Positions 1-64,000 of a stretch of 64,000 nucleotides of DNA are shown in pieces. Below the pieces are notes generated by a model. The model was not told where the DNA came from, made no database searches, and worked only from the letters and a program-made list of their open reading frames with translations. Both the position numbers and the translations under genes were made by a program. The stretch spans positions 1 through 64,000 of the forward strand of contig JAKAKJ010000023.1 of assembly GCA_021824575.1 (NCBI GenBank), given 5' to 3'. This stretch comes from Chloroflexota bacterium. GTDB lineage: Bacteria; Chloroflexota; Anaerolineae; Anaerolineales; Villigracilaceae. How positions within the stretch are numbered: position 1 is the first letter of the stretch; every line of letters begins with the position of its first letter.

Positions 1-50
1 GACGCATGGATAGCCTCTCCGCGAGCAAACAATTTCAGGAGCAGTCTCAT
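1..50 (-). CDS. Possible 5' end of an unrecognised gene, cut by the window edge
   Basis: A minus-strand ATG at 48-50 opens a frame of 16 codons (beginning MRLLLKLF) that runs off the window start without a stop. A GGCGGAA stretch lies just upstream and could be a weak ribosome binding site. It would be the next gene after ppdK in the same direction. Nothing in 16 residues allows a family assignment, and the frame may be chance. Confidence 0.25.
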   Translation of the reverse strand, partial: MRLLLKLFARGEAIHA

Positions 51-215
51 TCTATTCCGCCAGTTTCAAAACCGCAATTATTTCTTGGTTTCATTTAGCC
101 AAGTTATTGGTTTAGGTTGCATCGAGATTGACATCGGAATTCTCCCACATACATCAACAATTATCGCACATTTTATCATGCCTTCGATTTATTCTTTTAT
201 AACTATGGACAAAGA
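51..215. other. Intergenic, AT-rich, no gene seen
   Basis: This space after the ppdK terminator holds no convincing ORF. On the minus strand a TGCGATAAT stretch near 160-170 resembles an extended -10 box that could drive the gene leaving the window, but no -35 box stands out. Confidence 0.4.
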
Positions 216-250
216 AAGACTTCCGAAGTCTTGAAGACTTCGGAAGTCTT
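216..250 (-). terminator. Rho-independent terminator of ppdK
   Basis: A perfect 15-bp stem (216-230 pairs with 236-250) closes a 5-base loop. In the minus direction it is followed by a T-rich tract (TCTTTCTTT). It begins about 10 bases after the ppdK stop codon. Confidence 0.8.
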
Positions 251-259
251 TACGTTCTA

Positions 260-3127
260 CTATTTGCGTTTTGCAGTCTTCGATTTTGCTTTCTTTACTG
301 CTTTCTTAGCAACCGTTTTCTTTTTCCCTTTCGGGGACGATGTTGGCGCGGCTTTCTTTACCTTGACTGTTGCAGCCTTGCGACCATTTGCCGCATATTT
401 CAACGCTACATGCGCCGCGGCCAGGCGCGCAATTGGCACGCGGAACGGCGAGCAGGAAACGTAATTATTGCCGATGATATGACACCATTCAATCGATTCG
501 GGGTCGCCGCCATGTTCGCCGCAGATACCGACTTCGAGTTCAGGACGAGTCGTGCGGCCATCTTCAATCGCCATTCGCATCAAGCGGCCGACGCCGTCGC
601 GGTCGAGCGTCTGGAACGGGTTCTTCGGCAGGATGCCCTGCTCCACATACGTCACAAGGAAGTTGCGCTCCGCATCATCGCGCGAATAACCGAAGGTCAT
701 TTGCGTCAGATCGTTCGTACCGAACGAGAAGAACTGCGCCAACCCCGCAATCTCCGCGGCAGTGACAGCCGCGCGTGGGATTTCGATCATCGTGCCAAAC
801 TTATAGTCCAGTTTCTTGACACTCTTCTCAGCCAATACCGTCGCCGCGATGCGGATCAAGCGCGGCTGAATCCACTCCAACTCCTTGACCGTACCGGTCA
901 GCGGGATCATCACTTCAGGCTTGACCACGATGCCGCGCAAAGCGCAATCCGCAGCCGCTTCAAAAATGGCGCGCACCTGCATCTCGACGATCTCAGGCAT
1001 ATCGATGCTCAAACGCACGCCGCGCAAGCCCATCATCGGGTTCGATTCGTGCATAGCCTGAATATCTTTGAGCAGGCGCTCTTTCTCAGCCAATCCAGCC
1101 GTCTCGCCTTTGACACGCATTGTAATAACTTCTTCAAGCAAGGCTTCTTCGGATGGCATGAATTCATGTAGAGGCGGGTCAATCAAGCGGATGATGACCG
1201 GATAGCCATCCATGGCTTCGAACAAGCCATCAAAGTCTTTGCGCTGATAAGGTAGAAGTTCGTTCAAAGCCTTCGTCCGCTCTTCGCTGGATTCGGCGAG
1301 GATCATACGCTGGACAATCGGCAGGCGCTCCGGCTCGAAGAACATGTGCTCGGTTCGGCACAGACCGATTCCGACCGCGCCGTACGAACGGGCGCGGCGC
1401 GCATCCTTTGGATAATCCGCGTTTGCCCAGACTTGCAAGCCGCGCGTCGGCCAGCCTTTCGGCGCGCTGCGAATATCCTTGCGCGCGGAAATTTCGTCGG
1501 CCCATTTGAGCAGAGTCATCAGTTCAGTTTGCTCTTCCAACGACGGCGCAGTCATCGGGATTTTGCCAATGAACACATTGCCCGTTGTACCGTCAACAGA
1601 AATCCAATCGCCTTCTTTGACAGTCTTTTCATCCACTAACATCACACGCTTCTCAAGGTCAATCTTGATCATCGAAGCGCCGACCACGCAGGGAATACCA
1701 AACTGCCGCGCCACCACTGCAGCATGTGACGTCGCGCCGCCTTCGCTGGTCAATACGCCTTTAGCCGCGATCATGCCATGGACATCGTCGGGCTTGGTGA
1801 ACGGGCGCACCATGATGACATCCTGCTTTTGTTCTTTCGACATCTTCTCAGCGGTATCCGCATCGAAGTAAACCTGTCCGACAGCCGCGCCAGGCGAGGC
1901 ATTTACACCTTTGGCAAACAATGCGCCATCTTTCTCGGAATTCTTCAGGGCTTGCAAATCAAACTGCGGATGAAGCAGAGCATCCACCTGTTCCGGTGTG
2001 ACGCGCTGGACAGCTTGCTCTTTCGTGATGAGTCCCTCGTTCACCATGTCCACCGCGATCTTGACGGCGGATTTTGCTGTCCGTTTGCCGACGCGGGTCT
2101 GGAGCATCCACAACTTGCTGCGTTCGATGGTGAACTCCACATCCTGCATGTCTTTGTAATGCGTCTCAAGTTTGGATGTGATGTCCATAAAATGCTTATA
2201 AACAGCGGGCATTTTTGTTTTGAGGTTTTCGATCTGATCCGTGTTACGAATACCCGCCACCACATCTTCGCCCTGCGCATTGAGCAAATACTCACCCATC
2301 ATCTTTTTCTCGCCCGTGGATGGGTTGCGCGTGAATGCCACGCCGGTGCCCGAGTCATCACCCATGTTGCCGAAGACCATCGTCACGATGTTGACTGCCG
2401 TACCGAGATTATGCGGAATGTGTTCGTGGTTGCGATAATCAATGGCGCGTTTTCCATTCCATGATTTGAAAACCGCTTCGGTTGCCAGCTCGAGCTGCTT
2501 GTACGGATCCTGCGGAAAATCGAATCCTTTATGTTTCCTGACCACTTCACGGAAAGCGCGAACCATTTCCTTCCAATCATCAGCGGTCATTTCAACATCA
2601 AGTTTGTAACCTTTTTTGGCTTTGTATTCCTTGAGCGGCTCTTCGAACGCTTCATCGGGAATTCCCAACACAACACTGCCAAACATTTCGACCAGGCGTC
2701 TGTACGAGTCATAGACGAAGCGCGGGTTGCCTGTTGACTTTGCCAGCCCCTCCGCGGTTTGATCGGTCAAACCGATGTTCAGCACCGTGTCCATCATGCC
2801 CGGCATGGAAAACTTTGCGCCGGAGCGGCATGATACCAGCAATGGGCTATTGGGATCACCGAACTTCTTACCGGCTTTCCTTTCAACTTCCTTCAATGCC
2901 TTCAGTTCCTGATCCCACATCCCCGCCGGGAACTTGCCCAACCGCTGATACTCATTGCACGCTTCCGTCGTGACCGTGAGAAATGGCGGCACAGGTACGC
3001 CTGCGCGCGTCATATCGAATAAGCCCGCTCCTTTGCCTCCTACAAGAGCCTTTACATCATCCCAGTTACCACCGGCAACTTTTTCCACTTCCTTGAACTC
3101 ATTGAACAAATAAACCCACTTTTTCAT
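260..3127 (-). CDS. ppdK: Pyruvate, phosphate dikinase with a lysine-rich tail
   Basis: PPDK interconverts pyruvate, ATP and phosphate with phosphoenolpyruvate, AMP and pyrophosphate in the cytoplasm. The N-terminal nucleotide-binding domain begins at KALVGGKGAGL. The swivelling His domain has GGATSHAAVVARQFGIPCV with the phosphorylated His, and the C-terminal TIM barrel ends with the catalytic-Cys motif VGICGEHGGDP. AGGAGG lies just before the ATG. At 955 residues it is longer than the usual 870-900. The excess is a C-terminal tail of about 40 residues, very rich in Lys, Ala and Thr (for example KKAVKKAKSKTAKRK), resembling a histone H1 tail and not part of the catalytic fold. It is a single gene with its own promoter and terminator. 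Confidence 0.97.
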   Translation of the reverse strand: MKKWVYLFNEFKEVEKVAGGNWDDVKALVGGKGAGLFDMTRAGVPVPPFLTVTTEACNEYQRLGKFPAGMWDQELKALKEVERKAGKKFGDPNSPLLVSCRSGAKFSMPGMMDTVLNIGLTDQTAEGLAKSTGNPRFVYDSYRRLVEMFGSVVLGIPDEAFEEPLKEYKAKKGYKLDVEMTADDWKEMVRAFREVVRKHKGFDFPQDPYKQLELATEAVFKSWNGKRAIDYRNHEHIPHNLGTAVNIVTMVFGNMGDDSGTGVAFTRNPSTGEKKMMGEYLLNAQGEDVVAGIRNTDQIENLKTKMPAVYKHFMDITSKLETHYKDMQDVEFTIERSKLWMLQTRVGKRTAKSAVKIAVDMVNEGLITKEQAVQRVTPEQVDALLHPQFDLQALKNSEKDGALFAKGVNASPGAAVGQVYFDADTAEKMSKEQKQDVIMVRPFTKPDDVHGMIAAKGVLTSEGGATSHAAVVARQFGIPCVVGASMIKIDLEKRVMLVDEKTVKEGDWISVDGTTGNVFIGKIPMTAPSLEEQTELMTLLKWADEISARKDIRSAPKGWPTRGLQVWANADYPKDARRARSYGAVGIGLCRTEHMFFEPERLPIVQRMILAESSEERTKALNELLPYQRKDFDGLFEAMDGYPVIIRLIDPPLHEFMPSEEALLEEVITMRVKGETAGLAEKERLLKDIQAMHESNPMMGLRGVRLSIDMPEIVEMQVRAIFEAAADCALRGIVVKPEVMIPLTGTVKELEWIQPRLIRIAATVLAEKSVKKLDYKFGTMIEIPRAAVTAAEIAGLAQFFSFGTNDLTQMTFGYSRDDAERNFLVTYVEQGILPKNPFQTLDRDGVGRLMRMAIEDGRTTRPELEVGICGEHGGDPESIEWCHIIGNNYVSCSPFRVPIARLAAAHVALKYAANGRKAATVKVKKAAPTSSPKGKKKTVAKKAVKKAKSKTAKRK

Positions 3128-3171
3128 TCGAGCCTCCTAAGCTTCGAGATATCCATGTTAAATCGGGAAGT

Positions 3172-3200
3172 ATTCTACCAAAAATAAGCCTTTTGACCAA
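3172..3200 (-). promoter_or_regulatory. Candidate ppdK promoter
   Basis: On the minus strand TTGGTC (3195-3200) and TAGAAT (3172-3177) are separated by 17 bases. They lie about 45 bases upstream of the ppdK start, which has its own AGGAGG. The -35 box matches the consensus only in TTG. Confidence 0.45.
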
Positions 3201-3269
3201 TGACAAATATCACATTCCAATAGGTCTAATCTGTAAATAACCTGCAAAGTTCAAACAGCAATATATCCA

Positions 3270-3275
3270 TATAAT
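3270..3275 (+). promoter_or_regulatory. -10 box of the receiver gene, near-leaderless
   Basis: TATAAT ends 10 bases before the ATG at 3286, so transcription should start within a few bases of the start codon. No Shine-Dalgarno sequence is present and no strong -35 box is seen. Confidence 0.5.
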
Positions 3276-3285
3276 ACAATCATCC

Positions 3286-3711
3286 ATGAAAACAAACGTA
3301 TTGACCATAGATGACGATCCCGCGATCACTGAGCTTCTTTCGGTCATTTTGCGGACACATAATTTCGACGTGCTGGTTTCAAACAGCGGTGAAGAGGCCA
3401 TCCAGGTTATCAAGGAAAAAGCTCCACAATTGGTCTTGCTCGATCTAATGATGCCGCACATGGACGGTTGGCAGATCTGCAAGGCTGTGCGGGCTTTCAG
3501 TAACGTACCGATCCTGATTTTATCCGCCCTCGATGACCCTTCCATTGTCGCAAGCATCCTCGATGCCGGAGCGGACGATTACCTCGTCAAGCCAGTGCCA
3601 AGCGCCGTGCTGGTTGCGCATTTGAACAAATTTGCTCGGAGGACGGGGGCCCTTTATCCAGCAAGCGACGATGGGAAGTGGCATCCATATACTCATCCGT
3701 TGACGCCCTGA
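3286..3711 (+). CDS. Stand-alone response regulator receiver protein
   Basis: This is a 141-residue CheY-like receiver domain with no output domain. The acidic pocket is IDDDP near residues 8-12, the phospho-acceptor Asp lies in LVLLDLMMPHMDGW near residue 52, a Thr/Ser position lies in ILILSAL, and the conserved Lys is in YLVKPV near residue 103. Such proteins take phosphate from a sensor kinase and act through protein contacts. No kinase lies in the neighbourhood, so the partner is unknown. The last 20 residues, after the fold, carry no recognisable motif. It is transcribed divergently from ppdK. Confidence 0.88.
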   Translation: MKTNVLTIDDDPAITELLSVILRTHNFDVLVSNSGEEAIQVIKEKAPQLVLLDLMMPHMDGWQICKAVRAFSNVPILILSALDDPSIVASILDAGADDYLVKPVPSAVLVAHLNKFARRTGALYPASDDGKWHPYTHPLTP

Positions 3712-3718
3712 CGCATCA

Positions 3719-3748
3719 AAAACGGGACCTGATAACGGGTCCCGTTTT
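3719..3748. terminator. Bidirectional terminator between the receiver and hydrolase genes
   Basis: An 11-bp stem AAAACGGGACC (3719-3729) pairs with GGTCCCGTTTT (3738-3748) around an 8-base loop. A-rich and T-rich flanks on both sides let it serve the convergent genes ending at 3711 and 3765. Confidence 0.85.
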
Positions 3749-3764
3749 CAATTCGATTCTATTT

Positions 3765-4535
3765 TCAAGCCTTGACAAAAAAACTCAGCGCCTCAGCCAC
3801 AGCCTTTGGATTTTCCATCATCGTCATGTGGCCCAGCCCCGGCAATTCGACATAATGTGCGGACGGCAGCGCGGTTTTCATCTCGCGTCCGCGCTCGACG
3901 GGAATCAACGCATCCGCATCGCCGTGGACGATCAAAACCGGAAAATTAAACTTCGCAAGAATATCACTTGAATCAGGCCGTTGAGCCATTGCCTTCAATG
4001 AACCGATTACGCCCGCCGCTCTTTGTTTCTTCATCAAAGCATGAACGAAAGATTGAACACGGGCATCTGCCGTGAGCTTTGGTGTCAATGCGTCGGCGAC
4101 AACACCGACGCCCTTTTCGGCAACTTCCGCCGCGGATTTATAACGGCCCTCCTTGCGATCCGGCGCGTCCGCGAGCATTTGCGAAGAAATCATTGCCAGC
4201 CCATGCACGCGTTCGGGATATGCGCGGGCAAATGCCAGTGAGACATATCCGCCCATCGAGTGCCCAGCGATGAATGCGCTTTTGATTTTCAAATGATCCA
4301 ATAGACCGGCAATATCCGATGCAATGTCGGCCATCGTGTAAACGGATTCAACTGCATCTGATTCTCCCATTCCGCGCAGATCGGGCAGGATGAGGTCGAA
4401 ATCTTTTTCGAGAAGCGGAGCAATTTCATTCCACGTCGTGTGATCCAGTGGATAACCGTGGATCAAAACAAGCGGCAAGCCTTTTCCGCGCCGCTCATAA
4501 GCCAGATTGATTCCATTGACCTTTACATTTTCCAT
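3765..4535 (-). CDS. Alpha/beta-fold hydrolase
   Basis: The 256-residue protein has the oxyanion HG motif in LVLIHGYPLD, the nucleophile elbow GHSMGG, a catalytic Asp in VLIVHGDADALIP and a C-terminal His in LPGLGHMTMM, so the triad is complete. The substrate cannot be read from sequence; esterases, lactonases and haloperoxidase-like enzymes share this pattern. I place the start at the ATG at 4535 because GGAG lies 6 bases upstream. An upstream in-frame ATG at 4541 overlaps the stop of the preceding gene (ATGA) but is too close to the GGAG. It is the last gene of the minus-strand run. Confidence 0.85.
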   Translation of the reverse strand: MENVKVNGINLAYERRGKGLPLVLIHGYPLDHTTWNEIAPLLEKDFDLILPDLRGMGESDAVESVYTMADIASDIAGLLDHLKIKSAFIAGHSMGGYVSLAFARAYPERVHGLAMISSQMLADAPDRKEGRYKSAAEVAEKGVGVVADALTPKLTADARVQSFVHALMKKQRAAGVIGSLKAMAQRPDSSDILAKFNFPVLIVHGDADALIPVERGREMKTALPSAHYVELPGLGHMTMMENPKAVAEALSFFVKA

Positions 4536-4537
4536 TT

Positions 4538-5071
4538 TCATCTCCAATTTACATTCACCTTCAATTTGCTTCCCAATTTGCTGTAATAATAAACGAATCC
4601 ATTATCGCGCCCAAACTCGTAGACGCGGCGCGTGATGTCCACATCGGCTTTGCAATATTCGGCGACTTTATCTTTCTCGCCGCTGCGAAACCATTCCACC
4701 GATTGGACACCATCAGCCGTTTTGGTCGCGCCGAGGCAGGCCTTCGCCAGCGAGTCGAGAGAAAGCCGGAAGCCGAGAGTCCGGCTGAGGTCGAGCATCA
4801 AGTCCAAAGTCCGGAGCGAGGCGAAATTGAACACTGGGACGTACGGACGCAAAACTTCGTAATCAAATTCGCGGATATTGAAGCCGATCACTTTGTCCGC
4901 TGATTTGAGTTCATCAACCAAAGCTTGCGCGTCGCGTTCCCAATAAACGCTGAAATCATTTTTGTCCGTCGAATATGTGACTCCACAAGCCAGCAGCAAC
5001 TTGCTGGCATCGCGCCCGCCGACATCCTGAAATAACTTTTGCGTTTCGAGATCGAAGAAAACCAGGTTCAC
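4538..5071 (-). CDS. DEDD-type 3'-5' exonuclease (RNase H-like fold)
   Basis: The 177-residue protein shows the acidic motifs of DEDD exonucleases: FFDLET (Asp and Glu of Exo I), GFNIREFDYEVL (Exo II Asp) and YCKADVDITRRVY (Exo III, with Asp and Tyr spacing like DEDDy enzymes). It resembles the stand-alone RNase H-like nucleases related to YprB and PolB exonuclease domains. The start is probably GTG at 5071. It forms a GTGA overlap with the stop of the nucleotidyltransferase gene and has AAAGGA 9 bases upstream. A GTG at 5092 is possible but lies deeper in the previous gene. Co-translation with a tRNA 3'-end enzyme suggests RNA or DNA end processing, which is inference. Confidence 0.78.
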   Translation of the reverse strand: MNLVFFDLETQKLFQDVGGRDASKLLLACGVTYSTDKNDFSVYWERDAQALVDELKSADKVIGFNIREFDYEVLRPYVPVFNFASLRTLDLMLDLSRTLGFRLSLDSLAKACLGATKTADGVQSVEWFRSGEKDKVAEYCKADVDITRRVYEFGRDNGFVYYYSKLGSKLKVNVNWR

Positions 5072-6795
5072 TTTTGATTTTCCTTTAACCACTCGCGGCC
5101 AAACACAAGCGCTTCTTCGCGCGTGGACACCTTGCCGGTTGCCTGCGCTTCACGGATTGCTTCGAGAACCTGCCCGACAACCGGACCTTGTTCAAGTTTG
5201 TATTCGTTGATCACATCGAGTCCGTTTACAAGACGCGGCGGCGCGACAGTTTCTTCCGGCCGCTCCCAAAAATTTTCCAAAAGGAGGCGCGCAATATCAA
5301 GCGCGGCTGCCCAGGTTTCCTGCGTCAACGTGTGGCCGCGCGTGCCGCGCAAATCTGCGAGGCCCAGCAAGACAAGGTCAACGCCGCCTTCGCCTGAATC
5401 GCGAAAGAAATGGTAAATGGCTTTGCGCGACGGTTCCTGCTTCCCGCCTTCCATGCGGCTCGAAAAAGCGTGAAAGCGCATGTGGTTTTCGATGATGATT
5501 TTTAAGCGATCAATTTCATCGTTGCTGAGATTGAAAGCCCGTGCGCGTTCGGATGCAACCTTTGCGCCGAGTTGATCGTGGTCAAAGAAGCGAATGCGCC
5601 CTGTCTCATCCACGGATTTGGTGGCGGGCTTTGAGACATCGTGATAGAGCGCGGCGAAAAATAAAAGCGCGCGCATCGAGCGATCTGGATTCAACGATTT
5701 GGAAAAATGCGCCACAAATTTTTCGCCATAACGTCCGAGGCGAAGAGTCAACAAGCCAGTAAAGAGGTCATTGCTCCCGTTATCCCTTATCCCTAGTCCG
5801 TTGTCAGTTGGGAGTGAAGAGGGAATAAATGACGGGGGAACAAGCACTGCAAGGATTCCCTCAAGATTTTGCATCATGCTCAATGTATGCTCCCACACAT
5901 CCGACACATGCGGTGCGGATTGTCCGACGCCTTTCATGGCAGATAATTCGGGAAGCAAATATGGAAACACGCCCAGCATTTCCAACGTGCGGATTGACGC
6001 ATCCGGACGCGGACCTTCGAGGATTTTGAACAACTCATCGCGCTGACGTTCGGGAGAAATGTTAGGCAGCAGATTCGCGGCGCGTTTCATCGCGGCGCGA
6101 GTGTCGGACTCGATTTTGAATCCAAACGCAGCAGCCTGACGAACCGCACGCAAAATGCGGATCGGATCGTCATCGAGGGATGTGGCAGAGCAAGCGCGAA
6201 TCAATTTCGCGCGCAAATCTGCCGCGCCATTAAGCGGATCGAGAATTGCCTGCCGGCGCGGATCAAATGCGATGGCGTTGATGGTGAAATCGCGGCCGCG
6301 CAAATCGGCGTCCAGATCCGGGCCGCGGAACGCCGAGAAATCCAAAATATCGCGCGACCCGTTTTCCGTCGAGACGATGACGCGGGCAATGTCAAAAGAT
6401 TCGTCCATCACATAAAAGTCAGCGTTCAAAATCGCAGCCGCGCGTCGAGCAACAGCAATCGCGTCCTTGGGAATCGCCAAATCCAAATCGTGTGAAACGC
6501 GTCCAAGCAGCGCGTCACGCACCGCGCCGCCGACCAGATACATTTCCTGGTCGGGCAGCGCCGCGCACAAACGTTCAAGTAGAGGTGAAACAGCAAATGA
6601 AGATTCGAGGGGCATATAAATAATTTCAGGTTTTTCCTTGTGACGGCTTTTCTGCGCGGCAATCAACGCTTGTTCGGGTGTGCCGCCATGAGCAATGATG
6701 TGTCCCTGCAAACGGGCAACCCAGCGTCCCGCGTACGGAGAAGCATTCTGCGATTTCTTTTCGGTCAAGCCGCCCTCACCCATCTCACAAATCAA
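5068..6795 (-). CDS. cca: tRNA nucleotidyltransferase / poly(A) polymerase family protein with an N-terminal DUF5678-like segment
   Basis: The class II nucleotidyltransferase core (LVGGAVRDALLG, then DLDLAI with the metal-binding Asp pair) spans about residues 85-225. The RNA-binding helical region follows, and an HD domain has ALYHDVSKP near residue 390. Members add or repair the CCA end of tRNA or polyadenylate RNA; the exact activity is not fixed by sequence. Residues 20-60 (GRWVARLQGHIIAHGGTPEQ) resemble the small DUF5678 domain, an unusual addition. About 25 residues around 5765-5840 are encoded by an imperfect CCC/GGG-rich palindrome absent from the family core. The ATG overlaps the hpt stop codon (ATGA), indicating translational coupling. 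Confidence 0.85.
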   Translation of the reverse strand: MICEMGEGGLTEKKSQNASPYAGRWVARLQGHIIAHGGTPEQALIAAQKSRHKEKPEIIYMPLESSFAVSPLLERLCAALPDQEMYLVGGAVRDALLGRVSHDLDLAIPKDAIAVARRAAAILNADFYVMDESFDIARVIVSTENGSRDILDFSAFRGPDLDADLRGRDFTINAIAFDPRRQAILDPLNGAADLRAKLIRACSATSLDDDPIRILRAVRQAAAFGFKIESDTRAAMKRAANLLPNISPERQRDELFKILEGPRPDASIRTLEMLGVFPYLLPELSAMKGVGQSAPHVSDVWEHTLSMMQNLEGILAVLVPPSFIPSSLPTDNGLGIRDNGSNDLFTGLLTLRLGRYGEKFVAHFSKSLNPDRSMRALLFFAALYHDVSKPATKSVDETGRIRFFDHDQLGAKVASERARAFNLSNDEIDRLKIIIENHMRFHAFSSRMEGGKQEPSRKAIYHFFRDSGEGGVDLVLLGLADLRGTRGHTLTQETWAAALDIARLLLENFWERPEETVAPPRLVNGLDVINEYKLEQGPVVGQVLEAIREAQATGKVSTREEALVFGREWLKENQK

Positions 6796-7349
6796 TCGGG
6801 GTTGTATTTCTCCAGATCCACAACACCGACGAAACGAAGGTTACGATAATATTCATCGAGGTCAAGGCCATAGCCAAAAACGAATTTATTTGGAATCGTG
6901 AAACCGCGATAGTGTATCGGGACCACTGCTTCGCGGCGTTCGGCTTTGTCGAGCAGTGCGCAGACTTTCAAACTGGCGGGCTGGCGGGTTTCCAGCATGC
7001 CCAACACAGAAGCAATTGTATTGCCGCTATCTACGATATCCTCGACCAGCAAAACATCTTTATCTTTGATGTTGGTTTGCAAGTCGAACGTGACCCGCAC
7101 GTTGCCATCTGACTCGCGCTTGCCCGCGCCATACGACGAAACCGCCATGAAGTCCATCATGTGCGGGACCGTGATATGGCGGCTCAAGTCCACCATGAAC
7201 GGCACGCCGCCGCGCAGGATGCAGATGAGCAACAGGTTTTCATTGCCTTGATAATCCGCGCTGATCTCCGCGCCAAGTTCGGCGACGCGCTTCTGCAAAG
7301 TGTCTTCGTCAATCAAAATTTCGGATAAGAGTTCTTTATAGTCTTGCAT
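6792..7349 (-). CDS. hpt: Hypoxanthine phosphoribosyltransferase
   Basis: This purine salvage enzyme transfers phosphoribose from PRPP to hypoxanthine or guanine. The 185-residue length is normal. The PRPP-binding motif VLLVEDIVDSGNT is intact, the PP-binding loop lies in ICILRGGVPF, and the base-binding region is in IPNKFVFGYGLDLDEYYRNL. It sits between tdk and cca in the minus-strand cluster, giving a purine and a pyrimidine salvage enzyme side by side. Its stop overlaps the cca ATG by 4 bases. No clear Shine-Dalgarno is seen; the upstream gap is a palindromic repeat. Confidence 0.95.
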   Translation of the reverse strand: MQDYKELLSEILIDEDTLQKRVAELGAEISADYQGNENLLLICILRGGVPFMVDLSRHITVPHMMDFMAVSSYGAGKRESDGNVRVTFDLQTNIKDKDVLLVEDIVDSGNTIASVLGMLETRQPASLKVCALLDKAERREAVVPIHYRGFTIPNKFVFGYGLDLDEYYRNLRFVGVVDLEKYNPD

Positions 7350-7361
7350 TTTTTCTCGTAA

Positions 7362-7431
7362 GTCTAACAGGTCTCAAAAGTCTAACAAGTCGACAAGCGA
7401 GACTTGTTAGACCACCTGACTTGTCAGACTA
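7362..7431. repeat. AGTCTGACAAGTC-type palindromic repeat
   Basis: The gap between tdk and hpt consists of alternating copies of GTCTAACAAGTC and its complement (for example GACTTGTTAGAC). Its edge provides the tdk stop codon, TAG of TAGTCTGACAAGTC. A second member lies at 45297-45372. Confidence 0.7.
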
Positions 7432-7998
7432 TCGTGGGACTTCGTGATGAATGCGGCAGCGCGCTTCATACAACTCCGACGCGCCGACGATCACTACCGG
7501 GTCATCATAGCGCGCCGGCTTGCCGTTGACAAGTCTTTGCGTACGCGAAGCTTCATCGCCGCAGACCATGCAAATGGCATGAAGCTTATCCACGCGCTCG
7601 GCCATGGACATCAGAACGGGCATGGGCCCAAACGGCTCGCCGCGGAAATCCATATCGAGTCCAGCCACCAGCACGCGGACGCCGCGCTCCGCCAATTGCT
7701 GCGCCACCTCGATGATTCCATCATCCATGAACTGCGCCTCATCAATGCCGACGACAGTCGTATCCGGCTCCAATCTGGATTTGATCTCCGCGGACCTTTC
7801 AATGGGGACCGCATCAAAATCAGCACCAGCATGTGATGTGACTTTTTCGACCGCGTAGCGCACGTCAATGGCGGGCTTGAAGACCTGCACCTTTTGCCTG
7901 GCAATCGTCGCCCGGATCAAACGCCGGATCAACTCATCCGTCTTGCCGCTGAACATCGAACCGCAGATGACTTCAATCGAGCCGTGAGTATGGCGCAT
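7429..7998 (-). CDS. tdk: Thymidine kinase
   Basis: This type II thymidine kinase phosphorylates thymidine to dTMP. Walker A is GSMFSGKT at residues 13-20, the Walker B/lid region is [10 protein letters not shown], and a zinc site is formed by CMVCG and the C-terminal CRIHH. The thymidine-binding loop [11 protein letters not shown] is present. The length of 189 is typical. GAGGAG lies 6 bases before the ATG. The stop codon falls exactly at the edge of a palindromic repeat. Confidence 0.96.
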
Positions 7999-8019
7999 GC
8001 ATTCTCCTCATCTTAGCAA

Positions 8020-8046
8020 ACAGGCATGGCGTTGTGCCATGCCTGT
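8020..8046 (-). terminator. Hairpin after rpmE
   Basis: ACAGGCATGGC (8020-8030) pairs perfectly with GCCATGCCTGT (8036-8046) around a 5-base loop. In the minus direction TTTGCT follows, a weak T tract. It probably ends the rplU-rpmA-rpmE transcript before tdk. Confidence 0.6.
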
Positions 8047-8079
8047 CAAGTTTACCTGATAAAACTTTCCCTGCAAATC

Positions 8080-8562
8080 CTACGCAGATGTTTCCTGCGC
8101 GGGGGCTTCGGGCAATTCATAACCGAGGGCACGCAGTTTTTTCTTTGCATCAATCAAAGACTTTTGGCCAAAACCCTGGATCGCCAAAACGGCGGCATCG
8201 CCTTCACCAAGTTTTGCGAGGAGTTGATTGACTTCAGTAATGCCAGCTTTGGCAAGCGCGTCCACAGACCGCTGCGGAAGTTCGAGTTCAGAGATTGGGC
8301 GCGCAGGGGATTTCTTTGCCGCTTCCTTTGCTTTCTTGGTCTCGATGTATTGCTGGCTGACGTTCAACTTCTTGTAGAAGCGATCCACCTGGCCCTCGAT
8401 ATCCAGGATGCGCGCCGACTCGCCCGTGAAGAATGGATGGCAATTCGAGCAAATATCAACGCGCAATTCTTTTTTCGTCGAACCGGTCGTCCAGGTATTT
8501 CCGCACGACGCGCAAGTCACTTTGGCATCGGGATAATATTTTGGATGGATTTCAGCTTTCAT
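8080..8562 (-). CDS. rpmE: Ribosomal protein bL31 fused to an RNA polymerase alpha-CTD-like domain
   Basis: Residues 1-70 are a zinc-type bL31 (C17, C20, C38, C41; [15 protein letters not shown] at the start). A Lys/Ala linker (74-87) leads to residues 89-150, which closely resemble the C-terminal domain of RNA polymerase alpha: [20 protein letters not shown], then [14 protein letters not shown]. Positions matching E. coli alpha R265, G296, K298 and S299 are kept (R98, G132, K134, S135), while N268 is Asp (D101). Normal bL31 has about 70 residues. The fused module may bind nucleic acid as in alpha, or only use the helix-hairpin-helix fold for rRNA contact. The gene is third in rplU-rpmA-rpmE. 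Confidence 0.92.
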
Positions 8563-8563
8563 G

Positions 8564-8821
8564 TTATTTCTCCGCGGGCACGACGTTCACACGCTTGCGG
8601 CCGCGCACTGTATCAAACATAACCACGCCATCCGCCGTAGCAAACAACGTATCATCTTTTCCAGCGCTAACATTCAAGCCCGGCTTGATCTTCGTCCCGC
8701 GCTGGCGGATCAGAATATTCCCAGACAACACAAACTGGCCTGCATAGCGCTTGACGCCCAAACGCTGGCCATTTGAGTCGCGACCGTTGCGGCTTGAACT
8801 GCCACCTTTTTTATGAGCCAT
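8564..8821 (-). CDS. rpmA: Ribosomal protein bL27
   Basis: This is an 85-residue large-subunit protein near the peptidyl-transferase centre. It begins [16 protein letters not shown] with the flexible N-terminal arm directly at the start, so no cleavable Firmicutes-type presequence is present. The core motif [25 protein letters not shown] fits the family in full. It lies 14 bases after rplU and 1 base before rpmE. An AGAGG element precedes the ATG. Confidence 0.97.
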
Positions 8822-8835
8822 TTCTACCTCTCACT

Positions 8836-9351
8836 TTACTTGCTCGACTTCTTAGCTGTCGAGGATTTCTTTTCTGTTGACTTCTTAGCCGGAGTCTTCT
8901 CCGCTTTTTTAGCAGGCGATTCTTTCGCGGCAGCCTTGGCAGGCTTCTCGGCCTTAGCCTTTGGTTCGGCCTCGAGCTTTTCTTCCTCCGCCTCGACAAC
9001 TGGCATCGGTTCAGCCTTATCAGCCTTACGGACTTCGCCGGGCTTGCCGATGAAATCCACCATCAGCCGCGTATACTGCTGACGATGTCCGCCGCGCACA
9101 CGAATGCGTTTCTTGGGGCTGTATTTGAATCGGAAGACTTTTTCGCCGCGGAAGTGATCCACGACGGTGGCCTTGACTTCGATGCCGCTCACGCTCGGAG
9201 TCCCGACCATGAACTCATCGCCATCTGCCATCAACAGCGCCTTCAAATCAACCTGAGCGCCTTCTTCATTGGACAGGCGATCCACTTCGATGGTCTGTCC
9301 TTCGACGGCTTTGTATTGCTTGCCGCCGCTTTCCACAATTGCGTATCTCAT
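8836..9351 (-). CDS. rplU: Ribosomal protein bL21 with a long Lys/Ala/Glu-rich tail
   Basis: Residues 1-103 are bL21 (MRYAIVESGGKQYKAVEGQ, then FKYSPKKRIRVRGGHRQQYT), a large-subunit protein that binds 23S rRNA. About 68 further residues form a low-complexity tail built of KAEKPAK, SPAKKAEKTPAKKS and similar pieces, ending KKSSK. The start is the ATG at 9351, with GGAGAG just upstream; an ATG five codons earlier lacks this spacing. It is the first gene of rplU-rpmA-rpmE, behind a consensus promoter and an untranslated leader of about 160 bases. Confidence 0.94.
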   Translation of the reverse strand: MRYAIVESGGKQYKAVEGQTIEVDRLSNEEGAQVDLKALLMADGDEFMVGTPSVSGIEVKATVVDHFRGEKVFRFKYSPKKRIRVRGGHRQQYTRLMVDFIGKPGEVRKADKAEPMPVVEAEEEKLEAEPKAKAEKPAKAAAKESPAKKAEKTPAKKSTEKKSSTAKKSSK

Positions 9352-9390
9352 TTTCTCTCCAGTCATTCACTTCGCCGCGTGGCCCGCGGG

Positions 9391-9412
9391 TCCTTCGACT
9401 TCGCTCAGGATA
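9391..9412. repeat. TTCGACTTCGCTCAGGATA-type repeat
   Basis: TCCTTCGACTTCGCTCAGGA lies in the rplU leader. The same kind of sequence (CTGAGCGAAG and TCGAAGGA) occurs in the repeat at 59806-59882, suggesting one dispersed family. Confidence 0.45.
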
Positions 9413-9519
9413 CCCTCGCCTGCCATCGGGGAAGCTGGGATCTTCGCGCTGGCAAAACACCAGCATCCTTGACAAACAACCGCCCCGGCATTCTTTCCGC
9501 CAGGGCAGAAGCGGACGGT

Positions 9520-9548
9520 ATTATAACGGCTGGGGTATTCTGTGTCAA
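9520..9548 (-). promoter_or_regulatory. Consensus promoter of rplU-rpmA-rpmE
   Basis: On the minus strand a perfect TTGACA (9543-9548) and a perfect TATAAT (9520-9525) are 17 bases apart. The predicted start near 9513 leaves a leader of about 160 bases before rplU. The leader holds a GCTGG/CCAGC hairpin (9448-9464) and a repeat fragment. Confidence 0.85.
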
Positions 9549-9629
9549 CGGCAAAAGCGAAATTGCAGCCAAAATCACCCCGATGAAATGCAAGCGCCGC
9601 GCATTTTATATTCCCAAATGATTTTCTTG

Positions 9630-9658
9630 TTGACAAATCCCCCTGCATCCGCTAATCT
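9630..9658 (+). promoter_or_regulatory. Promoter of the degenerate helicase gene
   Basis: TTGACA (9630-9635) and TAATCT (9653-9658) are 17 bases apart. The -10 box ends 6 bases before the GTG start codon at 9665, so the mRNA should be leaderless. Confidence 0.65.
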
Positions 9659-9664
9659 TGACGT

Positions 9665-11794
9665 GTGACCCGCATCACTCTGACCTCGCATCAGCTCGCC
9701 GTTATCGAAGCCGACCCAACCTCGAAGCTTTTTCTCGCGGGTCCCGCGGGCGCAGGCAAATCCACCGTCGGCGTTGAACGCTTGAAATATTTGCTGGCTT
9801 CGGGAATCTCTGGAGATTCGATTCTCATCCTCGCGCCGCAGCGGACTCTGCAAGAACCTTATCTCGAAATCATTCAATCACCTGAACGCAGCGCGGGCGG
9901 CGAAGCGACTCCCGCCACGGTCGGCGGTTTGGCGCGGCGCATGGTGGATTTGTTCTGGCCGCTCGCCGCGGAGGAAGCGGGCTTCGCCCATCCCGATCGT
10001 CCGCCCGTTTTTCTGACGCTCGAAACCGCGCAATACCACATGGCGCACATCGTCCGGCCTTTGCTCGATCAGGGTTATTTCGAGTCTGTGACGATTGACC
10101 GCAATCGTCTGTATTCCCAAATTCTCGACAACTTGAATAAATCCGCGGCGGTTGGATTCTCATTTACCGAAATCGGTTCGCGGCTTGACTCGGCCTGGGT
10201 TGGCGATCCGGGCCAGCGCCGAATTTACACCGACGCACAAGACTGCGCCACGCGCTTCCGCGAATTCTGTCTGCAAAACAACCTGCTCGATTTCTCACTG
10301 CAGCTCGAAATTTTTCTGAACCATCTTTGGCCGAATCCGCTCGTGCGCGATTATCTTGTCAAAACATACAGCCACTTGATTTACGACAACGTTGAAGAAG
10401 ATGTTCCCCGCGCTCACGATCTGATGCGTGAATGGCTGCCGCAACTTGACTCGGCTTTATTGATCTACGATGAAGCCGCTGGCTATCGCCGTTTTCTCGG
10501 CGCGGACATTGACACCGCCTTCGCTCTGCGCGAACTTTGTGATGAGCAAAGGCGGTTTGACGAATCGTTCGTCATGTCAGAGGGGATTGCATATCTTGCG
10601 GACTCGCTGGCTGATGCAATTTTCCCTATCCCTTCTCCCCTTTCCGCTGAAAGGGCTAAAGAACAGGGGATAAGGGAATCAACGCTATCCATCATCACGT
10701 CCCCCTTCTATCCCGAATTACTCGACTCCATCATTAGCCAAATCGAACATCTAATCAACAAGGATCGAATATCAGCTTCCGATATTGTCATCCTCGCGCC
10801 CTATCTTTCCGACGCGCTGCGCTTTGCCATCACGAGCCGACTCGAGGCGCGCGGCATTCCATGGAGAACGCATCGTCCGTCGCGCTCACTGCACGACGAA
10901 CCCGCCTCGCAAACTTTGTTGACTCTCGCCGCGCTGGCGCATCCGCATTGGAATGTGCGTCCATCCAAATTCGACGTCGCCTACGCGCTCAAGCTCGCCC
11001 TCGACATGGACTTGGTGCGCGCACAGTTATTGGCCGAGATCATTTATCGCACAAAAGATTTCACGCTTTCATCCTTCGATGAAATCAATCCCGAAAAACA
11101 GGAACGCATCACATTTAATTTCGGCAATCGCTATTCGACTCTTCGCGATTGGATTTTGAATTATCGCGAAGAGTCGCCTTTGCCATTGGATCATTTCCTG
11201 CGCCGCTTCTTTGGCGAGATTCTGTCTCAGCCGGGATTCGGATTCCATCGCAACCTCGACGCGGCGCGCGTCGCCGCCAGTCTGATCGAGTCGGTGCGGA
11301 AATTCCGTCTGGCGATGGAGCCTTCTTTCGTCAATCTCGATCATCCTGATTTCGATTTCGGACGTGAATATATCGCCATGCTTCAAGATGGCGTCATCGC
11401 CGCGCAATATTTGGAATCGTGGAAAACAGAAAACGAAGAATCCGTTTTGGTTGCGCCCGCTTACACATTTCTGATGATGAACCGTCCCGTGACCGTTCAG
11501 TTCTGGCTCGACGTTGGCTCGAGCGGATGGTACGAGCGTCTCGACCAGCCGTTGACACATACGCAGGTGCTCAGCCGCGAATGGCCCATTGGCCGTCCGT
11601 GGACATTTGCCGACGAAGAGCAGACCAACCAGCAAACGATGGCGCGTCTAGTTTCGGGATTGCTACATCGCTGCCGCGAGAAACTTTATCTCGGCATCAG
11701 CAACTTGGGCGAAAGCGGATTCGAGCAGCGAGGAGAATTGTTGAGAGCGTTTCAACGAGTGTTGCAAGAAGGAACCACAGATGAACGCGGATAA
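9665..11794 (+). CDS. UvrD/AddB-like helicase superfamily protein with degenerate motifs
   Basis: The 709-residue protein starts with an intact Walker A (LAGPAGAGKSTVG, about residues 24-36) and keeps an SF1A layout. Motif II, usually DExxD, appears as IYDNVEEDVP near residue 240, and the motif VI region is LLHRCREKLYLGIS without the usual Arg pair. This is the pattern of a partner subunit such as AddB, RecC or AdnA. No nuclease domain is visible. Residues encoded at 10620-10683 come from an in-frame CCC/GGG palindrome. The last residues and TAA stop (11778-11794) are encoded by the CCACAGATGAAC repeat. The GTG start lies at the predicted transcription start. It probably works with the helicase at 12740 and the nuclease at 21312; that partnership is inference. 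Confidence 0.72.
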   Translation: MTRITLTSHQLAVIEADPTSKLFLAGPAGAGKSTVGVERLKYLLASGISGDSILILAPQRTLQEPYLEIIQSPERSAGGEATPATVGGLARRMVDLFWPLAAEEAGFAHPDRPPVFLTLETAQYHMAHIVRPLLDQGYFESVTIDRNRLYSQILDNLNKSAAVGFSFTEIGSRLDSAWVGDPGQRRIYTDAQDCATRFREFCLQNNLLDFSLQLEIFLNHLWPNPLVRDYLVKTYSHLIYDNVEEDVPRAHDLMREWLPQLDSALLIYDEAAGYRRFLGADIDTAFALRELCDEQRRFDESFVMSEGIAYLADSLADAIFPIPSPLSAERAKEQGIRESTLSIITSPFYPELLDSIISQIEHLINKDRISASDIVILAPYLSDALRFAITSRLEARGIPWRTHRPSRSLHDEPASQTLLTLAALAHPHWNVRPSKFDVAYALKLALDMDLVRAQLLAEIIYRTKDFTLSSFDEINPEKQERITFNFGNRYSTLRDWILNYREESPLPLDHFLRRFFGEILSQPGFGFHRNLDAARVAASLIESVRKFRLAMEPSFVNLDHPDFDFGREYIAMLQDGVIAAQYLESWKTENEESVLVAPAYTFLMMNRPVTVQFWLDVGSSGWYERLDQPLTHTQVLSREWPIGRPWTFADEEQTNQQTMARLVSGLLHRCREKLYLGISNLGESGFEQRGELLRAFQRVLQEGTTDERG

Positions 11795-11804
11795 ACGCGG
11801 ATTT
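11778..11804 (+). repeat. CCACAGATGAAC-type repeat at a gene end
   Basis: ACCACAGATGAACGCGGATA repeats the sequence seen at 41992-42050. It encodes the C-terminus and the TAA stop of the preceding helicase-like gene. Confidence 0.7.
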
Positions 11805-11854
11805 CAAGCGCGCATTTCCCCTCTCCATTTAGAAAACGGAACAGGATAAGGTTC

Positions 11855-12613
11855 GTGAAAACAATAAAGCAAAACACGGCCCCGCATCTTTATGTTAAGG
11901 CCTGGCAAATAGTATCGGACAAATCAGTCTGGATATTTGTCATTATCTTGCAAATCCTCTATTCAACGTTGACACAAATTACGCCGAAAGTCCAATGGGC
12001 TTCTTTCCTGCTGGTTCCAATTTGGTTAGCGATATTAGAGTCTGGATTAATCGATGCTGTTGTTCGGTTGGCAAACCACGAGAAAATTACCTATAAAGAT
12101 ATATGGCTTGCCATAAAAGAAAATTGGCTTAAACTCTTGGCCGTCTACTATGCATCTATCATCATTGTCATGTTGCCGCTTGTCTTTATCATTTGTGTTT
12201 CACTAGTATTCTTTTCAAAGACCCCAACATCAATTGCGTCTATTATCCTAGAAACCATATTTGCATGCCTTTTGTTTACATGGTTTGGAATTTTTTATGT
12301 AGCATCCCGCGTTGTAGTCATCCAGAGAGAAGGGATAAAAGAAGCGATACGCAAAGGAGTAAGAATATTCACAGTCAATCTTATTGAATATTTCGCCATA
12401 ACTATTCTTTATGTCGCCTCTGCAGGAATCGTTGGGAGCATAATCATATTTGCGCCGAATTTCTACTCAAATATCTCGGCCAAGGCGGAAATCCAAACTG
12501 CATGGAAAATTGTCATATTGATTTTCATATGGGTCATTAGCATTCCTATCTCTATGTGGGCATCGTCCATTTTCACTCTTACTTTTCTAAAACGCACCAA
12601 CTCGGACACTTGA
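11855..12613 (+). CDS. Integral membrane protein of unknown function, AT-rich
   Basis: The 252 residues contain about six hydrophobic segments, starting near residues 28-45 and ending with IVILIFIWVISIPISMW. The loop segments ending in VIQREGIKEAIRKGVRIF resemble membrane proteins with repeated DUF-type helical bundles, but I do not recognise the family. Codon use is clearly more AT-rich than in both helicase genes beside it, suggesting separate acquisition. The start is GTG at 11855 with AAGG upstream; no earlier ATG fits. Confidence 0.7.
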   Translation: MKTIKQNTAPHLYVKAWQIVSDKSVWIFVIILQILYSTLTQITPKVQWASFLLVPIWLAILESGLIDAVVRLANHEKITYKDIWLAIKENWLKLLAVYYASIIIVMLPLVFIICVSLVFFSKTPTSIASIILETIFACLLFTWFGIFYVASRVVVIQREGIKEAIRKGVRIFTVNLIEYFAITILYVASAGIVGSIIIFAPNFYSNISAKAEIQTAWKIVILIFIWVISIPISMWASSIFTLTFLKRTNSDT

Positions 12614-12659
12614 TATTTGACACATGACACTTCTCTTCACTCCTCGCCCTTCTTTGCCT

Positions 12660-12725
12660 TCGGCGACAACGGACTATAGACTACAGACCGCCGTCTGTCG
12701 TCCGTCGTCTATGGTCTGTCGTCCC
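12660..12725. repeat. GGACTATAGACTACAGAC-type palindromic repeat
   Basis: ACTATAGACTACAGAC is followed by inverted copies GTCTGTCGTCCGTCGTC and TATGGTCTGTCGTC. The element fills the space before the helicase gene at 12740, which has no visible Shine-Dalgarno. Confidence 0.6.
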
Positions 12726-12739
12726 TCAAACAATAAATC

Positions 12740-15010
12740 ATGACCTTCACGCCTCGCCCTTCCCAAACAGAAATTTTGAAATACACAGGCGGCACGCTTG
12801 GCATCTCGGCTGTGCCAGGCTCGGGCAAGACGCACACGCTCTCTGCTCTCGCCGCGCAAATCATTTCGAGCGGCCAGCTCGAACGCGATCAGGAAGTGCT
12901 CATCGTCACGCTGGTCAACTCGGCGGTGGACAATTTCTCGGCGCGCATCGGCGAATTCATCCAAGCGCGCGGACTCATTCCTCAACTCGGCTATCGCGTC
13001 CGCACCTTGCATGGATTGGCGCACGACATCGTCCGTGAGAATCCACCGCTGGTGGGTCTCGACAAAAAATTTTCCATCGTGGACGAAACCGCTTCATCGT
13101 CCATGATTGCGGATGCGGCGCGCGCCTGGGTTCAAACGCATCCCGATTTTCTCGATCAATACATCTCGCCGTCGCTCGACGATTATCAGACTCGCCGCGT
13201 GCGCGACAAGGATTGGCCCGACTTAATCGAGTCGATTGCGTCGAGCTTTATTCGATCCGCCAAAGACAGACGACTCACGCCGGATAAACTCCGCTTCGCC
13301 CTCTACCGTCAACCGGCCCCCCTTTTGTTGGCTAACATGGGGCTGGATGTTTATTCCGATTACCAGCGCGCCCTCGCTTATCGCGGCGCGGTGGACTTTG
13401 ACGATTTGATTCGACTCGCGTATGAGATGTTGAATACCTCCGATGAACTTCTCGAGCGACTGCGTTATCGCTGGCCCTTCATCCTCGAAGACGAAGCACA
13501 AGACTCATCGCAGTTACAGGAAGATATTTTGAGATTGCTTTCAGGTGAATCCCCCTCTCCCAATGGGAGAGGGGCTGGCAATTGGGTTCGCGTCGGCGAT
13601 CCAAATCAAGCCATCTTTGAAACCTTCACCACCGCTGATCCAAGATTGCTCAAACAATTTAGAGAAAGCGCTGATCAATCTCTTGACTTACCGAATTCGG
13701 GACGAAGCCAACAATCCATCATCAATCTCGCCAATTATCTAATTGATTGGACGATGACCGAGCATCCCATCCCCGAAGCGCGCGATGCGTTGTCGCCGCC
13801 ATATATTCAGCCGACTCCGAAAGGTGATCCGCAGCCAAATCCGCCCGATGATCCAAGTGGGATAAAGTTATTGAGCAACAAATACAATCCCGATCAAGAA
13901 ATCGAAGCGGTGGTTAAATCCATCGAGAATTGGATTCCTGACCACAAAGATTCGACGATCGCGGTGCTAACATCAACCAACGATCACGCTGCGCGTGTCG
14001 CGGAAGAATTGAAAAAACACAAAATCGAATATCGCGAGTTATTACGAAGCACCTCGCCCACGCGCGCCGCGGCTGGGGCGTTGAGTTATGTTCTGGGTTA
14101 CCTTGCCGCGCCTGATTCCGCGTCGAAGCTGGCACAGGCGTATAAAGTCTGGCGACGCGATTGGCGCGAAGATGAAGAACATGAGCCGCTAGTCGAACAA
14201 GTTACAAGTTTGATTCGCAAGTTCAAGAATGTGGAGGAATATCTCGCACCTCTTATTCCCTCGTCCCCTAACCCCTTTCAAGGGATAAAGGGAGAAGGGA
14301 TAGGGGAAGATAAAACCGATGAAATCATCGCCGAATTGAATTCTTTCCGCGAAGTTGTCCTCCGCTGGCATGGCGCGACCGTCCTGCCCATTGACCAATT
14401 GATCCTCACGTTATCGCAAGATATTTTTACATCGCCCACTGATTTGGCATTGGCGCATAAACTTGCCCTGGTGCTTCGACAAGTCGCGGACGAAAATCCG
14501 CAGTGGCGCTTGCCAGAGCTGACTCCGAGCTTGCATGAGATCGCGCGCAACGAACGGCGCTTCGTCGGTTTTTCGTCGGACGACGCCGGTTTCAATCCCA
14601 GTGATTACAAAGGTATCGTTGTGGTTTCGACGGTTCATAAAGCCAAAGGCCTGGAATGGGACCGCGTGTATCTGATGTCGGTGAATAATTACGATTATCC
14701 ATCGAACCAACCCAACGACCGCTTCATCTCGGAGCGCTGGTTCGTGCGCGATAGTTTGAATCTCGAAGCCGAAGCGCTGGCGCAATTGACCGCCGCGATT
14801 TCAACCAGTGAATATGATTATTACGAAGAAGGTTCTGCCACACGGCGCGCACGATTGGATTACGTCCGCGAGCGTTTAAGATTGTTTTTTGTTGGAATCA
14901 CGCGCGCGCGCAAAGAATTGATCGTCACCTGGAACACGGGCCGCAGAGGCGATGCCACGCCGTCGCTTCCATTTGCTGCGTTGATGGGCTGGTGGGAGAA
15001 ACATCTATGA
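12740..15010 (+). CDS. UvrD/PcrA-type superfamily 1 DNA helicase
   Basis: The 756-residue protein keeps all SF1A motifs: I (SAVPGSGKTHTL, about residue 27), II (LEDEAQDSSQ), III (VGDPNQAIF), V (STVHKAKGLEWDRVYL) and VI (FFVGITRARKEL). It should be an active 3'-5' translocase. The C-terminus stops shortly after motif VI, without the nuclease domain found in AddA or RecB. Two in-frame CCC/GGG palindromes (13552-13574 and about 14255-14316) insert Pro/Gly-rich stretches between motifs. It follows the degenerate helicase after one membrane-protein gene on the same strand, so the pair may form a RecBC/AddAB/AdnAB-like motor. The Shine-Dalgarno is not visible. Confidence 0.88.
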   Translation: MTFTPRPSQTEILKYTGGTLGISAVPGSGKTHTLSALAAQIISSGQLERDQEVLIVTLVNSAVDNFSARIGEFIQARGLIPQLGYRVRTLHGLAHDIVRENPPLVGLDKKFSIVDETASSSMIADAARAWVQTHPDFLDQYISPSLDDYQTRRVRDKDWPDLIESIASSFIRSAKDRRLTPDKLRFALYRQPAPLLLANMGLDVYSDYQRALAYRGAVDFDDLIRLAYEMLNTSDELLERLRYRWPFILEDEAQDSSQLQEDILRLLSGESPSPNGRGAGNWVRVGDPNQAIFETFTTADPRLLKQFRESADQSLDLPNSGRSQQSIINLANYLIDWTMTEHPIPEARDALSPPYIQPTPKGDPQPNPPDDPSGIKLLSNKYNPDQEIEAVVKSIENWIPDHKDSTIAVLTSTNDHAARVAEELKKHKIEYRELLRSTSPTRAAAGALSYVLGYLAAPDSASKLAQAYKVWRRDWREDEEHEPLVEQVTSLIRKFKNVEEYLAPLIPSSPNPFQGIKGEGIGEDKTDEIIAELNSFREVVLRWHGATVLPIDQLILTLSQDIFTSPTDLALAHKLALVLRQVADENPQWRLPELTPSLHEIARNERRFVGFSSDDAGFNPSDYKGIVVVSTVHKAKGLEWDRVYLMSVNNYDYPSNQPNDRFISERWFVRDSLNLEAEALAQLTAAISTSEYDYYEEGSATRRARLDYVRERLRLFFVGITRARKELIVTWNTGRRGDATPSLPFAALMGWWEKHL
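13552..13574. repeat. Palindrome inside the helicase reading frame
   Basis: CCCCTCTCCC (13552-13561), a 3-base loop, and GGGAGAGGGG (13565-13574) form a perfect 10-bp inverted repeat. It sits in frame and encodes the segment PSPNGRGAG. The intergenic element at 46924-46947 has the same stem. Confidence 0.8.
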
Positions 15011-15028
15011 TTCTGCGAGGAGGGCGCT

Positions 15029-15122
15029 TTTCCCGACGAAGCAGTCTCGCTGCACATGCAAATGATTGTTTGAAAGTAAGACGGGATTGCTTCGCTGCAA
15101 AAAGCGCGGCTCGCAACGACAT
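15029..15122. repeat. GTCATTGCGAG-type repeat
   Basis: CGAAGCAGTCTCGCTGC at the left, and GGATTGCTTCGCTGC with GGCTCGCAACGACAT at the right, form an imperfect inverted repeat between the helicase and GIY-YIG genes. A full-length relative is at 36187-36295. Confidence 0.65.
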
Positions 15123-15138
15123 ACGATAAAATGAAATT

Positions 15139-15429
15139 ATGGGCGACAAACAATATTGCGTTTACATCATGACAAATGCTCACAACCGCGTTTTATATAC
15201 GGGTGTTACCAATAACTTGAAGCGCCGCGCGTACGAACATAGATCAGGATTGGGCGGAAACTTTACAAAAAGATACAACGTGACCAAACTGGTTTATTAT
15301 GAATATGGCTCAAGCGTCAATTCAGCACTTCTCAGAGAAAAACAAATCAAAAGCGGTTCACGGCAAAAGAAGATTGACCTGATAAACAGCATCAATCCAA
15401 CTTGGAAAGATTTGTACGACGAAATCTGA
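15139..15429 (+). CDS. GIY-YIG domain protein (UPF0213/YhbQ type)
   Basis: This is a 96-residue single-domain protein. It has the GIY-YIG signature as CVYIMTNAHNRVLYTGVTNNL, the catalytic Arg in KRRAYEH, and the C-terminal REKQIKSGSRQKKIDLI typical of small stand-alone members. The family cleaves or binds nucleic acid, but the role of these small proteins is poorly known. In this lineage such genes often sit beside repeats, and here one lies just upstream. A GATAAA stretch ends about 7 bases before the ATG and may be the -10 box. Confidence 0.85.
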   Translation: MGDKQYCVYIMTNAHNRVLYTGVTNNLKRRAYEHRSGLGGNFTKRYNVTKLVYYEYGSSVNSALLREKQIKSGSRQKKIDLINSINPTWKDLYDEI

Positions 15430-15438
15430 AATTAATTT

Positions 15439-15855
15439 TCATTTCACCCGCGTCAGCACAATAACCGGAATCTTGCGCGTGGTCTTTTTCCGATAATCAT
15501 CAAAGCCAGGCATCATCTCGACCATCTTGTTATACAGGCGCGTCCGCTCCGGTTCTTCAACCACGGTCGCATGAACATGGAACGTTTCCGTCCCTACTTC
15601 TATCGTAACATGCGGATTGGCAACAAGGTTGTAATACCAATCGGGATTCGTCGGCGCTCCGCCTTTGGATGCAATCACTACATACCGATCACCATCCCTG
15701 ACATAAGCCACCGGGTTGATACGTTCCTTTCCACTTTTCGCTCCTTTGTTATGCAAAAGAAGCAATGTTCTACCTTCAAACGGCCCGCCGACCTTTCCGC
15801 CGTTGGCTCGAAACTCATCAATGATCTTCCTGTTTCGTTCGTTTGCTTCACTCAT
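15439..15855 (-). CDS. Deazaflavin (F420)-dependent nitroreductase-family protein
   Basis: The 138-residue protein has the split-barrel pattern of the DDN/F420-dependent nitroreductase family: GGPFEGRTLLLLHNKGAKSG near residues 22-42, then NPVAYVRDGDRYVVIASKGG, PDWYYNLVANPHVTIEVG and the terminal IPVIVLTR. Family members use reduced F420 to reduce quinones, nitro compounds or enones. A GGAG lies before the ATG. With the F420/NADP-type protein at 18381-19028 it suggests F420 use, which is inference. Confidence 0.85.
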   Translation of the reverse strand: MSEANERNRKIIDEFRANGGKVGGPFEGRTLLLLHNKGAKSGKERINPVAYVRDGDRYVVIASKGGAPTNPDWYYNLVANPHVTIEVGTETFHVHATVVEEPERTRLYNKMVEMMPGFDDYRKKTTRKIPVIVLTRVK

Positions 15856-15969
15856 TTACATCTCCATATCAAATACAAATTCACGATGCCAGCAAAGCAT
15901 GAATTCTTACCAATCTGTCGTGCGCGGTGGATAATGGCTTGAAAATATCATCCAGCGAACATTCGATAA

Positions 15970-15975
15970 TATAAT
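15970..15975 (+). promoter_or_regulatory. -10 box of the EamA gene, leaderless
   Basis: TATAAT ends 7 bases before the ATG at 15983. No ribosome binding site is present. An ATG at 15974 falls inside the box and is unlikely to be transcribed. Confidence 0.55.
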
Positions 15976-15982
15976 GGATGCC

Positions 15983-16936
15983 ATGAAAACAAAGCCGCGC
16001 ATCACAGCCATTCTCCAAGCGTCGCTTGTTACGTTTCTTTGGTCCACTTCGTGGGTGCTGATCAAGATCGGCTTGCACGACAATCTGCCCGCCATCACGT
16101 TCGCGGGATTGCGTTACATGCTGGCTTTTGCATGTCTCGTGCCGTTCGTATTCTTCAACCCGCTGGAGCGCGCTGAACTGATGAAGCTCTCGCTCCGAGA
16201 TTGGGGGACGCTTGCCTTGCTCGGCGTGGTAACTTACACATGGGCGCAAAGTGCCCAATTCCTGAGCCTGGTTTATTTGCCCGCCGCGATGGTCAGCCTC
16301 GTCTTGAATCTGACGCCGCTCTTCGTCAGTTTTTCGGGGATTGGATTTCTAAACGAGCATCCGGCGCCTCTGCAATGGGTCGGCGTGGCATTGACCGTCA
16401 TCGGCGTTGGATTTTATTTCCTGCCGGTTGCGATTCCACAAGCGCAGATGACTGGAATCTTGATCACGCTCTCGTGCCTGGCAGGAAATGTTCTCGCTTC
16501 CCTCCTTGGACGCGGGGTGAATCGCGATAGTTTGCATTCGCCCCTGCTGATCACTTTCGTCAGCATGGGAATCGGTTCTGTATTGATGCTGACGATTGGC
16601 ATCGCGACGCAGGGCATCGGAGAATTGAGCTGGCAGGATTGGGCGATCATCGCCTGGCTTGCAGCAGTCAATACCGCATTGGCTTTCACGATTTGGAATC
16701 AAACGCTGCGGACTCTGACCGCGGCCGAATCGAGCATTATCAACAGCCTGATGATGCCGCAAATCGCGATCCTGGCACTTGTCTTTCTGGGCGAGACGTT
16801 GACCGCAAAAGAAATCATCGGCCTGGTTTTGGTCAGCGCAGGCGTGATCGCCGCACAGTTGAAACGTCAACGCGTGCTGGCACAAGTTCAACAGGAAGCC
16901 GAAACATCCCGCGGCATTGAATTGCGCCATGAATAA
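15983..16936 (+). CDS. EamA/DMT-family transporter
   Basis: The 317-residue integral membrane protein has ten predicted transmembrane segments in two EamA repeats (first FLWSTSWVLIKIGL near residue 15, second near residue 160). Family members export amino acids, metabolites or drugs; the substrate is not predictable. The start at 15983 is chosen because the -10 box places transcription initiation there. Its last 8 bases overlap the ROK kinase start, so the two are likely co-transcribed. Confidence 0.9.
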   Translation: MKTKPRITAILQASLVTFLWSTSWVLIKIGLHDNLPAITFAGLRYMLAFACLVPFVFFNPLERAELMKLSLRDWGTLALLGVVTYTWAQSAQFLSLVYLPAAMVSLVLNLTPLFVSFSGIGFLNEHPAPLQWVGVALTVIGVGFYFLPVAIPQAQMTGILITLSCLAGNVLASLLGRGVNRDSLHSPLLITFVSMGIGSVLMLTIGIATQGIGELSWQDWAIIAWLAAVNTALAFTIWNQTLRTLTAAESSIINSLMMPQIAILALVFLGETLTAKEIIGLVLVSAGVIAAQLKRQRVLAQVQQEAETSRGIELRHE

Positions 16937-17822
16937 TATTCAACTTTTCGGCGGCATCGAGGCGGGCGGGACAAAGATCATTTGCGTGATCGGCAGCGGG
17001 CCGGAAAATCTCGTTGATCAAATTCGCATCGAAACCACCACTCCTGATGAAACCTTTCAAAAGATCATTCGATTCTTTCAGCCTTACACAACTTCAGGAA
17101 AAATCAAATCCCTTGGCATCGGCTGTTTTGGCCCGCTGGATTTGAATCCTGATTCTCCCACATACGGATTTATCGCGTCCACGCCAAAATTGCGCTGGCG
17201 CAACACGGATGTGCGCGGACGGATTCAGCGCGCGCTGAATGTCAACGTTGCGATTGACACCGACGTCAACGCCGCGGCGCTTGGAGAATTTCGTTGGGGC
17301 GCAAGCCGGGGTCTGGATCCGTCACTTTACCTGACCATCGGAACCGGCATCGGCGGCGGATTCATCAAAGATGGCAGGCCACTAATCGGGCTGTTTCATC
17401 CAGAAATGGGGCATATCCGCATCCCGCACGACCGGAAGCGTGATCCGTTTCCGGGACAGTGTCCATTCCACGGAGATTGCTTCGAGGGACTCGCCTGCGG
17501 TCCTGCCATCGAAAAAAGATTCGGCGCGCGCGGTGAGAAACTTTCAGACGCCGATTCTTTCTGGGAACTCGAAGCGGAGTATATTGCTTTGGCACTGAAT
17601 AATTTCATTGTCACGCTCGCGCCGAAGCGGATCATCCTCGGCGGCGGAATCATGAGCCGGACTTTTCTATTTCCGATCATCAGGCGCAAAGTTTTGGAAA
17701 CGCTGAATGGTTATATTGAGATTGAAAGCCTGCTAAAGAATATTGACAAATATATTGTCCCGCCTGCGCTCGGAAATCAATCGGGTAGTCTGGGCGCGAT
17801 CGCTCTGGCACAGATGGGATAA
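16929..17822 (+). CDS. ROK-family sugar kinase (fructokinase-like)
   Basis: The 297-residue protein begins with the ATP-binding motif GGIEAGGTKIICVIG. It then shows the ROK signature around GTGIGGGFIKDGRPLIG and a zinc site HPEMGHIRIP with CPFHGDCFEGLACGPAIE, the arrangement typical of bacterial fructokinases of the ScrK/Mak group. It should phosphorylate fructose or a related hexose. The start at 16929 overlaps the EamA stop by 8 bases; an upstream in-frame candidate at 16917 lies inside EamA and is less likely. A terminator follows the stop. Confidence 0.87.
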   Translation: MNNIQLFGGIEAGGTKIICVIGSGPENLVDQIRIETTTPDETFQKIIRFFQPYTTSGKIKSLGIGCFGPLDLNPDSPTYGFIASTPKLRWRNTDVRGRIQRALNVNVAIDTDVNAAALGEFRWGASRGLDPSLYLTIGTGIGGGFIKDGRPLIGLFHPEMGHIRIPHDRKRDPFPGQCPFHGDCFEGLACGPAIEKRFGARGEKLSDADSFWELEAEYIALALNNFIVTLAPKRIILGGGIMSRTFLFPIIRRKVLETLNGYIEIESLLKNIDKYIVPPALGNQSGSLGAIALAQMG

Positions 17823-17827
17823 AACAT

Positions 17828-17860
17828 AAAAATCGGGACCCATTCAAAGTCCCGATTTTT
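17828..17860. terminator. Bidirectional terminator after the ROK kinase
   Basis: AAAAATCGGGAC (17828-17839) pairs perfectly with GTCCCGATTTTT (17849-17860) around a 9-base loop. It separates convergent genes ending at 17822 and 17890. Confidence 0.88.
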
Positions 17861-17889
17861 GATTCGTTCAACAAGATGTCTGATTTTCG

Positions 17890-18309
17890 TTATGGCACGG
17901 CCACGTTGAAGTCAAACCGCTGTGAGGCAACATATCCGCCTTGATAACGCGCGCCGACCACAACCGCGACGGGAGCAACTCCGCCGGGAAAACTGGCCGT
18001 CGAACTTTTTGCTTTGAAGGTGACTTGCACAGTAGCGGTTGTGCCACCGCCAGCATGGTCGCCGCCCTTTACCGCCACGACTCCCTTGCCGGGAAATTGA
18101 AAGTCAGGCAAAGCCGTAACGCCGTTGAAAGGCTGATCGCTGGTGACTTGAACCACCACGGTCGCGGTGTCGCCCACATTCATCGTGGACGGCAATCCGC
18201 TGACAAGTGTGAACGTCACATTGGGCGTCGGCGCGGCGGCAGTCAAAGCGCCGGTCAACAAAATCAGTAGCGCTGTCAGCCCAATCAGGGAAATGATTTT
18301 CTTTGTCAC
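17890..18309 (-). CDS. Secreted protein of unknown function, cohesin/Ig-like
   Basis: The 139 residues begin with a signal peptide (MTKKIISLIGLTALLILLTG, cleavage probably after TAAA near residue 26). The rest is Thr/Val/Gly-rich with alternating beta-strand patterns (NVGDTATVVVQVTSDQPF, TTATVQVTFKAKSS), reminiscent of cohesin or Ig-like surface domains. No catalytic motif is seen. The start is GTG at 18309 with GGAGG nearby. It ends at the shared bidirectional terminator. Confidence 0.7.
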   Translation of the reverse strand: MTKKIISLIGLTALLILLTGALTAAAPTPNVTFTLVSGLPSTMNVGDTATVVVQVTSDQPFNGVTALPDFQFPGKGVVAVKGGDHAGGGTTATVQVTFKAKSSTASFPGGVAPVAVVVGARYQGGYVASQRFDFNVAVP

Positions 18310-18380
18310 AATACGCCTCCATTCGCAGAAAGTGTACGATGAAAAAACGCGATGGCGGGGACTTTACAATTTTGTCCTGG

Positions 18381-19028
18381 CTAACTGACAATCTTGAAAT
18401 TGAACCGCGAAGAGTCGATCACACCCCACAATCTGAGCCAGAGCGGGACAAGCATCTCAACGCCGCGCGAAGTGGTGATATCGCCCAGGTCAATGACAGA
18501 GTGCCAGCCAAACCATTTCTTGAGAATGTTGATGACCTCCGCCTTGGCTTCGATATCGTTGCCGCTGACGAAGGCATCATGGTCGCCGTGAATAATGGTT
18601 GGGTTGACCATCACATTGACGTTCATGGTGTTCAGCGTTTTGACCACGCGCGTCTCTGGAAACGCGCGCTGGATCTGCTCGCCAAGCGAATCCGTGTTGC
18701 AGACTGAAAGCGTCGGATTCGGGCCGGCGGAATAATCCAATGGATTCGACAAGTCAATCAGAATCTTGCCCTTCATGTTTTCGGCGCCAGCCTGCCGTAA
18801 CGCGTCGAGGCTGGCTGTACCCAATGTGCAATTGAAGATGATCTCACCGAAAGCTGCGGCCTCGGCAAACGTACCGAACAAAGCGTTGCCGCCCTCTTCC
18901 TTGGCCCATACCACCGCTCGCGGATTGGCTTCCGTTCGTGATCCCAGCATCACGCTGTGTCCCAACTGAACCAGCTTGGAACCAATCGTCTGCGCGACAA
19001 CACCCGTGCCCAAAATACCGATGTTCAT
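18381..19028 (-). CDS. NADPH:F420 reductase-like oxidoreductase
   Basis: The 215-residue protein has an N-terminal Rossmann motif (MNIGILGTGVVAQTIGSKL) followed by VMLGSRTEANP, matching the F420-dependent NADP reductase and YfjN-like family. It includes ILIDLSNPLDYS and the C-terminal DLGDITTSRGVEMLVPLWLRLWG. It probably transfers hydride between NADP and F420 or a substrate analogue. The start at 19028 has AGGAGG upstream; an earlier in-frame start at 19091 lacks one. It is divergent from the marR/MFS genes. Confidence 0.85.
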   Translation of the reverse strand: MNIGILGTGVVAQTIGSKLVQLGHSVMLGSRTEANPRAVVWAKEEGGNALFGTFAEAAAFGEIIFNCTLGTASLDALRQAGAENMKGKILIDLSNPLDYSAGPNPTLSVCNTDSLGEQIQRAFPETRVVKTLNTMNVNVMVNPTIIHGDHDAFVSGNDIEAKAEVINILKKWFGWHSVIDLGDITTSRGVEMLVPLWLRLWGVIDSSRFNFKIVS

Positions 19029-19063
19029 TGCCTGCCTCCTTGTTAGTCTTGTCTGGTTACCCG

Positions 19064-19091
19064 ATTTTAACCTATCTGCATGAATTTGCAA
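19064..19091 (-). promoter_or_regulatory. Candidate promoter of the F420-type reductase
   Basis: On the minus strand TTGCAA (19086-19091) and TAAAAT (19064-19069) are 16 bases apart, upstream of the gene starting at 19028. Confidence 0.5.
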
Positions 19092-19137
19092 TTAACCAGG
19101 TTCTTTTAGAAATCTATAAGATTTTGCCCAATCAGGC

Positions 19138-19165
19138 TTGACAATCCCGATTCACAAAATATAAT
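19138..19165 (+). promoter_or_regulatory. Consensus promoter of the marR-MFS pair
   Basis: TTGACA (19138-19143) and TATAAT (19160-19165) are 16 bases apart. The transcript would start near 19172, leaving about 29 bases before the GTG at 19201. A MarR-type repressor usually binds in such a divergent region, but no clear palindromic operator was identified. Confidence 0.75.
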
Positions 19166-19200
19166 TGCCTTTTACAACTATTTTCAAAGGAAATCAAATC

Positions 19201-19665
19201 GTGACATCTTCCCGTCAGACTGCGGCGCTTGTCATGGATATCGTCCCGTTGTTGACGCGCCTGATGCGGAAAAAATTCCGCGAGAAGCGTGTCGGCGACC
19301 TCTCGATGGCGCAGTTTCGCACATTGGCATTTCTCGATGCGAATCAGGGCGCGTCGCTTTCAGACGCGGCCAGTCACATCGGCCTGGGACTCCCCTCGAT
19401 GTCCAGACTGGTGGACGCGCTGGTCAATCGAAAACTCGTCACGCGGGCCACGCACGGGGGCGACCGCCGGAGGGTTTGTCTGACACTGACACGTCAGGGC
19501 AAACGCGAACTGGAGGAAGCCCACAAACACGCGCAGGCTTATTTTACAGACAAGCTTTCGGAACTGTCGGACGAGGAGCGGGACCGCGTTTCGGAGACGA
19601 TGGATCTGCTCTGCAAACTCTTCACACTCGATGGAAGAATTTCCGCGCGCAAACCCACAGAATAG
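19201..19665 (+). CDS. MarR-family transcriptional regulator
   Basis: The 154-residue winged-helix protein has the recognition region LSDAASHIGLGLPSMSRLVDAL near residues 52-75, followed by the wing HGGDRRRVCLTLTRQGKREL typical of MarR. It likely represses itself and the adjacent exporter until an inducer binds. The start is GTG at 19201, with AAAGGA 9 bases upstream; a TTG at 19165 falls in the -10 box. The stop lies 64 bases before the transporter start on the same strand. Confidence 0.9.
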   Translation: MTSSRQTAALVMDIVPLLTRLMRKKFREKRVGDLSMAQFRTLAFLDANQGASLSDAASHIGLGLPSMSRLVDALVNRKLVTRATHGGDRRRVCLTLTRQGKRELEEAHKHAQAYFTDKLSELSDEERDRVSETMDLLCKLFTLDGRISARKPTE

Positions 19666-19729
19666 TCGTAAGAAACCTAAAACCACAAACCTTCTATTAA
19701 AGTTGGCTAAAGGAGAGACACAAAAGAAA

Positions 19730-21214
19730 ATGGAAACGCAGTATTCTCTGTTTGGAAGAAAGATCGAATACAAGTGGATCGTGTTGAGCGTGACGACCAT
19801 CGGTGCGCTGATGGCTTCAATTGACAGCACCATCGTCATTTTGGGCCTGCCCGATATGCTGGTCAAGTTGCACGCCGACCTGATCGAAATGATCTGGGTC
19901 ATCATGGGATACATCCTCGTCAGCACGGTTTTCCTGTTGAGCTTTGGCCGCGTGGCCGACATATTGGGCCGCGTGCGGATGTACAACCTGGGCTTTGTGA
20001 TTTTCACGATTGGCTCGGCTTTATGCGGCTTTTCGGGCAATGCCACACAATTGATTATTTTCCGTTTGGTGCAAGGCAGCGGCGCGGCGATGATGGTAGT
20101 CAATAGCGTGGCGCTCATCACCGAGGTTTTTCCGCCCAACGAGCGCGGCAAGGCATTGGGCATCAACGCCATTACATTTTCAATCGGCGGTGTGGCCGGA
20201 CCCATTCTCGGCGGCCTCATTTTGACTTTAGCCGACTGGCGCTGGATTTTCTTCATCAACGTGCCGGTTGGAATCTTCGGCGCGATCTGGGGCTACCGCG
20301 CATTGAGAGAAATGAGCGTCCGCAAGCAAGGCGAACGTTTCGACACTGTCGGCGCTGTCAGTTTTAGCGCCGGCCTGACCGCCCTGCTGATCGCGTTGAC
20401 GCTGGGGATCGAATATGCCTTCACTTCCACACCGATCCTGATATTATTCGGGATATTCCTTGTCGGCGTTGCATTCTTCCTGTGGTGGGAACGCCGCGCG
20501 GATAATCCGGTGCTCGATCTTTCGTTATTCAACGACCGCATTTACAACTTCTCCGTGCTTTCAGCCATGATGCAGTCATTGGCATTGTTCGCCGTCAACT
20601 TCCTGATCGTGTTTTACCTTCAGGGTGTGCTCGGATACGATCCGTTGAAAGCGGCCTTGCTGCTGATCCCCTTGCCAGTTGTCACATCCGTGATCGCGCC
20701 GCTGGGAGGCAACATCGCAGACCGCATCGGGGCGCGCATCCCGGCGACGATTGGGCTGCTTATTCAGGGCGCGGCATTGGTCTGGTTCACCCGAATCACT
20801 CCGGCCATGCCGTATTGGCAAATCGCAGTCGGGCTTGGACTGATGGGCTTCGGCGGCGGCCTGTTCTATCCTCCGAACACCAGCGCGGCCATGAACGCGT
20901 CACCCAAGAATCGACTCGGCATTGCATCCGGCACGCTGGCAACTCTCCGCCAGGCAGGAATGGTCACGAGCTTTGCACTGGCGCTGGCGGTCGCGGCCAG
21001 CAGCCTGCCGCGCGATGTGATGATGCAATTATTCGTGGGAACCAACGTCACACTCGGCTCGGCGCCGATGCAGGCTTTTGTTACCGGCATGCACAGCGCA
21101 TTCTATGTCTCGACAGTTCTAGTCTTGATCGCGGCCGGCATTTCCTTTGTGCGCGGCAAGGAAGATCGCAGCAAACTTGCAGAGGAGCACGCATCCGTTG
21201 TGATCGGCGAATAG
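19730..21214 (+). CDS. MFS drug exporter, DHA2/EmrB-QacA type
   Basis: The 494 residues contain 14 transmembrane segments. Motif A is LSFGRVADILGRVRMYNLG, and motif C is INAITFSIGGVAGPILGG in the fifth helix, a mark of proton-driven exporters. Members expel multiple drugs or toxic metabolites. The start at 19730 has AAAGGAGAG upstream; a candidate at 19631 lies inside marR. The gene follows marR in one transcript and ends in a strong terminator. Confidence 0.92.
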   Translation: METQYSLFGRKIEYKWIVLSVTTIGALMASIDSTIVILGLPDMLVKLHADLIEMIWVIMGYILVSTVFLLSFGRVADILGRVRMYNLGFVIFTIGSALCGFSGNATQLIIFRLVQGSGAAMMVVNSVALITEVFPPNERGKALGINAITFSIGGVAGPILGGLILTLADWRWIFFINVPVGIFGAIWGYRALREMSVRKQGERFDTVGAVSFSAGLTALLIALTLGIEYAFTSTPILILFGIFLVGVAFFLWWERRADNPVLDLSLFNDRIYNFSVLSAMMQSLALFAVNFLIVFYLQGVLGYDPLKAALLLIPLPVVTSVIAPLGGNIADRIGARIPATIGLLIQGAALVWFTRITPAMPYWQIAVGLGLMGFGGGLFYPPNTSAAMNASPKNRLGIASGTLATLRQAGMVTSFALALAVAASSLPRDVMMQLFVGTNVTLGSAPMQAFVTGMHSAFYVSTVLVLIAAGISFVRGKEDRSKLAEEHASVVIGE

Positions 21215-21237
21215 AATTCATTGGAGTCAATTCGATG

Positions 21238-21267
21238 ATCCTGCCGCCCGAAATTATACGGCAGGAT
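21238..21267 (+). terminator. Rho-independent terminator of the marR-MFS transcript
   Basis: ATCCTGCCG (21238-21246) pairs with CGGCAGGAT (21259-21267). TATTCTTTTT follows. Confidence 0.85.
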
Positions 21268-21311
21268 TATTCTTTTTCAGCCGCTCTTGTGGTACATTTG
21301 TGCCAGCCAAC

Positions 21312-22133
21312 ATGACAACACTTCCAGCGCCGTTCGCATTCTCGCAATCATCCCTGCAAGATTACGCGGACTGCCCGCGCCGTTTTCAATTGCGGTACAT
21401 TGACCAGCTTTCTTGGCCGGCAGTTGAGTCCGAGCCGGTTGTGGATAACGAAAAACGTCAGCAGGAGGGACAACTATTCCATCGCCTCGTTCAGCAACAT
21501 TGGCTCGGCTTGCCAGCCGATAAATTGGCCGAACTGGCGAATACAGCAAACCTCGAACGCTGGTGGCAAAATTATTTGGGGGCCAATCTGCAAATGGACG
21601 GTTTCCAAAAATATACGGAGCTGACACTTTCCTTCCCCATCGGGGGTCATCGCCTGCTTGCAAAATATGATTTGGTCGCGATCAGGCCGGGGGAGAAAGC
21701 CGTCATCTTCGACTGGAAGACATACGCCAAACGTCCGCGCGACGAGTGGATGGCGGCGCGCTGGCAGACGCGCGTTTACCGGTCCAGCTTGATATTGGCC
21801 GGCTCCCATTTAAACGGAGGCCGGCCCCTCATCCCGGAACAGATCGAGATGACCTACTGGTATGCCGACTTTCCGAATGAACCGGCGCGCTTCACGTACA
21901 CGTCCGCTCAATTCAAGCGCGATCAATCTGCCATCGAAAAAGTCATCCATGAGATTTCAAAAGCAGATGAATTCCCGTTGACCGAAGACGAAAAGATGTG
22001 CCGCTTCTGTATCTATCGTTCGTACTGCAATCGCGGCGCGCAGGCGGGTCAGCTCGACGAAGCCGAAGCGGAGATGGAATCCGAAACGGCATTCGATATT
22101 AACTTTGAACAAATCGGGGAAATTGAGTTTTAA
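21312..22133 (+). CDS. Stand-alone PD-(D/E)XK nuclease with Fe-S-type cysteines (RecB/AddB/Cas4-like)
   Basis: The 273-residue protein has the RecB-nuclease layout. It has SQSSLQDYADCPRRFQLRYI near the start, the catalytic Asp in LLAKYDLVAI, the second Asp and Lys in VIFDWKT, and the helix motif ARWQTRVYRSSL. A cysteine near the N-terminus plus CRFCIYRSYC at the end form the four-cysteine pattern that binds a 4Fe-4S cluster in AddB and Cas4. There are no cas genes or repeats here, so Cas4 is unlikely. It may supply the nuclease for the two helicase subunits encoded at 9.7-15 kb. An in-frame GTG at 21300 is an alternative start. No Shine-Dalgarno is seen. Confidence 0.85.
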   Translation: MTTLPAPFAFSQSSLQDYADCPRRFQLRYIDQLSWPAVESEPVVDNEKRQQEGQLFHRLVQQHWLGLPADKLAELANTANLERWWQNYLGANLQMDGFQKYTELTLSFPIGGHRLLAKYDLVAIRPGEKAVIFDWKTYAKRPRDEWMAARWQTRVYRSSLILAGSHLNGGRPLIPEQIEMTYWYADFPNEPARFTYTSAQFKRDQSAIEKVIHEISKADEFPLTEDEKMCRFCIYRSYCNRGAQAGQLDEAEAEMESETAFDINFEQIGEIEF

Positions 22134-22138
22134 GTTTT

Positions 22139-22172
22139 AATCGCGAAGATGCGAAGAACGCAAAGTTTTATT
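22139..22172. repeat. CGCGAAGATGCGAAGAACGCAAAG-type repeat fragment
   Basis: TCGCGAAGATGCGAAGAACG followed by CAAAG lies right after the nuclease stop. A relative with both arms lies at 59124-59193. Confidence 0.45.
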
Positions 22173-22183
22173 TTTCTCGTTTA

Positions 22184-23065
22184 TCAAAGCGTAATTTCCT
22201 GTTCGGCTTGACGCATCGTCTTGAACGATTCGATGGCGACTTCGAGCATCGAGGCATCCGGCTCGCGCGTGGTTAGCGATTGGAGCATCAAATTGGGTTT
22301 GATCAACCAGCGGACGATTCGGCTGTCCAAATGATTTGCCGTCCAGCGGATGTATTCGAGCGCGATCCCAGCCAGCACCGGAATCAATAAAACGCGGCTG
22401 GCCAATCGCCAAAAGATCGGCAGTGGTCCGAGCGCGGTGAAGACGAGGATGGAAACCAAGACCAGCGTCAGCAAAAAGGCCGTGCCGCAGCGCGGGTGCT
22501 CAAGCGAAAACTTCGCAACGGATTCGGGCGTCAATTCTGCGCCAGCTTCATAAGCATTGATTGTTTTATGTTCCGCGCCGTGATACGCAAACAATCGTTT
22601 GATATCGGGCATAAAGCCGATGGCCCAAATGTAGCCGACCAGCAACAAAAGCCGCAGAGCGCCTTCGAGCAGATTGTTCCACCAAACATTCCAGCCGAGA
22701 TATTTGCCAGCCAGCCCGCCAATTCCCGCGGGAAGCAAAAAGAAGAGACCAATTCCAAAGATCAAGGCAAAGCCCAAAGTCACATAAAGAGCCGGGCCTT
22801 CGAGTTTTTGATCCTCGCCGGTTTGCGTGTTGGCCGCGATGGTCAGGGCGCGCATCCCCAGTCCAAGCGCATCCCACAACAAAATCACGCCGCGCAAAAA
22901 CGGAATCTTCGTGATCTTCGACCGGTAAATCGAATCCAGCCTCTCTTTATGAACGACAATCTTGCCATCCGGTGCGCGCATCGCAATGGCAAACGCCTTT
23001 TGCCCGCGCATCATCACGCCCTCGATGACTGCCTGACCGCCGTATGTGATAATTCGATCTTCCAT
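22184..23065 (-). CDS. DUF1385 integral membrane protein
   Basis: The 293-residue protein matches DUF1385: an N-terminal GGQAVIEGVMMRG, several hydrophobic segments (for example ALYVTLGFALIFGIGLFFLL), and the conserved FAYHGAEHKTINAYEAG with HPRCGTAFLL, whose His, Glu and Cys residues suggest a metal site. In other Chloroflexota and in Firmicutes it often lies near prfA or rpmE. Its function is unknown. It is not linked to those genes here. The ATG has no strong ribosome binding site. Confidence 0.9.
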   Translation of the reverse strand: MEDRIITYGGQAVIEGVMMRGQKAFAIAMRAPDGKIVVHKERLDSIYRSKITKIPFLRGVILLWDALGLGMRALTIAANTQTGEDQKLEGPALYVTLGFALIFGIGLFFLLPAGIGGLAGKYLGWNVWWNNLLEGALRLLLLVGYIWAIGFMPDIKRLFAYHGAEHKTINAYEAGAELTPESVAKFSLEHPRCGTAFLLTLVLVSILVFTALGPLPIFWRLASRVLLIPVLAGIALEYIRWTANHLDSRIVRWLIKPNLMLQSLTTREPDASMLEVAIESFKTMRQAEQEITL

Positions 23066-23073
23066 AAATTTTG

Positions 23074-23102
23074 TAGGTGCAGATCCGCGATCCGCCCCTA
23101 TC
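23074..23102. repeat. GTAGGGGC-type palindrome, diverged
   Basis: TAGGTGCAGATCCGCGATCC followed by GCCCCTA forms an imperfect inverted repeat between the M20 and DUF1385 genes. Better copies lie at 38099-38127 and 39494-39521. Confidence 0.5.
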
Positions 23103-23105
23103 CTT

Positions 23106-24470
23106 CTATTTCAGGTTGTAAAAGAAATGTATCAACGCATCAATGCCTCTGTAGAATGTTGGCAGATGCAATTTTTCGTTCGGTGAATGCACGTCACTAT
23201 CATCAAGAGCAAAGCCGGTCAGGACAGAATCTACCTTAAGGTACTTCTGCAATTGAACCACAATGCCAATCGAGCCGCCTTCGCGCTGGAAGAGCAGCGG
23301 CTTACCCCAAACGGATTCCATCGCCTTGCTCATGGCTTTTACGCCAACATTCTCCTCGCTGACCAGGGCCGGGCCCGCGCCATGCAAATACTGCAATTCC
23401 CACTTGATATCCTTTGGCGCCTTCTCTTTGAGATATTTCTTCATCTGCCTGATCGTCTCTTCCGGCGTTTGATCCGGAACGAGGCGGCAGGAAATCTTTG
23501 CCATGGCCCAGGCAGGAAGAACGGTCTTTGAACCCGATCCCGTGAAGCCAGATAATAGACCATTCACTTCCAGGGTCGGGCGCCCGCCGATCCGCTCAGC
23601 AGGCAGGAACTGCGGCTCACCCCATAACGTTGGCGCCCCCGTCATTTCCAAAACCGATTTTTTATTCAATGGCGACCGCAAAAAGTTCTGATGTTCCTTT
23701 TTGCTGATCCTGCGAACTTTATCGTAGAAGCCGGGCAACATGACTTTGCCGTTCTTATCGTGCATACCCGCGATCAACTCAATCAGAGCCTGTGCTGGAT
23801 TGTGAACTGTCCCGCCAAACAAACCGGAATGCAAATCTTTTGCCGGACCATAGACACGGAGTTCGAAATAGGCAAGGCCGCGCAATCCAGTGCTGATGGA
23901 AGGTTGGTCCGCATTTGGAATCCCTGCATCTGGATTCAGGCAAAAGTCACAGGCAAGAAGTTCCTTATGGTTCTTGATGAAATCACCCAGATGATCGGAG
24001 CCAATCTCCTCTTCCCCTTCGATCAGCCATTTGATGTTGACCGGCATCTTACCGGACTTCATAACGGCCTCAACCGCTTTGAGCGAAGCCAACACCGGAC
24101 CCTTCATGTCCGCTGCGCCGCGCGCATAAAGATTATCGCCGCGCACCGATGGCTCGAACGGAGGCGTTGTCCACAACTCGAGCGGATCGGGCGGCTGGAC
24201 ATCGTAGTGGCCGTAGATCATCACGGTCGGCGCGGATTTGCCTGCGCCCATCCATTCGCCATACACAACGGGGTGACCGCCAGTCGGCATGATCTGAACA
24301 TTGTTCATGCCGAACGAACGCAGTTGCGAAGCCAACCATTCGGCGACGCGCTGCATGTCCGGATTGTGATCCGGGTCAGTGGAAATGGAGGGGATCGTCA
24401 GGACTTCTTTCAACTCGGTAAGAAAACGATCCTGGTTTTCATGTGCGTAACCTAATGCCTTCTCAAGCAT
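23106..24470 (-). CDS. M20-family zinc dipeptidase
   Basis: The 454-residue dipeptidase has the metal ligands in MIYGHYDVQPPDPLELW near residue 85, the catalytic Glu with its metal partner in LIEGEEEIGSDHLGDF near residue 150, a dimerisation (lid) domain in the middle, and a C-terminal His in DDSDVHSPNEKLHLPTF. It resembles CNDP-type dipeptidases that cut small peptides in the cytoplasm. AGGAAGG lies before the ATG. The upstream gene encodes a peptide-binding protein on the same strand, which fits joint use of imported peptides, though the permeases are absent. Confidence 0.93.
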   Translation of the reverse strand: MLEKALGYAHENQDRFLTELKEVLTIPSISTDPDHNPDMQRVAEWLASQLRSFGMNNVQIMPTGGHPVVYGEWMGAGKSAPTVMIYGHYDVQPPDPLELWTTPPFEPSVRGDNLYARGAADMKGPVLASLKAVEAVMKSGKMPVNIKWLIEGEEEIGSDHLGDFIKNHKELLACDFCLNPDAGIPNADQPSISTGLRGLAYFELRVYGPAKDLHSGLFGGTVHNPAQALIELIAGMHDKNGKVMLPGFYDKVRRISKKEHQNFLRSPLNKKSVLEMTGAPTLWGEPQFLPAERIGGRPTLEVNGLLSGFTGSGSKTVLPAWAMAKISCRLVPDQTPEETIRQMKKYLKEKAPKDIKWELQYLHGAGPALVSEENVGVKAMSKAMESVWGKPLLFQREGGSIGIVVQLQKYLKVDSVLTGFALDDSDVHSPNEKLHLPTFYRGIDALIHFFYNLK

Positions 24471-24512
24471 GTTATCCTTCCTGGGAGATGATGACTTTTC
24501 CTGACATGGAAC

Positions 24513-26204
24513 TCAGGGTTGGACTGTCGATGTGGGTGCCTGCTCCAAAGCGCGGCGCGTGACCAAATACCAATTTGCGATAAAAGACAGCCGGTCGCTT
24601 GTGTCATACAACAACGGCGCCACCTGAACGCCATGCACTTGGGCGTCCACGCCGTAGTTATAAACGGGGAAATACAACGGAAGCGACGGCATATCCTTCT
24701 CGAATACAACCTGGAAGTTGCGATACAGGCGCGCTCGGACGGTGAAATCCGTTGTGGTGCGCGCTTGTTCGAGATATTCACTGGCAGCGCGATTATCCCA
24801 TTGAGAATAATTCTGTCCGCTGGTGGCTTCGGCTTGATGCCAGAACGGATACGGATCGGGGTCGGGCGTCCGCGCAAAATTCAAGTCAATCAACGCGGCC
24901 TGATATGAGCGCGGTGCAAGATAGGTCGCGATTAACTGGTCGTATGGCACAGCTTGCAGATTGACCTGCACACCAATATACGCCCATTCCTGCTGGATCA
25001 ATTGCGCGATCCGCACGTGAAGCGGATCATCTGGATGAACCAGCGTAAAGCTCAATGCGACATTATCCTTGTCCGTGCGCACATTTCCGCCAGACGCGGG
25101 GATTACGTAACCTTCGCCTTTGAGCATGGCAATTGCCGCGGTCGGATCGTAAGGGATATGCTGGATGCCGTCATAATACGCCCATGAGTTGGGCAGGATC
25201 GGCCCATCTGCCACGATGGCCTCGCCTTTTAGCAGGGTCGAAACAATATAATCGCGGTTGAGTCCCAGCATCAACGCGTGCCGGACATTGGCGTTTTGCA
25301 GGAACGGAACCTGATTGTTATTCAGATTGAGCATCACGATGCTCAATTGCGGCAGGGTGCTTGTATAGATCGAAAGATTCGGATCGGCCAACGCAGCGGG
25401 CAGGATATCATTCGTAATCTGGCTGACGCCCAGCACTTCACCCTGTTCATACGCGTCCAGCGCGGACTTGGAATCGGGATAATACCGAAAGACGACCTGC
25501 TGAATATAAGGGCTTTTGCCGTAGTATTTATCGTTGACCGTCAGCACCACGCCCGTGATTTTACCGTTGTCCAAAATTAGATGATCAAACTTATAAGGCC
25601 CGGTCCCCACCGGGTTGATGTTGAACGGCGCGCTGGCAAGCTGCGCGGGATCCGTCGTGCCAAGAATGTGTTGGGGGAGAACGCCAAACGTCATGTAATC
25701 CAGGAATGGAGCAAACGGTTCGGGCAATGTGAATTTCAGATTCTTGTCATTCAGTTTTTCGATCTGGATCTGATTCCACAAATCCTTCACATCCTGCGGA
25801 AAGAGCGAACTGGACTTGATCAGGCCGACCGTGAATATCACATCATCGCTGGTGACCGGTGTCCCATCCTGCCAGACCGCGTTATCGCGAATCGTGAAGT
25901 TGTAAACTGTGCCGTCGGGCGTTACGCCCCATGAATCGGCCAGGTCCGGCTGCGGAAGGCCGCGCGCGTCGAATTTGATCAAGCCGCTGAAAACCAGACG
26001 GTCAACATCGCGGTCGGTTGGATTATTCCAATCGAGCATCGGATTGAGACGCCCAAGCGACCCGATCAGCGCTTCGGTATAAACTCCGCCGGGAGCGGCT
26101 TGCGGCAGAAGCGGCGTCAGCACTGGCTGTTGGCTGACCAGCAGCGCGGCCACAATCACCAGCGTGATAACCACGACCAGAATCTGCCAGCGTAAACGTT
26201 TCAT
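24513..26204 (-). CDS. Peptide ABC transporter substrate-binding protein (family 5)
   Basis: The 563-residue protein has an N-terminal signal anchor (LRWQILVVVITLVIVAALLV, no lipobox Cys) and the SBP family 5 fold of DppA/OppA. It shows the motifs FDARGLPQPDLADSW, YNFTIRDNAVWQDGTPVTSDDVIFTVGL and a C-terminal LPLYFPVYNYGV. It should bind oligopeptides or similar solutes outside the membrane. No permease or ATPase gene follows, so it is an orphan within this window. The start is the ATG at 26204; a TAATCT box ends 5 bases upstream, suggesting a leaderless mRNA. A TTG at 26210 is less likely. Confidence 0.9.
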   Translation of the reverse strand: MKRLRWQILVVVITLVIVAALLVSQQPVLTPLLPQAAPGGVYTEALIGSLGRLNPMLDWNNPTDRDVDRLVFSGLIKFDARGLPQPDLADSWGVTPDGTVYNFTIRDNAVWQDGTPVTSDDVIFTVGLIKSSSLFPQDVKDLWNQIQIEKLNDKNLKFTLPEPFAPFLDYMTFGVLPQHILGTTDPAQLASAPFNINPVGTGPYKFDHLILDNGKITGVVLTVNDKYYGKSPYIQQVVFRYYPDSKSALDAYEQGEVLGVSQITNDILPAALADPNLSIYTSTLPQLSIVMLNLNNNQVPFLQNANVRHALMLGLNRDYIVSTLLKGEAIVADGPILPNSWAYYDGIQHIPYDPTAAIAMLKGEGYVIPASGGNVRTDKDNVALSFTLVHPDDPLHVRIAQLIQQEWAYIGVQVNLQAVPYDQLIATYLAPRSYQAALIDLNFARTPDPDPYPFWHQAEATSGQNYSQWDNRAASEYLEQARTTTDFTVRARLYRNFQVVFEKDMPSLPLYFPVYNYGVDAQVHGVQVAPLLYDTSDRLSFIANWYLVTRRALEQAPTSTVQP

Positions 26205-26238
26205 TATCAAGATTATTTGGATTCGGAGTTAAGCAAAA

Positions 26239-26290
26239 AGAAAGGCCGTATGCCATCCCCGCAGAGATCGCGCGAACAGCCGGCCTCTCT
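26239..26290 (-). terminator. Terminator of secG
   Basis: On the minus strand AGAGAGGCCG pairs with CGGCCTTTCT (one G-U pair) across a loop of about 32 bases, and a T run follows. It lies just after the secG stop. Confidence 0.6.
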
Positions 26291-26304
26291 TGATTTGGGT
26301 TGAG

Positions 26305-26529
26305 TTAGCGCACAACCAGAATAGTCGTAAGTGCGAGCGCAAAGAACAAAATGCTCAAAACGATCGTGACCCAGAACAAAACGCGTTCGATGCCGCGTCG
26401 GGCTGTAAATACGCTGCTGACGTCAGAACCCGTGAGACCGCCAAGCCCTGCGCCTTTGCTTTGCAAGATGACGCTGAGGACCAGCCCCACAGAAGTTATA
26501 ATCAATGCGATATCCAGAAACTGTACCAT
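26305..26529 (-). CDS. secG: Preprotein translocase subunit SecG
   Basis: This is a 74-residue membrane protein with two transmembrane helices (LDIALIITSVGLVLSVILQS and VLFWVTIVLSILFFALALTT). The conserved loop between them is QSKGAGLGGLTGSDVSSVF, diagnostic for SecG. It assists SecYE during protein export. AGGAGG lies near the ATG. It forms a single-gene transcript with its own promoter and terminator. Confidence 0.95.
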   Translation of the reverse strand: MVQFLDIALIITSVGLVLSVILQSKGAGLGGLTGSDVSSVFTARRGIERVLFWVTIVLSILFFALALTTILVVR

Positions 26530-26558
26530 TCGTGTGCCTCCTGAAAATTAGCGGGCAA

Positions 26559-26588
26559 ATTATACCTGTTATAAACGGGAGTCGTCAA
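26559..26588 (-). promoter_or_regulatory. secG promoter
   Basis: On the minus strand TTGACG (26583-26588) and TATAAT (26559-26564) are 18 bases apart, about 30 bases upstream of the secG start. Confidence 0.75.
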
Positions 26589-26651
26589 CCAACGCCGCTT
26601 CATATCCATCCAACTTGTTTCAAAGACTCAGGTAATATTCATAATTGAGCT

Positions 26652-27710
26652 ATGGAAGAAATTATTGTCAACCTTCACATGCACACCCGCTACTCTGACG
26701 GCAGCGGCAGTCACCAGGACATTGCAAACGCCGCGCTCAAAGCCGGTTTGGACGCTGTCATCGTCACGGACCACAATATTCTGGTAAAAGGCTTCGAAGG
26801 TTACTACAAAAACGATCGGCGAAAGATCCTGGTGCTGGTTGGGCAGGAAATCCATGACCAGGACCGCGATCCGCAGAAAAATCATTTGCTGGTCTTCGGC
26901 GCGCAGCATGAATTGGCGACCTTCGCCGATGATCCGCAATTGCTCATCCGTGCAGTAAAAGATTCCGGCGGGCTGTCCTTCATCGCCCACCCGAATGATC
27001 CGTCCGCGCCGGTCTTCGGCGAAACGGATATTTCATGGGCAGATTGGTCCGTAAAGGATTTTACAGGCGTCGAACTTTGGAATGGATTCAGCGAATTCAA
27101 GTCAGTCATACCAACCAAACTGCATGGCATCTTTTACGCCTTCTTTCCCGAACTCATCGCACGCGGCCCGCTGTCGGACACGCTTCGCAAATGGGACGAC
27201 CTGCTCGAAGAGAATCGCGCCGTTGCCATCGGCGGCTCGGACGCACATGCGCTCCAGCAGCATCTTGGACCGCTTCATCGCGTCATCTTTCCATACGAGT
27301 TCCATTTCCGCGCCATCAACACGCACATTTTTCTTCCAAATCAATTGACCGGAGACACCGCGACCGACAAACGAATGATCTATGACGCGCTCGCCGCCGG
27401 ACGTTGCTTCATCGGATACGACCTGCCCGCGCCCACGCGCGGCTTTCGCTTCACTGCCCAGGGACGCGAGGCGGACGCCGTTATGGGAGATGAAATCCAG
27501 GCTCATGGCGGAGTCACGCTTCAGGCGCATCTGCCGTCCATGGCCGAGATCAGACTTTTGAAGAATGGGCAAGTGCTTCGAAGCGTGAAGAACAAACAGG
27601 CCCTGACACATATCACTATTGAGCCAGGTGTCTATCGTGTCGAAGCCTACAGAAATTATCTCGGGCGCAGACGAGGCTGGATTTTCAGCAACCCGATTTA
27701 CGTCCGGTAA
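26652..27710 (+). CDS. PHP-domain metal-dependent phosphoesterase-like protein
   Basis: The 352 residues begin with the PHP motif VNLHMHTRYSDGSGSHQDIA and continue with AVIVTDHNILV (His and Asp ligands), FIAHPNDPSA and GGSDAHALQQHLGP. All four PHP metal motifs are therefore present over residues 1-210. The remaining 130 residues form a beta-rich C-terminal segment ending RRRGWIFSNPIYVR, as in stand-alone PHP proteins with a bacterial Ig-like tail. Such proteins hydrolyse phosphoesters; the substrate is unknown. A CATAAT box ends 6 bases before the ATG. Confidence 0.88.
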   Translation: MEEIIVNLHMHTRYSDGSGSHQDIANAALKAGLDAVIVTDHNILVKGFEGYYKNDRRKILVLVGQEIHDQDRDPQKNHLLVFGAQHELATFADDPQLLIRAVKDSGGLSFIAHPNDPSAPVFGETDISWADWSVKDFTGVELWNGFSEFKSVIPTKLHGIFYAFFPELIARGPLSDTLRKWDDLLEENRAVAIGGSDAHALQQHLGPLHRVIFPYEFHFRAINTHIFLPNQLTGDTATDKRMIYDALAAGRCFIGYDLPAPTRGFRFTAQGREADAVMGDEIQAHGGVTLQAHLPSMAEIRLLKNGQVLRSVKNKQALTHITIEPGVYRVEAYRNYLGRRRGWIFSNPIYVR

Positions 27711-27817
27711 GACGCGGGGATTAAAGTCGGGCGAAATCTTTAAACCGCGAAAGGGAAGATCGCCGAGTTTCTTTCATCTTTCCTCTTTGCACCCTCCCCA
27801 AAATCAAAGTCTCATCG

Positions 27818-27823
27818 TACAAT
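27818..27823 (+). promoter_or_regulatory. Candidate -10 box of rpsF-ssb-rpsR
   Basis: TACAAT precedes a leader of roughly 90 bases. No good -35 box is found at the expected distance. Confidence 0.4.
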
Positions 27824-27835
27824 CAGCCCGCTTGT

Positions 27836-27893
27836 AAGGTACGTCTCATACGTGCCTTTCCGCTCCCGGCTCGCCCACGGCGTGAACAGGAGC
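27836..27893 (+). promoter_or_regulatory. Structured leader of rpsF, possible S6:S18 autoregulatory element
   Basis: Two hairpins precede the rpsF ribosome binding site. AAGGTACGT pairs with ACGTGCCTT (27836-27858, one G-U pair). GCTCC (27862-27866) pairs with GGAGC (27889-27893) around an internal loop containing CCG and an inner CGCC/GGCG hairpin (27872-27882). Leaders of rpsF in many bacteria bind the S6:S18 complex through a CCG-containing internal loop; the match here is suggestive only. Confidence 0.4.
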
Positions 27894-27918
27894 AACCCCA
27901 AGGAAAGGAGGCATCCCC

Positions 27919-28203
27919 ATGCGAAAATATGAATTGGTTTGTGTGGTCCAGCCAGACCTGGACGAGGCCGCGTTCAACGGCGTACTCGACCGCGTCAAAG
28001 GCTGGATAACGGAATCCGGCGGCAGCGTGGACAAAGTGGATATTTGGGGAAAGCGCAGAATGGCCTACGCAATCCGCAAACACCGCGAAGGCAATTACGT
28101 GCTGTTCAATGTATCACTCAAGCCAGACACAACCGCCGCGCTGGAACAGAACCTGCGTTATACTGAAACAATCATGCGGCACATGCTGACGCTCGTTGCA
28201 TAA
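27919..28203 (+). CDS. rpsF: Ribosomal protein bS6
   Basis: This 94-residue small-subunit protein pairs with bS18 on the 16S platform. The start MRKYELVCVVQPDLDE, the strand VDKVDIWGKRRMAYAIRKHREGNYVL and the end MRHMLTLVA all fit the family. AAAGGAGG lies 8 bases before the ATG. It is the first gene of the conserved rpsF-ssb-rpsR operon. Confidence 0.97.
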   Translation: MRKYELVCVVQPDLDEAAFNGVLDRVKGWITESGGSVDKVDIWGKRRMAYAIRKHREGNYVLFNVSLKPDTTAALEQNLRYTETIMRHMLTLVA

Positions 28204-28240
28204 TTTTTGTGTTGCCCGGTTTTAGAAAAAGGAGATTGAT

Positions 28241-28654
28241 ATGAGCCGAGGCTTGAATAAGGTAATGATCATTGGTCATCTTGGCAAAGATCCCGAAATG
28301 CGCTACACCCCATCCGGGCGTCCTGTGACCACATTTACGGTAGCCGTCAGCCGTTCGTGGAACAGCGCCGACGGAGAGCGTCACAGCGAAACGGAATGGT
28401 TCAACATTGTGGCGTGGGGCAATCTGGCTGAAATCTGCAAGCAGTATCTCAACAAGGGCCAACAGGTTTATGTGGAAGGCCGCCTGCAGACCCGCCATTG
28501 GGATGATAAGGAAGGCCAGAAGCACACCAGTGTCGAGATCGTTGCCAATGAAATGATGATGCTCGGCGAACGCCGAGAAGCCAATCACAGCGAGGATCAA
28601 TCCATGCCGGCGGAAAGCGAACAAGCCGCCGAAGAGGATGAGTTCCCGTTCTAG
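28241..28654 (+). CDS. ssb: Single-stranded DNA-binding protein
   Basis: The 137-residue OB-fold protein starts MSRGLNKVMIIGHLGKDPEM and contains RPVTTFTVAVSRSW and TEWFNIVAWGNLAEICKQYL. The C-terminal tip EEDEFPF is the acidic DDDIPF-type hook that recruits repair and replication proteins. It lies between rpsF and rpsR, with AAAGGAG upstream. Confidence 0.97.
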   Translation: MSRGLNKVMIIGHLGKDPEMRYTPSGRPVTTFTVAVSRSWNSADGERHSETEWFNIVAWGNLAEICKQYLNKGQQVYVEGRLQTRHWDDKEGQKHTSVEIVANEMMMLGERREANHSEDQSMPAESEQAAEEDEFPF

Positions 28655-28674
28655 TTTATGGAGTGAATTAAATC

Positions 28675-28962
28675 ATGGCTGAAGAAGAAGTCGAACGAGG
28701 CAATGAAAGCGGCCCCAGCGAGCGCCGTTACTTTGCCAAACCAAAAACCTGTCAATTTTGCGCTGACAAAAGCCTGAACATTGATTACAAAAAGGCAGAC
28801 ATGCTTAGGCGCTTTGTCACGGACGATGGCAAGATCCGCCCCCGCCGCCAGACCGGAACCTGCGCGCGCCATCAGCGCGTGTTGGCTGGTGCGATCAAGC
28901 GCGCCCGCCATATTGCATTGCTCCCCTTCACTGGCGAGCGGTGGGATGAGAACAGCCGCTAA
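28675..28962 (+). CDS. rpsR: Ribosomal protein bS18, zinc-type
   Basis: The 95-residue protein contains [20 protein letters not shown] and [29 protein letters not shown]. Two Cys in CQFC plus Cys and His in CARH form the zinc-binding variant of bS18. The N-terminal 18 residues are acidic and longer than in E. coli. GGAG precedes the ATG. A strong terminator follows. Confidence 0.96.
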
Positions 28963-28973
28963 TCCACGCAGAA

Positions 28974-29008
28974 CGGGGCATGGATCAGCTCCATGCCCCG
29001 AATTTTTT
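28974..29008 (+). terminator. Terminator of rpsF-ssb-rpsR
   Basis: CGGGGCATGGA (28974-28984) pairs perfectly with TCCATGCCCCG (28990-29000) around a 5-base loop. AATTTTTT follows. Confidence 0.92.
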
Positions 29009-29028
29009 CAAGTGAGGAGTAAGAGAAC

Positions 29029-30384
29029 ATGGCAAAACCGCGGGATAAACAACCCGTGATTCATACCAAGAAACATATTGCGCGCCTCGAACGCGAACGC
29101 CAGCAGACGCGGCTTATCATAGCAGCCGCCATCCTCATCGTTGTAGCAGTCGTCGGTCTGCTGGGTTACGGCTACCTCGATCAAAATTATTTGCAGTACC
29201 GCCGCGCTGTCGCAAAGGTGGGGAACGTTACCATCACCGTTGGCGAATGGCAGGCGCGCGTCCGCCTGTACCGATCGCAGATGATCAACCAGCTTTCGAT
29301 GTACCAGCAATATTCGCAACTGCTTGGGATGGACTTATCTTCCCAGATTCAGCAAATAACGTCGCAACTGAACGATCCGACCACGCTCGGCCAGACCGTG
29401 CTCGACCAGTTGATCAACGAGGAACTCATCCGTCAGGAGGCGGCCAAGCGCGGCATCACAGCCAGCCAGCAGGAAGTGGACGATGCGATTCAAGCTTCGT
29501 ACCAATATTTTCCGAATGGCTCACCCACGCCGACCATCACCCCCACCTCGGTTACGTTTCCAACACTCTCGCCAGAAACGCTGGCGCTGGTGACAATTAC
29601 GCCCACGCCGACGATCGAGCTGACAGCGACAGTGACGCCGACTTTAGCGCCAACCGCCACAGCAACCTTGAATCCCTCGATCACGCCGACCGAAACGGTT
29701 CCTCCAACAGCGACAGTTCCTCCAACCTCGACAGGGACTCCCGGCCCGACAGCAACAATCACACCCACCAGCACCCCGCTTCCAACATCCACGCCTTACA
29801 CCTATCAAGCATTCCAGGATCAATACAACCAGGGCGTTCAATCGCTGGAGAAATTGGGGCTGACAGCAGATCAGGTGCGCCAGCTTTACACCGTCAATGT
29901 TCTGCGCCAAAAGCTCTTCGACATCATTACAGCAGATGTACCGCGTTCACAGGATGAAGTCTGGGCGCGCCACATTTTAGTCGCAGATGAGAAGACAGCA
30001 AATGATATCCGCCAGCAGCTGCTCAACGGCGCGGACTTCGCCACGCTGGCCGCAAAATACTCAACCGACACTGCCACAAAAGATAAAGGCGGTGACCTCG
30101 GCTGGTTTGCCAAAGGCGTTATGGTTCCGGAATTTGAGCAAGTCGCCTTCAGTTTGAAAGTTGGCGAGATCAGCCAGCCAGTGAAAACCCAGTTTGGTTA
30201 CCATATTATTCAGGTTCTGGCGCACGAGACGGTTCCGTTGGATGCCAGCGCGTACAGCCAGGCACAGCAGACCGCTTTCAACGACTGGCTGACCGGATTA
30301 CGCAAAACTTATAATGTTCAAACTTTCGATATTTGGAAGAACATCGTTCCCACCGATCCCGCCATACCAACAGCCGCGCAGTAG
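29029..30384 (+). CDS. Membrane-anchored PpiC-type peptidyl-prolyl isomerase with a Thr/Pro linker
   Basis: The 451 residues comprise a basic cytoplasmic start, one transmembrane helix (about 27-49, IIAAAILIVVAVVGLLGYGY), a SurA/PrsA-like N-domain (KVGNVTITVGEW onward), a linker of about 95 residues made of TPT, PTAT and TVPPT pieces (about 165-260), and a parvulin domain (about 305-400: WARHILVADEKTAND, KGGDLGWFAKGVMVPEFEQVAF, QFGYHIIQVL). It should help fold exported proteins at the outer face of the membrane. GAGGAG lies before the ATG. The repetitive linker DNA is coding. Confidence 0.92.
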   Translation: MAKPRDKQPVIHTKKHIARLERERQQTRLIIAAAILIVVAVVGLLGYGYLDQNYLQYRRAVAKVGNVTITVGEWQARVRLYRSQMINQLSMYQQYSQLLGMDLSSQIQQITSQLNDPTTLGQTVLDQLINEELIRQEAAKRGITASQQEVDDAIQASYQYFPNGSPTPTITPTSVTFPTLSPETLALVTITPTPTIELTATVTPTLAPTATATLNPSITPTETVPPTATVPPTSTGTPGPTATITPTSTPLPTSTPYTYQAFQDQYNQGVQSLEKLGLTADQVRQLYTVNVLRQKLFDIITADVPRSQDEVWARHILVADEKTANDIRQQLLNGADFATLAAKYSTDTATKDKGGDLGWFAKGVMVPEFEQVAFSLKVGEISQPVKTQFGYHIIQVLAHETVPLDASAYSQAQQTAFNDWLTGLRKTYNVQTFDIWKNIVPTDPAIPTAAQ

Positions 30385-30414
30385 GAAATCGGCTGCGAAT
30401 TTTCTGAGCTAAAC

Positions 30415-30448
30415 AAGACGCCCGGCTTTTCGAAAAGCCGGGCGTCTT
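30415..30448. terminator. Terminator between the PpiC gene and smc (convergent)
   Basis: A perfect 34-base palindrome is centred at 30431/30432 (AAGACGCCCGGCTTTTC and its complement). It can fold into a long GC-rich stem with a TTCGAA tip. It lies between convergent stops at 30384 and 30495, and the T tract beyond it is short. Confidence 0.75.
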
Positions 30449-30494
30449 CGTGTAAAGTATCATACTCGAAGAGTAACTTCACCGCTGGATTCTT

Positions 30495-33400
30495 TTACGT
30501 TCGGCTTCCCCCCAGCATTTCCTCGCTGATCTCATCCAGTTTCAGACTGATAACCTGACTCGCCGAGTCGCGTCCCATCGTGATGCCGTAGATCACATCC
30601 GCAGCCTGGACGGTGTTGCGGTTGTGCGTGATGACGATGAACTGCGTGTCTTTGCTTAAATCAATAAGTAGATCACGGAAACGCCCAACGTTGGCTTCAT
30701 CCAGCATCGCGTCCACCTCATCCATCACGCAGATTGGCGTAGGCGAAACCTTGAGCAGTGCGAAAACCAATGCAATCGCCGTCAGGCTGCGCTCGCCGCC
30801 GGAGAGCAAAGACAAACCTTGTTCGCGCCGTCCGGGCAGACGCGCTTCGATTTCGATTCCGGTCTCGATCAAATTGTCGGGGTCGGTCAAGGACAAATGC
30901 GCCGAGCCGCCGCCAAAAAGTCGGGTAAAGATCGCGCGGAATTGTTTATCCACGGCTTCGTACGTCCGCGAAAATTCCTGACGCGTCAGTTCATCCAGCT
31001 CCGCAATCACCTGATGCAAATCGGTTTCGGCCTGGCGCAAATCCTGAACCTGTGCGGACATGAAGGAATATCGTTCAGACTCGGTATCGTATTCCTGCTT
31101 GGCATCAGGATTGGCCGGCCCCATTCGGCGCAAATGTGCGCGCTGTCGCGTGAGATGATCCTCCAGATCAGGTGATAATTCAGTGACAACAGGAAGCTGT
31201 TGAACCAAACCCTCAAGCGGCAACGGAACCGGGCCTTCGACATTCGCCGCGTACTCAAAAGACACCAGGCCAAAATCATCAACAATTTTTTGCTGCAATA
31301 ATTCAAGCGCTTCCTGTTTGCGTAACTGTTCGAGCTGGACTTGTCCAAGAATGCGTTCGGCGTTCGCAAGATTTCTTTGCGCGTTCGTCTCGATTTCCTG
31401 CAAACGATTCTCCTCCTGCTCGGCACTTTCCAAATCCTTTTCAGCCGGTTCGATCTTGACGCGCAGTTCTTCGATCTGTGCGTGCAATTCGCCTTCGCGT
31501 CCATGCAAAATTATTTTTTCTTCTTCCAGTTCTTTTAACTGGTGTTCGATCTCGCCCTGCCGCGCTTGCGCGTCCTGCTGTTGAAGCACAAGACGATCAA
31601 TGTTTTGTTGGCGCTCTGAGTTGCGCGATTGAACGCCGCTGGATGACTGCTCAACGACAGCCAAACGCGTCGTCCAATAAGCGACTTGTTCCTGGGCCTC
31701 ATCAAGACTCAATTCATTGAATTGACTTGTCAGCCTGCGGATTCCCTCCTGCGCCTGATTCGTCTTCGCTTCATTCTCGGACACCGAAGCGGACAACCGC
31801 TCCCGATCCTTTTCCGCGTCTGCTATTTCTTTCTGCAATTCCTCACGCTGGCTCTTTTGCCAATCGAATTGGCGGCGCACTGTTTCCAAATCCACTAATG
31901 CTTTTTGTTCAGCAGATTGTGTGTTTTCAAATTCAGCGCGTGACGTGCGTAAATCTTCCTCGTGATTCGCAAGCGCTTTTTGCGCGGCGTTCAAATCGTT
32001 GGAAAGTTTCTCGACCGCACGATTCAAATCGTCGAGGCGCTCGTTGAGATACGTCAGCGTTTCGCCAAGCTCTCGCTTTTGACGCGGACGGCTCAATGTT
32101 GACCCGCTAGGGGAAGCGGATTTGCCCGCGATAATGAGTCCGTCTGCGCGAAAGACTTCGCCGCGCAGCGTCACGATGCGGGCATGCGCGGGAATGCCCG
32201 AAACCAAACGACGCGCCGCTTGACGGTCGCGCACGACGAGCGTGTGCCCAAGCAAAAGTTTAACCGCCGCGCGCAATTCATCCGGCGCATTGACCAGTTC
32301 GGCGGCAATGCCAAGACAATCCGCGTCGCCCGGTTTGTTGAGCGAATGATTCGATTGGCCATCCAACGGCACGAGCGCTGCGCGCCCGGCATCGTCAGAT
32401 TCGAGCAAACGCAGCGCTTCTTCAACTTGATTCGTCTCGAGCAAAACGGCATCGAGCGTATCGCCCAACGCCGAGGCAATCGCCGTTTCGAGTTCCGCGG
32501 GAACGTCGAGGCTGGCGCTCAACGCACCGCGCGCGTTGAGCCGCGATTGGCGCGCGGCCTCCAGCAAATAGCGCGCGCCCTCAGCATAGCCCACAAGCGA
32601 CTGTTCTGCCTGCATCAAAATATCCAGCTGCGCCTGCGCCCGCGAATATTCAGCCTGACGCGCCACGCGCTCTTCCAGTTTTGCGCGGCGGTCTGCATCC
32701 AATTTTTCGACTTCGGTTTTCTTGCTTTCATATTCAGCAATTGCTTTTTGAACCGCCTCCCCCATTTTCTCGCGTGCCGTTTGCGCCGAACGATGAATCT
32801 GTTCTGCTCTTTTCACTTCTGCTTCCGCAGATTGAATAGCTTGCTGCACAGATTCAGATTTTTGTTTTTGCGATTCAAGCCGGGTTGCAAGCTCGTCGAG
32901 CCGGGCTTGAAGCTCCGCTCTTTGCGAATGAAGCGTTGTAATCGTGTTACGTGCGAACTGCAATTGTCCATCCGCAGTTTGGCGCTCGGTTTGGCGCGTC
33001 TGCAAAGCCTGCTGTGCGCTTGCCAGTTGAGTTTTCGCTTCTTCGAATTCAGCCTGCAATCGCGAGGCTTCCTGTTCGACTTCAGTGAGTCTCTCACGCG
33101 CCAGTTTTTCTTCGTTTGCGGAACGTTCCTGTTCGGCCAATAATGCGGCATGTGACGCGCTCAATGCGCGCTGGCGTTCTTCGAGCACAGCCAGATCACG
33201 ACTGACCGACTCGCGCTGGCTGTGCAAATCCGAAGACTCGCGATGCCAGGTGTTGAGTTCAGCGCGCAGTCCGCTTAAACGTTCGCGAAATTGGGAATAT
33301 TCCGCCTGGGCCTTTGCGTACACTTCGCGCGATTCGTTGACTTTGCCTTCCTGCACGCGGACGGTTTCGCGCGCGTCGTTCAATTGCTGCTGGGCATGAT

Positions 33401-34109
33401 GCCAGTGATAACCATACCATTCAAGCAACAAGACTTTCAAATCAGCCTGCGCCGACGCATATTCGTTGGCGCGCTTCGCCTGGCGCTCAAGGCTTTTGAT
33501 GCGCGGTTCAAGTTCGGCCATAATGTCGAGCACGCGCTCGAGATTCCGCTGCGTATTTTCGAGACGCTTGATGGCATCCTCGCGGCGGACGCGATAAAGT
33601 CCAACGCCCGCGGCTTCCTCGAAGAGACGGCGGCGCTCATCGGCTTTCAGCGCCAGCGAAGCATCTACTAATCCTTGACCGAGAATCGTATATGTCCGCT
33701 CCGAAAGCCCGGACGCCGCCAGCAATTCATTCATGTCACGCAGACGAACCTGCTGGCCATTCAACAAATAATCATTATGCCCATCGCGATAAGCGCGGCG
33801 CGTGATCGCGACTTCCGCGAAATCAACCGGAAGCCAGCTCGTGCTATTATCGAAAACGATTTCCGCCGAAGCCATTCCCGCACGCGGACGATGCTCCGAG
33901 CCGGAGAAAATCATGTCTTCGGTTTTTTTGCCGCGCAAAAGCGTGTAGGATTGTTCGCCCAGCACCCAGCGCAGGGAATCGGCAATGTTCGATTTGCCCG
34001 AGCCGTTCGGCCCAACAATCGCGGTAATTCCGCTCGCGAATTCGAAGACCATTCGCGAAGCGAACGTTTTATATCCGTGCAGTTCCAGGGATTTGAGGCG
34101 AAGAGGCAT
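30495..34109 (-). CDS. smc: Chromosome segregation protein SMC
   Basis: The 1204-residue ATPase has the head Walker A (IVGPNGSGKSNIADSLRWVL, from about residue 30), long coiled coils, a hinge at about residues 515-680 (GYAEGARYLLEAARQSRLNARGALSA), a second coiled coil, and the C-terminal signature LSGGERSLTAIALVFALL with Walker B CVMDEVDAMLDEANV. It entraps DNA and organises the chromosome with ScpA and ScpB, which are not in this window. It is immediately downstream of rnc, a common bacterial pairing. Confidence 0.97.
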   Translation of the reverse strand: MPLRLKSLELHGYKTFASRMVFEFASGITAIVGPNGSGKSNIADSLRWVLGEQSYTLLRGKKTEDMIFSGSEHRPRAGMASAEIVFDNSTSWLPVDFAEVAITRRAYRDGHNDYLLNGQQVRLRDMNELLAASGLSERTYTILGQGLVDASLALKADERRRLFEEAAGVGLYRVRREDAIKRLENTQRNLERVLDIMAELEPRIKSLERQAKRANEYASAQADLKVLLLEWYGYHWHHAQQQLNDARETVRVQEGKVNESREVYAKAQAEYSQFRERLSGLRAELNTWHRESSDLHSQRESVSRDLAVLEERQRALSASHAALLAEQERSANEEKLARERLTEVEQEASRLQAEFEEAKTQLASAQQALQTRQTERQTADGQLQFARNTITTLHSQRAELQARLDELATRLESQKQKSESVQQAIQSAEAEVKRAEQIHRSAQTAREKMGEAVQKAIAEYESKKTEVEKLDADRRAKLEERVARQAEYSRAQAQLDILMQAEQSLVGYAEGARYLLEAARQSRLNARGALSASLDVPAELETAIASALGDTLDAVLLETNQVEEALRLLESDDAGRAALVPLDGQSNHSLNKPGDADCLGIAAELVNAPDELRAAVKLLLGHTLVVRDRQAARRLVSGIPAHARIVTLRGEVFRADGLIIAGKSASPSGSTLSRPRQKRELGETLTYLNERLDDLNRAVEKLSNDLNAAQKALANHEEDLRTSRAEFENTQSAEQKALVDLETVRRQFDWQKSQREELQKEIADAEKDRERLSASVSENEAKTNQAQEGIRRLTSQFNELSLDEAQEQVAYWTTRLAVVEQSSSGVQSRNSERQQNIDRLVLQQQDAQARQGEIEHQLKELEEEKIILHGREGELHAQIEELRVKIEPAEKDLESAEQEENRLQEIETNAQRNLANAERILGQVQLEQLRKQEALELLQQKIVDDFGLVSFEYAANVEGPVPLPLEGLVQQLPVVTELSPDLEDHLTRQRAHLRRMGPANPDAKQEYDTESERYSFMSAQVQDLRQAETDLHQVIAELDELTRQEFSRTYEAVDKQFRAIFTRLFGGGSAHLSLTDPDNLIETGIEIEARLPGRREQGLSLLSGGERSLTAIALVFALLKVSPTPICVMDEVDAMLDEANVGRFRDLLIDLSKDTQFIVITHNRNTVQAADVIYGITMGRDSASQVISLKLDEISEEMLGGSRT

Positions 34110-34150
34110 GGTTCAGTTTATGATTTCCAATTTATTTTTAGTATCACCGG

Positions 34151-34873
34151 TCAGCGAATGTCCAATGTTTCCAGCGCAATCTCCGCCGCAACCTGTTCAG
34201 CCACTTGTTTGCTTGGACCTTTACCGCGTCCATAAGCCTGATCTTTCAGCCGGACCTCCACCTCGAAAACTTTGGCATGGTCAGGCCCGCTCTGACTCAC
34301 CACCACATAACGAGGCGTTCCCAATTTTTGAGATTGCGCCCATTCCTGGAAATGACTCTTGGGATCGTAGATTTCCGCGCGCAGGAGAACGCGTTCGCGG
34401 ACAGAATCCAGCAATGGTTCCATGAATCTCTCGACCGCGGGAAGGCCGAGGTCAGGCTCCAGATAAATCGCGCCGACCACGGCTTCGAAGGTCGAGCCGA
34501 GCAAATTGTCACGTTCGCGCCCGCCCGAAGCGTCTTCCCCGCGTCCCATCCGCATGGCCTTGCCTAGTTCGAGGCGGCGGGCGAATTCAGCCAACTGCTC
34601 ATTGCGGACCAAAGCGGAACGCATGCGCGTCAGCGCGCCTTCGTCCATTTCGGGGCAATGATTGTAAACCCATGCGCCGACGATGAAATCCAACACCGCG
34701 TCGCCGAGAAATTCCAAACGCTCGTTATCCTCCGATACATTCGGATTCTCGTTGAGATACGAACGATGCGTCAACGCACGCGTCAACAGCGCAAGATTGG
34801 TAAAGGTCAAACCCAGCCGCCTCGCTAAATTGGCCGGGGACTCAGGCAAACCTGCTTCCATTTGAGATGCCAC
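34151..34873 (-). CDS. rnc: Ribonuclease III
   Basis: The 240-residue enzyme cuts double-stranded RNA in rRNA maturation and mRNA turnover. The RNase III signature ERLEFLGDAVLDF lies near residue 50, the second acidic site is in NLLGSTFEAVVGAIYLEPD, and a C-terminal double-stranded RNA-binding domain spans about 165-238 (HAKVFEVEVRLKDQAYGRGKG). The GTG at 34873 has GGGAG 5 bases upstream; an ATG at 34861 is an alternative. It is co-directional with smc. Confidence 0.96.
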   Translation of the reverse strand: MASQMEAGLPESPANLARRLGLTFTNLALLTRALTHRSYLNENPNVSEDNERLEFLGDAVLDFIVGAWVYNHCPEMDEGALTRMRSALVRNEQLAEFARRLELGKAMRMGRGEDASGGRERDNLLGSTFEAVVGAIYLEPDLGLPAVERFMEPLLDSVRERVLLRAEIYDPKSHFQEWAQSQKLGTPRYVVVSQSGPDHAKVFEVEVRLKDQAYGRGKGPSKQVAEQVAAEIALETLDIR

Positions 34874-34879
34874 GGGAAC

Positions 34880-34912
34880 TCCCTGGAACTCAGGGAGCGC
34901 ACTCCCCTCACC
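34880..34912. repeat. Small hairpins upstream of rnc
   Basis: CTCCCTG and CAGGGAG flank a short loop, followed by CCTCACC/GGTGAGG. These inverted repeats lie between the rnc start and the aldo/keto reductase promoter region. They may be part of the CCCTCACCC repeat family. Confidence 0.4.
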
Positions 34913-35044
34913 CAGCGGTGAGGAAAAAGCGGCCCATCAGTTCCAAATAAAATTTTAAGGTGATTTTATCGCGAAACAACCTGACTGGCTATATACAACG
35001 CGCGGGACATTTTGAGATACAATCGCCCAATCTCTGGAGGCCAC

Positions 35045-35980
35045 ATGGACAACGCTGTTAGCAACGAAGTGCGTTTTTTGCACGCGATTGAATTGGGATT
35101 GGGAGCCTGGTCGTGGGGCGACAGGGTGGTCTGGCAATATGGACGCGGCTACACCGACGATGACATTCGCCAGGCATTTCAGGCCTCCATCACAGAGGGA
35201 ATCCGTTTTATTGACACAGCCGAAGTCTACGGGTCGGGCCGCTCCGAACGCATGACCGGACAATTTCTCAAGGAGACCGACCAGCCCGTTTTGGTCGCGA
35301 CCAAATTCTTCCCGATGCCGTGGCGGCTGACAAAAGATTCAATTCCATCTGCGCTCAAACGCAGCCTTGACCGGCTCGGACTCGAGAAAGTGGATCTATA
35401 TCAAATCCATTGGCCGACACCGCTGCTTAGAATCGAACGGATGATGGAAGGCTTGGTAGCCTGCGTTGACAAAGGCTGGGCACGCGCGGTCGGTGTCTCA
35501 AATTTCGACCAGCCGCAAATGCTGCGCTCGTATTCCGCCTTGGAGCGAAAAAGTGTTCCGCTCGCGTCGAATCAAGTTCACTACAGCCTGCTCAATCGCA
35601 AAGTCGAAAAGAATGGATTGCTGGCGCGCTGCAAGGAGTTGGGAATACGCCTGATCGCGTATAGTCCGCTCGAAATGGGATTATTGACCGGCAAGTACAC
35701 CCCCGCGAATCCGCCGCCCGGCAGCCGCGGGGGACGATATGCAAGTCTGATCCAAAAATTAGCCCCGGTGCTCAAACTCATGACAGAAATCGGGCAGGAT
35801 CACGGCGGCAAATCCAACGCACAAGTTGCGCTGAACTGGGTAATATGCAAAGGCGCGTTACCCATCCCCGGCGCAAAGAATGCTGCACAAGCTTTACAGA
35901 ATGCGGGTGCGCTTGGATGGAAATTGACCGACGAAGAAATGGCAAAACTTGATGAAGTCAGCGACAAAACCGCTCAATAA
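35045..35980 (+). CDS. Aldo/keto reductase
   Basis: The 311-residue TIM-barrel oxidoreductase has the tetrad Asp and Tyr in RFIDTAEVYGSGRSE near residue 60, the Lys in VLVATKFFPMP, and the catalytic His in YQIHWPTPLL. The cofactor-binding segment at the end is GALPIPGAKNAAQALQNAG. It should reduce carbonyl compounds with NADPH; the substrate is unknown. The start at 35045 has GGAGG 5 bases upstream, while an earlier in-frame start at 35012 does not. Confidence 0.9.
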   Translation: MDNAVSNEVRFLHAIELGLGAWSWGDRVVWQYGRGYTDDDIRQAFQASITEGIRFIDTAEVYGSGRSERMTGQFLKETDQPVLVATKFFPMPWRLTKDSIPSALKRSLDRLGLEKVDLYQIHWPTPLLRIERMMEGLVACVDKGWARAVGVSNFDQPQMLRSYSALERKSVPLASNQVHYSLLNRKVEKNGLLARCKELGIRLIAYSPLEMGLLTGKYTPANPPPGSRGGRYASLIQKLAPVLKLMTEIGQDHGGKSNAQVALNWVICKGALPIPGAKNAAQALQNAGALGWKLTDEEMAKLDEVSDKTAQ

Positions 35981-36016
35981 AAACAGAAGCAAAATTTCTC
36001 CGATTCAGAATCTTTA

Positions 36017-36025
36017 TGCTATAAT
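36017..36025 (+). promoter_or_regulatory. Extended -10 promoter of the aspS-asnS leader
   Basis: TGCTATAAT is a perfect extended -10 element; the TATAAT box is at 36020-36025. Transcription should begin at about 36032, within a few bases of the leader ATG at 36035. No good -35 box is present, as is common for extended -10 promoters. Confidence 0.75.
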
Positions 36026-36034
36026 ACCGCCACC

Positions 36035-36121
36035 ATGAACGGCAACATCAGCTTCGCCAACAATAATAACAACGATAATGACGACAATTCGCATGTCGCT
36101 GGGCGAAGCTTTGCAGGTTGA
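36035..36121 (+). CDS. Asn/Asp-rich leader peptide of the aspS-asnS operon
   Basis: ATG at 36035 opens a 28-codon frame closed by TGA at 36119-36121. It begins MNGNISFA, and residues 9-18 are NNNNNDNDDN, ten consecutive Asn or Asp residues. In total 9 of 28 residues are Asn and 3 are Asp. The genes that follow encode aspartyl- and asparaginyl-tRNA synthetases, so the codons match the products. The ORF is too short for routine gene calling. There is no Shine-Dalgarno sequence and the promoter places the 5' end almost at the ATG, so translation is probably leaderless. Like the trp and pheST leaders, it should act by where the ribosome stalls. The peptide itself probably has no function. Confidence 0.85.
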   Translation: MNGNISFANNNNNDNDDNSHVAGRSFAG

Positions 36122-36171
36122 TAAAAAACCCAAGTCAAACCAATCGCCCGACGCCAATGCGTAGGGCGATT
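36050..36171 (+). promoter_or_regulatory. Ribosome-mediated transcription attenuator of aspS-asnS
   Basis: Four pairing segments are seen. Segment 1, AGCTTCGCC (36050-36058), just before the Asn/Asp run, is fully complementary to segment 2, GGCGAAGCT (36102-36110), just after it. Segment 2 overlaps GGGCGA (36101-36106), which can instead pair with TCGCCC (36144-36149) in segment 3. Segment 3 (AATCGCCC, 36142-36149) forms the terminator with segment 4. A ribosome stalled on Asn or Asp codons would cover segment 1, freeing segment 2 to hold segment 3 and prevent termination. A ribosome that reaches the stop codon would cover segment 2 and allow termination. A small hairpin CGACA/TGTCG (36082-36098) lies within the loop. 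The pairing is seen in sequence; the mechanism is inferred. Confidence 0.8.
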
Positions 36172-36179
36172 TATTTTGT
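36142..36179 (+). terminator. Attenuator terminator before aspS
   Basis: AATCGCCC (36142-36149) pairs with GGGCGATT (36164-36171). After one mismatch ACGC (36151-36154) pairs with GCGT (36159-36162) around loop CAAT. TTATTTTGT follows. It lies between the leader peptide and aspS, with no gene ending here, as expected for a conditional terminator. Confidence 0.85.
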
Positions 36180-36186
36180 ATATAGA

Positions 36187-36295
36187 ATGTCATTGCGAGT
36201 GGCACCTTGTCGCTACGCAGCAATCTCAAGCGACCTTCAAGAATTCGTTTGATGAGGCCAGGAGATTGCTTTGGGCTTCGCCCTCGCAACGACAT
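36187..36295. repeat. GTCATTGCGAG-type palindromic repeat
   Basis: ATGTCATTGCGAG (36187-36199) and CTCGCAACGACAT (36283-36295) are near-perfect inverted ends. Inside are CAGCAATCTC and GAGATTGCTTTGGGCTTCG. It is inserted between the attenuator terminator and the aspS ribosome binding site. Relatives lie at 15029-15122, 54991-55078 and 59806-59882. Confidence 0.8.
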
Positions 36296-36318
36296 ATAGC
36301 AAAATTTGGAGGCATCTT

Positions 36319-38088
36319 ATGTACAAAACTCATACCTGCGGGGAACTGCGAGTAGTTCATGCGGGGCAGAAAGTGACACTGGCCGGATGGGTGCATCGCC
36401 GCCGCGATCACGGCGGAGTGGTTTTCTTCGATTTACGCGACCGTTACGGAATTGTCCAAATCACCATTAATCCCGATGTTTCCAAAGAAACCTTGAACGT
36501 CGTTGCCGATGTTCGCTTCGAATGGGTCTTGCAAATTGTTGGCACCGTTCAAAAGCGGCCCGCCGGAATGGAAAACCCGAACATGGCAACCGGCGAAATC
36601 GAAGTCATCGCCAGCGAAATCAACGTTCTCAACCCCGCGAAAACTTTGCCTTTCATGGTCAACAACGGCGACACGAACGAAGCCGACGAAAACACGCGCC
36701 TCAAATACCGCTACCTCGACTTGCGCCGCGAGCGGATGCGGGAAAATATCATCCTGCGTCACCGCGTGATCAAATTTATGCGCGATTACCTCGATAAGCA
36801 AAACTTCATCGAAATCGAAACACCAATTCTCTTCAAAGCCACGCCCGAAGGTGCGCGCGACTATCTTGTTCCGTCGCGCGTGTACCCGGGCCAATTTTAT
36901 GCCCTGCCCCAGTCGCCTCAACAGTTGAAACAATTGCTGATGGTCGCGGGCATGGATCGCTATTTCCAGATCGCGCGCTGTTTCCGCGACGAAGACCAGC
37001 GCGGCGACCGTCAGCCCGAATTCACGCAACTCGATCTTGAAATGTCGTTCGTCCATCGTGACGACGTGCTGGCGATGGTCGAGGGTCTCTACACAGCGAT
37101 GATCCCCGCAGTCACACCGCACAAAAAAATTCTTTCGTCGCCGTGGCCGGTGCTTTCGTACACCGATGCCATCGAGAAATATGGATCGGACAAGCCCGAC
37201 CTGCGCTTTGGAATGCAGCTCATTGACGTGAGCGACGTTTTTGCAAAGAGCGACTTCCGCGTCTTTCAATCCGCCACTGAAGCGGGCGGCGTGATCAAGT
37301 GCATCGTCGCGCCTGACAGCGCGGATATGTCCCGCCGCGAAGTGGACGAGCTGACCGAAGTCGCGAAATCATTCGGAGCGAAAGGATTGGCTACTTTAGC
37401 GGTGACCGCTGAAGGTCCGAAAGGAACCGCTGCAAAATTCGTCAAGCCAGAGGAATTTGAAGCAGTCAAATCCAAAGTCGGAGCAAAGCAAGGCGATTTG
37501 ATTTTATTCGCCGCAGATCAACGCGCAGTCGTCAACAAAGTCCTCGGTGGATTGCGACTCGTTTTTCGCGATAAACTTGATTTAGCCGATAAAGATGTGA
37601 TGGCATTCGCCTGGGTCGTGGATTTTCCGATGTTCGAATGGAACGAGGAAGAAAAGAAATGGGATGCCGCGCATCATCCGTTCACGATGCCGAAGATGGA
37701 AGACCTGCCGAAGTTCGAAACGAATCCCGGCGAGATTTTTTCGGACGCGTATGACATGGTATGCAATGGTTATGAAATGGCGTCCGGCTCGATCCGCATC
37801 CATCGCCGCGACATTCAGTTTAAAATATTTCAATTGCTTGGTTTGAAGGACGAAGAAATTCAATTGAAGTTTGGTCACATGCTCGAAGCCTTTGAATACG
37901 GCGCGCCGCCGCACGGCGGCATGGCCCCGGGCATTGACCGGCTCGTGATGCTGCTGGCGGACGAACCGAACATTCGCGAAGTGATTGCCTTCCCGAAAAA
38001 CTCCGGTGCGCGTGATGTGATGGCCGACGCGCCGTCGTCTGTTGAGCCGAAACAATTGAAAGAATTGCATATAAAGATCGTTGAATAA
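36319..38088 (+). CDS. aspS: Aspartyl-tRNA synthetase
   Basis: The 589-residue class II synthetase has an N-terminal anticodon-binding OB domain (GWVHRRRDHGGVVFFDLRDR), class II motif 2 (FQIARCFRDEDQRGDRQPEFTQ, here split in words), the bacterial GAD insertion in the middle (about 290-410), and motif 3 near the end (GGMAPGIDRLVMLLADE). The bacterial-type layout and the presence of asnS downstream suggest an enzyme mainly charging tRNA-Asp. The ATG at 36319 has TTTGGAGG upstream; earlier in-frame starts fall inside the repeat. It is the first gene of the attenuator-controlled operon. Confidence 0.97.
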   Translation: MYKTHTCGELRVVHAGQKVTLAGWVHRRRDHGGVVFFDLRDRYGIVQITINPDVSKETLNVVADVRFEWVLQIVGTVQKRPAGMENPNMATGEIEVIASEINVLNPAKTLPFMVNNGDTNEADENTRLKYRYLDLRRERMRENIILRHRVIKFMRDYLDKQNFIEIETPILFKATPEGARDYLVPSRVYPGQFYALPQSPQQLKQLLMVAGMDRYFQIARCFRDEDQRGDRQPEFTQLDLEMSFVHRDDVLAMVEGLYTAMIPAVTPHKKILSSPWPVLSYTDAIEKYGSDKPDLRFGMQLIDVSDVFAKSDFRVFQSATEAGGVIKCIVAPDSADMSRREVDELTEVAKSFGAKGLATLAVTAEGPKGTAAKFVKPEEFEAVKSKVGAKQGDLILFAADQRAVVNKVLGGLRLVFRDKLDLADKDVMAFAWVVDFPMFEWNEEEKKWDAAHHPFTMPKMEDLPKFETNPGEIFSDAYDMVCNGYEMASGSIRIHRRDIQFKIFQLLGLKDEEIQLKFGHMLEAFEYGAPPHGGMAPGIDRLVMLLADEPNIREVIAFPKNSGARDVMADAPSSVEPKQLKELHIKIVE

Positions 38089-38098
38089 TAAACAAACG

Positions 38099-38127
38099 GT
38101 AGGGGCACAGCGACGCTGTGCTCCTAC
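38099..38127. repeat. GTAGGGGC-type palindrome between aspS and asnS
   Basis: GTAGGGGCACAGCG and CGCTGTGCTCCTAC form a 14-bp stem (one G-U pair) with a one-base centre. It lies within the operon, 10 bases after the aspS stop. Without a T run it is not a convincing terminator. Confidence 0.75.
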
Positions 38128-38145
38128 AAAACATTGGAGGCAAGC

Positions 38146-39489
38146 ATGCCAGAAATCATTCGTGTTGATGAAATTTCAAAATATGACGGTCAGGAAGTGA
38201 CCATTCAGGGCTGGGTCTATAATCGCACCGACAAAGGCAAACTGGTTTTCCTGTTGGTGCGCGATGGAACCGGCTTTGTTCAATGTGTAGCCTTCAAAGG
38301 CGATCTTGACGAGAAACTTTTCGATCAAGTGATGAGACTGCCGCAAGAGTCAGCAGTGGTCATCACCGGGCCCGTCCGCGCAGACAAACGCGCACCCGGC
38401 GTCCCCGGCGGATATGAAATCGGTGTGAAGAAAATCAAGATCGTGCAAACCGCCGACGCGGATTATCCGATGTCGCTCAAGGATCACGGTGTGGATTTTG
38501 CGCTCGACAATCGCCACCTGTGGATTCGGATGCCGAGTCAGTGGGCGATTTTGCGCGTCCGCTCGACGGTGATGGCGGCCACGCGCGAATGGCTCGACAA
38601 TAATGGCTTCATCGCGATGGATACGCCGATCCTGACTCCCGCCGCCGCTGAAGGCACGACCACACTTTTTGAAACTGAATATTTCGATGAAGGCAAAGCC
38701 TATCTTGCGCAGACCGGTCAGCTTTATAACGAGGCAAATATTTTTGCGTTTGGAAAAGTCTATTGCTTCGGGCCAACGTTTCGCGCGGAAAAATCAAAGA
38801 CGCGCCGGCATCTTACCGAGTTCTGGATGCTCGAACCGGAAATGGCTTTCTGCGATCTCGACGGTTTGATGGAAATCGAAGAGCAGATGGTCACGCACAT
38901 TGTCCAGCGCGTGCTTCGAGATCGAAAACCGGAATTGCTTTCGCTTGGACGCGATCTATCCAAACTCGAAAACATCAAAGCGCCGTTTCCACGCATTTCG
39001 TACGACGACGCGGCAAAGATGATCAATGAACTGCGCGAAAAAGAGACTGATCCCGAAAAGAAAGAATTGCTCAAATTCGATTGGGGAATTGATTTTGGCG
39101 CGCCGCACGAAACGGCCATCACACAACAATTCGATAAACCAGTATTTTGTTATGGTTACCCCACCGCGGTCAAAGCGTTTTACATGGAACCATGGCCGAA
39201 TAGACCTGAAGTCTGCAAGTCCGTTGATTTGCTGGCGCCGGAAGGCTACGGCGAAATCTGCGGCGGCTCGGAGCGTATCAGCGACCATGATTTGTTGCTC
39301 AAACGAATTCGCGAACAGAAACTCCCTGAAGAAGCATTCAAGTGGTATCTCGAATTGCGGAAATACGGTTCAGTTCCGCATTCGGGATTTGGCATGGGCG
39401 TGGAACGCGTCACATCGTGGATTTGCGGAATCGAACACGTGCGCGAGGCAATCCCGTTTCCGCGAACGATCAAACGCGTTTATCCGTAA
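38146..39489 (+). CDS. asnS: Asparaginyl-tRNA synthetase
   Basis: The 447-residue class II synthetase has an OB-fold anticodon domain (TIQGWVYNRTDKGKLVFLLV), motif 2 (CFGPTFRAEKSKTRRHLTEF) and motif 3 (FGMGVERVTSWICG). The EGTTTLFETEYFDEGKAYL segment and the C-terminal FPRTIKRVYP are typical of AsnRS. It charges tRNA-Asn directly, so this organism need not rely only on amidation of Asp-tRNA-Asn. GGAGG lies 7 bases before the ATG at 38146. The gap after aspS is short and holds only a repeat, so the two are one operon. Confidence 0.97.
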   Translation: MPEIIRVDEISKYDGQEVTIQGWVYNRTDKGKLVFLLVRDGTGFVQCVAFKGDLDEKLFDQVMRLPQESAVVITGPVRADKRAPGVPGGYEIGVKKIKIVQTADADYPMSLKDHGVDFALDNRHLWIRMPSQWAILRVRSTVMAATREWLDNNGFIAMDTPILTPAAAEGTTTLFETEYFDEGKAYLAQTGQLYNEANIFAFGKVYCFGPTFRAEKSKTRRHLTEFWMLEPEMAFCDLDGLMEIEEQMVTHIVQRVLRDRKPELLSLGRDLSKLENIKAPFPRISYDDAAKMINELREKETDPEKKELLKFDWGIDFGAPHETAITQQFDKPVFCYGYPTAVKAFYMEPWPNRPEVCKSVDLLAPEGYGEICGGSERISDHDLLLKRIREQKLPEEAFKWYLELRKYGSVPHSGFGMGVERVTSWICGIEHVREAIPFPRTIKRVYP

Positions 39490-39493
39490 TTTT

Positions 39494-39521
39494 GTAGGGG
39501 CGACTGGCCGGTCGCCCCTAC
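39494..39521. repeat. GTAGGGGC-type palindrome, likely terminator of asnS
   Basis: GTAGGGGCGAC (39494-39504) pairs perfectly with GTCGCCCCTAC (39511-39521), followed on the plus strand by CGTTTTAAT. On the minus strand its edge supplies the TAG stop codon of the VanZ-like gene (39518-39520). Confidence 0.8.
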
Positions 39522-39877
39522 CGTTTTAATCGAACCGCCAGCCATGCAAAGAGCGCCACGCCGAGATAACTTGCGGCCAAATCGAGCAGATCGAATGTGC
39601 GTTTGGGGAACCAAATTTGCGAGAGTTCTTCGAGACCAATTAGCAGGGCAAGAATCAAACTTGTGATAACAGCGAGCCGCTTGAAGTCCGAGGCAGGACG
39701 CGCCTCGAAGACACTTAAATTCACGATCAGACCCAGCAGTCCAAATAGAATGAAATGTCCAGCCTTGTCGCCGTAAGGAAAGTCGTACAGTGCCTGCAGA
39801 AAACCGAGGCGGCCTTCATCTGCGAGGACGATGATCGCGAGAATAACGAGTCCAAAGAAGATGGCCCAGCGCTTCAT
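39518..39877 (-). CDS. VanZ-like membrane protein
   Basis: The 119 residues carry four hydrophobic segments and the VanZ-family motifs: YGDKAGHFILFGLLG in the first half and GLEELSQIWFPKRTFDLLDLAAS in the second. The role is uncertain; family members affect teicoplanin sensitivity or carry unknown functions. The start is the ATG at 39877, immediately after the T tract of a hairpin, with no Shine-Dalgarno. The next upstream in-frame start lies inside dedA. The stop codon is provided by a repeat. Confidence 0.8.
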   Translation of the reverse strand: MKRWAIFFGLVILAIIVLADEGRLGFLQALYDFPYGDKAGHFILFGLLGLIVNLSVFEARPASDFKRLAVITSLILALLIGLEELSQIWFPKRTFDLLDLAASYLGVALFAWLAVRLKR

Positions 39878-39904
39878 AAAAATCGAGACGCCTTGCGGCG
39901 TCTC
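39878..39904 (-). terminator. Terminator after dedA, abutting the VanZ-like start codon
   Basis: On the minus strand GAGACGCC, loop GCAA, GGCGTCTC (39885-39904) is followed by GATTTTT. The T tract runs directly into the ATG of the next gene. It ends the dedA transcript or acts as a switch for the downstream gene. Confidence 0.75.
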
Positions 39905-39911
39905 ATTGATT

Positions 39912-40571
39912 TCAAGCCTCAGCTCGTTTGGTTTGTTTTGATTTCGACTCGCGGCGGCTTCTCCATGCTTCAAAGCCCATTGGAACGAGCGAAATCAAAA
40001 TGATGACAATGATCACCGTCGAGAAATGATCACGAATGAAAGGAATGTTGCCGAAGAAATAACCGGCGAATGTAAAGAGCGCCACCCATGTAATTCCGCC
40101 GAACACATTGTACGAAAAGAAATAGCCGTACGGCATCCGTCCAATGCCCGCCACGAACGGAGCGAACGTCCGGACGATGGGAACGAAGCGCGCCAGAAAA
40201 ATCGTCTTGCCGCCATGTTTCTCGAAGAACGCGTGCGTGCGGTCGAGATATTCTTTTTTGATCCACTTGATATTGTACGCTCGTTCGCCAAGATAATGGC
40301 CGATCCAATAATTGGCAGTATCGCCCAGCACGGCGGCCGCAGCCAGCAAAATAAAAAGAACCCAGACGTTAAGTGAGCCTAGCGCGGCAAACGTTCCCGC
40401 AGCGAAAATGAGCGAATCCCCGGGCAAAAATGGCGTAACCACAAATCCGGTTTCCATGAAGATGACAAAGAACATCAAACCATACGTCCATGTGCCATAC
40501 TGCGTAATGATTGCGCTGAGATGCGTATCAAGGTGCAGGAAAACATCAATCACAAATGCTACAAAATTCAT
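39912..40571 (-). CDS. DedA-family membrane protein
   Basis: The 219-residue membrane protein shows the SNARE-associated/DedA core: VVTPFLPGDSLIFAAGTFAALG, then LGDTANYWIGHYLGERAYNI, and FFEKHGGKTIFLARFVPIVRTFAPFVAG with the conserved Arg. Members flip or scavenge lipid carriers such as undecaprenyl phosphate. AAAGGA lies 6 bases before the ATG at 40571. A TATAAT box on the minus strand (40603-40608) overlaps the stop of the upstream small gene. Confidence 0.93.
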   Translation of the reverse strand: MNFVAFVIDVFLHLDTHLSAIITQYGTWTYGLMFFVIFMETGFVVTPFLPGDSLIFAAGTFAALGSLNVWVLFILLAAAAVLGDTANYWIGHYLGERAYNIKWIKKEYLDRTHAFFEKHGGKTIFLARFVPIVRTFAPFVAGIGRMPYGYFFSYNVFGGITWVALFTFAGYFFGNIPFIRDHFSTVIIVIILISLVPMGFEAWRSRRESKSKQTKRAEA

Positions 40572-40602
40572 GAATGTCCTTTCGGTTTGCAACAAGCGCC
40601 GA

Positions 40603-40608
40603 ATTATA
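40603..40608 (-). promoter_or_regulatory. Candidate dedA -10 box
   Basis: TATAAT on the minus strand, 31 bases before the dedA start. It includes the TAA stop codon of the preceding small membrane protein gene. Confidence 0.5.
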
Positions 40609-40906
40609 CCGCATCATTCCGACCCGCGGGGCGGTGCGCGCCAACCAGACTCAACCAATCCCCAATGCCTAAAAACACGAGACTTCCGATAATTGCCATG
40701 CCAAGATCGAGCGGGCCAATTGGAAATAGAATCCAGCCGCGCCAATTCCCAACCCAATGCCCGGCGAAGAATCCCGCGATGCTAAGAAATAAATACAAGA
40801 CGAGGCGTCCGAAACCGCCATCGCGCAGCAAGTGAAACAGGGCGCCAATCAACAAGGCAACGATCGAACCGAAGACAATGGATGGAATGGTCACGATGAA
40901 ACCCAA
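40604..40906 (-). CDS. Small integral membrane protein of unknown function
   Basis: The 100 residues contain three hydrophobic segments (IVFGSIVALLIGALFHLL, LVLYLFLSIAGFFAGHWVG and LGMAIIGSLVFLGIGDWLSL). I do not recognise the family; the Gly-rich pattern is similar to small membrane proteins of the GlsB/YeaQ type. The TTG at 40906 or GTG at 40894 could be the start. It lies between mnmA and dedA on the same strand. Confidence 0.65.
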   Translation of the reverse strand: MGFIVTIPSIVFGSIVALLIGALFHLLRDGGFGRLVLYLFLSIAGFFAGHWVGNWRGWILFPIGPLDLGMAIIGSLVFLGIGDWLSLVGAHRPAGRNDAV

Positions 40907-40925
40907 CCCGCTGGACGATTATATC

Positions 40926-41987
40926 TCACCGGATGATACCCCCGCCCAGCATAACATCGCCTTGATAAAAGACCGCGGCCTGACCCGCGGTGATATCGCG
41001 CTGTGGCGCGTCGAACCGGACTTCAGCCTGATCGCCGTTTAGCAGCCGCACCTCGGCTGGCATTTCTTTTGCGGTATAGCGAGTCTTGACATCCGCACGA
41101 AACGACCCCTTTGGCGCTTCGCCCGCAATCCAATTAACTTCGTGCGCGAGGAGTTGATTCGATCCAAGCTCATTCTGCGTTCCGACGATCAACGTATTCG
41201 TCGCGGCATTCTTACCAAGCACGTAAAGTGGAACGGGCGAACCCGCGCCCAATCCCTTGCGCTGACCGATGGTGTAATTTGCAAGTCCAGTGTGTTCGCC
41301 AACCACCCGCCCATCACGCGTGACTATCTGACCTGGCTTCAACATTTCTGCCGCATTGCGTTGGAGAAAGTTCCGATAATCGTCACCAGCGAGAAAACAT
41401 AAATCCTGGCTGTCATGGCGGGACGCAGTCGGCAATCCAAACGATTCGGCGATCTGGCGAATCTCAGGCTTGGTGTAATCACCAACCGGGAACAAAGCCC
41501 TTGACAATTTTTCCTGATTCAAAACATGCAAAACATACGATTGATCTTTGCTTTTATCAACCGCGCACCACAATTGATTCTTTCCTCTTTCCTCTTTCTT
41601 TATTCGCACATAATGTCCGGTCGCCATAAAATCTGCGCCGAGCGCCAGGGCATGATCAAGCAAAAACGTCCAGCGGATTTGCCGGTTGCAAATCAAACAT
41701 GGATTCGGCGTTTCGCCGCGCGCGTATCCTTCAAGAAAATAATTCACAACCGTGTTATGAAAAACTTCCTTCGCGTCCACCACGTAAAAGGGAATGTCGA
41801 GTTTCGCCGCGACACGACGCGCCAGCGCCATCGAATCCGGCGTACAACAGCGATTGGATTCCTCCTTCCCCGGCTCAGACCATAGCCTGAGCATCATGCC
41901 AATGACGTCATAACCCTGCTGTTTGAGCAAGGCCGCGGCAACGGAGGAATCCACTCCTCCCGACATGGCAACAACAACTTTAGTCAT
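40926..41987 (-). CDS. mnmA: tRNA-uridine 2-sulfurtransferase MnmA
   Basis: The 353-residue enzyme thiolates U34 of tRNAs for Lys, Glu and Gln. The PP-loop VVVAMSGGVDSSVAAALL is at the start, the catalytic Cys in TPNPCLICNRQIRW near residue 100, and the second Cys in RHDSQDLCFLAGDDYRNFL near residue 200. The ATG at 41987 is the probable start; a GTG at 41999 lies in a repeat and no Shine-Dalgarno is visible for either. The cysteine desulfurase gene directly upstream should supply the sulfur, as in the B. subtilis yrvO-mnmA pair. Confidence 0.97.
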   Translation of the reverse strand: MTKVVVAMSGGVDSSVAAALLKQQGYDVIGMMLRLWSEPGKEESNRCCTPDSMALARRVAAKLDIPFYVVDAKEVFHNTVVNYFLEGYARGETPNPCLICNRQIRWTFLLDHALALGADFMATGHYVRIKKEERGKNQLWCAVDKSKDQSYVLHVLNQEKLSRALFPVGDYTKPEIRQIAESFGLPTASRHDSQDLCFLAGDDYRNFLQRNAAEMLKPGQIVTRDGRVVGEHTGLANYTIGQRKGLGAGSPVPLYVLGKNAATNTLIVGTQNELGSNQLLAHEVNWIAGEAPKGSFRADVKTRYTAKEMPAEVRLLNGDQAEVRFDAPQRDITAGQAAVFYQGDVMLGGGIIR

Positions 41988-41991
41988 TAAT

Positions 41992-42050
41992 TCAGCCACA
42001 GATGAACACAGATAAACGCAGATGGTTGTTCATCCGCGTTTATCTGTGGC
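41992..42050. repeat. CCACAGATGAACACAGATAAA-type palindromic repeat
   Basis: GCCACAGATGAACACAGATA at the left and TCATCCGCGTTTATCTGTGG at the right form an inverted repeat. On the minus strand it encodes the C-terminal ATDKRG and TGA stop of the cysteine desulfurase, and its other edge touches the mnmA start. A one-arm relative is at 11778-11804. Confidence 0.8.
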
Positions 42051-43202
42051 CAACTTTCTCGCTTTTTCGACAAGAGAAGGTAAAGCAGTCAAAAATGAAT
42101 CAACATCTTCAGGTGTGGAGTCTTTGCCAAGAGTCACGCGCAAAGAACCGAGCGCCCAATCGCGCGAAAAACCAAGCGATGTAATGACTTCCGACGGTTC
42201 AGGGTTGCCCGTTTTGCAGGCGGAACCAGATGAGCAGGCAAAGCCCGCGGCGTCGAGCATCTGCAATAAAAGATTCCCATCCACATCTTTGAAGACGAAC
42301 GAGGCGTGATTCGGAAGGCGCGATTCGAGATGGCCTGTCAATTTTGAATCAGAGATCGTTTCCAAAACGCCGCCGATGATTCGATCACGCAATGGCTTGA
42401 CGTGCGCGGTACGCTGTTCGCGTTCTTCATTAGCCAATCGCAACGCTTCTGCAAAGCCAACGATGTACGGCACATTCTGCGTCCCGGCGCGCAAACTGTT
42501 TTCCTGCCCACCGCCTGTTTGAGATGGAATCAGCGGCGTTCCCTTGCGAATGTATAACGCACCGACTCCCTTCGGACCATAAAACTTGTGCCCGCCAAGC
42601 GACATCAAATCCACGCCCAAGGCACTAACATCAACCGGCAGATACGTGGCGGCCTGCACGGCATCAGTATGAAATAGAACACCATGTCGGTGGCAAACTT
42701 CGGCAATCTCGTGAATCGGATTGATCGTGCCGATTTCATTGTTGGCATACATCACCGAGACCAGCGCGGTTTTATCGCAAATGGCTTTTTCAACAACATC
42801 AGGCATGACCATTCCGTGCTCATCCACATCGAGCCATTTAACTTGAAAACCATAATATTTTTCGAGCTGTTCGGCAGTCTTGCTGACGGCGTGATGCTCA
42901 GCCTTCGATACAAGAATCCAATTCGCGCCCGTTTTCTCGCGCATCGCCAACGCCGCGCCGCGCAAGGCCAAGTTGTCCGATTCGGAGCCGCAGGAGGTAA
43001 AGACAATTTCACCTGATTGGCAATGCAACACGGACGCCACCGTCTCGCGCGCGGACTCGAGGGCGGCATCCGCCTGCTGTCCATAACGGTGAACCGATGA
43101 CGGATTCCCGAAGGAAGCGGAAAAGTAAGGCATCATCGCGTCCAGCACGCGGCGGTCAACTGGTGTAGTCGCAGCATAGTCAAAATAAATCGGTGCAGAC
43201 AT
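42030..43202 (-). CDS. Cysteine desulfurase (NifS/IscS family)
   Basis: The 390-residue PLP enzyme releases sulfur from cysteine as a persulfide. FDYAATTPVDRRVLDAM is at the start, the PLP-Lys in SLGGHKFYGPKGVGALYIRK near residue 205, and the catalytic Cys loop is FACSSGSACKTGNPEPSEVI near residue 325. The last six residues and the stop come from a repeat. A TGCTATAAT box (43212-43220, minus strand) ends 9 bases before the ATG, suggesting leaderless translation. Position next to mnmA points to tRNA thiolation. Confidence 0.95.
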   Translation of the reverse strand: MSAPIYFDYAATTPVDRRVLDAMMPYFSASFGNPSSVHRYGQQADAALESARETVASVLHCQSGEIVFTSCGSESDNLALRGAALAMREKTGANWILVSKAEHHAVSKTAEQLEKYYGFQVKWLDVDEHGMVMPDVVEKAICDKTALVSVMYANNEIGTINPIHEIAEVCHRHGVLFHTDAVQAATYLPVDVSALGVDLMSLGGHKFYGPKGVGALYIRKGTPLIPSQTGGGQENSLRAGTQNVPYIVGFAEALRLANEEREQRTAHVKPLRDRIIGGVLETISDSKLTGHLESRLPNHASFVFKDVDGNLLLQMLDAAGFACSSGSACKTGNPEPSEVITSLGFSRDWALGSLRVTLGKDSTPEDVDSFLTALPSLVEKARKLATDKRG

Positions 43203-43211
43203 CGTCCGCCG

Positions 43212-43220
43212 ATTATAGCA
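43212..43220 (-). promoter_or_regulatory. Extended -10 promoter of cysteine desulfurase-mnmA
   Basis: TGCTATAAT on the minus strand matches the extended -10 consensus and is identical to the aspS leader promoter element. It ends 9 bases before the start codon. Confidence 0.7.
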
Positions 43221-43297
43221 TGTGCCAAATGGGGCATCCCTCAGCCGTGCTGCCTGTGATATATTCCAACGTCAATCAAAGGAATAGAGGAGATGCC

Positions 43298-44305
43298 ATG
43301 AGCGACGCGAAAACTTTTCAATGCCCAAGCTGCGGATCACCAATCCTGACATCCGGTTTGGAAAAGGAAGTCAAATGTCAGTATTGCGGGAATACGGTGA
43401 TCGTTCCCGAGGAGCTGCGCGAACAGCCTGCCCCGCCCCCACCAGTCAAATTCGATTTCAATGGGGAGCTGCTTCACGGTAACGACCAAGCCATGCAAAC
43501 CATCGAAACGGCCGGAAAGGTAACGGCCGGTGTGACGGGTGCGAGCTTCATTCTGCCAATCGCGCTGACTTGCATTATTTTGGGCGCGGTTGGCGCAATC
43601 CTTTTCTATGTTTTTTCAAATGTCAATTCGGCTGTTAAGACTGCCCTTTCCACAGAAGCCCCAGTAGTGAGCGCTCCAACCATTGCCCCGCCCACGATTG
43701 CGCCAACATTTACGCCGCGGCCCATTGATACGCCAGTGCCATTTTCCAAAATTCTTTTCAAAGACAACTTCACAAAGACCAACAGCGGCTGGGATGTTTC
43801 GCACGATTCCAATTACACGCTCGAATACAAAAGTGGAAAGTATCACATTCTGATTAACAAAACCGACGGCGGTCAGGTTGTATGGAACGCGAACACCGAC
43901 AACTTCACCGACATGAGCGTCGAGGTGGACGCGCAGGAAACGGCTGGCCCAAGCGACGGGCTGATCGGCGTCGCCTGCCGTGCATCTCAGGACGGCGGTA
44001 TGTACACTTTTGAGTTCAGTCAGAATGGCGATTATGGAATCTATAAATACGACTCAAATGGAAACGCCACCTCATTGGATGAATCAACACTCAGTCCAAA
44101 CACAGTAAACCAGGGTGATGCGAATCATATCGAGGGTGTTTGTTCTGGCAGCACATTGACTTTGATCCTGAACGGACAAGCCCTGCTTCAAGTTGAAGAT
44201 TCGGATTATACAACTGGCGGTGCGGGACTCATCGTCCGAACCGGTTCGAGCGGTGACGCGGGCATTGATACGCTCTTCAGCAATTTTCTGGTCAAGGGAC
44301 CGTGA
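43298..44305 (+). CDS. Zinc-ribbon membrane protein with an extracellular LamG/DUF1080-like domain
   Basis: The 335 residues begin with a zinc ribbon (FQCPSCGSPILT and VKCQYCGNTVIVPEE, two CxxC pairs). One transmembrane helix follows (about 88-112, LPIALTCIILGAVGAILFYVF), then a Thr/Pro linker (SAPTIAPPTIAPTFTPRPI) and a C-terminal beta-sandwich of about 170 residues (DNFTKTNSGWDVSHDSNYTL onward) similar to concanavalin-like domains. The function is unknown; the layout suggests a cytosolic metal-binding part linked to an outside ligand-binding part. GAGGAGA lies before the ATG at 43298. Confidence 0.8.
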   Translation: MSDAKTFQCPSCGSPILTSGLEKEVKCQYCGNTVIVPEELREQPAPPPPVKFDFNGELLHGNDQAMQTIETAGKVTAGVTGASFILPIALTCIILGAVGAILFYVFSNVNSAVKTALSTEAPVVSAPTIAPPTIAPTFTPRPIDTPVPFSKILFKDNFTKTNSGWDVSHDSNYTLEYKSGKYHILINKTDGGQVVWNANTDNFTDMSVEVDAQETAGPSDGLIGVACRASQDGGMYTFEFSQNGDYGIYKYDSNGNATSLDESTLSPNTVNQGDANHIEGVCSGSTLTLILNGQALLQVEDSDYTTGGAGLIVRTGSSGDAGIDTLFSNFLVKGP

Positions 44306-44329
44306 CCAAGACGATTCATATATAAATGT

Positions 44330-44361
44330 AAATCAATCTCCATTTCTGTGGAGATTGATTT
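44330..44361 (+). terminator. Terminator after the zinc-ribbon protein gene
   Basis: AAATCAATCTCCA (44330-44342) pairs perfectly with TGGAGATTGATTT (44349-44361) around a 6-base loop. CTTAA follows; a T-rich flank on the other strand lets it serve the convergent gene too. Confidence 0.75.
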
Positions 44362-44391
44362 CTTAACGAGATGAAATTTTATTTTGGGATT

Positions 44392-45291
44392 CTATGGATT
44401 CAATGTAACTATCTCACTATAAACATATGCCGGGCTGCTCAATAGATCGTCGGCTTGACGAATAAACAGCCGCGCCTGGGTCTGAACGTCAACTTTGTAG
44501 GGAATGGTCGTGGAAAAATTCTGCATGTTGAGATTCGGAAAATTCAACAAACGCAAGCCCAGGCTTTTGCCATCGTTGGAGATCAATTCGAAAACAACCG
44601 GCTGGCGGTTGTATGGCTGGAATTCGCCTTGAAGCGAAAGCACGCCGCCAGATACAGTGGGATTATCAGGAAGGTTGTTGAGCGCAGCCCGTTCGTAGAT
44701 TGTATTTCCGGGCGGATTAATGATGCTGTCACCGTTCGAGATCAATAGCACGCGATCAGAAACCAACGCTTGAACGTTTCCAAGGTCGTCCTTGGTGCTG
44801 ACCTGGATTATTCCCACTTCGGCAACGGCGCGTATTTCGAATGGGATTTTCACATATAAGTAATCGCCAAGCGGACGCTGCGGCGCATATTGGATCGTCC
44901 TTCCCAGCAAGCGGCCGTCTTCTCCATAAAGATCAAACTCGACTTTATTGCTTTTCCCCGGATAGGCAAGAACATTTAATTCAAGCGGCGATGCAACCTT
45001 CGACATCGGCCCCGGTTTGTTGATTTGAATCGCGGATAACTGAAATCCCGGCCCCAGCGTTGGAACAACAGTTGGACTGGGAGTTTCGGGAATTGGCGTG
45101 GGCGTATCGGTCACCGCGAGCGTGGGCGTGATCTCCGCGGCTTTGGTCGCGTTGATGGATTCGGCAGTCAGGTAAATCACTGTCGGCAGGTAATTGGCGG
45201 GATAAGCCGTCGGGATGGAAGTTGCTCCGGGTAACGCGCACCCGGCCAAAAGTCCCGCGAGCGAACCAAAGAAAAGAATTTTTCGAAGCAT
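44392..45291 (-). CDS. Lipoprotein of unknown function with Ig-like region
   Basis: The 299 residues begin with a lipoprotein signal (FFGSLAGLLAGCALPG, lipid-modified Cys at 18) and then a Thr/Pro-rich stretch (TPTPIPETPSPTVVPTLGPG). About 210 residues of alternating beta pattern follow, containing IYERAALNNLPDNPTVSGGV and two related halves each ending in IPF or IPY strands, suggestive of two Ig-like or Gmad2-type domains. No enzyme motif is seen. The start ATG follows directly after a repeat, without a Shine-Dalgarno. Confidence 0.75.
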   Translation of the reverse strand: MLRKILFFGSLAGLLAGCALPGATSIPTAYPANYLPTVIYLTAESINATKAAEITPTLAVTDTPTPIPETPSPTVVPTLGPGFQLSAIQINKPGPMSKVASPLELNVLAYPGKSNKVEFDLYGEDGRLLGRTIQYAPQRPLGDYLYVKIPFEIRAVAEVGIIQVSTKDDLGNVQALVSDRVLLISNGDSIINPPGNTIYERAALNNLPDNPTVSGGVLSLQGEFQPYNRQPVVFELISNDGKSLGLRLLNFPNLNMQNFSTTIPYKVDVQTQARLFIRQADDLLSSPAYVYSEIVTLNP

Positions 45292-45296
45292 AAAAA

Positions 45297-45372
45297 GTCT
45301 GATAAGTCTGATGGGTCGAAAAAGTCCAACAAGTCTGACTGGTTCGACCTTTTTGACTTGTTGGACTTATGA
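45297..45372. repeat. AGTCTGACAAGTC-type palindromic repeat
   Basis: AAGTCTGATAAGTCTGATGG, then AAGTCCAACAAGTCTGACTGG and the inverted GACTTGTTGGACTT. It is related to the repeat at 7362-7431 and lies between the lipoprotein start and the M32 carboxypeptidase stop. Confidence 0.7.
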
Positions 45373-45390
45373 GCTTTCTAGACCGACAAA

Positions 45391-46896
45391 TTACAACCCG
45401 TAGATGCCGCTGTATTTGGTTGTCAAATAACGGACATACGGTTCGGGGGTGATCTTCGAGCCGGTGATCTTTTGAACCAGCTCCTGCGGATAATATTTGC
45501 GTCCCTGTGTGTGGATGTGTTTTCGCAGCCAGCCAAGCAGGGAATCGAATTTGCCCTTGCGAATCTCTTCGTCGAGGCCCTTGATGTCCTTGTTGATCTT
45601 TTCCCATAACTGGGCTGAGACCAAATTGCCAAGCGCATACGTCGAGAAGTAGCCAATGGAACCATACGACCAATGGACATCCTGCAAAACGCCAAGCGCG
45701 TCGTTGGGAGGCGTAATGCCAAGATATTCATTCATCTTTGCGTTCCAGATTTCAGGCAGGTCTTTGATGGCAACTTTGCCTTCGACCAGCGCAATCTCAA
45801 GTTCGAGCCGCAGCATGATGTGAAGGTTGTACGTCGCTTCATCGGCGTTGACGCGGATGAAGGATGGCTCGACTTTGTTGATGGCCTTGTAGAAATTCTT
45901 CAAACTGACACCATCCAATTGCGATGGAAAAACCTTCTTGAGTCTCGGGTAGAAATATTCCCAAAACGGAAGCGAACGGCCAACGAGATTTTCCCACATG
46001 CGCGATTGCGACTCATGTACTGCCAGCGACGCGGCATGACCAATGGGCGTGCGATCCCAGGCCGGGTTCACGCCCTGCTCGTACATGGCGTGTCCCGATT
46101 CGTGCATGGCGCTGAATAATGTCGCCAGTGGATTGTCAGCTTCAAAGCGATTCGTAATACGAACATCATTGACGCTGAACGATGTCTCGAATGGATGCGG
46201 GGCCTTGTCCATGCGCCCGCGCGTCCAGTCGTAGCCGAACTGTTTCGTCACGTCCGCGGCGAAGTTCCACAGTTTTTCTTCGTTATATTTCTTGTGCAGG
46301 AACTTATCCTCCACCTGCTTGCGTGCAGCAATCGCCTTGATCAATTCGACTTGTTTGGAACGCAGGCCGTCGAAGATGACTTTTACGTCAGCGGTCTTCA
46401 TGCCCGGTTCGTAATCGTCAAGCAAAGTATCGTACGGATGATCCGCAGGCGGAAAGAAGCTGATGTATTTCTTGACAAGCTCGACGACTTTTTCAAGATG
46501 CGGTCGGAAGATGGAGAAATCCGATTTCGATTTAGCTTCGACCCAGGCTTCGAATGCCTTGGTCGTGACGATGGCCTGCTCCACCACGAATTCGGATGGG
46601 ACACGCGTGGCTTTGTCGTAATCGCGCGCGGCCATGCGAACCATCGCCGCGTCTTCGGACGACAACGGATCAACGCCCGCAAATTCCTGCTTCAACTCAT
46701 CGAGCAGTTTGCCAAATTCATCAGAGGTCATTTTGTCGTGCGAGATCTTTCCAAGCGTGGCAAGCTGCTGACCGCGTGCCTCGCCACCGCCCGCCGGCAT
46801 ATAAGTTTGCTGGTCCCAGCCCAGCAAGGCTGCGGCATTATTCAAATCGGAAATCTCGCCATATAACTCTTTCAATTGATTCAACTTTTCGCTCAT
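45391..46896 (-). CDS. M32-family carboxypeptidase (Taq type)
   Basis: The 501-residue metallo-carboxypeptidase has the zinc motif MHESGHAMYEQG (HExxH) near residue 265, with the third ligand region in SLAVHESQSRMWENLVGRS downstream. The family motif VNADEATYNLHIMLRLELE is also present. It removes C-terminal residues from peptides in the cytoplasm. AAGGAG lies 6 bases before the ATG. It is followed on the same strand by the lipoprotein gene and preceded by serA. Confidence 0.95.
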   Translation of the reverse strand: MSEKLNQLKELYGEISDLNNAAALLGWDQQTYMPAGGGEARGQQLATLGKISHDKMTSDEFGKLLDELKQEFAGVDPLSSEDAAMVRMAARDYDKATRVPSEFVVEQAIVTTKAFEAWVEAKSKSDFSIFRPHLEKVVELVKKYISFFPPADHPYDTLLDDYEPGMKTADVKVIFDGLRSKQVELIKAIAARKQVEDKFLHKKYNEEKLWNFAADVTKQFGYDWTRGRMDKAPHPFETSFSVNDVRITNRFEADNPLATLFSAMHESGHAMYEQGVNPAWDRTPIGHAASLAVHESQSRMWENLVGRSLPFWEYFYPRLKKVFPSQLDGVSLKNFYKAINKVEPSFIRVNADEATYNLHIMLRLELEIALVEGKVAIKDLPEIWNAKMNEYLGITPPNDALGVLQDVHWSYGSIGYFSTYALGNLVSAQLWEKINKDIKGLDEEIRKGKFDSLLGWLRKHIHTQGRKYYPQELVQKITGSKITPEPYVRYLTTKYSGIYGL

Positions 46897-46912
46897 GATT
46901 TCTCCTTGATGC

Positions 46913-46962
46913 CCTCACCCTTTCCCTCTCCCAAAATTGGGAGAGGGGTTAGAGGCGAGGGA
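46913..46962. repeat. CCCTCACCC...CCCTCTCCC palindromic repeat
   Basis: CCCTCTCCCAA (46924-46934) pairs with TTGGGAGAGGG (46937-46947), flanked by CCCTCACCC and GGCGAGGG arms. It is the intergenic form of the palindromes found in frame at 13552-13574, 10620-10683, about 14255-14316 and 5765-5840. Confidence 0.8.
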
Positions 46963-46965
46963 GAA

Positions 46966-47907
46966 TTATGATACTTTCCAGCGCAACGGTTCGCCGCGCA
47001 GCGCGGCTAAAACTTCATTTGCAATATCTTCCGCGGCGCGCGCCTGCGCTTCGACGGTTTGCGCGCCGATGTGCGGCGTGGCAATCACTTTCGGGTGTTT
47101 GATTAAATCGGTCAGGCCGGGCGGCTCATTTGCGAAGACATCCAATGCCACGCCCGCAACCTTCCCGGAATTCAAAGCGGCCAGCAAAGCCGACTCATCA
47201 ATGATCCCACCGCGCGCCGCGCAGACGATCCGCACACCATCTTTCATTTCAGAAAAAGCCATCGGCCCGACCAGGTCGCGCGTCTGTACATCAAGCGGCA
47301 AATGCAAGGAAATAAAATCAGACCATTCGTACAAATCTTGAATCGAAACCGGTTCCGCGCCGCGCGCCTTGATCTCCGATTCCTGAACCAGCGGATCGTA
47401 TGCGACAACGTTCATCCCAAATGCAACGGCGCGCTTCCCCACTTCCATGCCAATGCGTCCATAACCAATGATGCCAAGCGTTTTGCCGTTCAGTTCGACG
47501 CCTTCGAATTCCTTCTTGAGCCAGTCGCCTTTTTTCATCGCCGCGTCCGCGCGAGGAAATTCACGCGCTAAAGCCAACAGCAGGCCAAACGTCAACTCTG
47601 CGACGGCGACCGTGGTCGAGACCGGCGCGTTGACAACGGTCACGCCATGTTTCTTCGCGGATGCAAGGTCAATGTTGTCCACACCGACTCCCGCGCGGCC
47701 CACGACTTTGAGTTTCTTCGCCGCGTCGAAAACCTCGGCTGTGACTTTGGTGCGGCCGCGCACGATCAGCGCGTCGTAACCGCTGACAGCTTGGACAAGT
47801 TCCGCGGCGGAGATGCCCGCCTTATCGTCCACGCTGGATGCGGCACGAAGAATGGACTGGCCGTTCTCTTCCAGTCCATCTGTGATCAGAACATTGAAAT
47901 TTGTCAT
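46966..47907 (-). CDS. serA: D-3-phosphoglycerate dehydrogenase-like 2-hydroxyacid dehydrogenase, short form
   Basis: The 313-residue NAD-dependent dehydrogenase has the Rossmann motif LGIIGYGRIGMEVGKRA near residue 145, catalytic Arg in VCAARGGIIDESALLAAL, Glu in DVFANEPP and His in ATPHIGAQTVEAQ. It lacks the C-terminal regulatory ACT domain of the long form. The likely reaction is oxidation of 3-phosphoglycerate for serine synthesis, although related hydroxyacids cannot be excluded. A TGCTAAAAT box (47914-47922) ends 6 bases before the ATG. Confidence 0.88.
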   Translation of the reverse strand: MTNFNVLITDGLEENGQSILRAASSVDDKAGISAAELVQAVSGYDALIVRGRTKVTAEVFDAAKKLKVVGRAGVGVDNIDLASAKKHGVTVVNAPVSTTVAVAELTFGLLLALAREFPRADAAMKKGDWLKKEFEGVELNGKTLGIIGYGRIGMEVGKRAVAFGMNVVAYDPLVQESEIKARGAEPVSIQDLYEWSDFISLHLPLDVQTRDLVGPMAFSEMKDGVRIVCAARGGIIDESALLAALNSGKVAGVALDVFANEPPGLTDLIKHPKVIATPHIGAQTVEAQARAAEDIANEVLAALRGEPLRWKVS

Positions 47908-47913
47908 GGCGCT

Positions 47914-47922
47914 ATTTTAGCA
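47914..47922 (-). promoter_or_regulatory. Extended -10 box of serA, leaderless
   Basis: TGCTAAAAT on the minus strand ends 6 bases before the start codon, and no ribosome binding site is present. Confidence 0.6.
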
Positions 47923-47942
47923 CGGGTCGGGTTAATCGCCCA

Positions 47943-48662
47943 TTAAGGACATTTGCTTTTATTTCCATTGCCATCCCTGATGACATCAATCTCGGAACCT
48001 TCCTTGATTTCGACGTTCATCACTTCGGGGCTGCCTGACACGCTGGTGTCGTGAACGGTATAAATTCCCGGATTGATCTGAATGCGGTTATCCGGAAAAT
48101 AGGCATACGAAGGCAGAACGATCGCGCCGGGATCAACTTCCATTTGGTCAGAAGTACAGTTTTGAATAAAAGCCAACGCTGGCCAAACTGTCGGCGTGAC
48201 TTCGGGAAGACTCGCAACGTCACCAGTCACGGACGAGTAAACGGTTTGGATCGAAACCCAGCCGGTCTTTCCATCCTGGCCCGGAATGGGGATTTGAAGC
48301 CATTTCGACAAAGGATCGCGCCCGGTCGCGATCGCGCTTTGACCATCCATCAGCGCACCGACGGGATTGAATGCCAGGTCGGGTCCACGCCGGATGAAGA
48401 GATTGCCCTTTATGGCGGAAACCATGACCGTCGAGGAGGTTTGCGTTGCCGCCGGAGTCGCGGTTGCGAAAGGCGTCGCTGTCAAAGTCGGAATGGCGGT
48501 ATTGATGAGTGGCGACGTAGAGGATTCCGTCACAGATGTAATCGGCGTCATGGTGGATACGGCGTCATTGGATATCCCATTCGTAAATCGGTTCGCCACC
48601 TGCATTCGACAACCGCTCAAGAGCAAGGCGCATAAAACAACAAAAGCAAGTTTTTTGGGCAT
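47943..48662 (-). CDS. Lipoprotein with a bacterial SH3 domain
   Basis: The 239 residues begin with a lipoprotein signal (FVVLCALLLSGCRM, Cys at 17). After a Thr/Ser-rich linker (TATPFATATPAATQTSS) comes a bacterial SH3 domain (VSAIKGNLFIRRGPDLAFN to GKTGWVSIQTVYS), which usually binds cell-wall peptide. About 80 further residues follow with no known motif. The start is the ATG at 48662; a longer frame begins inside the permease gene and is rejected. It is 10 bases after the permease stop and probably in its operon. Confidence 0.8.
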   Translation of the reverse strand: MPKKLAFVVLCALLLSGCRMQVANRFTNGISNDAVSTMTPITSVTESSTSPLINTAIPTLTATPFATATPAATQTSSTVMVSAIKGNLFIRRGPDLAFNPVGALMDGQSAIATGRDPLSKWLQIPIPGQDGKTGWVSIQTVYSSVTGDVASLPEVTPTVWPALAFIQNCTSDQMEVDPGAIVLPSYAYFPDNRIQINPGIYTVHDTSVSGSPEVMNVEIKEGSEIDVIRDGNGNKSKCP

Positions 48663-48672
48663 GCTGAGGTCT

Positions 48673-49911
48673 TTATTCGTAGCGCAGCGCTTCAACAGGT
48701 TGAAGGCTGGCAGCGCGGTTGGCTGGATAAATTCCGAAGAACAAACCGACAGCAGCAGAGAAGACCGTTGCCAGCAGGATCGCGTCCGCGCCAACCACTG
48801 GTGTGAAATTATTTCCGGTCGCTACCGCGATCTTTCCGACCACAACAGCGATCAACCAGCCAAAGAGAATCCCAATAATGCCGCCGATCAAACTCAACAG
48901 TGACGACTCGACCAGAAACTGAATGAGAATATCGCGCTTGCGCGCGCCGAGCGCTTTACGCAATCCGATCTCGCGCGTCCGCTCGGTGACGGATACGAGC
49001 ATGATGTTCATGATGCCGATGCCGCCCACGAGCAATGAAATGGCAGCGATGCCGCCGAGGAAAATGGTCAGTATCCCGGTGACACTTTGTGCAGTGCTGA
49101 GAATGCTTTGCTGTGTGAAAACGGTGAAATCATCCATGCCGACCGCAGTATGATGACGCGTGCGAAGGATTTGCGAAATTTCATTCGTAGCCGCGGTTAC
49201 AGTGCTGAAATCTGTAGCCTGCACATAAATCACATCCACTGCGTCCGGGCCGCCTCGACGCGGCGGGATGAGTCTGGCTTGCGCCGTTGTGATGGGTACG
49301 ATGATTTGATTGTCCGCCGATCCAAATGAACTTCCGCCAGTGGGAGTCAGAACACCAATGATGCGAAACGGCTGACCCGAAATCCGGATCGTTTCACCGA
49401 CCAAACCGTCGCGGCGGCCAAATAACGCATCGGCTACATCCACGCCGATCACTGCCACTGAAGCGCGGCCAAGCTGATCCGACTGGCTGATGAATTGTCC
49501 CTCCAAAAGGCTGATGTTGCGGACGGAGTAATAGTCTGGCGTCACGCCCAGTATGGTGGTCGTTTTCGTATTTCCGTTAAAGTCTGCGATTCCATTTCCC
49601 TGCAAGACCGGCGCAACCGCTTTAACATCCGGCGCCTGATATGGATCCATCATGGCGCTGGCATCGCCCATCGTTACTGGCCGCGGATTTTTGACAGCAG
49701 GATTATTTTGTGCGCCGGAGAAAACGAACAACAAGTTGGTGCCAACGCCGTTGATCGAACCGAGGATTGAGGCCTGCGCGCCGTTCCCAACCGCCAACAT
49801 TGCGATCACCGCTGCGACACCGATGACGATGCCCAGCACGGTCAATCCCGAACGCATTTTGTTGGAGTTCAGACTCTCAAGAGACTCAAAAATCAACTGC
49901 GTAAGATTCAT
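48673..49911 (-). CDS. MacB-like ABC transporter permease (FtsX fold)
   Basis: The 412-residue protein has an N-terminal transmembrane helix ([20 protein letters not shown]), a large outer MacB-PCD domain (about 45-270) and three C-terminal helices with the FtsX motif [28 protein letters not shown]. With the ATPase at 49908 it works as a mechanotransmitter to push substrates, such as peptides, lipids or drugs, away from the membrane. The start overlaps the ATPase stop by 4 bases. Confidence 0.93.
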
Positions 49912-50603
49912 TGGTTCCTGCCATTCAATGGACTCTCCACAATCCCATCCCGAATGCGAATGATCCGCTGGGTCTGCTCGCCCACCGTCGGATCGTGAGT
50001 CACAATGATCAACGTGGTGCCGCGTTCCTTGTTCAAGTTGAGCAACAGCGCCATGATCTCCCTGCCGACTTTCGAGTCCAGGTTCCCCGTCGGCTCATCG
50101 GCCATGATGATGGCCGGGTTGTTGACGATGGCGCGCGCAATGGCCACGCGCTGCTGCTGTCCGCCGGAAAGCTCCGTCGGACGATGATTGATGCGATCTT
50201 TCAATCCGACTGCCTCGAGCGCCTCCTGAGCACGCTGCCGCCGGCTTCCATTCACCATGCCGGAATAGCGCAATGGCAATTCCACATTGGATAGCGCCGA
50301 TTGCCGGGGCAGCAGGTTGAATGACTGAAAAACGAAACCGACTTTATGGTTGCGGATATTCGCCAGTTGATCATCGTTCAGCGAAGAAACCGATTCGCCA
50401 TCGAGGATATATTCGCCCGATGTCGGGCGGTCAAGACAGCCAAGGATGTTCATGATCGTGGATTTGCCGGAACCAGATGGTCCCATAATGGCAACCACCT
50501 CGCCGCGCGCGATCTGCAGCGATGCGCCGCGCAAAGCCTCGACTTCGACCTCGCCCATTTTGTAGACTTTTTTCAAGTCCCGGGCTTCGACCACCCAATC
50601 CAT
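49908..50603 (-). CDS. MacB/LolD-type ABC transporter ATPase
   Basis: The 231-residue ATPase has Walker [16 protein letters not shown] near residue 42, the Q-loop in [17 protein letters not shown], signature [19 protein letters not shown], Walker [15 protein letters not shown] and the H-loop in [10 protein letters not shown]. It powers the FtsX-type permease encoded directly downstream. The ATG follows the stop of the adaptor gene without a gap. Confidence 0.95.
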
Positions 50604-51929
50604 TTATCCGCCTCCGCCCCTGATAACCGGACCGGCAGGCCCGAATTGAGTTGGCGGGTTCAAGATAACCAAATCGCCTATTTTCAAATTGCCGCCTGTC
50701 ACAACACTCATCGTATCCGACGAAGCGCCAAGTGCGACTTCGACCTGTTTCGGGGCGCCATTTTCCAGAATGTAGACAACGCGCTTTCCATTGACAAGAC
50801 GAACAGCCTGGTTCGGAACCAGGATTTGATCTTTCACCTGATTCACAATGATGTTCACTGCTGCGGTCATGCCCGGCTTGACGAGTAAATCAGCATTCGT
50901 TAATTTGACCGTAACCGTAAAGTTCACTGCGCCCGATGACACATCACCAGCCTGCGAGACTTCGGTAACGACGCCGTCATAGGTTTTGCCCTGGATCGCA
51001 TCGAACGTCAGGGTGACTGGCTGGCCAACCGCGACATTGTTGATATCCACTTCCGAAACCTGAACATCAACCAGCAGAGCGGAGAGATCATCCACGCGGA
51101 AGGCAAACGTTCCCGCTGAAACCTGATCGCCGGGCAGCGGGTTAGCCTGGGTCACCGTGCCGCTAAACGGTGCGACGATGCGCGCCAAATTTATGGTAGC
51201 TTGCGCGGCATCAACATTCGCTTGCGCGGCCGCCACATCATCCGGATTGGGGCCATTCTTCAAACGGTCATAGTTGCGCTGTGCGTCGTCCAGTTGAGCC
51301 TGCGCCAGAGCCAGGCTGTTATCCGCGTCCTGGATGGTCTGCGCGTCCACGAGACCTTTCTGCCATTTGATGACCGGCACTTGTTGACCGTTCACGTATT
51401 TGATGATTACGTTCTTGATCCATTGTTCGCCATTCAAAGACAGGCGATAATCATAGGCTTTTTGATAAGCGTCCTTCGCATTCTGCAAAGCAATTGCCGC
51501 CTGCGCGGCAGCCGTATTGGAAGACATCAGGTCTTGCAGTGTCTTTTGCGCCGAGACGAGATTGGCTTGCGCCTGAATGATGTTCTGCGGCAATGAGCTT
51601 GGATCCAATTCGGCAAGCACATCATTCTGATTTACGTGATCACCGACTTTAACATTGACCTTGCCGACTGTGCCGCTGGTCTGCCACATAAGGGAAGCGT
51701 TTTGTGCGGCGCGCACACTGCCTGTTGCGCCGACGATCGCATTCAGGTCGCCGCGTGCAATGGCTTGAGTTTGGTAAGTGCTTTGATTCTGCCCGCGGCC
51801 TCGAGTCAGAAGAAAGGCAAGGACAATGACCAGCACGATCCCAAGCGGAATCGTCAACTTGCGTTTGCTTTTCAGAAATTCCATGACTTTCCTGAAAAAA
51901 ACACCAATTGAATTGAAAAACTTCGACAT
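50604..51929 (-). CDS. MacA/HlyD-like membrane fusion protein
   Basis: The 441-residue adaptor has an N-terminal membrane anchor (LTIPLGIVLVIVLAFLLT, about 26-44), a lipoyl/barrel-sandwich domain (VKVGDHVNQNDVLAELDP), a coiled-coil hairpin of about 170 residues, a beta-barrel domain and a C-terminal domain (PNQAVRLVNGKRVVYILENGA). The coiled coil contains ALQNAKDAYQKAYDYRLSL. It partners the ATPase and permease that follow. In a monoderm cell it would link the pump to the wall or substrate, not to an outer-membrane channel. GGAGG lies 7 bases before the ATG at 51929. Confidence 0.9.
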   Translation of the reverse strand: MSKFFNSIGVFFRKVMEFLKSKRKLTIPLGIVLVIVLAFLLTRGRGQNQSTYQTQAIARGDLNAIVGATGSVRAAQNASLMWQTSGTVGKVNVKVGDHVNQNDVLAELDPSSLPQNIIQAQANLVSAQKTLQDLMSSNTAAAQAAIALQNAKDAYQKAYDYRLSLNGEQWIKNVIIKYVNGQQVPVIKWQKGLVDAQTIQDADNSLALAQAQLDDAQRNYDRLKNGPNPDDVAAAQANVDAAQATINLARIVAPFSGTVTQANPLPGDQVSAGTFAFRVDDLSALLVDVQVSEVDINNVAVGQPVTLTFDAIQGKTYDGVVTEVSQAGDVSSGAVNFTVTVKLTNADLLVKPGMTAAVNIIVNQVKDQILVPNQAVRLVNGKRVVYILENGAPKQVEVALGASSDTMSVVTGGNLKIGDLVILNPPTQFGPAGPVIRGGGG

Positions 51930-52141
51930 TACATAACCTCCGCGAGCTGCCTCGCCAACGCGCAATTTTACCCCAAGCACCTGTGCGCCAACATGACAGC
52001 CACCATAACTTAAACAATGTTCATACAAAATTGTGACGATTGTCGTCCGCATAGGTGACATTAGAGCATGTGCCTTCCAAACGGCTTTAGGTATCATGTC
52101 AATACATAACATAAGCCTTATTTAGTGTATACGGAGGACGC
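51930..52141. other. Divergent intergenic region, no gene seen
   Basis: This space between the efflux operon and the GltD-like gene contains AT-rich stretches but no promoter with both boxes near consensus. A minus-strand TTGACA (52097-52102) lacks a -10 box at the usual distance. Confidence 0.4.
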
Positions 52142-53581
52142 ATGCAGGCCGTTCCAAGCGAATTTCTCGCCATTGACCGCAAGGCGCGCGCGAACAAACC
52201 ATTTTATGATCTGGACTTACGACCGCCCGAAACCCGCACCTGTGATTTCGACGCGGTTGTAATTGAATTTAACGCAGAACGCGCGATGGTCGAGGCATCG
52301 CGCTGCATCCATTGCCCCGACCCGGCACCGTGCATGCTCGCCTGCCCGACGAACAACGATATTCCATCTGCCATGTGGCTGATCGAACAAGGCAAATTTG
52401 TCGAAGCCGCGCAGATTTATCACAAGACAAGTTCCCTGCCGGAAGTTTGCGGACGCGTTTGCCCGCATGAACAGTTGTGCCAGGGTTCGTGCGTTTTGAA
52501 TAAACATCACCAGCCAGTGTTGACCGGCGAACTGGAAGCCTTTGCTGTCGACTATGAACGCCGCGCTGCAGGATACGTGATTCCGCTCGGCACTCCGACC
52601 GGGAAACGGATCGCCGTTGTCGGGGCCGGACCAGCCGGTTTGGCCTGCGCCGACATTCTCGTCCAGAAAGGATACGAAGTCACCGTCTTCGATTCCAAAC
52701 CTGCGCCGGGCGGACTTCTCGTCTACGGAATTCCAAATTTCAAACTCCCGAAAAACATCTGGTTCGAAAAATGGGAGGAGCTTGAACGCGCCGGAGTCAA
52801 ATTCGTCCCGAACACCTACATTGGCAAAGACAAAACCATTGACGGGCTTTTCGCGGAGGGCTTCGAGGCTGTTTTCATCGGCGTTGGCTCGGAAGTGGAT
52901 GCGCCCATGGAAAACACTCCCGGCACCGATCTTCCCGGCGTTTATCAGGCAACAGACTTTTTGATCCGCACCAACGTGGATAAGAAACTGCTTCCCGAGA
53001 ACATGAAGGAACCAGTCGAGATCGGCAGGCGCGTGGCAGTCATCGGCGGAGGGGACACAGCTTCGGATTGCCTGCGTACCGCGCTGCGACTCGGCGCAGA
53101 AGAAGTGACCTGTCTTTATCGCCGCACAGAAAAAGAAATGCCTGGCGGACGAAAAGACCGCCAGATGGCGCGCGACGAAGGCGCGAAATATCGCTTCCTA
53201 ACCCAGCCAGTGAAATTCATTGCAGGCGAAGACGGACATTTGGCTGCCATCGAATGTATCGAAATGGTGCTTGGCGAACCGGATGCCAAAGGCCGCCGCA
53301 GGCCTGTGCCTGTTCCAGATTCAAATTTCAGTGTCGCTTGCGATACGGCCATTCTCGCGCTCGGTTATTGGCCCGATCCCATTATCAGCAAAACCACGCC
53401 CGATCTCGAAACTCACGATTGGGGTTTGGTCACTGTGAAGAACAAAGCCACCGGCGAGACATCACGTCCCGGCGTGTTCTCCGGCGGAGATTGCGCCACC
53501 GGACCCGATTTGGTTGTGACCGCCATGGTCGGCGGGCGCAAAGCCGCGTTCGCCATTGATGAATATTTGAAGAAGAAATAA
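52142..53581 (+). CDS. GltD-like NAD(P)H-dependent oxidoreductase with Fe-S clusters
   Basis: The 479-residue protein matches the glutamate synthase small-subunit/NADPH:ferredoxin type family. The N-terminal Fe-S region has CIHCPDPAPCMLACPTNNDIP and CGRVCPHEQLCQGSCVLNKH, a FAD-binding motif AVVGAGPAGLACADILVQKG follows at about residue 158, and an NADPH-binding motif VAVIGGGDTASDCLRTALRLG lies near residue 300. The end has GVFSGGDCATGPDLVVTAM. No large glutamate synthase subunit is adjacent, so the electron acceptor is unknown; dihydropyrimidine dehydrogenase- or NfnB-like roles are possible. GGAGG lies 5 bases before the ATG. Confidence 0.9.
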   Translation: MQAVPSEFLAIDRKARANKPFYDLDLRPPETRTCDFDAVVIEFNAERAMVEASRCIHCPDPAPCMLACPTNNDIPSAMWLIEQGKFVEAAQIYHKTSSLPEVCGRVCPHEQLCQGSCVLNKHHQPVLTGELEAFAVDYERRAAGYVIPLGTPTGKRIAVVGAGPAGLACADILVQKGYEVTVFDSKPAPGGLLVYGIPNFKLPKNIWFEKWEELERAGVKFVPNTYIGKDKTIDGLFAEGFEAVFIGVGSEVDAPMENTPGTDLPGVYQATDFLIRTNVDKKLLPENMKEPVEIGRRVAVIGGGDTASDCLRTALRLGAEEVTCLYRRTEKEMPGGRKDRQMARDEGAKYRFLTQPVKFIAGEDGHLAAIECIEMVLGEPDAKGRRRPVPVPDSNFSVACDTAILALGYWPDPIISKTTPDLETHDWGLVTVKNKATGETSRPGVFSGGDCATGPDLVVTAMVGGRKAAFAIDEYLKKK

Positions 53582-53602
53582 TCCTCCCGAGGGCAGGGTG
53601 TT

Positions 53603-53631
53603 GCAGGGACGAAGCATAGCTTCGTCCCTGC
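53603..53631. repeat. GCAGGGACGAAGC palindrome
   Basis: GCAGGGACGAAGC (53603-53615) pairs perfectly with GCTTCGTCCCTGC (53619-53631) around loop ATA. It follows the GltD-like gene; it may act as a terminator though no T run follows directly. It resembles the GTAGGGGC family in layout. Confidence 0.7.
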
Positions 53632-53675
53632 ATTGGTTTAAAAAGCATTCTTATTCACGGCTAACCAAGCCTCGT

Positions 53676-53681
53676 TATAAT
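53676..53681 (+). promoter_or_regulatory. -10 box of the gluzincin-like gene, leaderless
   Basis: TATAAT ends 7 bases before the ATG at 53689. No ribosome binding site is present. Confidence 0.6.
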
Positions 53682-53688
53682 CGCTGCC

Positions 53689-54966
53689 ATGTTATATCGT
53701 ATCAGTCGAATCTTCGAATGGTTGATTATTACCGCGATTTGTTTGACCCTCTTCACATACAGTTCGCCGCGCGCCACCAGTGAATTCGACCGTGTGCGCG
53801 CCTACACGCGCAATATCGAGTTTGATTACATTTCATGGATGCTCAATGCCGCCCGCATAAAAATCCAGCAGGGCGCGGTTGGGATGCCGGGCTATTTAAA
53901 CCGGGCATCGAGCAAGGTCGCGGTGAGCGATTTTCTATTTGTCACACAGCAGATCAATCAGGCAGATGACGCATTGAATCGAGTTTACGCAGATCCGTCC
54001 ATCACAGACAAAGTTGCGGCCTCTGCTCAAATCCGTGCCGAACTCGCGATGCTTGAAAAGCAACACTCTCAATTGGCTCCCATCGCCGAAGCGATCCTGC
54101 AGGGACAAGTCAGCCAGGTCGCGGCAGATTTCGGTCTCGCCACACTCGGACAGCCGATCCCCACAATTTCGTTTCATTCCACAGCGGTGCCGGACGCGTT
54201 GATCGTCTCGCCGCGCGATCATATCGAAGAAGTCGCGAACATTTCACTCGTGCCGGGCCTGAGTGTTGATCAACAAGCCGCACTGGAAGACCGCGTGGAC
54301 AAAGGATTGAATGTTTCTTCGCTGGTCGTCCCGATTGGCGGCGTCGGCGTTTATCCGACCATGATCATGCAGACCACCGATCTTCCGTGGCTCGTCAGCA
54401 CGATCGCGCACGAATGGACGCACAATTATCTGACCCTCCGTCCGCTCGGAATGTTGTATGATGCGTCGCCCGAACTTCGCACGATGAACGAAACAACGGC
54501 AGATATTTCCGGGACGGAAATCGGTGCGGAAGTCATGAAGCGTTACTATCCTGAATATGGCAGCGCACCCCTTCCAACGTTTGGATTGGCCGCGTTCCCA
54601 AAGATTTCTCCCAACGCTGACAATGCCGCGGCGCCCCCACCCTTCAATTTCAACGCTGAGATGCATACGACGCGTGTCCATGTGGACGCGTTGCTTGCGC
54701 AGGGAAAGATTGCCGAAGCCGAAGCCTACATGGAGCAGCGCCGCCAGGTCTTCGTGCAGAATGGCTATTACATTCGCAAGCTCAACCAGGCCTATTTTGC
54801 ATTTTATGGCGCGTACGCGGATGTTCCCGGCGGCGCGGCAGGCGCGGACCCGGTCGGCCCGGCAGTGCGAGCCTTGCGGGCTCAAAGCAAATCATTGGCT
54901 GATTTTATCAATCGCATCGCGTGGATGACTTCATTTGACGAATTGAAGAAAGCAGTGGGACAATAG
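53689..54966 (+). CDS. Membrane-anchored gluzincin-like metalloprotease, family not recognised
   Basis: The 425 residues have an N-terminal hydrophobic helix (FEWLIITAICLTLFTYS), then a mostly helical region. A zinc motif AHEWTHNYL (HExxH) lies near residue 242, and NETTADISG follows 22 residues after the second His, matching the NExxxD third-ligand pattern of gluzincins. The C-terminal part has helical segments (GKIAEAEAYMEQRRQVFVQN). It may be an extracellular peptidase anchored to the membrane; I do not know a named family. Confidence 0.78.
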   Translation: MLYRISRIFEWLIITAICLTLFTYSSPRATSEFDRVRAYTRNIEFDYISWMLNAARIKIQQGAVGMPGYLNRASSKVAVSDFLFVTQQINQADDALNRVYADPSITDKVAASAQIRAELAMLEKQHSQLAPIAEAILQGQVSQVAADFGLATLGQPIPTISFHSTAVPDALIVSPRDHIEEVANISLVPGLSVDQQAALEDRVDKGLNVSSLVVPIGGVGVYPTMIMQTTDLPWLVSTIAHEWTHNYLTLRPLGMLYDASPELRTMNETTADISGTEIGAEVMKRYYPEYGSAPLPTFGLAAFPKISPNADNAAAPPPFNFNAEMHTTRVHVDALLAQGKIAEAEAYMEQRRQVFVQNGYYIRKLNQAYFAFYGAYADVPGGAAGADPVGPAVRALRAQSKSLADFINRIAWMTSFDELKKAVGQ

Positions 54967-54990
54967 GGAAGATCTCTCCCGATTCGATCA

Positions 54991-55078
54991 ATGTCATTCT
55001 GAGAAACAAAGTGACGAAGAATCCCATCGTGAAACCCTTGCTCTTCGAGTACGATATCGCCACATTCAGGGTGACATG
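54991..55078. repeat. GTCATTCTGAG-type palindromic repeat
   Basis: TGTCATTCTGAGAAACAAAG at the left and TTCAGGGTGACATGAAG at the right are inverted ends, with AAGAATCCC and TCTTCGAGTACG inside. It lies upstream of the thioredoxin-fold/cyclophilin gene. Confidence 0.7.
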
Positions 55079-55125
55079 AAGAAGATTAATGAATATTGCG
55101 CCTCTTCGCAGAAGGAAAATTCTTC

Positions 55126-56379
55126 ATGCGTCTGAAAACTTCTTTCTTCTTGCTCCTTTCTTTTTCGGCATTACTACTCCTTGCATCCTGCTCATCGCAA
55201 ACCGCAGCGACACCAACCGCCAACACGGTTTCGCCTCCAACGCCTACACTGATTCCTGCCACCGCAACTTCGACAGGCGCCGGTTGCACCGAGATCAACA
55301 CTGCGCCAACGCCGGAAGCCAGTTCATCAAATTTCCCGGCAGTCACCGCCACGGATTTCACGCGCGGTCCATCGAACGCGCCGGTGACGATGATCGAATA
55401 TTGTGATTTCCAAACGCCAATCTGTCTTTCGATGGCAGCGGTCGCAAGCAATCTTGTTTACAAACATCCGAACGATTTGCAGTTCGTCTTCCGGCCCGTG
55501 CCAATTGCCGCGTTGGACAAATCGCAAATGGCTGTGGACGCCGCCCTCGCTGCGGATGAGCAGGGACATTTCTGGGAAATGTACGATGTGCTATTCCAGA
55601 AAAATTCTGAATGGGCAAACCTTTCTGAGACGGATTTCGAATCGTGGTTGAAGAAACAAGCCTCGAGCATTGGACTCGACGCGTCCAAATTCTCAGCGGC
55701 ATTGAACAGTCCCGAAACGGCGAACAAAGCCAAGTCCATGTTCGACGCGGCAAATACAGCGGGCTTGCAAGCTGTTCCGTTGGTTTTGCTAAATGGCAAG
55801 CCGCAGCCTTTATTCCAGCTCGATTTCAACACAATGGACTCAACCATCAGCCTGATTGCATTGGGCGCGAAGCAATTCAAATCCTGCCCGGCGTTCAACA
55901 TTGATCCGTCGAAGCAATACATCGCGACCATTCACACAGAGAAAGGCGACATCGTGATTCAGTTATTCCCGGACAAAGCGCCGCTGGCCGTGAATTCGTT
56001 CGTCTTTCTCGCACAAAATGGTTGGTATAACGGCGTGACGTTTCATCGCGTCATCCCCGGTTTTGTGGCGCAGGCTGGCGATCCAAGCGGAACCGGCAAC
56101 GGCGGACCCGGCTATGTTTTCAACGATGAGACCAATAATGGTTTGCAATTCGATAAACCCGGCGTAGTCGGCATGGCAAACTCCGGGCCAAATACGAACG
56201 GCAGTCAGTTTTTCATTACCTACACACCACAGCCAAGTTTGAATGGCCGATACACAATTTTTGGGCAGGTTCTTCAAGGCATGAACATTGTCGAGAGCCT
56301 GACGCCGCGCGACGCATCGAAGGATCCTGGCGCAGCACCCGGCGATAAAATCATCAGTGTGACCATCGAGGTGAAATGA
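55126..56379 (+). CDS. Lipoprotein fusing a DsbA-like thioredoxin fold to a cyclophilin
   Basis: The 417 residues begin with a lipobox (ALLLLASCSSQ, Cys near 21) and a Thr/Pro linker. Residues 65-250 match DsbA/Thioredoxin_4 (APVTMIEYCDFQTPICLSMA), but the usual CPYC is TPIC, so the first catalytic Cys is missing; the cis-Pro region AVPLVLLNGKP is present. Residues 265-417 are a complete cyclophilin (GVTFHRVIPGFVAQAGDPSG, GVVGMANSGPNTNGSQFFIT, LNGRYTIFGQVLQGM) with the catalytic Arg and Phe. It probably aids folding of exported proteins, with the thioredoxin-fold part perhaps acting as a chaperone. AAGGA lies before the ATG at 55126. Confidence 0.88.
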   Translation: MRLKTSFFLLLSFSALLLLASCSSQTAATPTANTVSPPTPTLIPATATSTGAGCTEINTAPTPEASSSNFPAVTATDFTRGPSNAPVTMIEYCDFQTPICLSMAAVASNLVYKHPNDLQFVFRPVPIAALDKSQMAVDAALAADEQGHFWEMYDVLFQKNSEWANLSETDFESWLKKQASSIGLDASKFSAALNSPETANKAKSMFDAANTAGLQAVPLVLLNGKPQPLFQLDFNTMDSTISLIALGAKQFKSCPAFNIDPSKQYIATIHTEKGDIVIQLFPDKAPLAVNSFVFLAQNGWYNGVTFHRVIPGFVAQAGDPSGTGNGGPGYVFNDETNNGLQFDKPGVVGMANSGPNTNGSQFFITYTPQPSLNGRYTIFGQVLQGMNIVESLTPRDASKDPGAAPGDKIISVTIEVK

Positions 56380-57629
56380 TGCAGAATCGCGGTCGCGACT
56401 GGCGCACAATCCTGCTTGTCATCGGAGGCGCATGCGGTGCGCTGGCTGCGTTTGGTCTGGCGGTTTTGATGATGTTCATCGAAAGCATCCAGTCCATCCT
56501 TCACATGCTTTCGCGGAACAGCCCATCGCTGGTCGAAACCCTCGTGCTGGCAAGCGCATTGATATTTGCGGGCGCGATGTTATTGCCCGCCGTTTATTTT
56601 GGAATTCAACGATTGCGCGGCAGGGACATCGCGGCAGGCTCGCCGCGTCCGTTGAGAATTTGGGAAGTAGTTTTGATTCTCGCGGTTTGGATTGGAGTTT
56701 CGTTTCTGGCTCAGGGATTTTTCGACTTTGGGATGCTGGGATGGCTCGCGCCTCCATTTTATTTGCTGGCAATCATCCTGCCCGTTTATCTTTTGGTGCG
56801 GCTCGCCACCGGCGGTCTGGACGCGGGTTCGCGTGAACGCTTGTGGGGCGCGCTGGCAACCGGCATGGCAGTGGGCACGTCAATCGCCGTTTTGATCGAG
56901 ATGGCTCTTCTGATCATTGGATTACTCGGCGTTGGAATTTATCTGGGATTGAATCCGCAGTTTCTGGAAAGTTTTCAGCAAATTGCAAATCAACTCTCAA
57001 ACGCCGCAAACCTGGACGAAGTGTTGATCATGGCAAGCCCGTGGCTGACAAGTCCGTGGGTGATTCTGATCGGGTTATTTTTCTTCTCCATATTGACGCC
57101 GCTCATCGAGGAAACCAGCAAATCAATCACAACCTGGCTGGTGTTCGATCATCTGAATTCGCCCGCGCAGGGATTCGTGGTCGGCGCGTTGAGCGGCGCA
57201 GGCTTTGGTCTGTTGGAAAGTTTGCTGGCATCCGCAACACCTGATACGGGCTGGGCTTCGACACTTCTGGTGCGCGGCGGAAGCACAATGATGCATATTG
57301 CCGCGGCAAGCATCACCGGCTGGGGCATTGCATCCTTTCGCGCCAGTAGACATTTTCGATTTGTCATCGGCTCGTATGCCCTGGCCATGTTCCTGCACAG
57401 CCTGTGGAACGCATGTGTCGTATTCATCGTAGCCGGAGGCGTACGCGTCGCCGCCGGGACAAATTCGCCTGATGCCATTGGGACTGTTATGGCGTTTGCC
57501 GGGATTTCCATTCTCGTAATTTTGTGCATCATTATTCCGCTTGCGCTGGGATTGGGCAATTGGAGATTCCGTGCTGCGGCGAATCCAATTGCGCCTGTTC
57601 AGCCGCCCGCCATCCATGAGCAAAGCTGA
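56376..57629 (+). CDS. PrsW/RskP-like intramembrane glutamic protease
   Basis: The 417-residue membrane protein has about ten hydrophobic segments. The C-terminal half carries the PrsW motifs LIEETSKSITTW (EExxK), GFGLLESLLA, MHIAAASITGWGIA and FLHSLWNACVVF. In other bacteria PrsW-type proteases cut anti-sigma factors after envelope stress; a target here is unknown. The start overlaps the preceding stop by 4 bases, so it is translationally coupled to the foldase-like lipoprotein, a setting that would fit envelope-stress sensing. Confidence 0.88.
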   Translation: MMQNRGRDWRTILLVIGGACGALAAFGLAVLMMFIESIQSILHMLSRNSPSLVETLVLASALIFAGAMLLPAVYFGIQRLRGRDIAAGSPRPLRIWEVVLILAVWIGVSFLAQGFFDFGMLGWLAPPFYLLAIILPVYLLVRLATGGLDAGSRERLWGALATGMAVGTSIAVLIEMALLIIGLLGVGIYLGLNPQFLESFQQIANQLSNAANLDEVLIMASPWLTSPWVILIGLFFFSILTPLIEETSKSITTWLVFDHLNSPAQGFVVGALSGAGFGLLESLLASATPDTGWASTLLVRGGSTMMHIAAASITGWGIASFRASRHFRFVIGSYALAMFLHSLWNACVVFIVAGGVRVAAGTNSPDAIGTVMAFAGISILVILCIIIPLALGLGNWRFRAAANPIAPVQPPAIHEQS

Positions 57630-57642
57630 AGTCAGTCGGCGG

Positions 57643-57648
57643 TAAAAT
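57643..57648 (+). promoter_or_regulatory. -10 box of trmI, leaderless
   Basis: TAAAAT ends 6 bases before the ATG at 57655. No ribosome binding site is seen. Confidence 0.5.
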
Positions 57649-57654
57649 ATCTTC

Positions 57655-58530
57655 ATGTCATTCGACGACGCAACCTCCCCCGCCATTGGCAGGATTTCCA
57701 ACATCGCGCGCGACGGCGACCTCGCTGAACTCGTCGGCTTGCGGCATAAGCATTTCATCATCACGCTCAAAGCCGGGACAAAATTCGAAACGCATCGCGG
57801 CGTGATTCAGCACGACGATCTAATTGGCAAAGCCTGGGGCACACAAGTCTTCAGTCATCTGGGCGCGCCGTTTTTTTTGCTGCAGCCATCGCTCGCGGAT
57901 TTGCTCACCGACCTGCCGCGCTCCACGCAAATCCTTTACCCAAAAGATATTGGTTTCATTTTGGTGACGATGGGCATCGGGCCAGGCAAAAAAGTTATCG
58001 AAGCGGGAACCGGTTCCGGGTCCATGACGATCGCCATGGCTTACGCGATCGGCGCGGAGGGACGCGTCATCTCGTATGAAATCAGGCCGGATATGCAGAA
58101 TCTGGCAAAGAAAAATCTTGAGCGTGTTGGTCTCGCCTCGCGCGTGGACCTCAAACTGCGCGACATCCAATCGGGCTTCGACGAAACGGACGGCGACGCG
58201 TTCTTCCTCGATCTGCCGAATCCGTACGATTACATTCCACAAGTCCGCGCCGCGTTGAAGCCGGGCGGTTTCCTTTGCAGTCTTTTGCCGACGGTCAATC
58301 AGGTTGAGCAATTATTAGTCGCACTGCGACGCGAACATTTTGCATTCATCGAAGTCTGCGAAATTTTGGTGCGTTACTACAAAGCTGAGCCGAATCGTCT
58401 GCGCCCCACCGACCGGATGGTGGCGCACACCGGCTTTTTGATTTTCGCTCGAAAGATCGAGCCAGGCGAAGATGAACGCGGTAAAGAATTGGAAAAAGAA
58501 ATTGACTCTGCGGATGTGTTCGGTCACTAA
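57655..58530 (+). CDS. trmI: tRNA (adenine-N1)-methyltransferase TrmI
   Basis: The 291-residue SAM enzyme makes m1A58 in the T loop of tRNA. A small N-terminal beta domain is followed by the hallmark LPRSTQILYPKDIGFILVTM, SAM-binding motif I VIEAGTGSGSMTIAMA near residue 120, SYEIRPDMQNLAKKNLERVG, and motif IV DAFFLDLPNPYDYI. The C-terminal end has YKAEPNRLRPTDRMVAHTGFL. This enzyme is frequent in archaea, actinobacteria, Thermus and Chloroflexota. Confidence 0.95.
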   Translation: MSFDDATSPAIGRISNIARDGDLAELVGLRHKHFIITLKAGTKFETHRGVIQHDDLIGKAWGTQVFSHLGAPFFLLQPSLADLLTDLPRSTQILYPKDIGFILVTMGIGPGKKVIEAGTGSGSMTIAMAYAIGAEGRVISYEIRPDMQNLAKKNLERVGLASRVDLKLRDIQSGFDETDGDAFFLDLPNPYDYIPQVRAALKPGGFLCSLLPTVNQVEQLLVALRREHFAFIEVCEILVRYYKAEPNRLRPTDRMVAHTGFLIFARKIEPGEDERGKELEKEIDSADVFGH

Positions 58531-58571
58531 CAAATCAAACCATTGATTTTATGTGAAGGAGGCACTTTATT

Positions 58572-59123
58572 ATGCGTCGAATGTTTCGCCGTGAATTGCG
58601 CCGGAGTTATGCCCCGCCCGATATGATCCTCGTTCTTCAGCGCGCCAACGAACTGATGGCAACCGGCGATTATGCCGGAGCCGCAAGTTCCTTTGAGCAG
58701 CTGGCACGCGCCGCGGAAGGCCGCACCGGGAAACGCGCCCCGCTGCTTTACATCCAAGCCGGGCGCGCCCGCATCTTCGCCGGACAGAGCGCTATGGGCG
58801 TGGATCTGCTCGAACGCGGACTCGGCTTGTTTGCTGTGCGCGGCCGTCCGCGGAAACTTGCGCGCGCCGCGTATCGAATCGTCAACGAATTGAATCAACG
58901 CGGGCTGACAAAAGAAGCGGGACAAATCACGAAATATGTCACGGAGCTTGAACCCGGCATCAATCTAAACAATGCGCCTGTTGAAGATTCGGAGAAACAT
59001 CCGACTTTGCCGACGCATTGTCCCGGCTGCGGCGCGCCGATTCATCCAGATGATGTTGACTGGATAGATAACGTCACCGCCGAATGCGAATATTGCGGCA
59101 GCCCGGTGCGAGGAGAAAATTAA
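58572..59123 (+). CDS. Helical repeat protein with a C-terminal zinc ribbon, unknown function
   Basis: The 183 residues have TPR-like helices (about 15-125: MILVLQRANELMATGDYAGA, LYIQAGRARIFAGQSAMGVD) and end in a zinc ribbon THCPGCGAPIHP with CEYCGSP (two CxxC pairs). It probably mediates protein contacts in the cytoplasm. AAGGAGG lies before the ATG. It follows trmI by 41 bases on the same strand. Confidence 0.8.
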   Translation: MRRMFRRELRRSYAPPDMILVLQRANELMATGDYAGAASSFEQLARAAEGRTGKRAPLLYIQAGRARIFAGQSAMGVDLLERGLGLFAVRGRPRKLARAAYRIVNELNQRGLTKEAGQITKYVTELEPGINLNNAPVEDSEKHPTLPTHCPGCGAPIHPDDVDWIDNVTAECEYCGSPVRGEN

Positions 59124-59193
59124 CCGCAAAGAACGCCAGGAGCGCAAAACAGAAAAGAAAAAACTTCGCCCTCTTTGTGCACTTCGCGGTGAG
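59124..59193. repeat. CCGCAAAGAACGC...CTTCGCGGTG palindromic repeat
   Basis: ACCGCAAAGAACGCCAGGAG at the left and CTTTGTGCACTTCGCGGTG at the right form inverted arms between the zinc-ribbon and Nudix genes. A fragment lies at 22139-22172. Confidence 0.7.
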
Positions 59194-59201
59194 AATACGT
59201 G

Positions 59202-59804
59202 ATGACTATTCCGATCACAGAAGATTACATCGCTCGAAAATTACGCGAGGCCATCGAAGCCGCTGGTCCATCATCGGACGGGTACGCTGAAATTGATCTC
59301 AACGATGATACGCGCTTGAAATGTGCGGCGGTGCTTGTTCCGCTGATCTGGCAGGGCAATGAATGGCATTTGCTGTTCACGCGCCGCACTGAGAAACTCG
59401 AAAGCCACAAAGGGCAGGTTTCCTTTCCCGGCGGCGCGTGTGACGAAGGTGAAACGACTCCCGAAGAAACGGCCTTACGCGAAGCCAACGAAGAAGTTGG
59501 AATTGATCCTCACGACGTGCGCGTGCTGGGACACTTGGTTAACATGATCACCGTCACCAGTTTTCGCGTCACGCCCGTGGTGGGAATCATCAAATGGCCG
59601 ATGGTTCTGCGCATCGGACAAAATGAAGTCGAGCGCGTGTTTACGATTCCGCTCAACTGGCTGGCGGACAAACGCAATCGCTGGGAATTCACGATGCTTG
59701 GACGCAGCCGTTCGCTGATCGCCTATCATCCGTATGACGGCGAATTGCTTTGGGGCGCGACGGCGCGCATGACAGTGGATTTTTTAAAAACACTAAGTTT
59801 ATAG
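59202..59804 (+). CDS. Nudix hydrolase, CoA pyrophosphatase-like
   Basis: The 200-residue protein has the CoA-type extension of the Nudix fold: LLFTRRTEKLESHKGQVSFP before the Nudix box GGACDEGETTPEETALREAN, which continues EEVGI, so the Gly, Glu, Arg and Glu-Glu positions are all present. The LESHKGQVSFPGG motif is typical of enzymes that hydrolyse CoA or acyl-CoA diphosphates. The start ATG at 59202 or GTG at 59199 has no ribosome binding site because a repeat lies upstream. Confidence 0.92.
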   Translation: MTIPITEDYIARKLREAIEAAGPSSDGYAEIDLNDDTRLKCAAVLVPLIWQGNEWHLLFTRRTEKLESHKGQVSFPGGACDEGETTPEETALREANEEVGIDPHDVRVLGHLVNMITVTSFRVTPVVGIIKWPMVLRIGQNEVERVFTIPLNWLADKRNRWEFTMLGRSRSLIAYHPYDGELLWGATARMTVDFLKTLSL

Positions 59805-59805
59805 G

Positions 59806-59882
59806 ATGTCATTGCAAGCCGCGCCCTGAGCGAAGCCGTACTCGAAGAGTAAGTCGAAGGATGCGGCGAGGCAATCTCAAGT
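59806..59882. repeat. GTCATTGC-type repeat
   Basis: GGATGTCATTGCAAGCCGCG at the left and CGGCGAGGCAATCTCAAG at the right, with CTGAGCGAAG and TCGAAGAGTAAGTCGAAGGA inside. It lies between convergent Nudix and rplY genes. Confidence 0.65.
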
Positions 59883-59921
59883 GATGTTCGATCAAATATG
59901 TTTTTGGCAACTTCTTCGCTT

Positions 59922-59962
59922 GATGAAAAAACAAAAACTCCCCGCCAAATTGACGGGGAGTT
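59922..59962 (-). terminator. Terminator of rplY
   Basis: AACTCCCCG (59936-59944) pairs with CGGGGAGTT (59954-59962) around a 9-base loop. In the minus direction TTTTTGTTTTTTC follows, a strong T tract. Confidence 0.92.
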
Positions 59963-59979
59963 CTCTTTCACATCGAAAC

Positions 59980-60666
59980 TTATTTCTTCTTTTCGCCTTC
60001 TTCGGCAGCTTCCTCTTCCTTCTTGCCGCGTTCCACGGAAAGTTCAGGTTCAGCCGCTTCACCCTCGACGGGCACTGCGCCTTCAGCTGCTGCAACCGGC
60101 GCCTCTTCCTCAACCTTGGCGAAGGTCGCAACCACAACCATTTCATCGGGATCATCCAACACGCGCAATTTTTCGTCAATCACCAAGTCGCGCACATGGA
60201 TACCATCGCCGGGTTTCACCAGCGGTGCAATATCCACGACAATCTTGTCCGGCAAATCAGCAGGCAGGCACTCGACTGAAAGTGTGTGCAAGCCGGTGAC
60301 CAACACTGCGTTTTGATCCTTGACGGCGAGCGAAAGACCCGCCAATTCGATACGGACTTCCGCATGCAGTTTCTCGGTCAGCGAGATAGCCAGGAAATCA
60401 ACGTGGATCAAATTCCCTTTGATGAAATTGCGCTGGCGTTCGCGAACCAAAGTTGGATATTCCTTTCCGTCCAGATCAATCGTCACCAACGTGGACGAAC
60501 CGACTTTGTTCAATGCCAGATTCGCATCGTGCGCATCCAATGAAATATTGAGCGGTTCGATATGGCGGCCATAGATCACCGCAGGCAACTGTCCTGCGCG
60601 GCGCAAAGCTCCGACTTGTTTGCCTCGCACATCCCGCCTGGATGCTTTTAGAACAACTTTCTCCAT
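59980..60666 (-). CDS. rplY: Ribosomal protein bL25, long (CTC/TL5) form
   Basis: The 228-residue protein binds 5S rRNA. The N-terminal L25 domain has LKASRRDVRGKQVGALRRAG and LPAVIYGRHIEPLNISL, and the C-terminal TL5 domain (about 95-180) has VECLPADLPDKIVVDIAPLV. A final acidic low-complexity tail of about 45 residues ends EEEAAEEGEKKK. The ATG at 60666 has GAGGAG upstream; an earlier start at 60690 lacks it. It has its own terminator. Confidence 0.96.
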   Translation of the reverse strand: MEKVVLKASRRDVRGKQVGALRRAGQLPAVIYGRHIEPLNISLDAHDANLALNKVGSSTLVTIDLDGKEYPTLVRERQRNFIKGNLIHVDFLAISLTEKLHAEVRIELAGLSLAVKDQNAVLVTGLHTLSVECLPADLPDKIVVDIAPLVKPGDGIHVRDLVIDEKLRVLDDPDEMVVVATFAKVEEEAPVAAAEGAVPVEGEAAEPELSVERGKKEEEAAEEGEKKK

Positions 60667-60768
60667 CTTTTCTCCTCGAGCGCCTCTCACCGTAAAAGCT
60701 ACGATTACCTTCGCTCTTTAGAATGAATTTTGCAGCAACGGCCAAAGTCGTTGCTGCCTTTCAACAAT

Positions 60769-61296
60769 TTAATCGCGGCGGAACAAACTGCGCACCAGCA
60801 AAAACAACACGCCGCCGAACAATCCGCCAAGCAAACCCGCGATCAACGCGCCGCGGGCATCCATCACGGTGTGGACTTCACCCTCGACGCGGTTCCCGAA
60901 CAGGACGAGCGTTTCAATCCGTTCACCCCGGACCTCGCGGCCGGCTACTACACCCGCGTACGTGTTGCCCAAATTGGCTGTTCCGGCCACCGCAACGCCG
61001 ATAGCGCCATTTGCATTGACAGTCTCCGCACGGACGATGGCCGCGCCGCTTTCATCCAATGAAACTTCGCGGGCATTGACCACACCAAGCACGGATTCGT
61101 GCGCGTCGACTTTATCAGCTTTCAATTCAGCCGCGGCGCTCAAATGCAGTTCCACTTCGTCCGCGGAAATTTCCCGCGCGTCGCTATGACTCATCCGCAC
61201 CAATTCAGCTTTCACGGACTCAACATCCGAATTCGACAGGTTGGTCACCTGAGGCAATTTGCTATCAGAGTCGCTGGTTGAAACGGAGTCCGGCAT
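60769..61296 (-). CDS. Repetitive beta-solenoid-like membrane-anchored protein (bactofilin-like)
   Basis: The 175 residues carry a periodic pattern of about 20 residues built from ADEVELHLSAAAELKADKVD, VVNAREVSLDESGAAIVRAE and similar segments, as in right-handed beta-solenoids such as bactofilins. One transmembrane helix ends the chain (GALIAGLLGGLFGGVLFLLV, followed by RSLFRRD). Bactofilins polymerise into filaments, but here the membrane anchor is C-terminal. I am not sure of the family. It lies between rplY and mtnA on the same strand. Confidence 0.65.
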   Translation of the reverse strand: MPDSVSTSDSDSKLPQVTNLSNSDVESVKAELVRMSHSDAREISADEVELHLSAAAELKADKVDAHESVLGVVNAREVSLDESGAAIVRAETVNANGAIGVAVAGTANLGNTYAGVVAGREVRGERIETLVLFGNRVEGEVHTVMDARGALIAGLLGGLFGGVLFLLVRSLFRRD

Positions 61297-61396
61297 AAGT
61301 CCAGAAAGATACGTGGTCGCTATTCAGAAAAATGCGTGGCGCTGAGGCGCCACGCCAATCGAGCGGGGTGAATTTTAGTCGGACGGGTTGCTTTCG

Positions 61397-62434
61397 TCAA
61401 GACAACACAAATTCGGGCAGGTTCGTGATGAACGGCGGATACACAATGCCGTTCTCGGTAACAATGGCCGAGATCAGGCGGTTGGGCGTCACATCGAAAG
61501 CCGGATTGCGCGCCCTGGCATTTTGCGGTGCGACGCGTTCGCCGCGAAATTGAAGATCGAGTACTTCCCCACCATCGCGCTCCTCGATGGGAATCTGACT
61601 GCCATCTTTCAGGCTCAAATCAATCGTCGAAGTTGGGACAACGGAGTAAGCCGGAACATTGTTATCGTGCGCGGCGAGCGCCAGCATGTATGTGCCGATC
61701 TTGTTGGCAACATCGCCATTGGCGGTCACGCGGTCCGCGCCGAAGAAAACCTTTTGAGCCTTGCCCGCACGCAGGAAATAACCGGACATATTGTCGCTGA
61801 TGATTTCATACGGAATTTTGTATTGCTCCAGTTCCCAGGCCGTCAGGCGCGCGCCCTGCAAACGCGGACGCGTTTCATCCACCAGAACATGCACGCGCTT
61901 GCCCTGCTCGTGTGCCATACGGATTACGCCCAGCGCGGTTCCCCAATCCACGGTTGCCAATGAACCGGTATTGCAATGGTGAATAACTGTATCGCCATCG
62001 TTAATCAACGCCGCGCCATGCTGCGCCATGCGCTTGTTGATCTCGACATCTTCATCCGCGATCTTCTGCGCTTCATACAAAACAGCTTGACGAAGTTCAT
62101 CTGCGTTCAGATTTTTGTTTTCAACAGAACGGATGACTCGGTCCACCGCCCAGGCCAAATTCACCGCGGTCGGCCGTGCGGACTTCAAAGTGGCCGCGGC
62201 GGAATGTAAATCGGCCAACAGATCATCCGTCGAGGTAGAAGCGGATTCGTGCGCAGCAAGCGCAAGCCCAAACGCAGCCGCGGCACCAATCGCTGGCGCG
62301 CCGCGCACCACCATATCCTTGATCGCAACTGCAACATCTTTATGGCTGCGATACGCCACAACTTCAAAAGCACCGGGCAAACGGCGCTGGTCAATCATCC
62401 TGGTTTGATTATCTTCCCAAAAAACAGTTCGCAT
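61397..62434 (-). CDS. mtnA: Methylthioribose-1-phosphate isomerase
   Basis: The 345-residue isomerase of the methionine salvage pathway, an eIF2B-like fold, has the motifs MVVRGAPAIGAAAAFGLALA, HHCNTGSLATVDWGTALGVI with catalytic Cys, and FFGADRVTANGDVANKIGTY with catalytic Asp. Some homologues act on 5-deoxyribose 1-phosphate. The gene lies 6 bases after a class II aldolase gene, which points to a salvage route that cuts the product into an aldehyde and dihydroxyacetone phosphate. Confidence 0.95.
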   Translation of the reverse strand: MRTVFWEDNQTRMIDQRRLPGAFEVVAYRSHKDVAVAIKDMVVRGAPAIGAAAAFGLALAAHESASTSTDDLLADLHSAAATLKSARPTAVNLAWAVDRVIRSVENKNLNADELRQAVLYEAQKIADEDVEINKRMAQHGAALINDGDTVIHHCNTGSLATVDWGTALGVIRMAHEQGKRVHVLVDETRPRLQGARLTAWELEQYKIPYEIISDNMSGYFLRAGKAQKVFFGADRVTANGDVANKIGTYMLALAAHDNNVPAYSVVPTSTIDLSLKDGSQIPIEERDGGEVLDLQFRGERVAPQNARARNPAFDVTPNRLISAIVTENGIVYPPFITNLPEFVLS

Positions 62435-62440
62435 CGCATC

Positions 62441-63109
62441 TCACTTTTTGAAAAATTGTTCGCGCATTTCCACCAGTTTCGCACTGACTGCCGGCGAAAT
62501 GCGTTCGACATGTCCCATCGTTTGTGCGCGCCAGAAAACTTCGGCCACATGTTCGATGCGTTCGAGCGCGATAAGACAATCTTCCAAATCTTTGCCAACC
62601 GTCAAACTTCCATGCTGGCGCAGAAGAATCGCATCGTGATCCCGGATCAATGGCCGGACAACATCCGCATCTTCGTGCGACGACGGCATCGCATACGCGC
62701 TAACCGGCACATTGCCAAGCGTGAGCATCACTTCCGGCAAAACATCCGCGGGAAAGTCCAAACCGGCCACGGTCAACGCGGTGGCAAAAATAGGATGAGC
62801 ATGAACAACCGCGCGCACATCGGGGCGTTGTTTATAAACTTCGATGTGCATCGGCGTTTCAGAAGAAGGCCGGCGGTCTTTTTTGACCTGATGGACTTTG
62901 CCCTGCAAATCCATCACGATCAGGTCGCTCGATTCCATGCGGCCCTTTGAAAGCCCCGAAGGCGTAATCAAAATTAGATTTTCATCGAGACGCACAGAAA
63001 TATTGCCATCGTTCGAAGTCAACAAATGGCGTTCATAGCAAACGCGCCCGCATTCGACAATCGCAAGACGTAATTGTTGTTCATCTGCATACAAAGGAAA
63101 TCGTAACAT
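62441..63109 (-). CDS. Class II aldolase (L-fuculose-phosphate aldolase type)
   Basis: The 222-residue zinc aldolase has SNDGNISVRLDENLILITPSG for phosphate binding near residue 35, the zinc ligands in AVVHAHPIFATAL near residue 95, and a later His in LRQHGSLTVGKDLEDCL. MtnB dehydratases share the fold, but coupling with mtnA in Chloroflexota also matches the DHAP shunt aldolase of 5-deoxypentose salvage. A TACAAT box ends 9 bases before the ATG, suggesting leaderless translation. Confidence 0.88.
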   Translation of the reverse strand: MLRFPLYADEQQLRLAIVECGRVCYERHLLTSNDGNISVRLDENLILITPSGLSKGRMESSDLIVMDLQGKVHQVKKDRRPSSETPMHIEVYKQRPDVRAVVHAHPIFATALTVAGLDFPADVLPEVMLTLGNVPVSAYAMPSSHEDADVVRPLIRDHDAILLRQHGSLTVGKDLEDCLIALERIEHVAEVFWRAQTMGHVERISPAVSAKLVEMREQFFKK

Positions 63110-63334
63110 AGCGGGCGAATTGTAAAGTTAGCAACGTAAGCCGTCAATATATCGTGCCGCTAATTTCACGGCGTCTTGGAATTGCAACGAGGGACGATCC
63201 TTAGCGCGAGTGAAGAAAAAGTCTGCGTCACCTGCGTAATGCTCTTTCCTCTTCGAGGACAATGCGAGTACGATGTCTGCGGATTATCTTCGCCTTGACG
63301 GTATAATAACCACAATTCCTTCCCAAGAGCAGAC
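63110..63334. other. Intergenic region, no gene seen
   Basis: This divergent space holds TACAAT (63119-63124, minus strand) for the aldolase gene and TATAAT (63302-63307, plus strand) for the next gene. A TTGACG lies next to the second TATAAT at only 1 base distance and is not a usable -35 box. No ORF is convincing. Confidence 0.5.
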
Positions 63335-64000
63335 ATGCGTAAATACCTATACTTCACCGTCTTCGTCTCCGGCATGACCACACTGGCCGCGGAGCTTTCG
63401 GCTTCGCGTTTAATCGGTAATGTGTTCGGGACGAGCAACCTCGTGTGGGCCAGCATCATCGGACTCATCCTGATCTATCTCACGCTTGGATATTTCCTTG
63501 GTGGTCGCTGGGCGGACCGTTGGCCGGACTCGGCCACGATGTACCGCGTCCTCGCCTGGGGCGCGTTCACGCTCGGCGTCGTGCCGTATGTTGCCACGCC
63601 GGTTTTGCGATTCGCCGCCAAGGCTTTCGAAGGACTCGATGTGGCGGTTTTGCTTGGCTCATTCGTCGCCGTGCTGATTTTATTCATCGTACCGGTGACG
63701 CTGCTCGGAACGATCTCGCCATTTGCGATTCGACTAAGCGTGGATGATCCCAAAACATCCGGCGTTACTTCAGGGACAATTTACGCCATTTCCACGCTCG
63801 GCTCGTTCATCGGGACATTCCTTCCAGTGCTGGTCACGATTCCAACAATCGGAACGCGGCTCACATTTTTTGTTTTCAGTATCGTTCTTTTGCTCGTCGC
63901 GTTATTTGGCATGTGGCAATATGCAAGCCGCAAAATGATGCTCCAGCATATTTGGATGCCGCTAATTTTGATCGTCATCGCGATTCTGGCCAGCAATCAA
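63335..64000 (+). CDS. N-terminal part of a membrane spermidine-synthase-like protein, cut by the window end
   Basis: An open frame of 222 codons runs from the ATG at 63335 to the window end. It has about six hydrophobic segments. The start (YFTVFVSGMTTLAAELSASR, then GNVFGTSNLVWASIIGL and LTLGYFLGGRWADRWP) matches the membrane part found before the methyltransferase-like domain of polyamine aminopropyltransferase-related proteins. The catalytic domain would lie beyond the window, so the enzyme activity cannot be judged. No gene symbol is given. Confidence 0.8.
   Translation, partial: MRKYLYFTVFVSGMTTLAAELSASRLIGNVFGTSNLVWASIIGLILIYLTLGYFLGGRWADRWPDSATMYRVLAWGAFTLGVVPYVATPVLRFAAKAFEGLDVAVLLGSFVAVLILFIVPVTLLGTISPFAIRLSVDDPKTSGVTSGTIYAISTLGSFIGTFLPVLVTIPTIGTRLTFFVFSIVLLLVALFGMWQYASRKMMLQHIWMPLILIVIAILASNQ

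Follow-up and report, generated by a model that had tools for sequence, protein, structure and literature searches.

In this Anaerolineales genome the aspartyl-tRNA synthetase gene aspS appears to be preceded by a ribosome-mediated transcription attenuator, which probably governs asnS as well and would report the levels of charged tRNA-Asn and tRNA-Asp through a leader peptide whose mRNA is essentially leaderless, with a predicted 5′-UTR of 0-3 nt. We put the probability of this reading at roughly 0.86. Promoter spacing, absence of a Shine-Dalgarno (SD) sequence, a conserved ORF frame, a terminator and alternative pairings were established by sequence and comparison, using the window (the whole stretch of 64,000 nt that was analysed, from a 3.6-Mb genome bin of the Chloroflexota (Anaerolineales)) and 125 distinct Anaerolineales leaders upstream of aspS taken from relatives. 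The layout of the locus is given in Table 1. A 93-codon ORF on the minus strand (36014-36295) covers the whole attenuator and is most likely incidental.

Table 1. Elements of the predicted aspS attenuator and the genes that follow it, in window coordinates
Feature	Coordinates	Strand	Basis
Extended -10 promoter element TGCTATAAT, without a -35 hexamer	36017..36025	+	Sequence; no sigma-70 two-hexamer match
Predicted start site A36032 and 3-nt 5′-UTR (ACC)	36032..36034	+	7 nt past the -10 box; relatives
Leader peptide ORF, MNGNISFANNNNNDNDDNSHVAGRSFAG and stop, 28 codons	36035..36121	+	ORF list; in-frame Asn/Asp codon bias
Segment 1 (AGCUUCGCC), partner of segment 2	36050..36058	+	Perfect 9-nt inverted repeat with 36102-36110; naked fold
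Ten-codon Asn/Asp run (NNNNNDNDDN), predicted stall region	36059..36088	+	Translation
Segment 2: CGCUGGGCGA (partner of segment 3) and GGCGAAGCU (partner of segment 1)	36097..36110	+	Inverted repeats I4 and I6; folding
Segment 3 (UCGCCCGACG), 3′ arm of the predicted antiterminator and 5′ arm of the terminator	36144..36153	+	Inverted repeats, folding
Intrinsic terminator: hairpin 36142-36171, with segment 4 as its 3′ arm, and U-rich tail UAUUUUGUAU	36142..36181	+	dG -18.3 kcal/mol
aspS SD sequence GGAGG	36308..36312	+	Sequence
aspS, aspartyl-tRNA synthetase (bacterial type, RRRDHGG motif)	36319..38088	+	Sequence comparison
asnS, asparaginyl-tRNA synthetase, 57 nt 3′ of aspS	38146..39489	+	Gene listing

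Promoter spacing and absence of a Shine-Dalgarno sequence

Transcription usually starts 7 nt past the -10 box. Nine bases (ACCGCCACC) lie between the -10 box, which ends at 36025, and the leader ATG at 36035, and the predicted 5′-UTR is 3 nt long with a start at A36032 and 0 nt with a start at A36035. The space left after TGCTATAAT is too small for an SD sequence to precede the leader ATG. A scan of the window for two-hexamer sigma-70 promoters gave no match at the leader, which is what an extended -10 promoter would lead one to expect. Among the relatives, the box read TATAAT in 123 of the 125 leaders and TATATAAT in the other 2, and the TG of the extended element was present in 123. A comparison in which each genus, and each stray genome, was represented by a single sequence showed no variation in the -10 box and hardly any in the TG, with next to no information farther upstream. 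In the leaderless aspS leaders the six bases that follow the -10 box (36026-36031 and their equivalents in relatives) are 82% GC, compared to 58% at the same positions of the other leaderless-type promoters of this genome, and in this they resemble promoters under stringent control.

The distance from the -10 box to the leader ATG was bimodal over the 125 leaders, being 6-13 nt in 107 (9 or 10 nt in 77 of these) and 16-21 nt in 18, counts that lean towards ORFs with an ATG, Asn/Asp content and slightly short spacing, since the leader-finding script weighted these properties. Recurrence of the box and the short spacing before aspS in 107 of 125 distinct relatives argues that the distance seen in the window is not due to chance. 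Scored as GGAG, GAGG or AGGA, an SD core preceded the ATG in none of the short-spaced leaders and in all 18 long-spaced ones, where it was mostly of the form ...cTGAGGCAAGA-ATG. An SD core also stands before aspS itself in every one of the 125 relatives, which shows that SD sequences are in use in these bacteria. SD-led internal starts in the ORF frame were absent ahead of the Asn/Asp run in all short-spaced leaders (0/107). In both spacing groups the base 7-8 nt past the -10 box was mostly A, with a purine conserved, which would imply a 5′-UTR of 3 nt in 76, 0 nt in 18 and 4-7 nt in 6 of the 107 short-spaced leaders, and of 14 nt, from the same predicted start, in 11 of the 18 long-spaced ones. 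The two groups therefore seem to share the position of the start site, the long-spaced group having ~11 additional bases that include the SD. Translation of the leader from a leaderless mRNA, with a 5′ end predicted 0-3 nt before the ATG, is well supported by these comparisons. The initial annotation had proposed this on the ground that the extended -10 element ends at 36025, placing the start near 36032 and within 3 bases of the ATG; its coordinates were borne out, the start remaining a predicted one, and its proposal is well supported by the SD split between the two groups and by the conserved start purine.

The spacing of the aspS leader was also compared with that of other genes in the genome. 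The pattern TATAAT-N4..12-ATG occurred 236 times in the genome, compared to 58 times for the reversed control, with a spacing of 6-8 nt in 60 of the first 100 matches listed and a peak at 7. With N20..28 the counts were 174 and 71, respectively, and GGAG often lay ahead of the ATG. A gene-based count on the 736 long ORFs of an 852-kb sample (40 stretches and the window) gave the same peak, at 6-10 nt. These results show that genes of leaderless type, as judged from their spacing, are common in this Anaerolineales genome. Of 12 Chloroflexi genomes studied by Zheng et al., 4 were reported to contain leaderless genes, at ~5% of the genes there (PMC3160421), and in view of both observations the aspS leader is not odd for its genome. 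When the 852 kb were searched for additional attenuators of leaderless type that have a terminator, 21 candidates emerged, 20 of which had no codon run fitting their own gene. Because aspS alone has such a run, we do not claim a genome-wide set of attenuators.

Codon run, alternative pairings and predicted working

Asn and Asp codons made up 33.5% of the codons in the ORF frame of the 125 leaders, compared to 2.1% and 2.4% in the other two frames. Their third base was free, with AAT and AAC, and likewise GAT and GAC, mixed across the leaders, and the leader ATG and stop codon were conserved among relatives. This is the leader expected of a ribosome-mediated attenuator, a short ORF rich in codons for the amino acid handled downstream.

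Downstream of the codon run, a terminator equivalent with a T-rich tail was found between the leader ORF and aspS in 125 of 125 relatives. In the window, region 36032-36180 folds with a z-score of -4.8. The 9 nt of segments 1 and 2 are perfectly complementary, the pairing of segment 2 (36097-36106) with segment 3 has one C.A mismatch, and segments 3 and 4 make up the terminator hairpin. When the window RNA was folded up to segment 3 without a ribosome, the 1:2 pairing formed; with the 5′ part masked as if a ribosome occupied the first Asn codon, 2:3 formed, and masking of the ORF up to its stop codon gave the terminator. The stalled-ribosome fold yielded 2:3 in 101 of 116 relatives, so that, judged by folding, both the window and these relatives are predicted to possess an antiterminator that excludes the terminator and is set free when a ribosome occupies the codon run. 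The ribosome-free fold of the same 116 gave 1:2 in 54 and 2:3 in 51, so that not every relative has a clear default state. In 99 of the 125 leaders, no more than one shuffled sequence in 30 equalled the complementarity between segments 2 and 3. The 2:3 helix was 93% paired but did not exceed column shuffles in the covariation test; the segments are near invariant and show few compensatory changes, and since they hardly vary, covariation is mostly uninformative here and speaks neither for nor against the 2:3 pairing.

Between the terminator and aspS lies a palindromic repeat (36187-36295) of the type GTCATTGCGAG...GAAGCAATCTC...GAGATTGCTTCG...CTCGCAATGAC. Its core GAGATTGCTTCG is present in 10 copies in the 852 kb, with 0.1 expected, and similar repeats occupy the same position in five relatives (L002, L006, L011, L023 and L034); the element is REP- or MITE-like.

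For the aspS leader we infer a start site, translation, ribosome stalling and a regulatory response, which would be connected as follows. RNA polymerase would start at about A36032, and a ribosome would load at the 5′-terminal AUG once this had emerged. If Asn-tRNA or Asp-tRNA were scarce, the ribosome would stall within the codon run and cover segment 1, so that segments 2 and 3 would pair, the terminator would be blocked and aspS and asnS would be transcribed. With both charged tRNAs plentiful, the ribosome would reach the stop codon, segments 3 and 4 would pair and the transcript would end near 36180. If no ribosome loaded, 1:2 pairing would let the terminator form by default.

Two other explanations for the locus were weighed against this working. 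It is very unlikely, in our estimate, that the leader peptide, though real and attenuating, is translated in vivo mostly from a longer transcript, produced by read-through from the upstream aldo/keto reductase gene or by an unseen promoter. In favour of it, that gene ends at 35980, which leaves ~50 nt up to the predicted start, and no plus-strand terminator was found in this interval; an in-frame, SD-led start that a longer transcript could use lies upstream of the promoter in six of the 107 short-spaced leaders. However, with no SD before any of the 107 ATGs, the leader on such a transcript would depend on SD-less internal initiation, which would be inefficient. The most conserved element is, besides, the extended -10 at its fixed distance, whereas the sequence upstream of the -10 is not conserved and differs even in the close relative L002. 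Still less credible is a terminator under the control of a protein or a metabolite, in which translation would play no part and the Asn/Asp ORF would be incidental. A terminator with an alternative pairing would suit any antitermination device, but the frame-specific Asn/Asp codons with their synonymous variation, like the conserved ATG and stop, would have no place in it, and Rfam covariance models gave no match in the window at the gathering threshold, including T-box and known riboswitch families.

We give more weight, while still considering it doubtful, to an attenuator that senses only one amino acid, Asn or Asp. Most genera have more Asn than Asp codons in the leader, and asnS is the next gene after aspS in the window, both of which would suit such a device. 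Against it, leaders of every genus contain Asp as well as Asn codons, and the g8 genomes retain the Asn run even though their asnS lies at a distance of ~10 kb or on a different contig. The synthetase itself also bears on this question. The position at which AspRS enzymes read RRRDHGG or RRRDLGG helps to separate non-discriminating from discriminating forms. The RRRDHGG of the window AspRS is common to solved enzymes named Aspartate--tRNA(Asp/Asn) ligase, while the best-matching solved AspRS has RRRDLGG, unlike the window enzyme. Since GatB is also present, the predicted AspRS may charge both tRNA-Asp and tRNA-Asn, which would explain a leader with codons for both amino acids also in genomes with a distant asnS, such as those of g8. 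Sensing of both charged tRNAs is the reading that we retain.

Other features of AspRS and its leaders varied among relatives. For genera g11, g16, g19 and g25 no asnS match was listed and the Asn/Asp runs were shorter; Asn-tRNA may be made there by AspRS and GatCAB. Genus g14 has two aspS copies (G018:C10 and G095:C23; L014, L212, L204 and L215), each with its own Asn/Asp leader of leaderless-type spacing. The AspRS proteins of G007, G018, G021, G010, G111, G113, G030 and SKYG130 carry GWVHNFRTFGG or a similar sequence where the N-terminal domain otherwise has GWVHRRRDHGG.

Initiation modes on the AspRS tree

The two initiation modes were mapped onto a tree built by a quick method from 74 AspRS proteins. 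They needed six changes, at least four of them forced by well-supported branches; the count does not give the direction of the changes, and transfer of the aspS gene could contribute to it. Genus g23 holds both modes, as TATAAT-ACCGCCC-ATG and TATAAT-ACCGCCCATTGGAGCAAAA-ATG, two versions that differ by ~10-14 nt between the start site and the ATG. Within a single bacterial family, one orthologous attenuator has probably changed its initiation mode, leaderless or SD-led, about six times while keeping its promoter, codon run and terminator. If so, the initiation mode would be interchangeable in a regulator whose ribosome and polymerase must be tightly coupled, and a natural experiment on this coupling would be at hand in the clade. 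The orthologous leaderless and SD-led switches allow one to ask whether the mode of initiation matters for attenuation, and the same pairs bear on how a leaderless gene acquires an SD sequence. The suggestion in the initial annotation that a leaderless leader would require a different way of synchronising ribosome and polymerase found no support, as the same attenuator exists in leaderless and SD-led form with the remaining architecture unchanged.

Relation to known attenuators

In the Escherichia coli trp, his and pheST attenuators an SD-led leader peptide precedes a set of segments 1 to 4. The aspS leader resembles them in having a predicted protector, antiterminator and terminator made of such segments, and differs from them in that their leader peptide is SD-led. 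An SD sequence had at first been taken as a property of all known attenuation leaders; this was wrong, for SD-less ones have been published for Corynebacterium, Streptomyces, Sinorhizobium and Mycobacterium. The leader peptide of C. glutamicum ilvBNC is, according to Morbach 2000 as cited in PMC4046766, made without a ribosome binding site, and this three-hairpin attenuator with leaderless initiation shows that the attenuation model already handles leaderless loading (PMC11857589). It shares with aspS an SD-less leader peptide, but serves the branched-chain amino acids and a biosynthetic operon in Actinobacteria. For Streptomyces lividans, the available text of PMC8079986 describes SD-less leaders of leuA, leuS, trpE, trpS, ilvB, thrS and metN. 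Those of leuS, trpS and thrS come close to the aspS leader, with a leaderless leader peptide and cognate codons before an aminoacyl-tRNA synthetase gene; they differ in being specific for Leu, Trp and Thr, with few codons and a terminator that was not always found, and the same text reports neither an aspS/asnS case nor a series of SD-led orthologues. In Sinorhizobium meliloti the trpL attenuator RNA begins at the ATG of the leader ORF (PMC7298713), much as predicted for aspS, but trpL responds to Trp and precedes a biosynthesis gene, and its attenuated RNA and peptide also act in trans. The mycobacterial polycysteine ORFs, as quoted from Canestrari 2020 in PMC9031893, are likewise leaderless short ORFs with a codon run, through which amino-acid supply regulates downstream genes; they read Cys and are described there as acting on downstream translation, in contrast to the predicted intrinsic terminator output at aspS.

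An aspS leader RNA has been predicted in Shewanella, with no Asn/Asp leader peptide reported in the part of PMC2659441 consulted. Our literature search, which covered subscription journals thinly and does not prove priority, returned no aspS/asnS leader-peptide attenuator and no case of attenuation in Chloroflexi. As far as the literature searched shows, the Asn/Asp specificity before aspS, the occurrence in the phylum Chloroflexota and the repeated switching of mode in one orthologous element are new. To the leaderless attenuators known from Actinobacteria and one alphaproteobacterium, the predicted aspS leader would add the Chloroflexota as a phylum, Asn and Asp as the amino acids and aspS as the gene.
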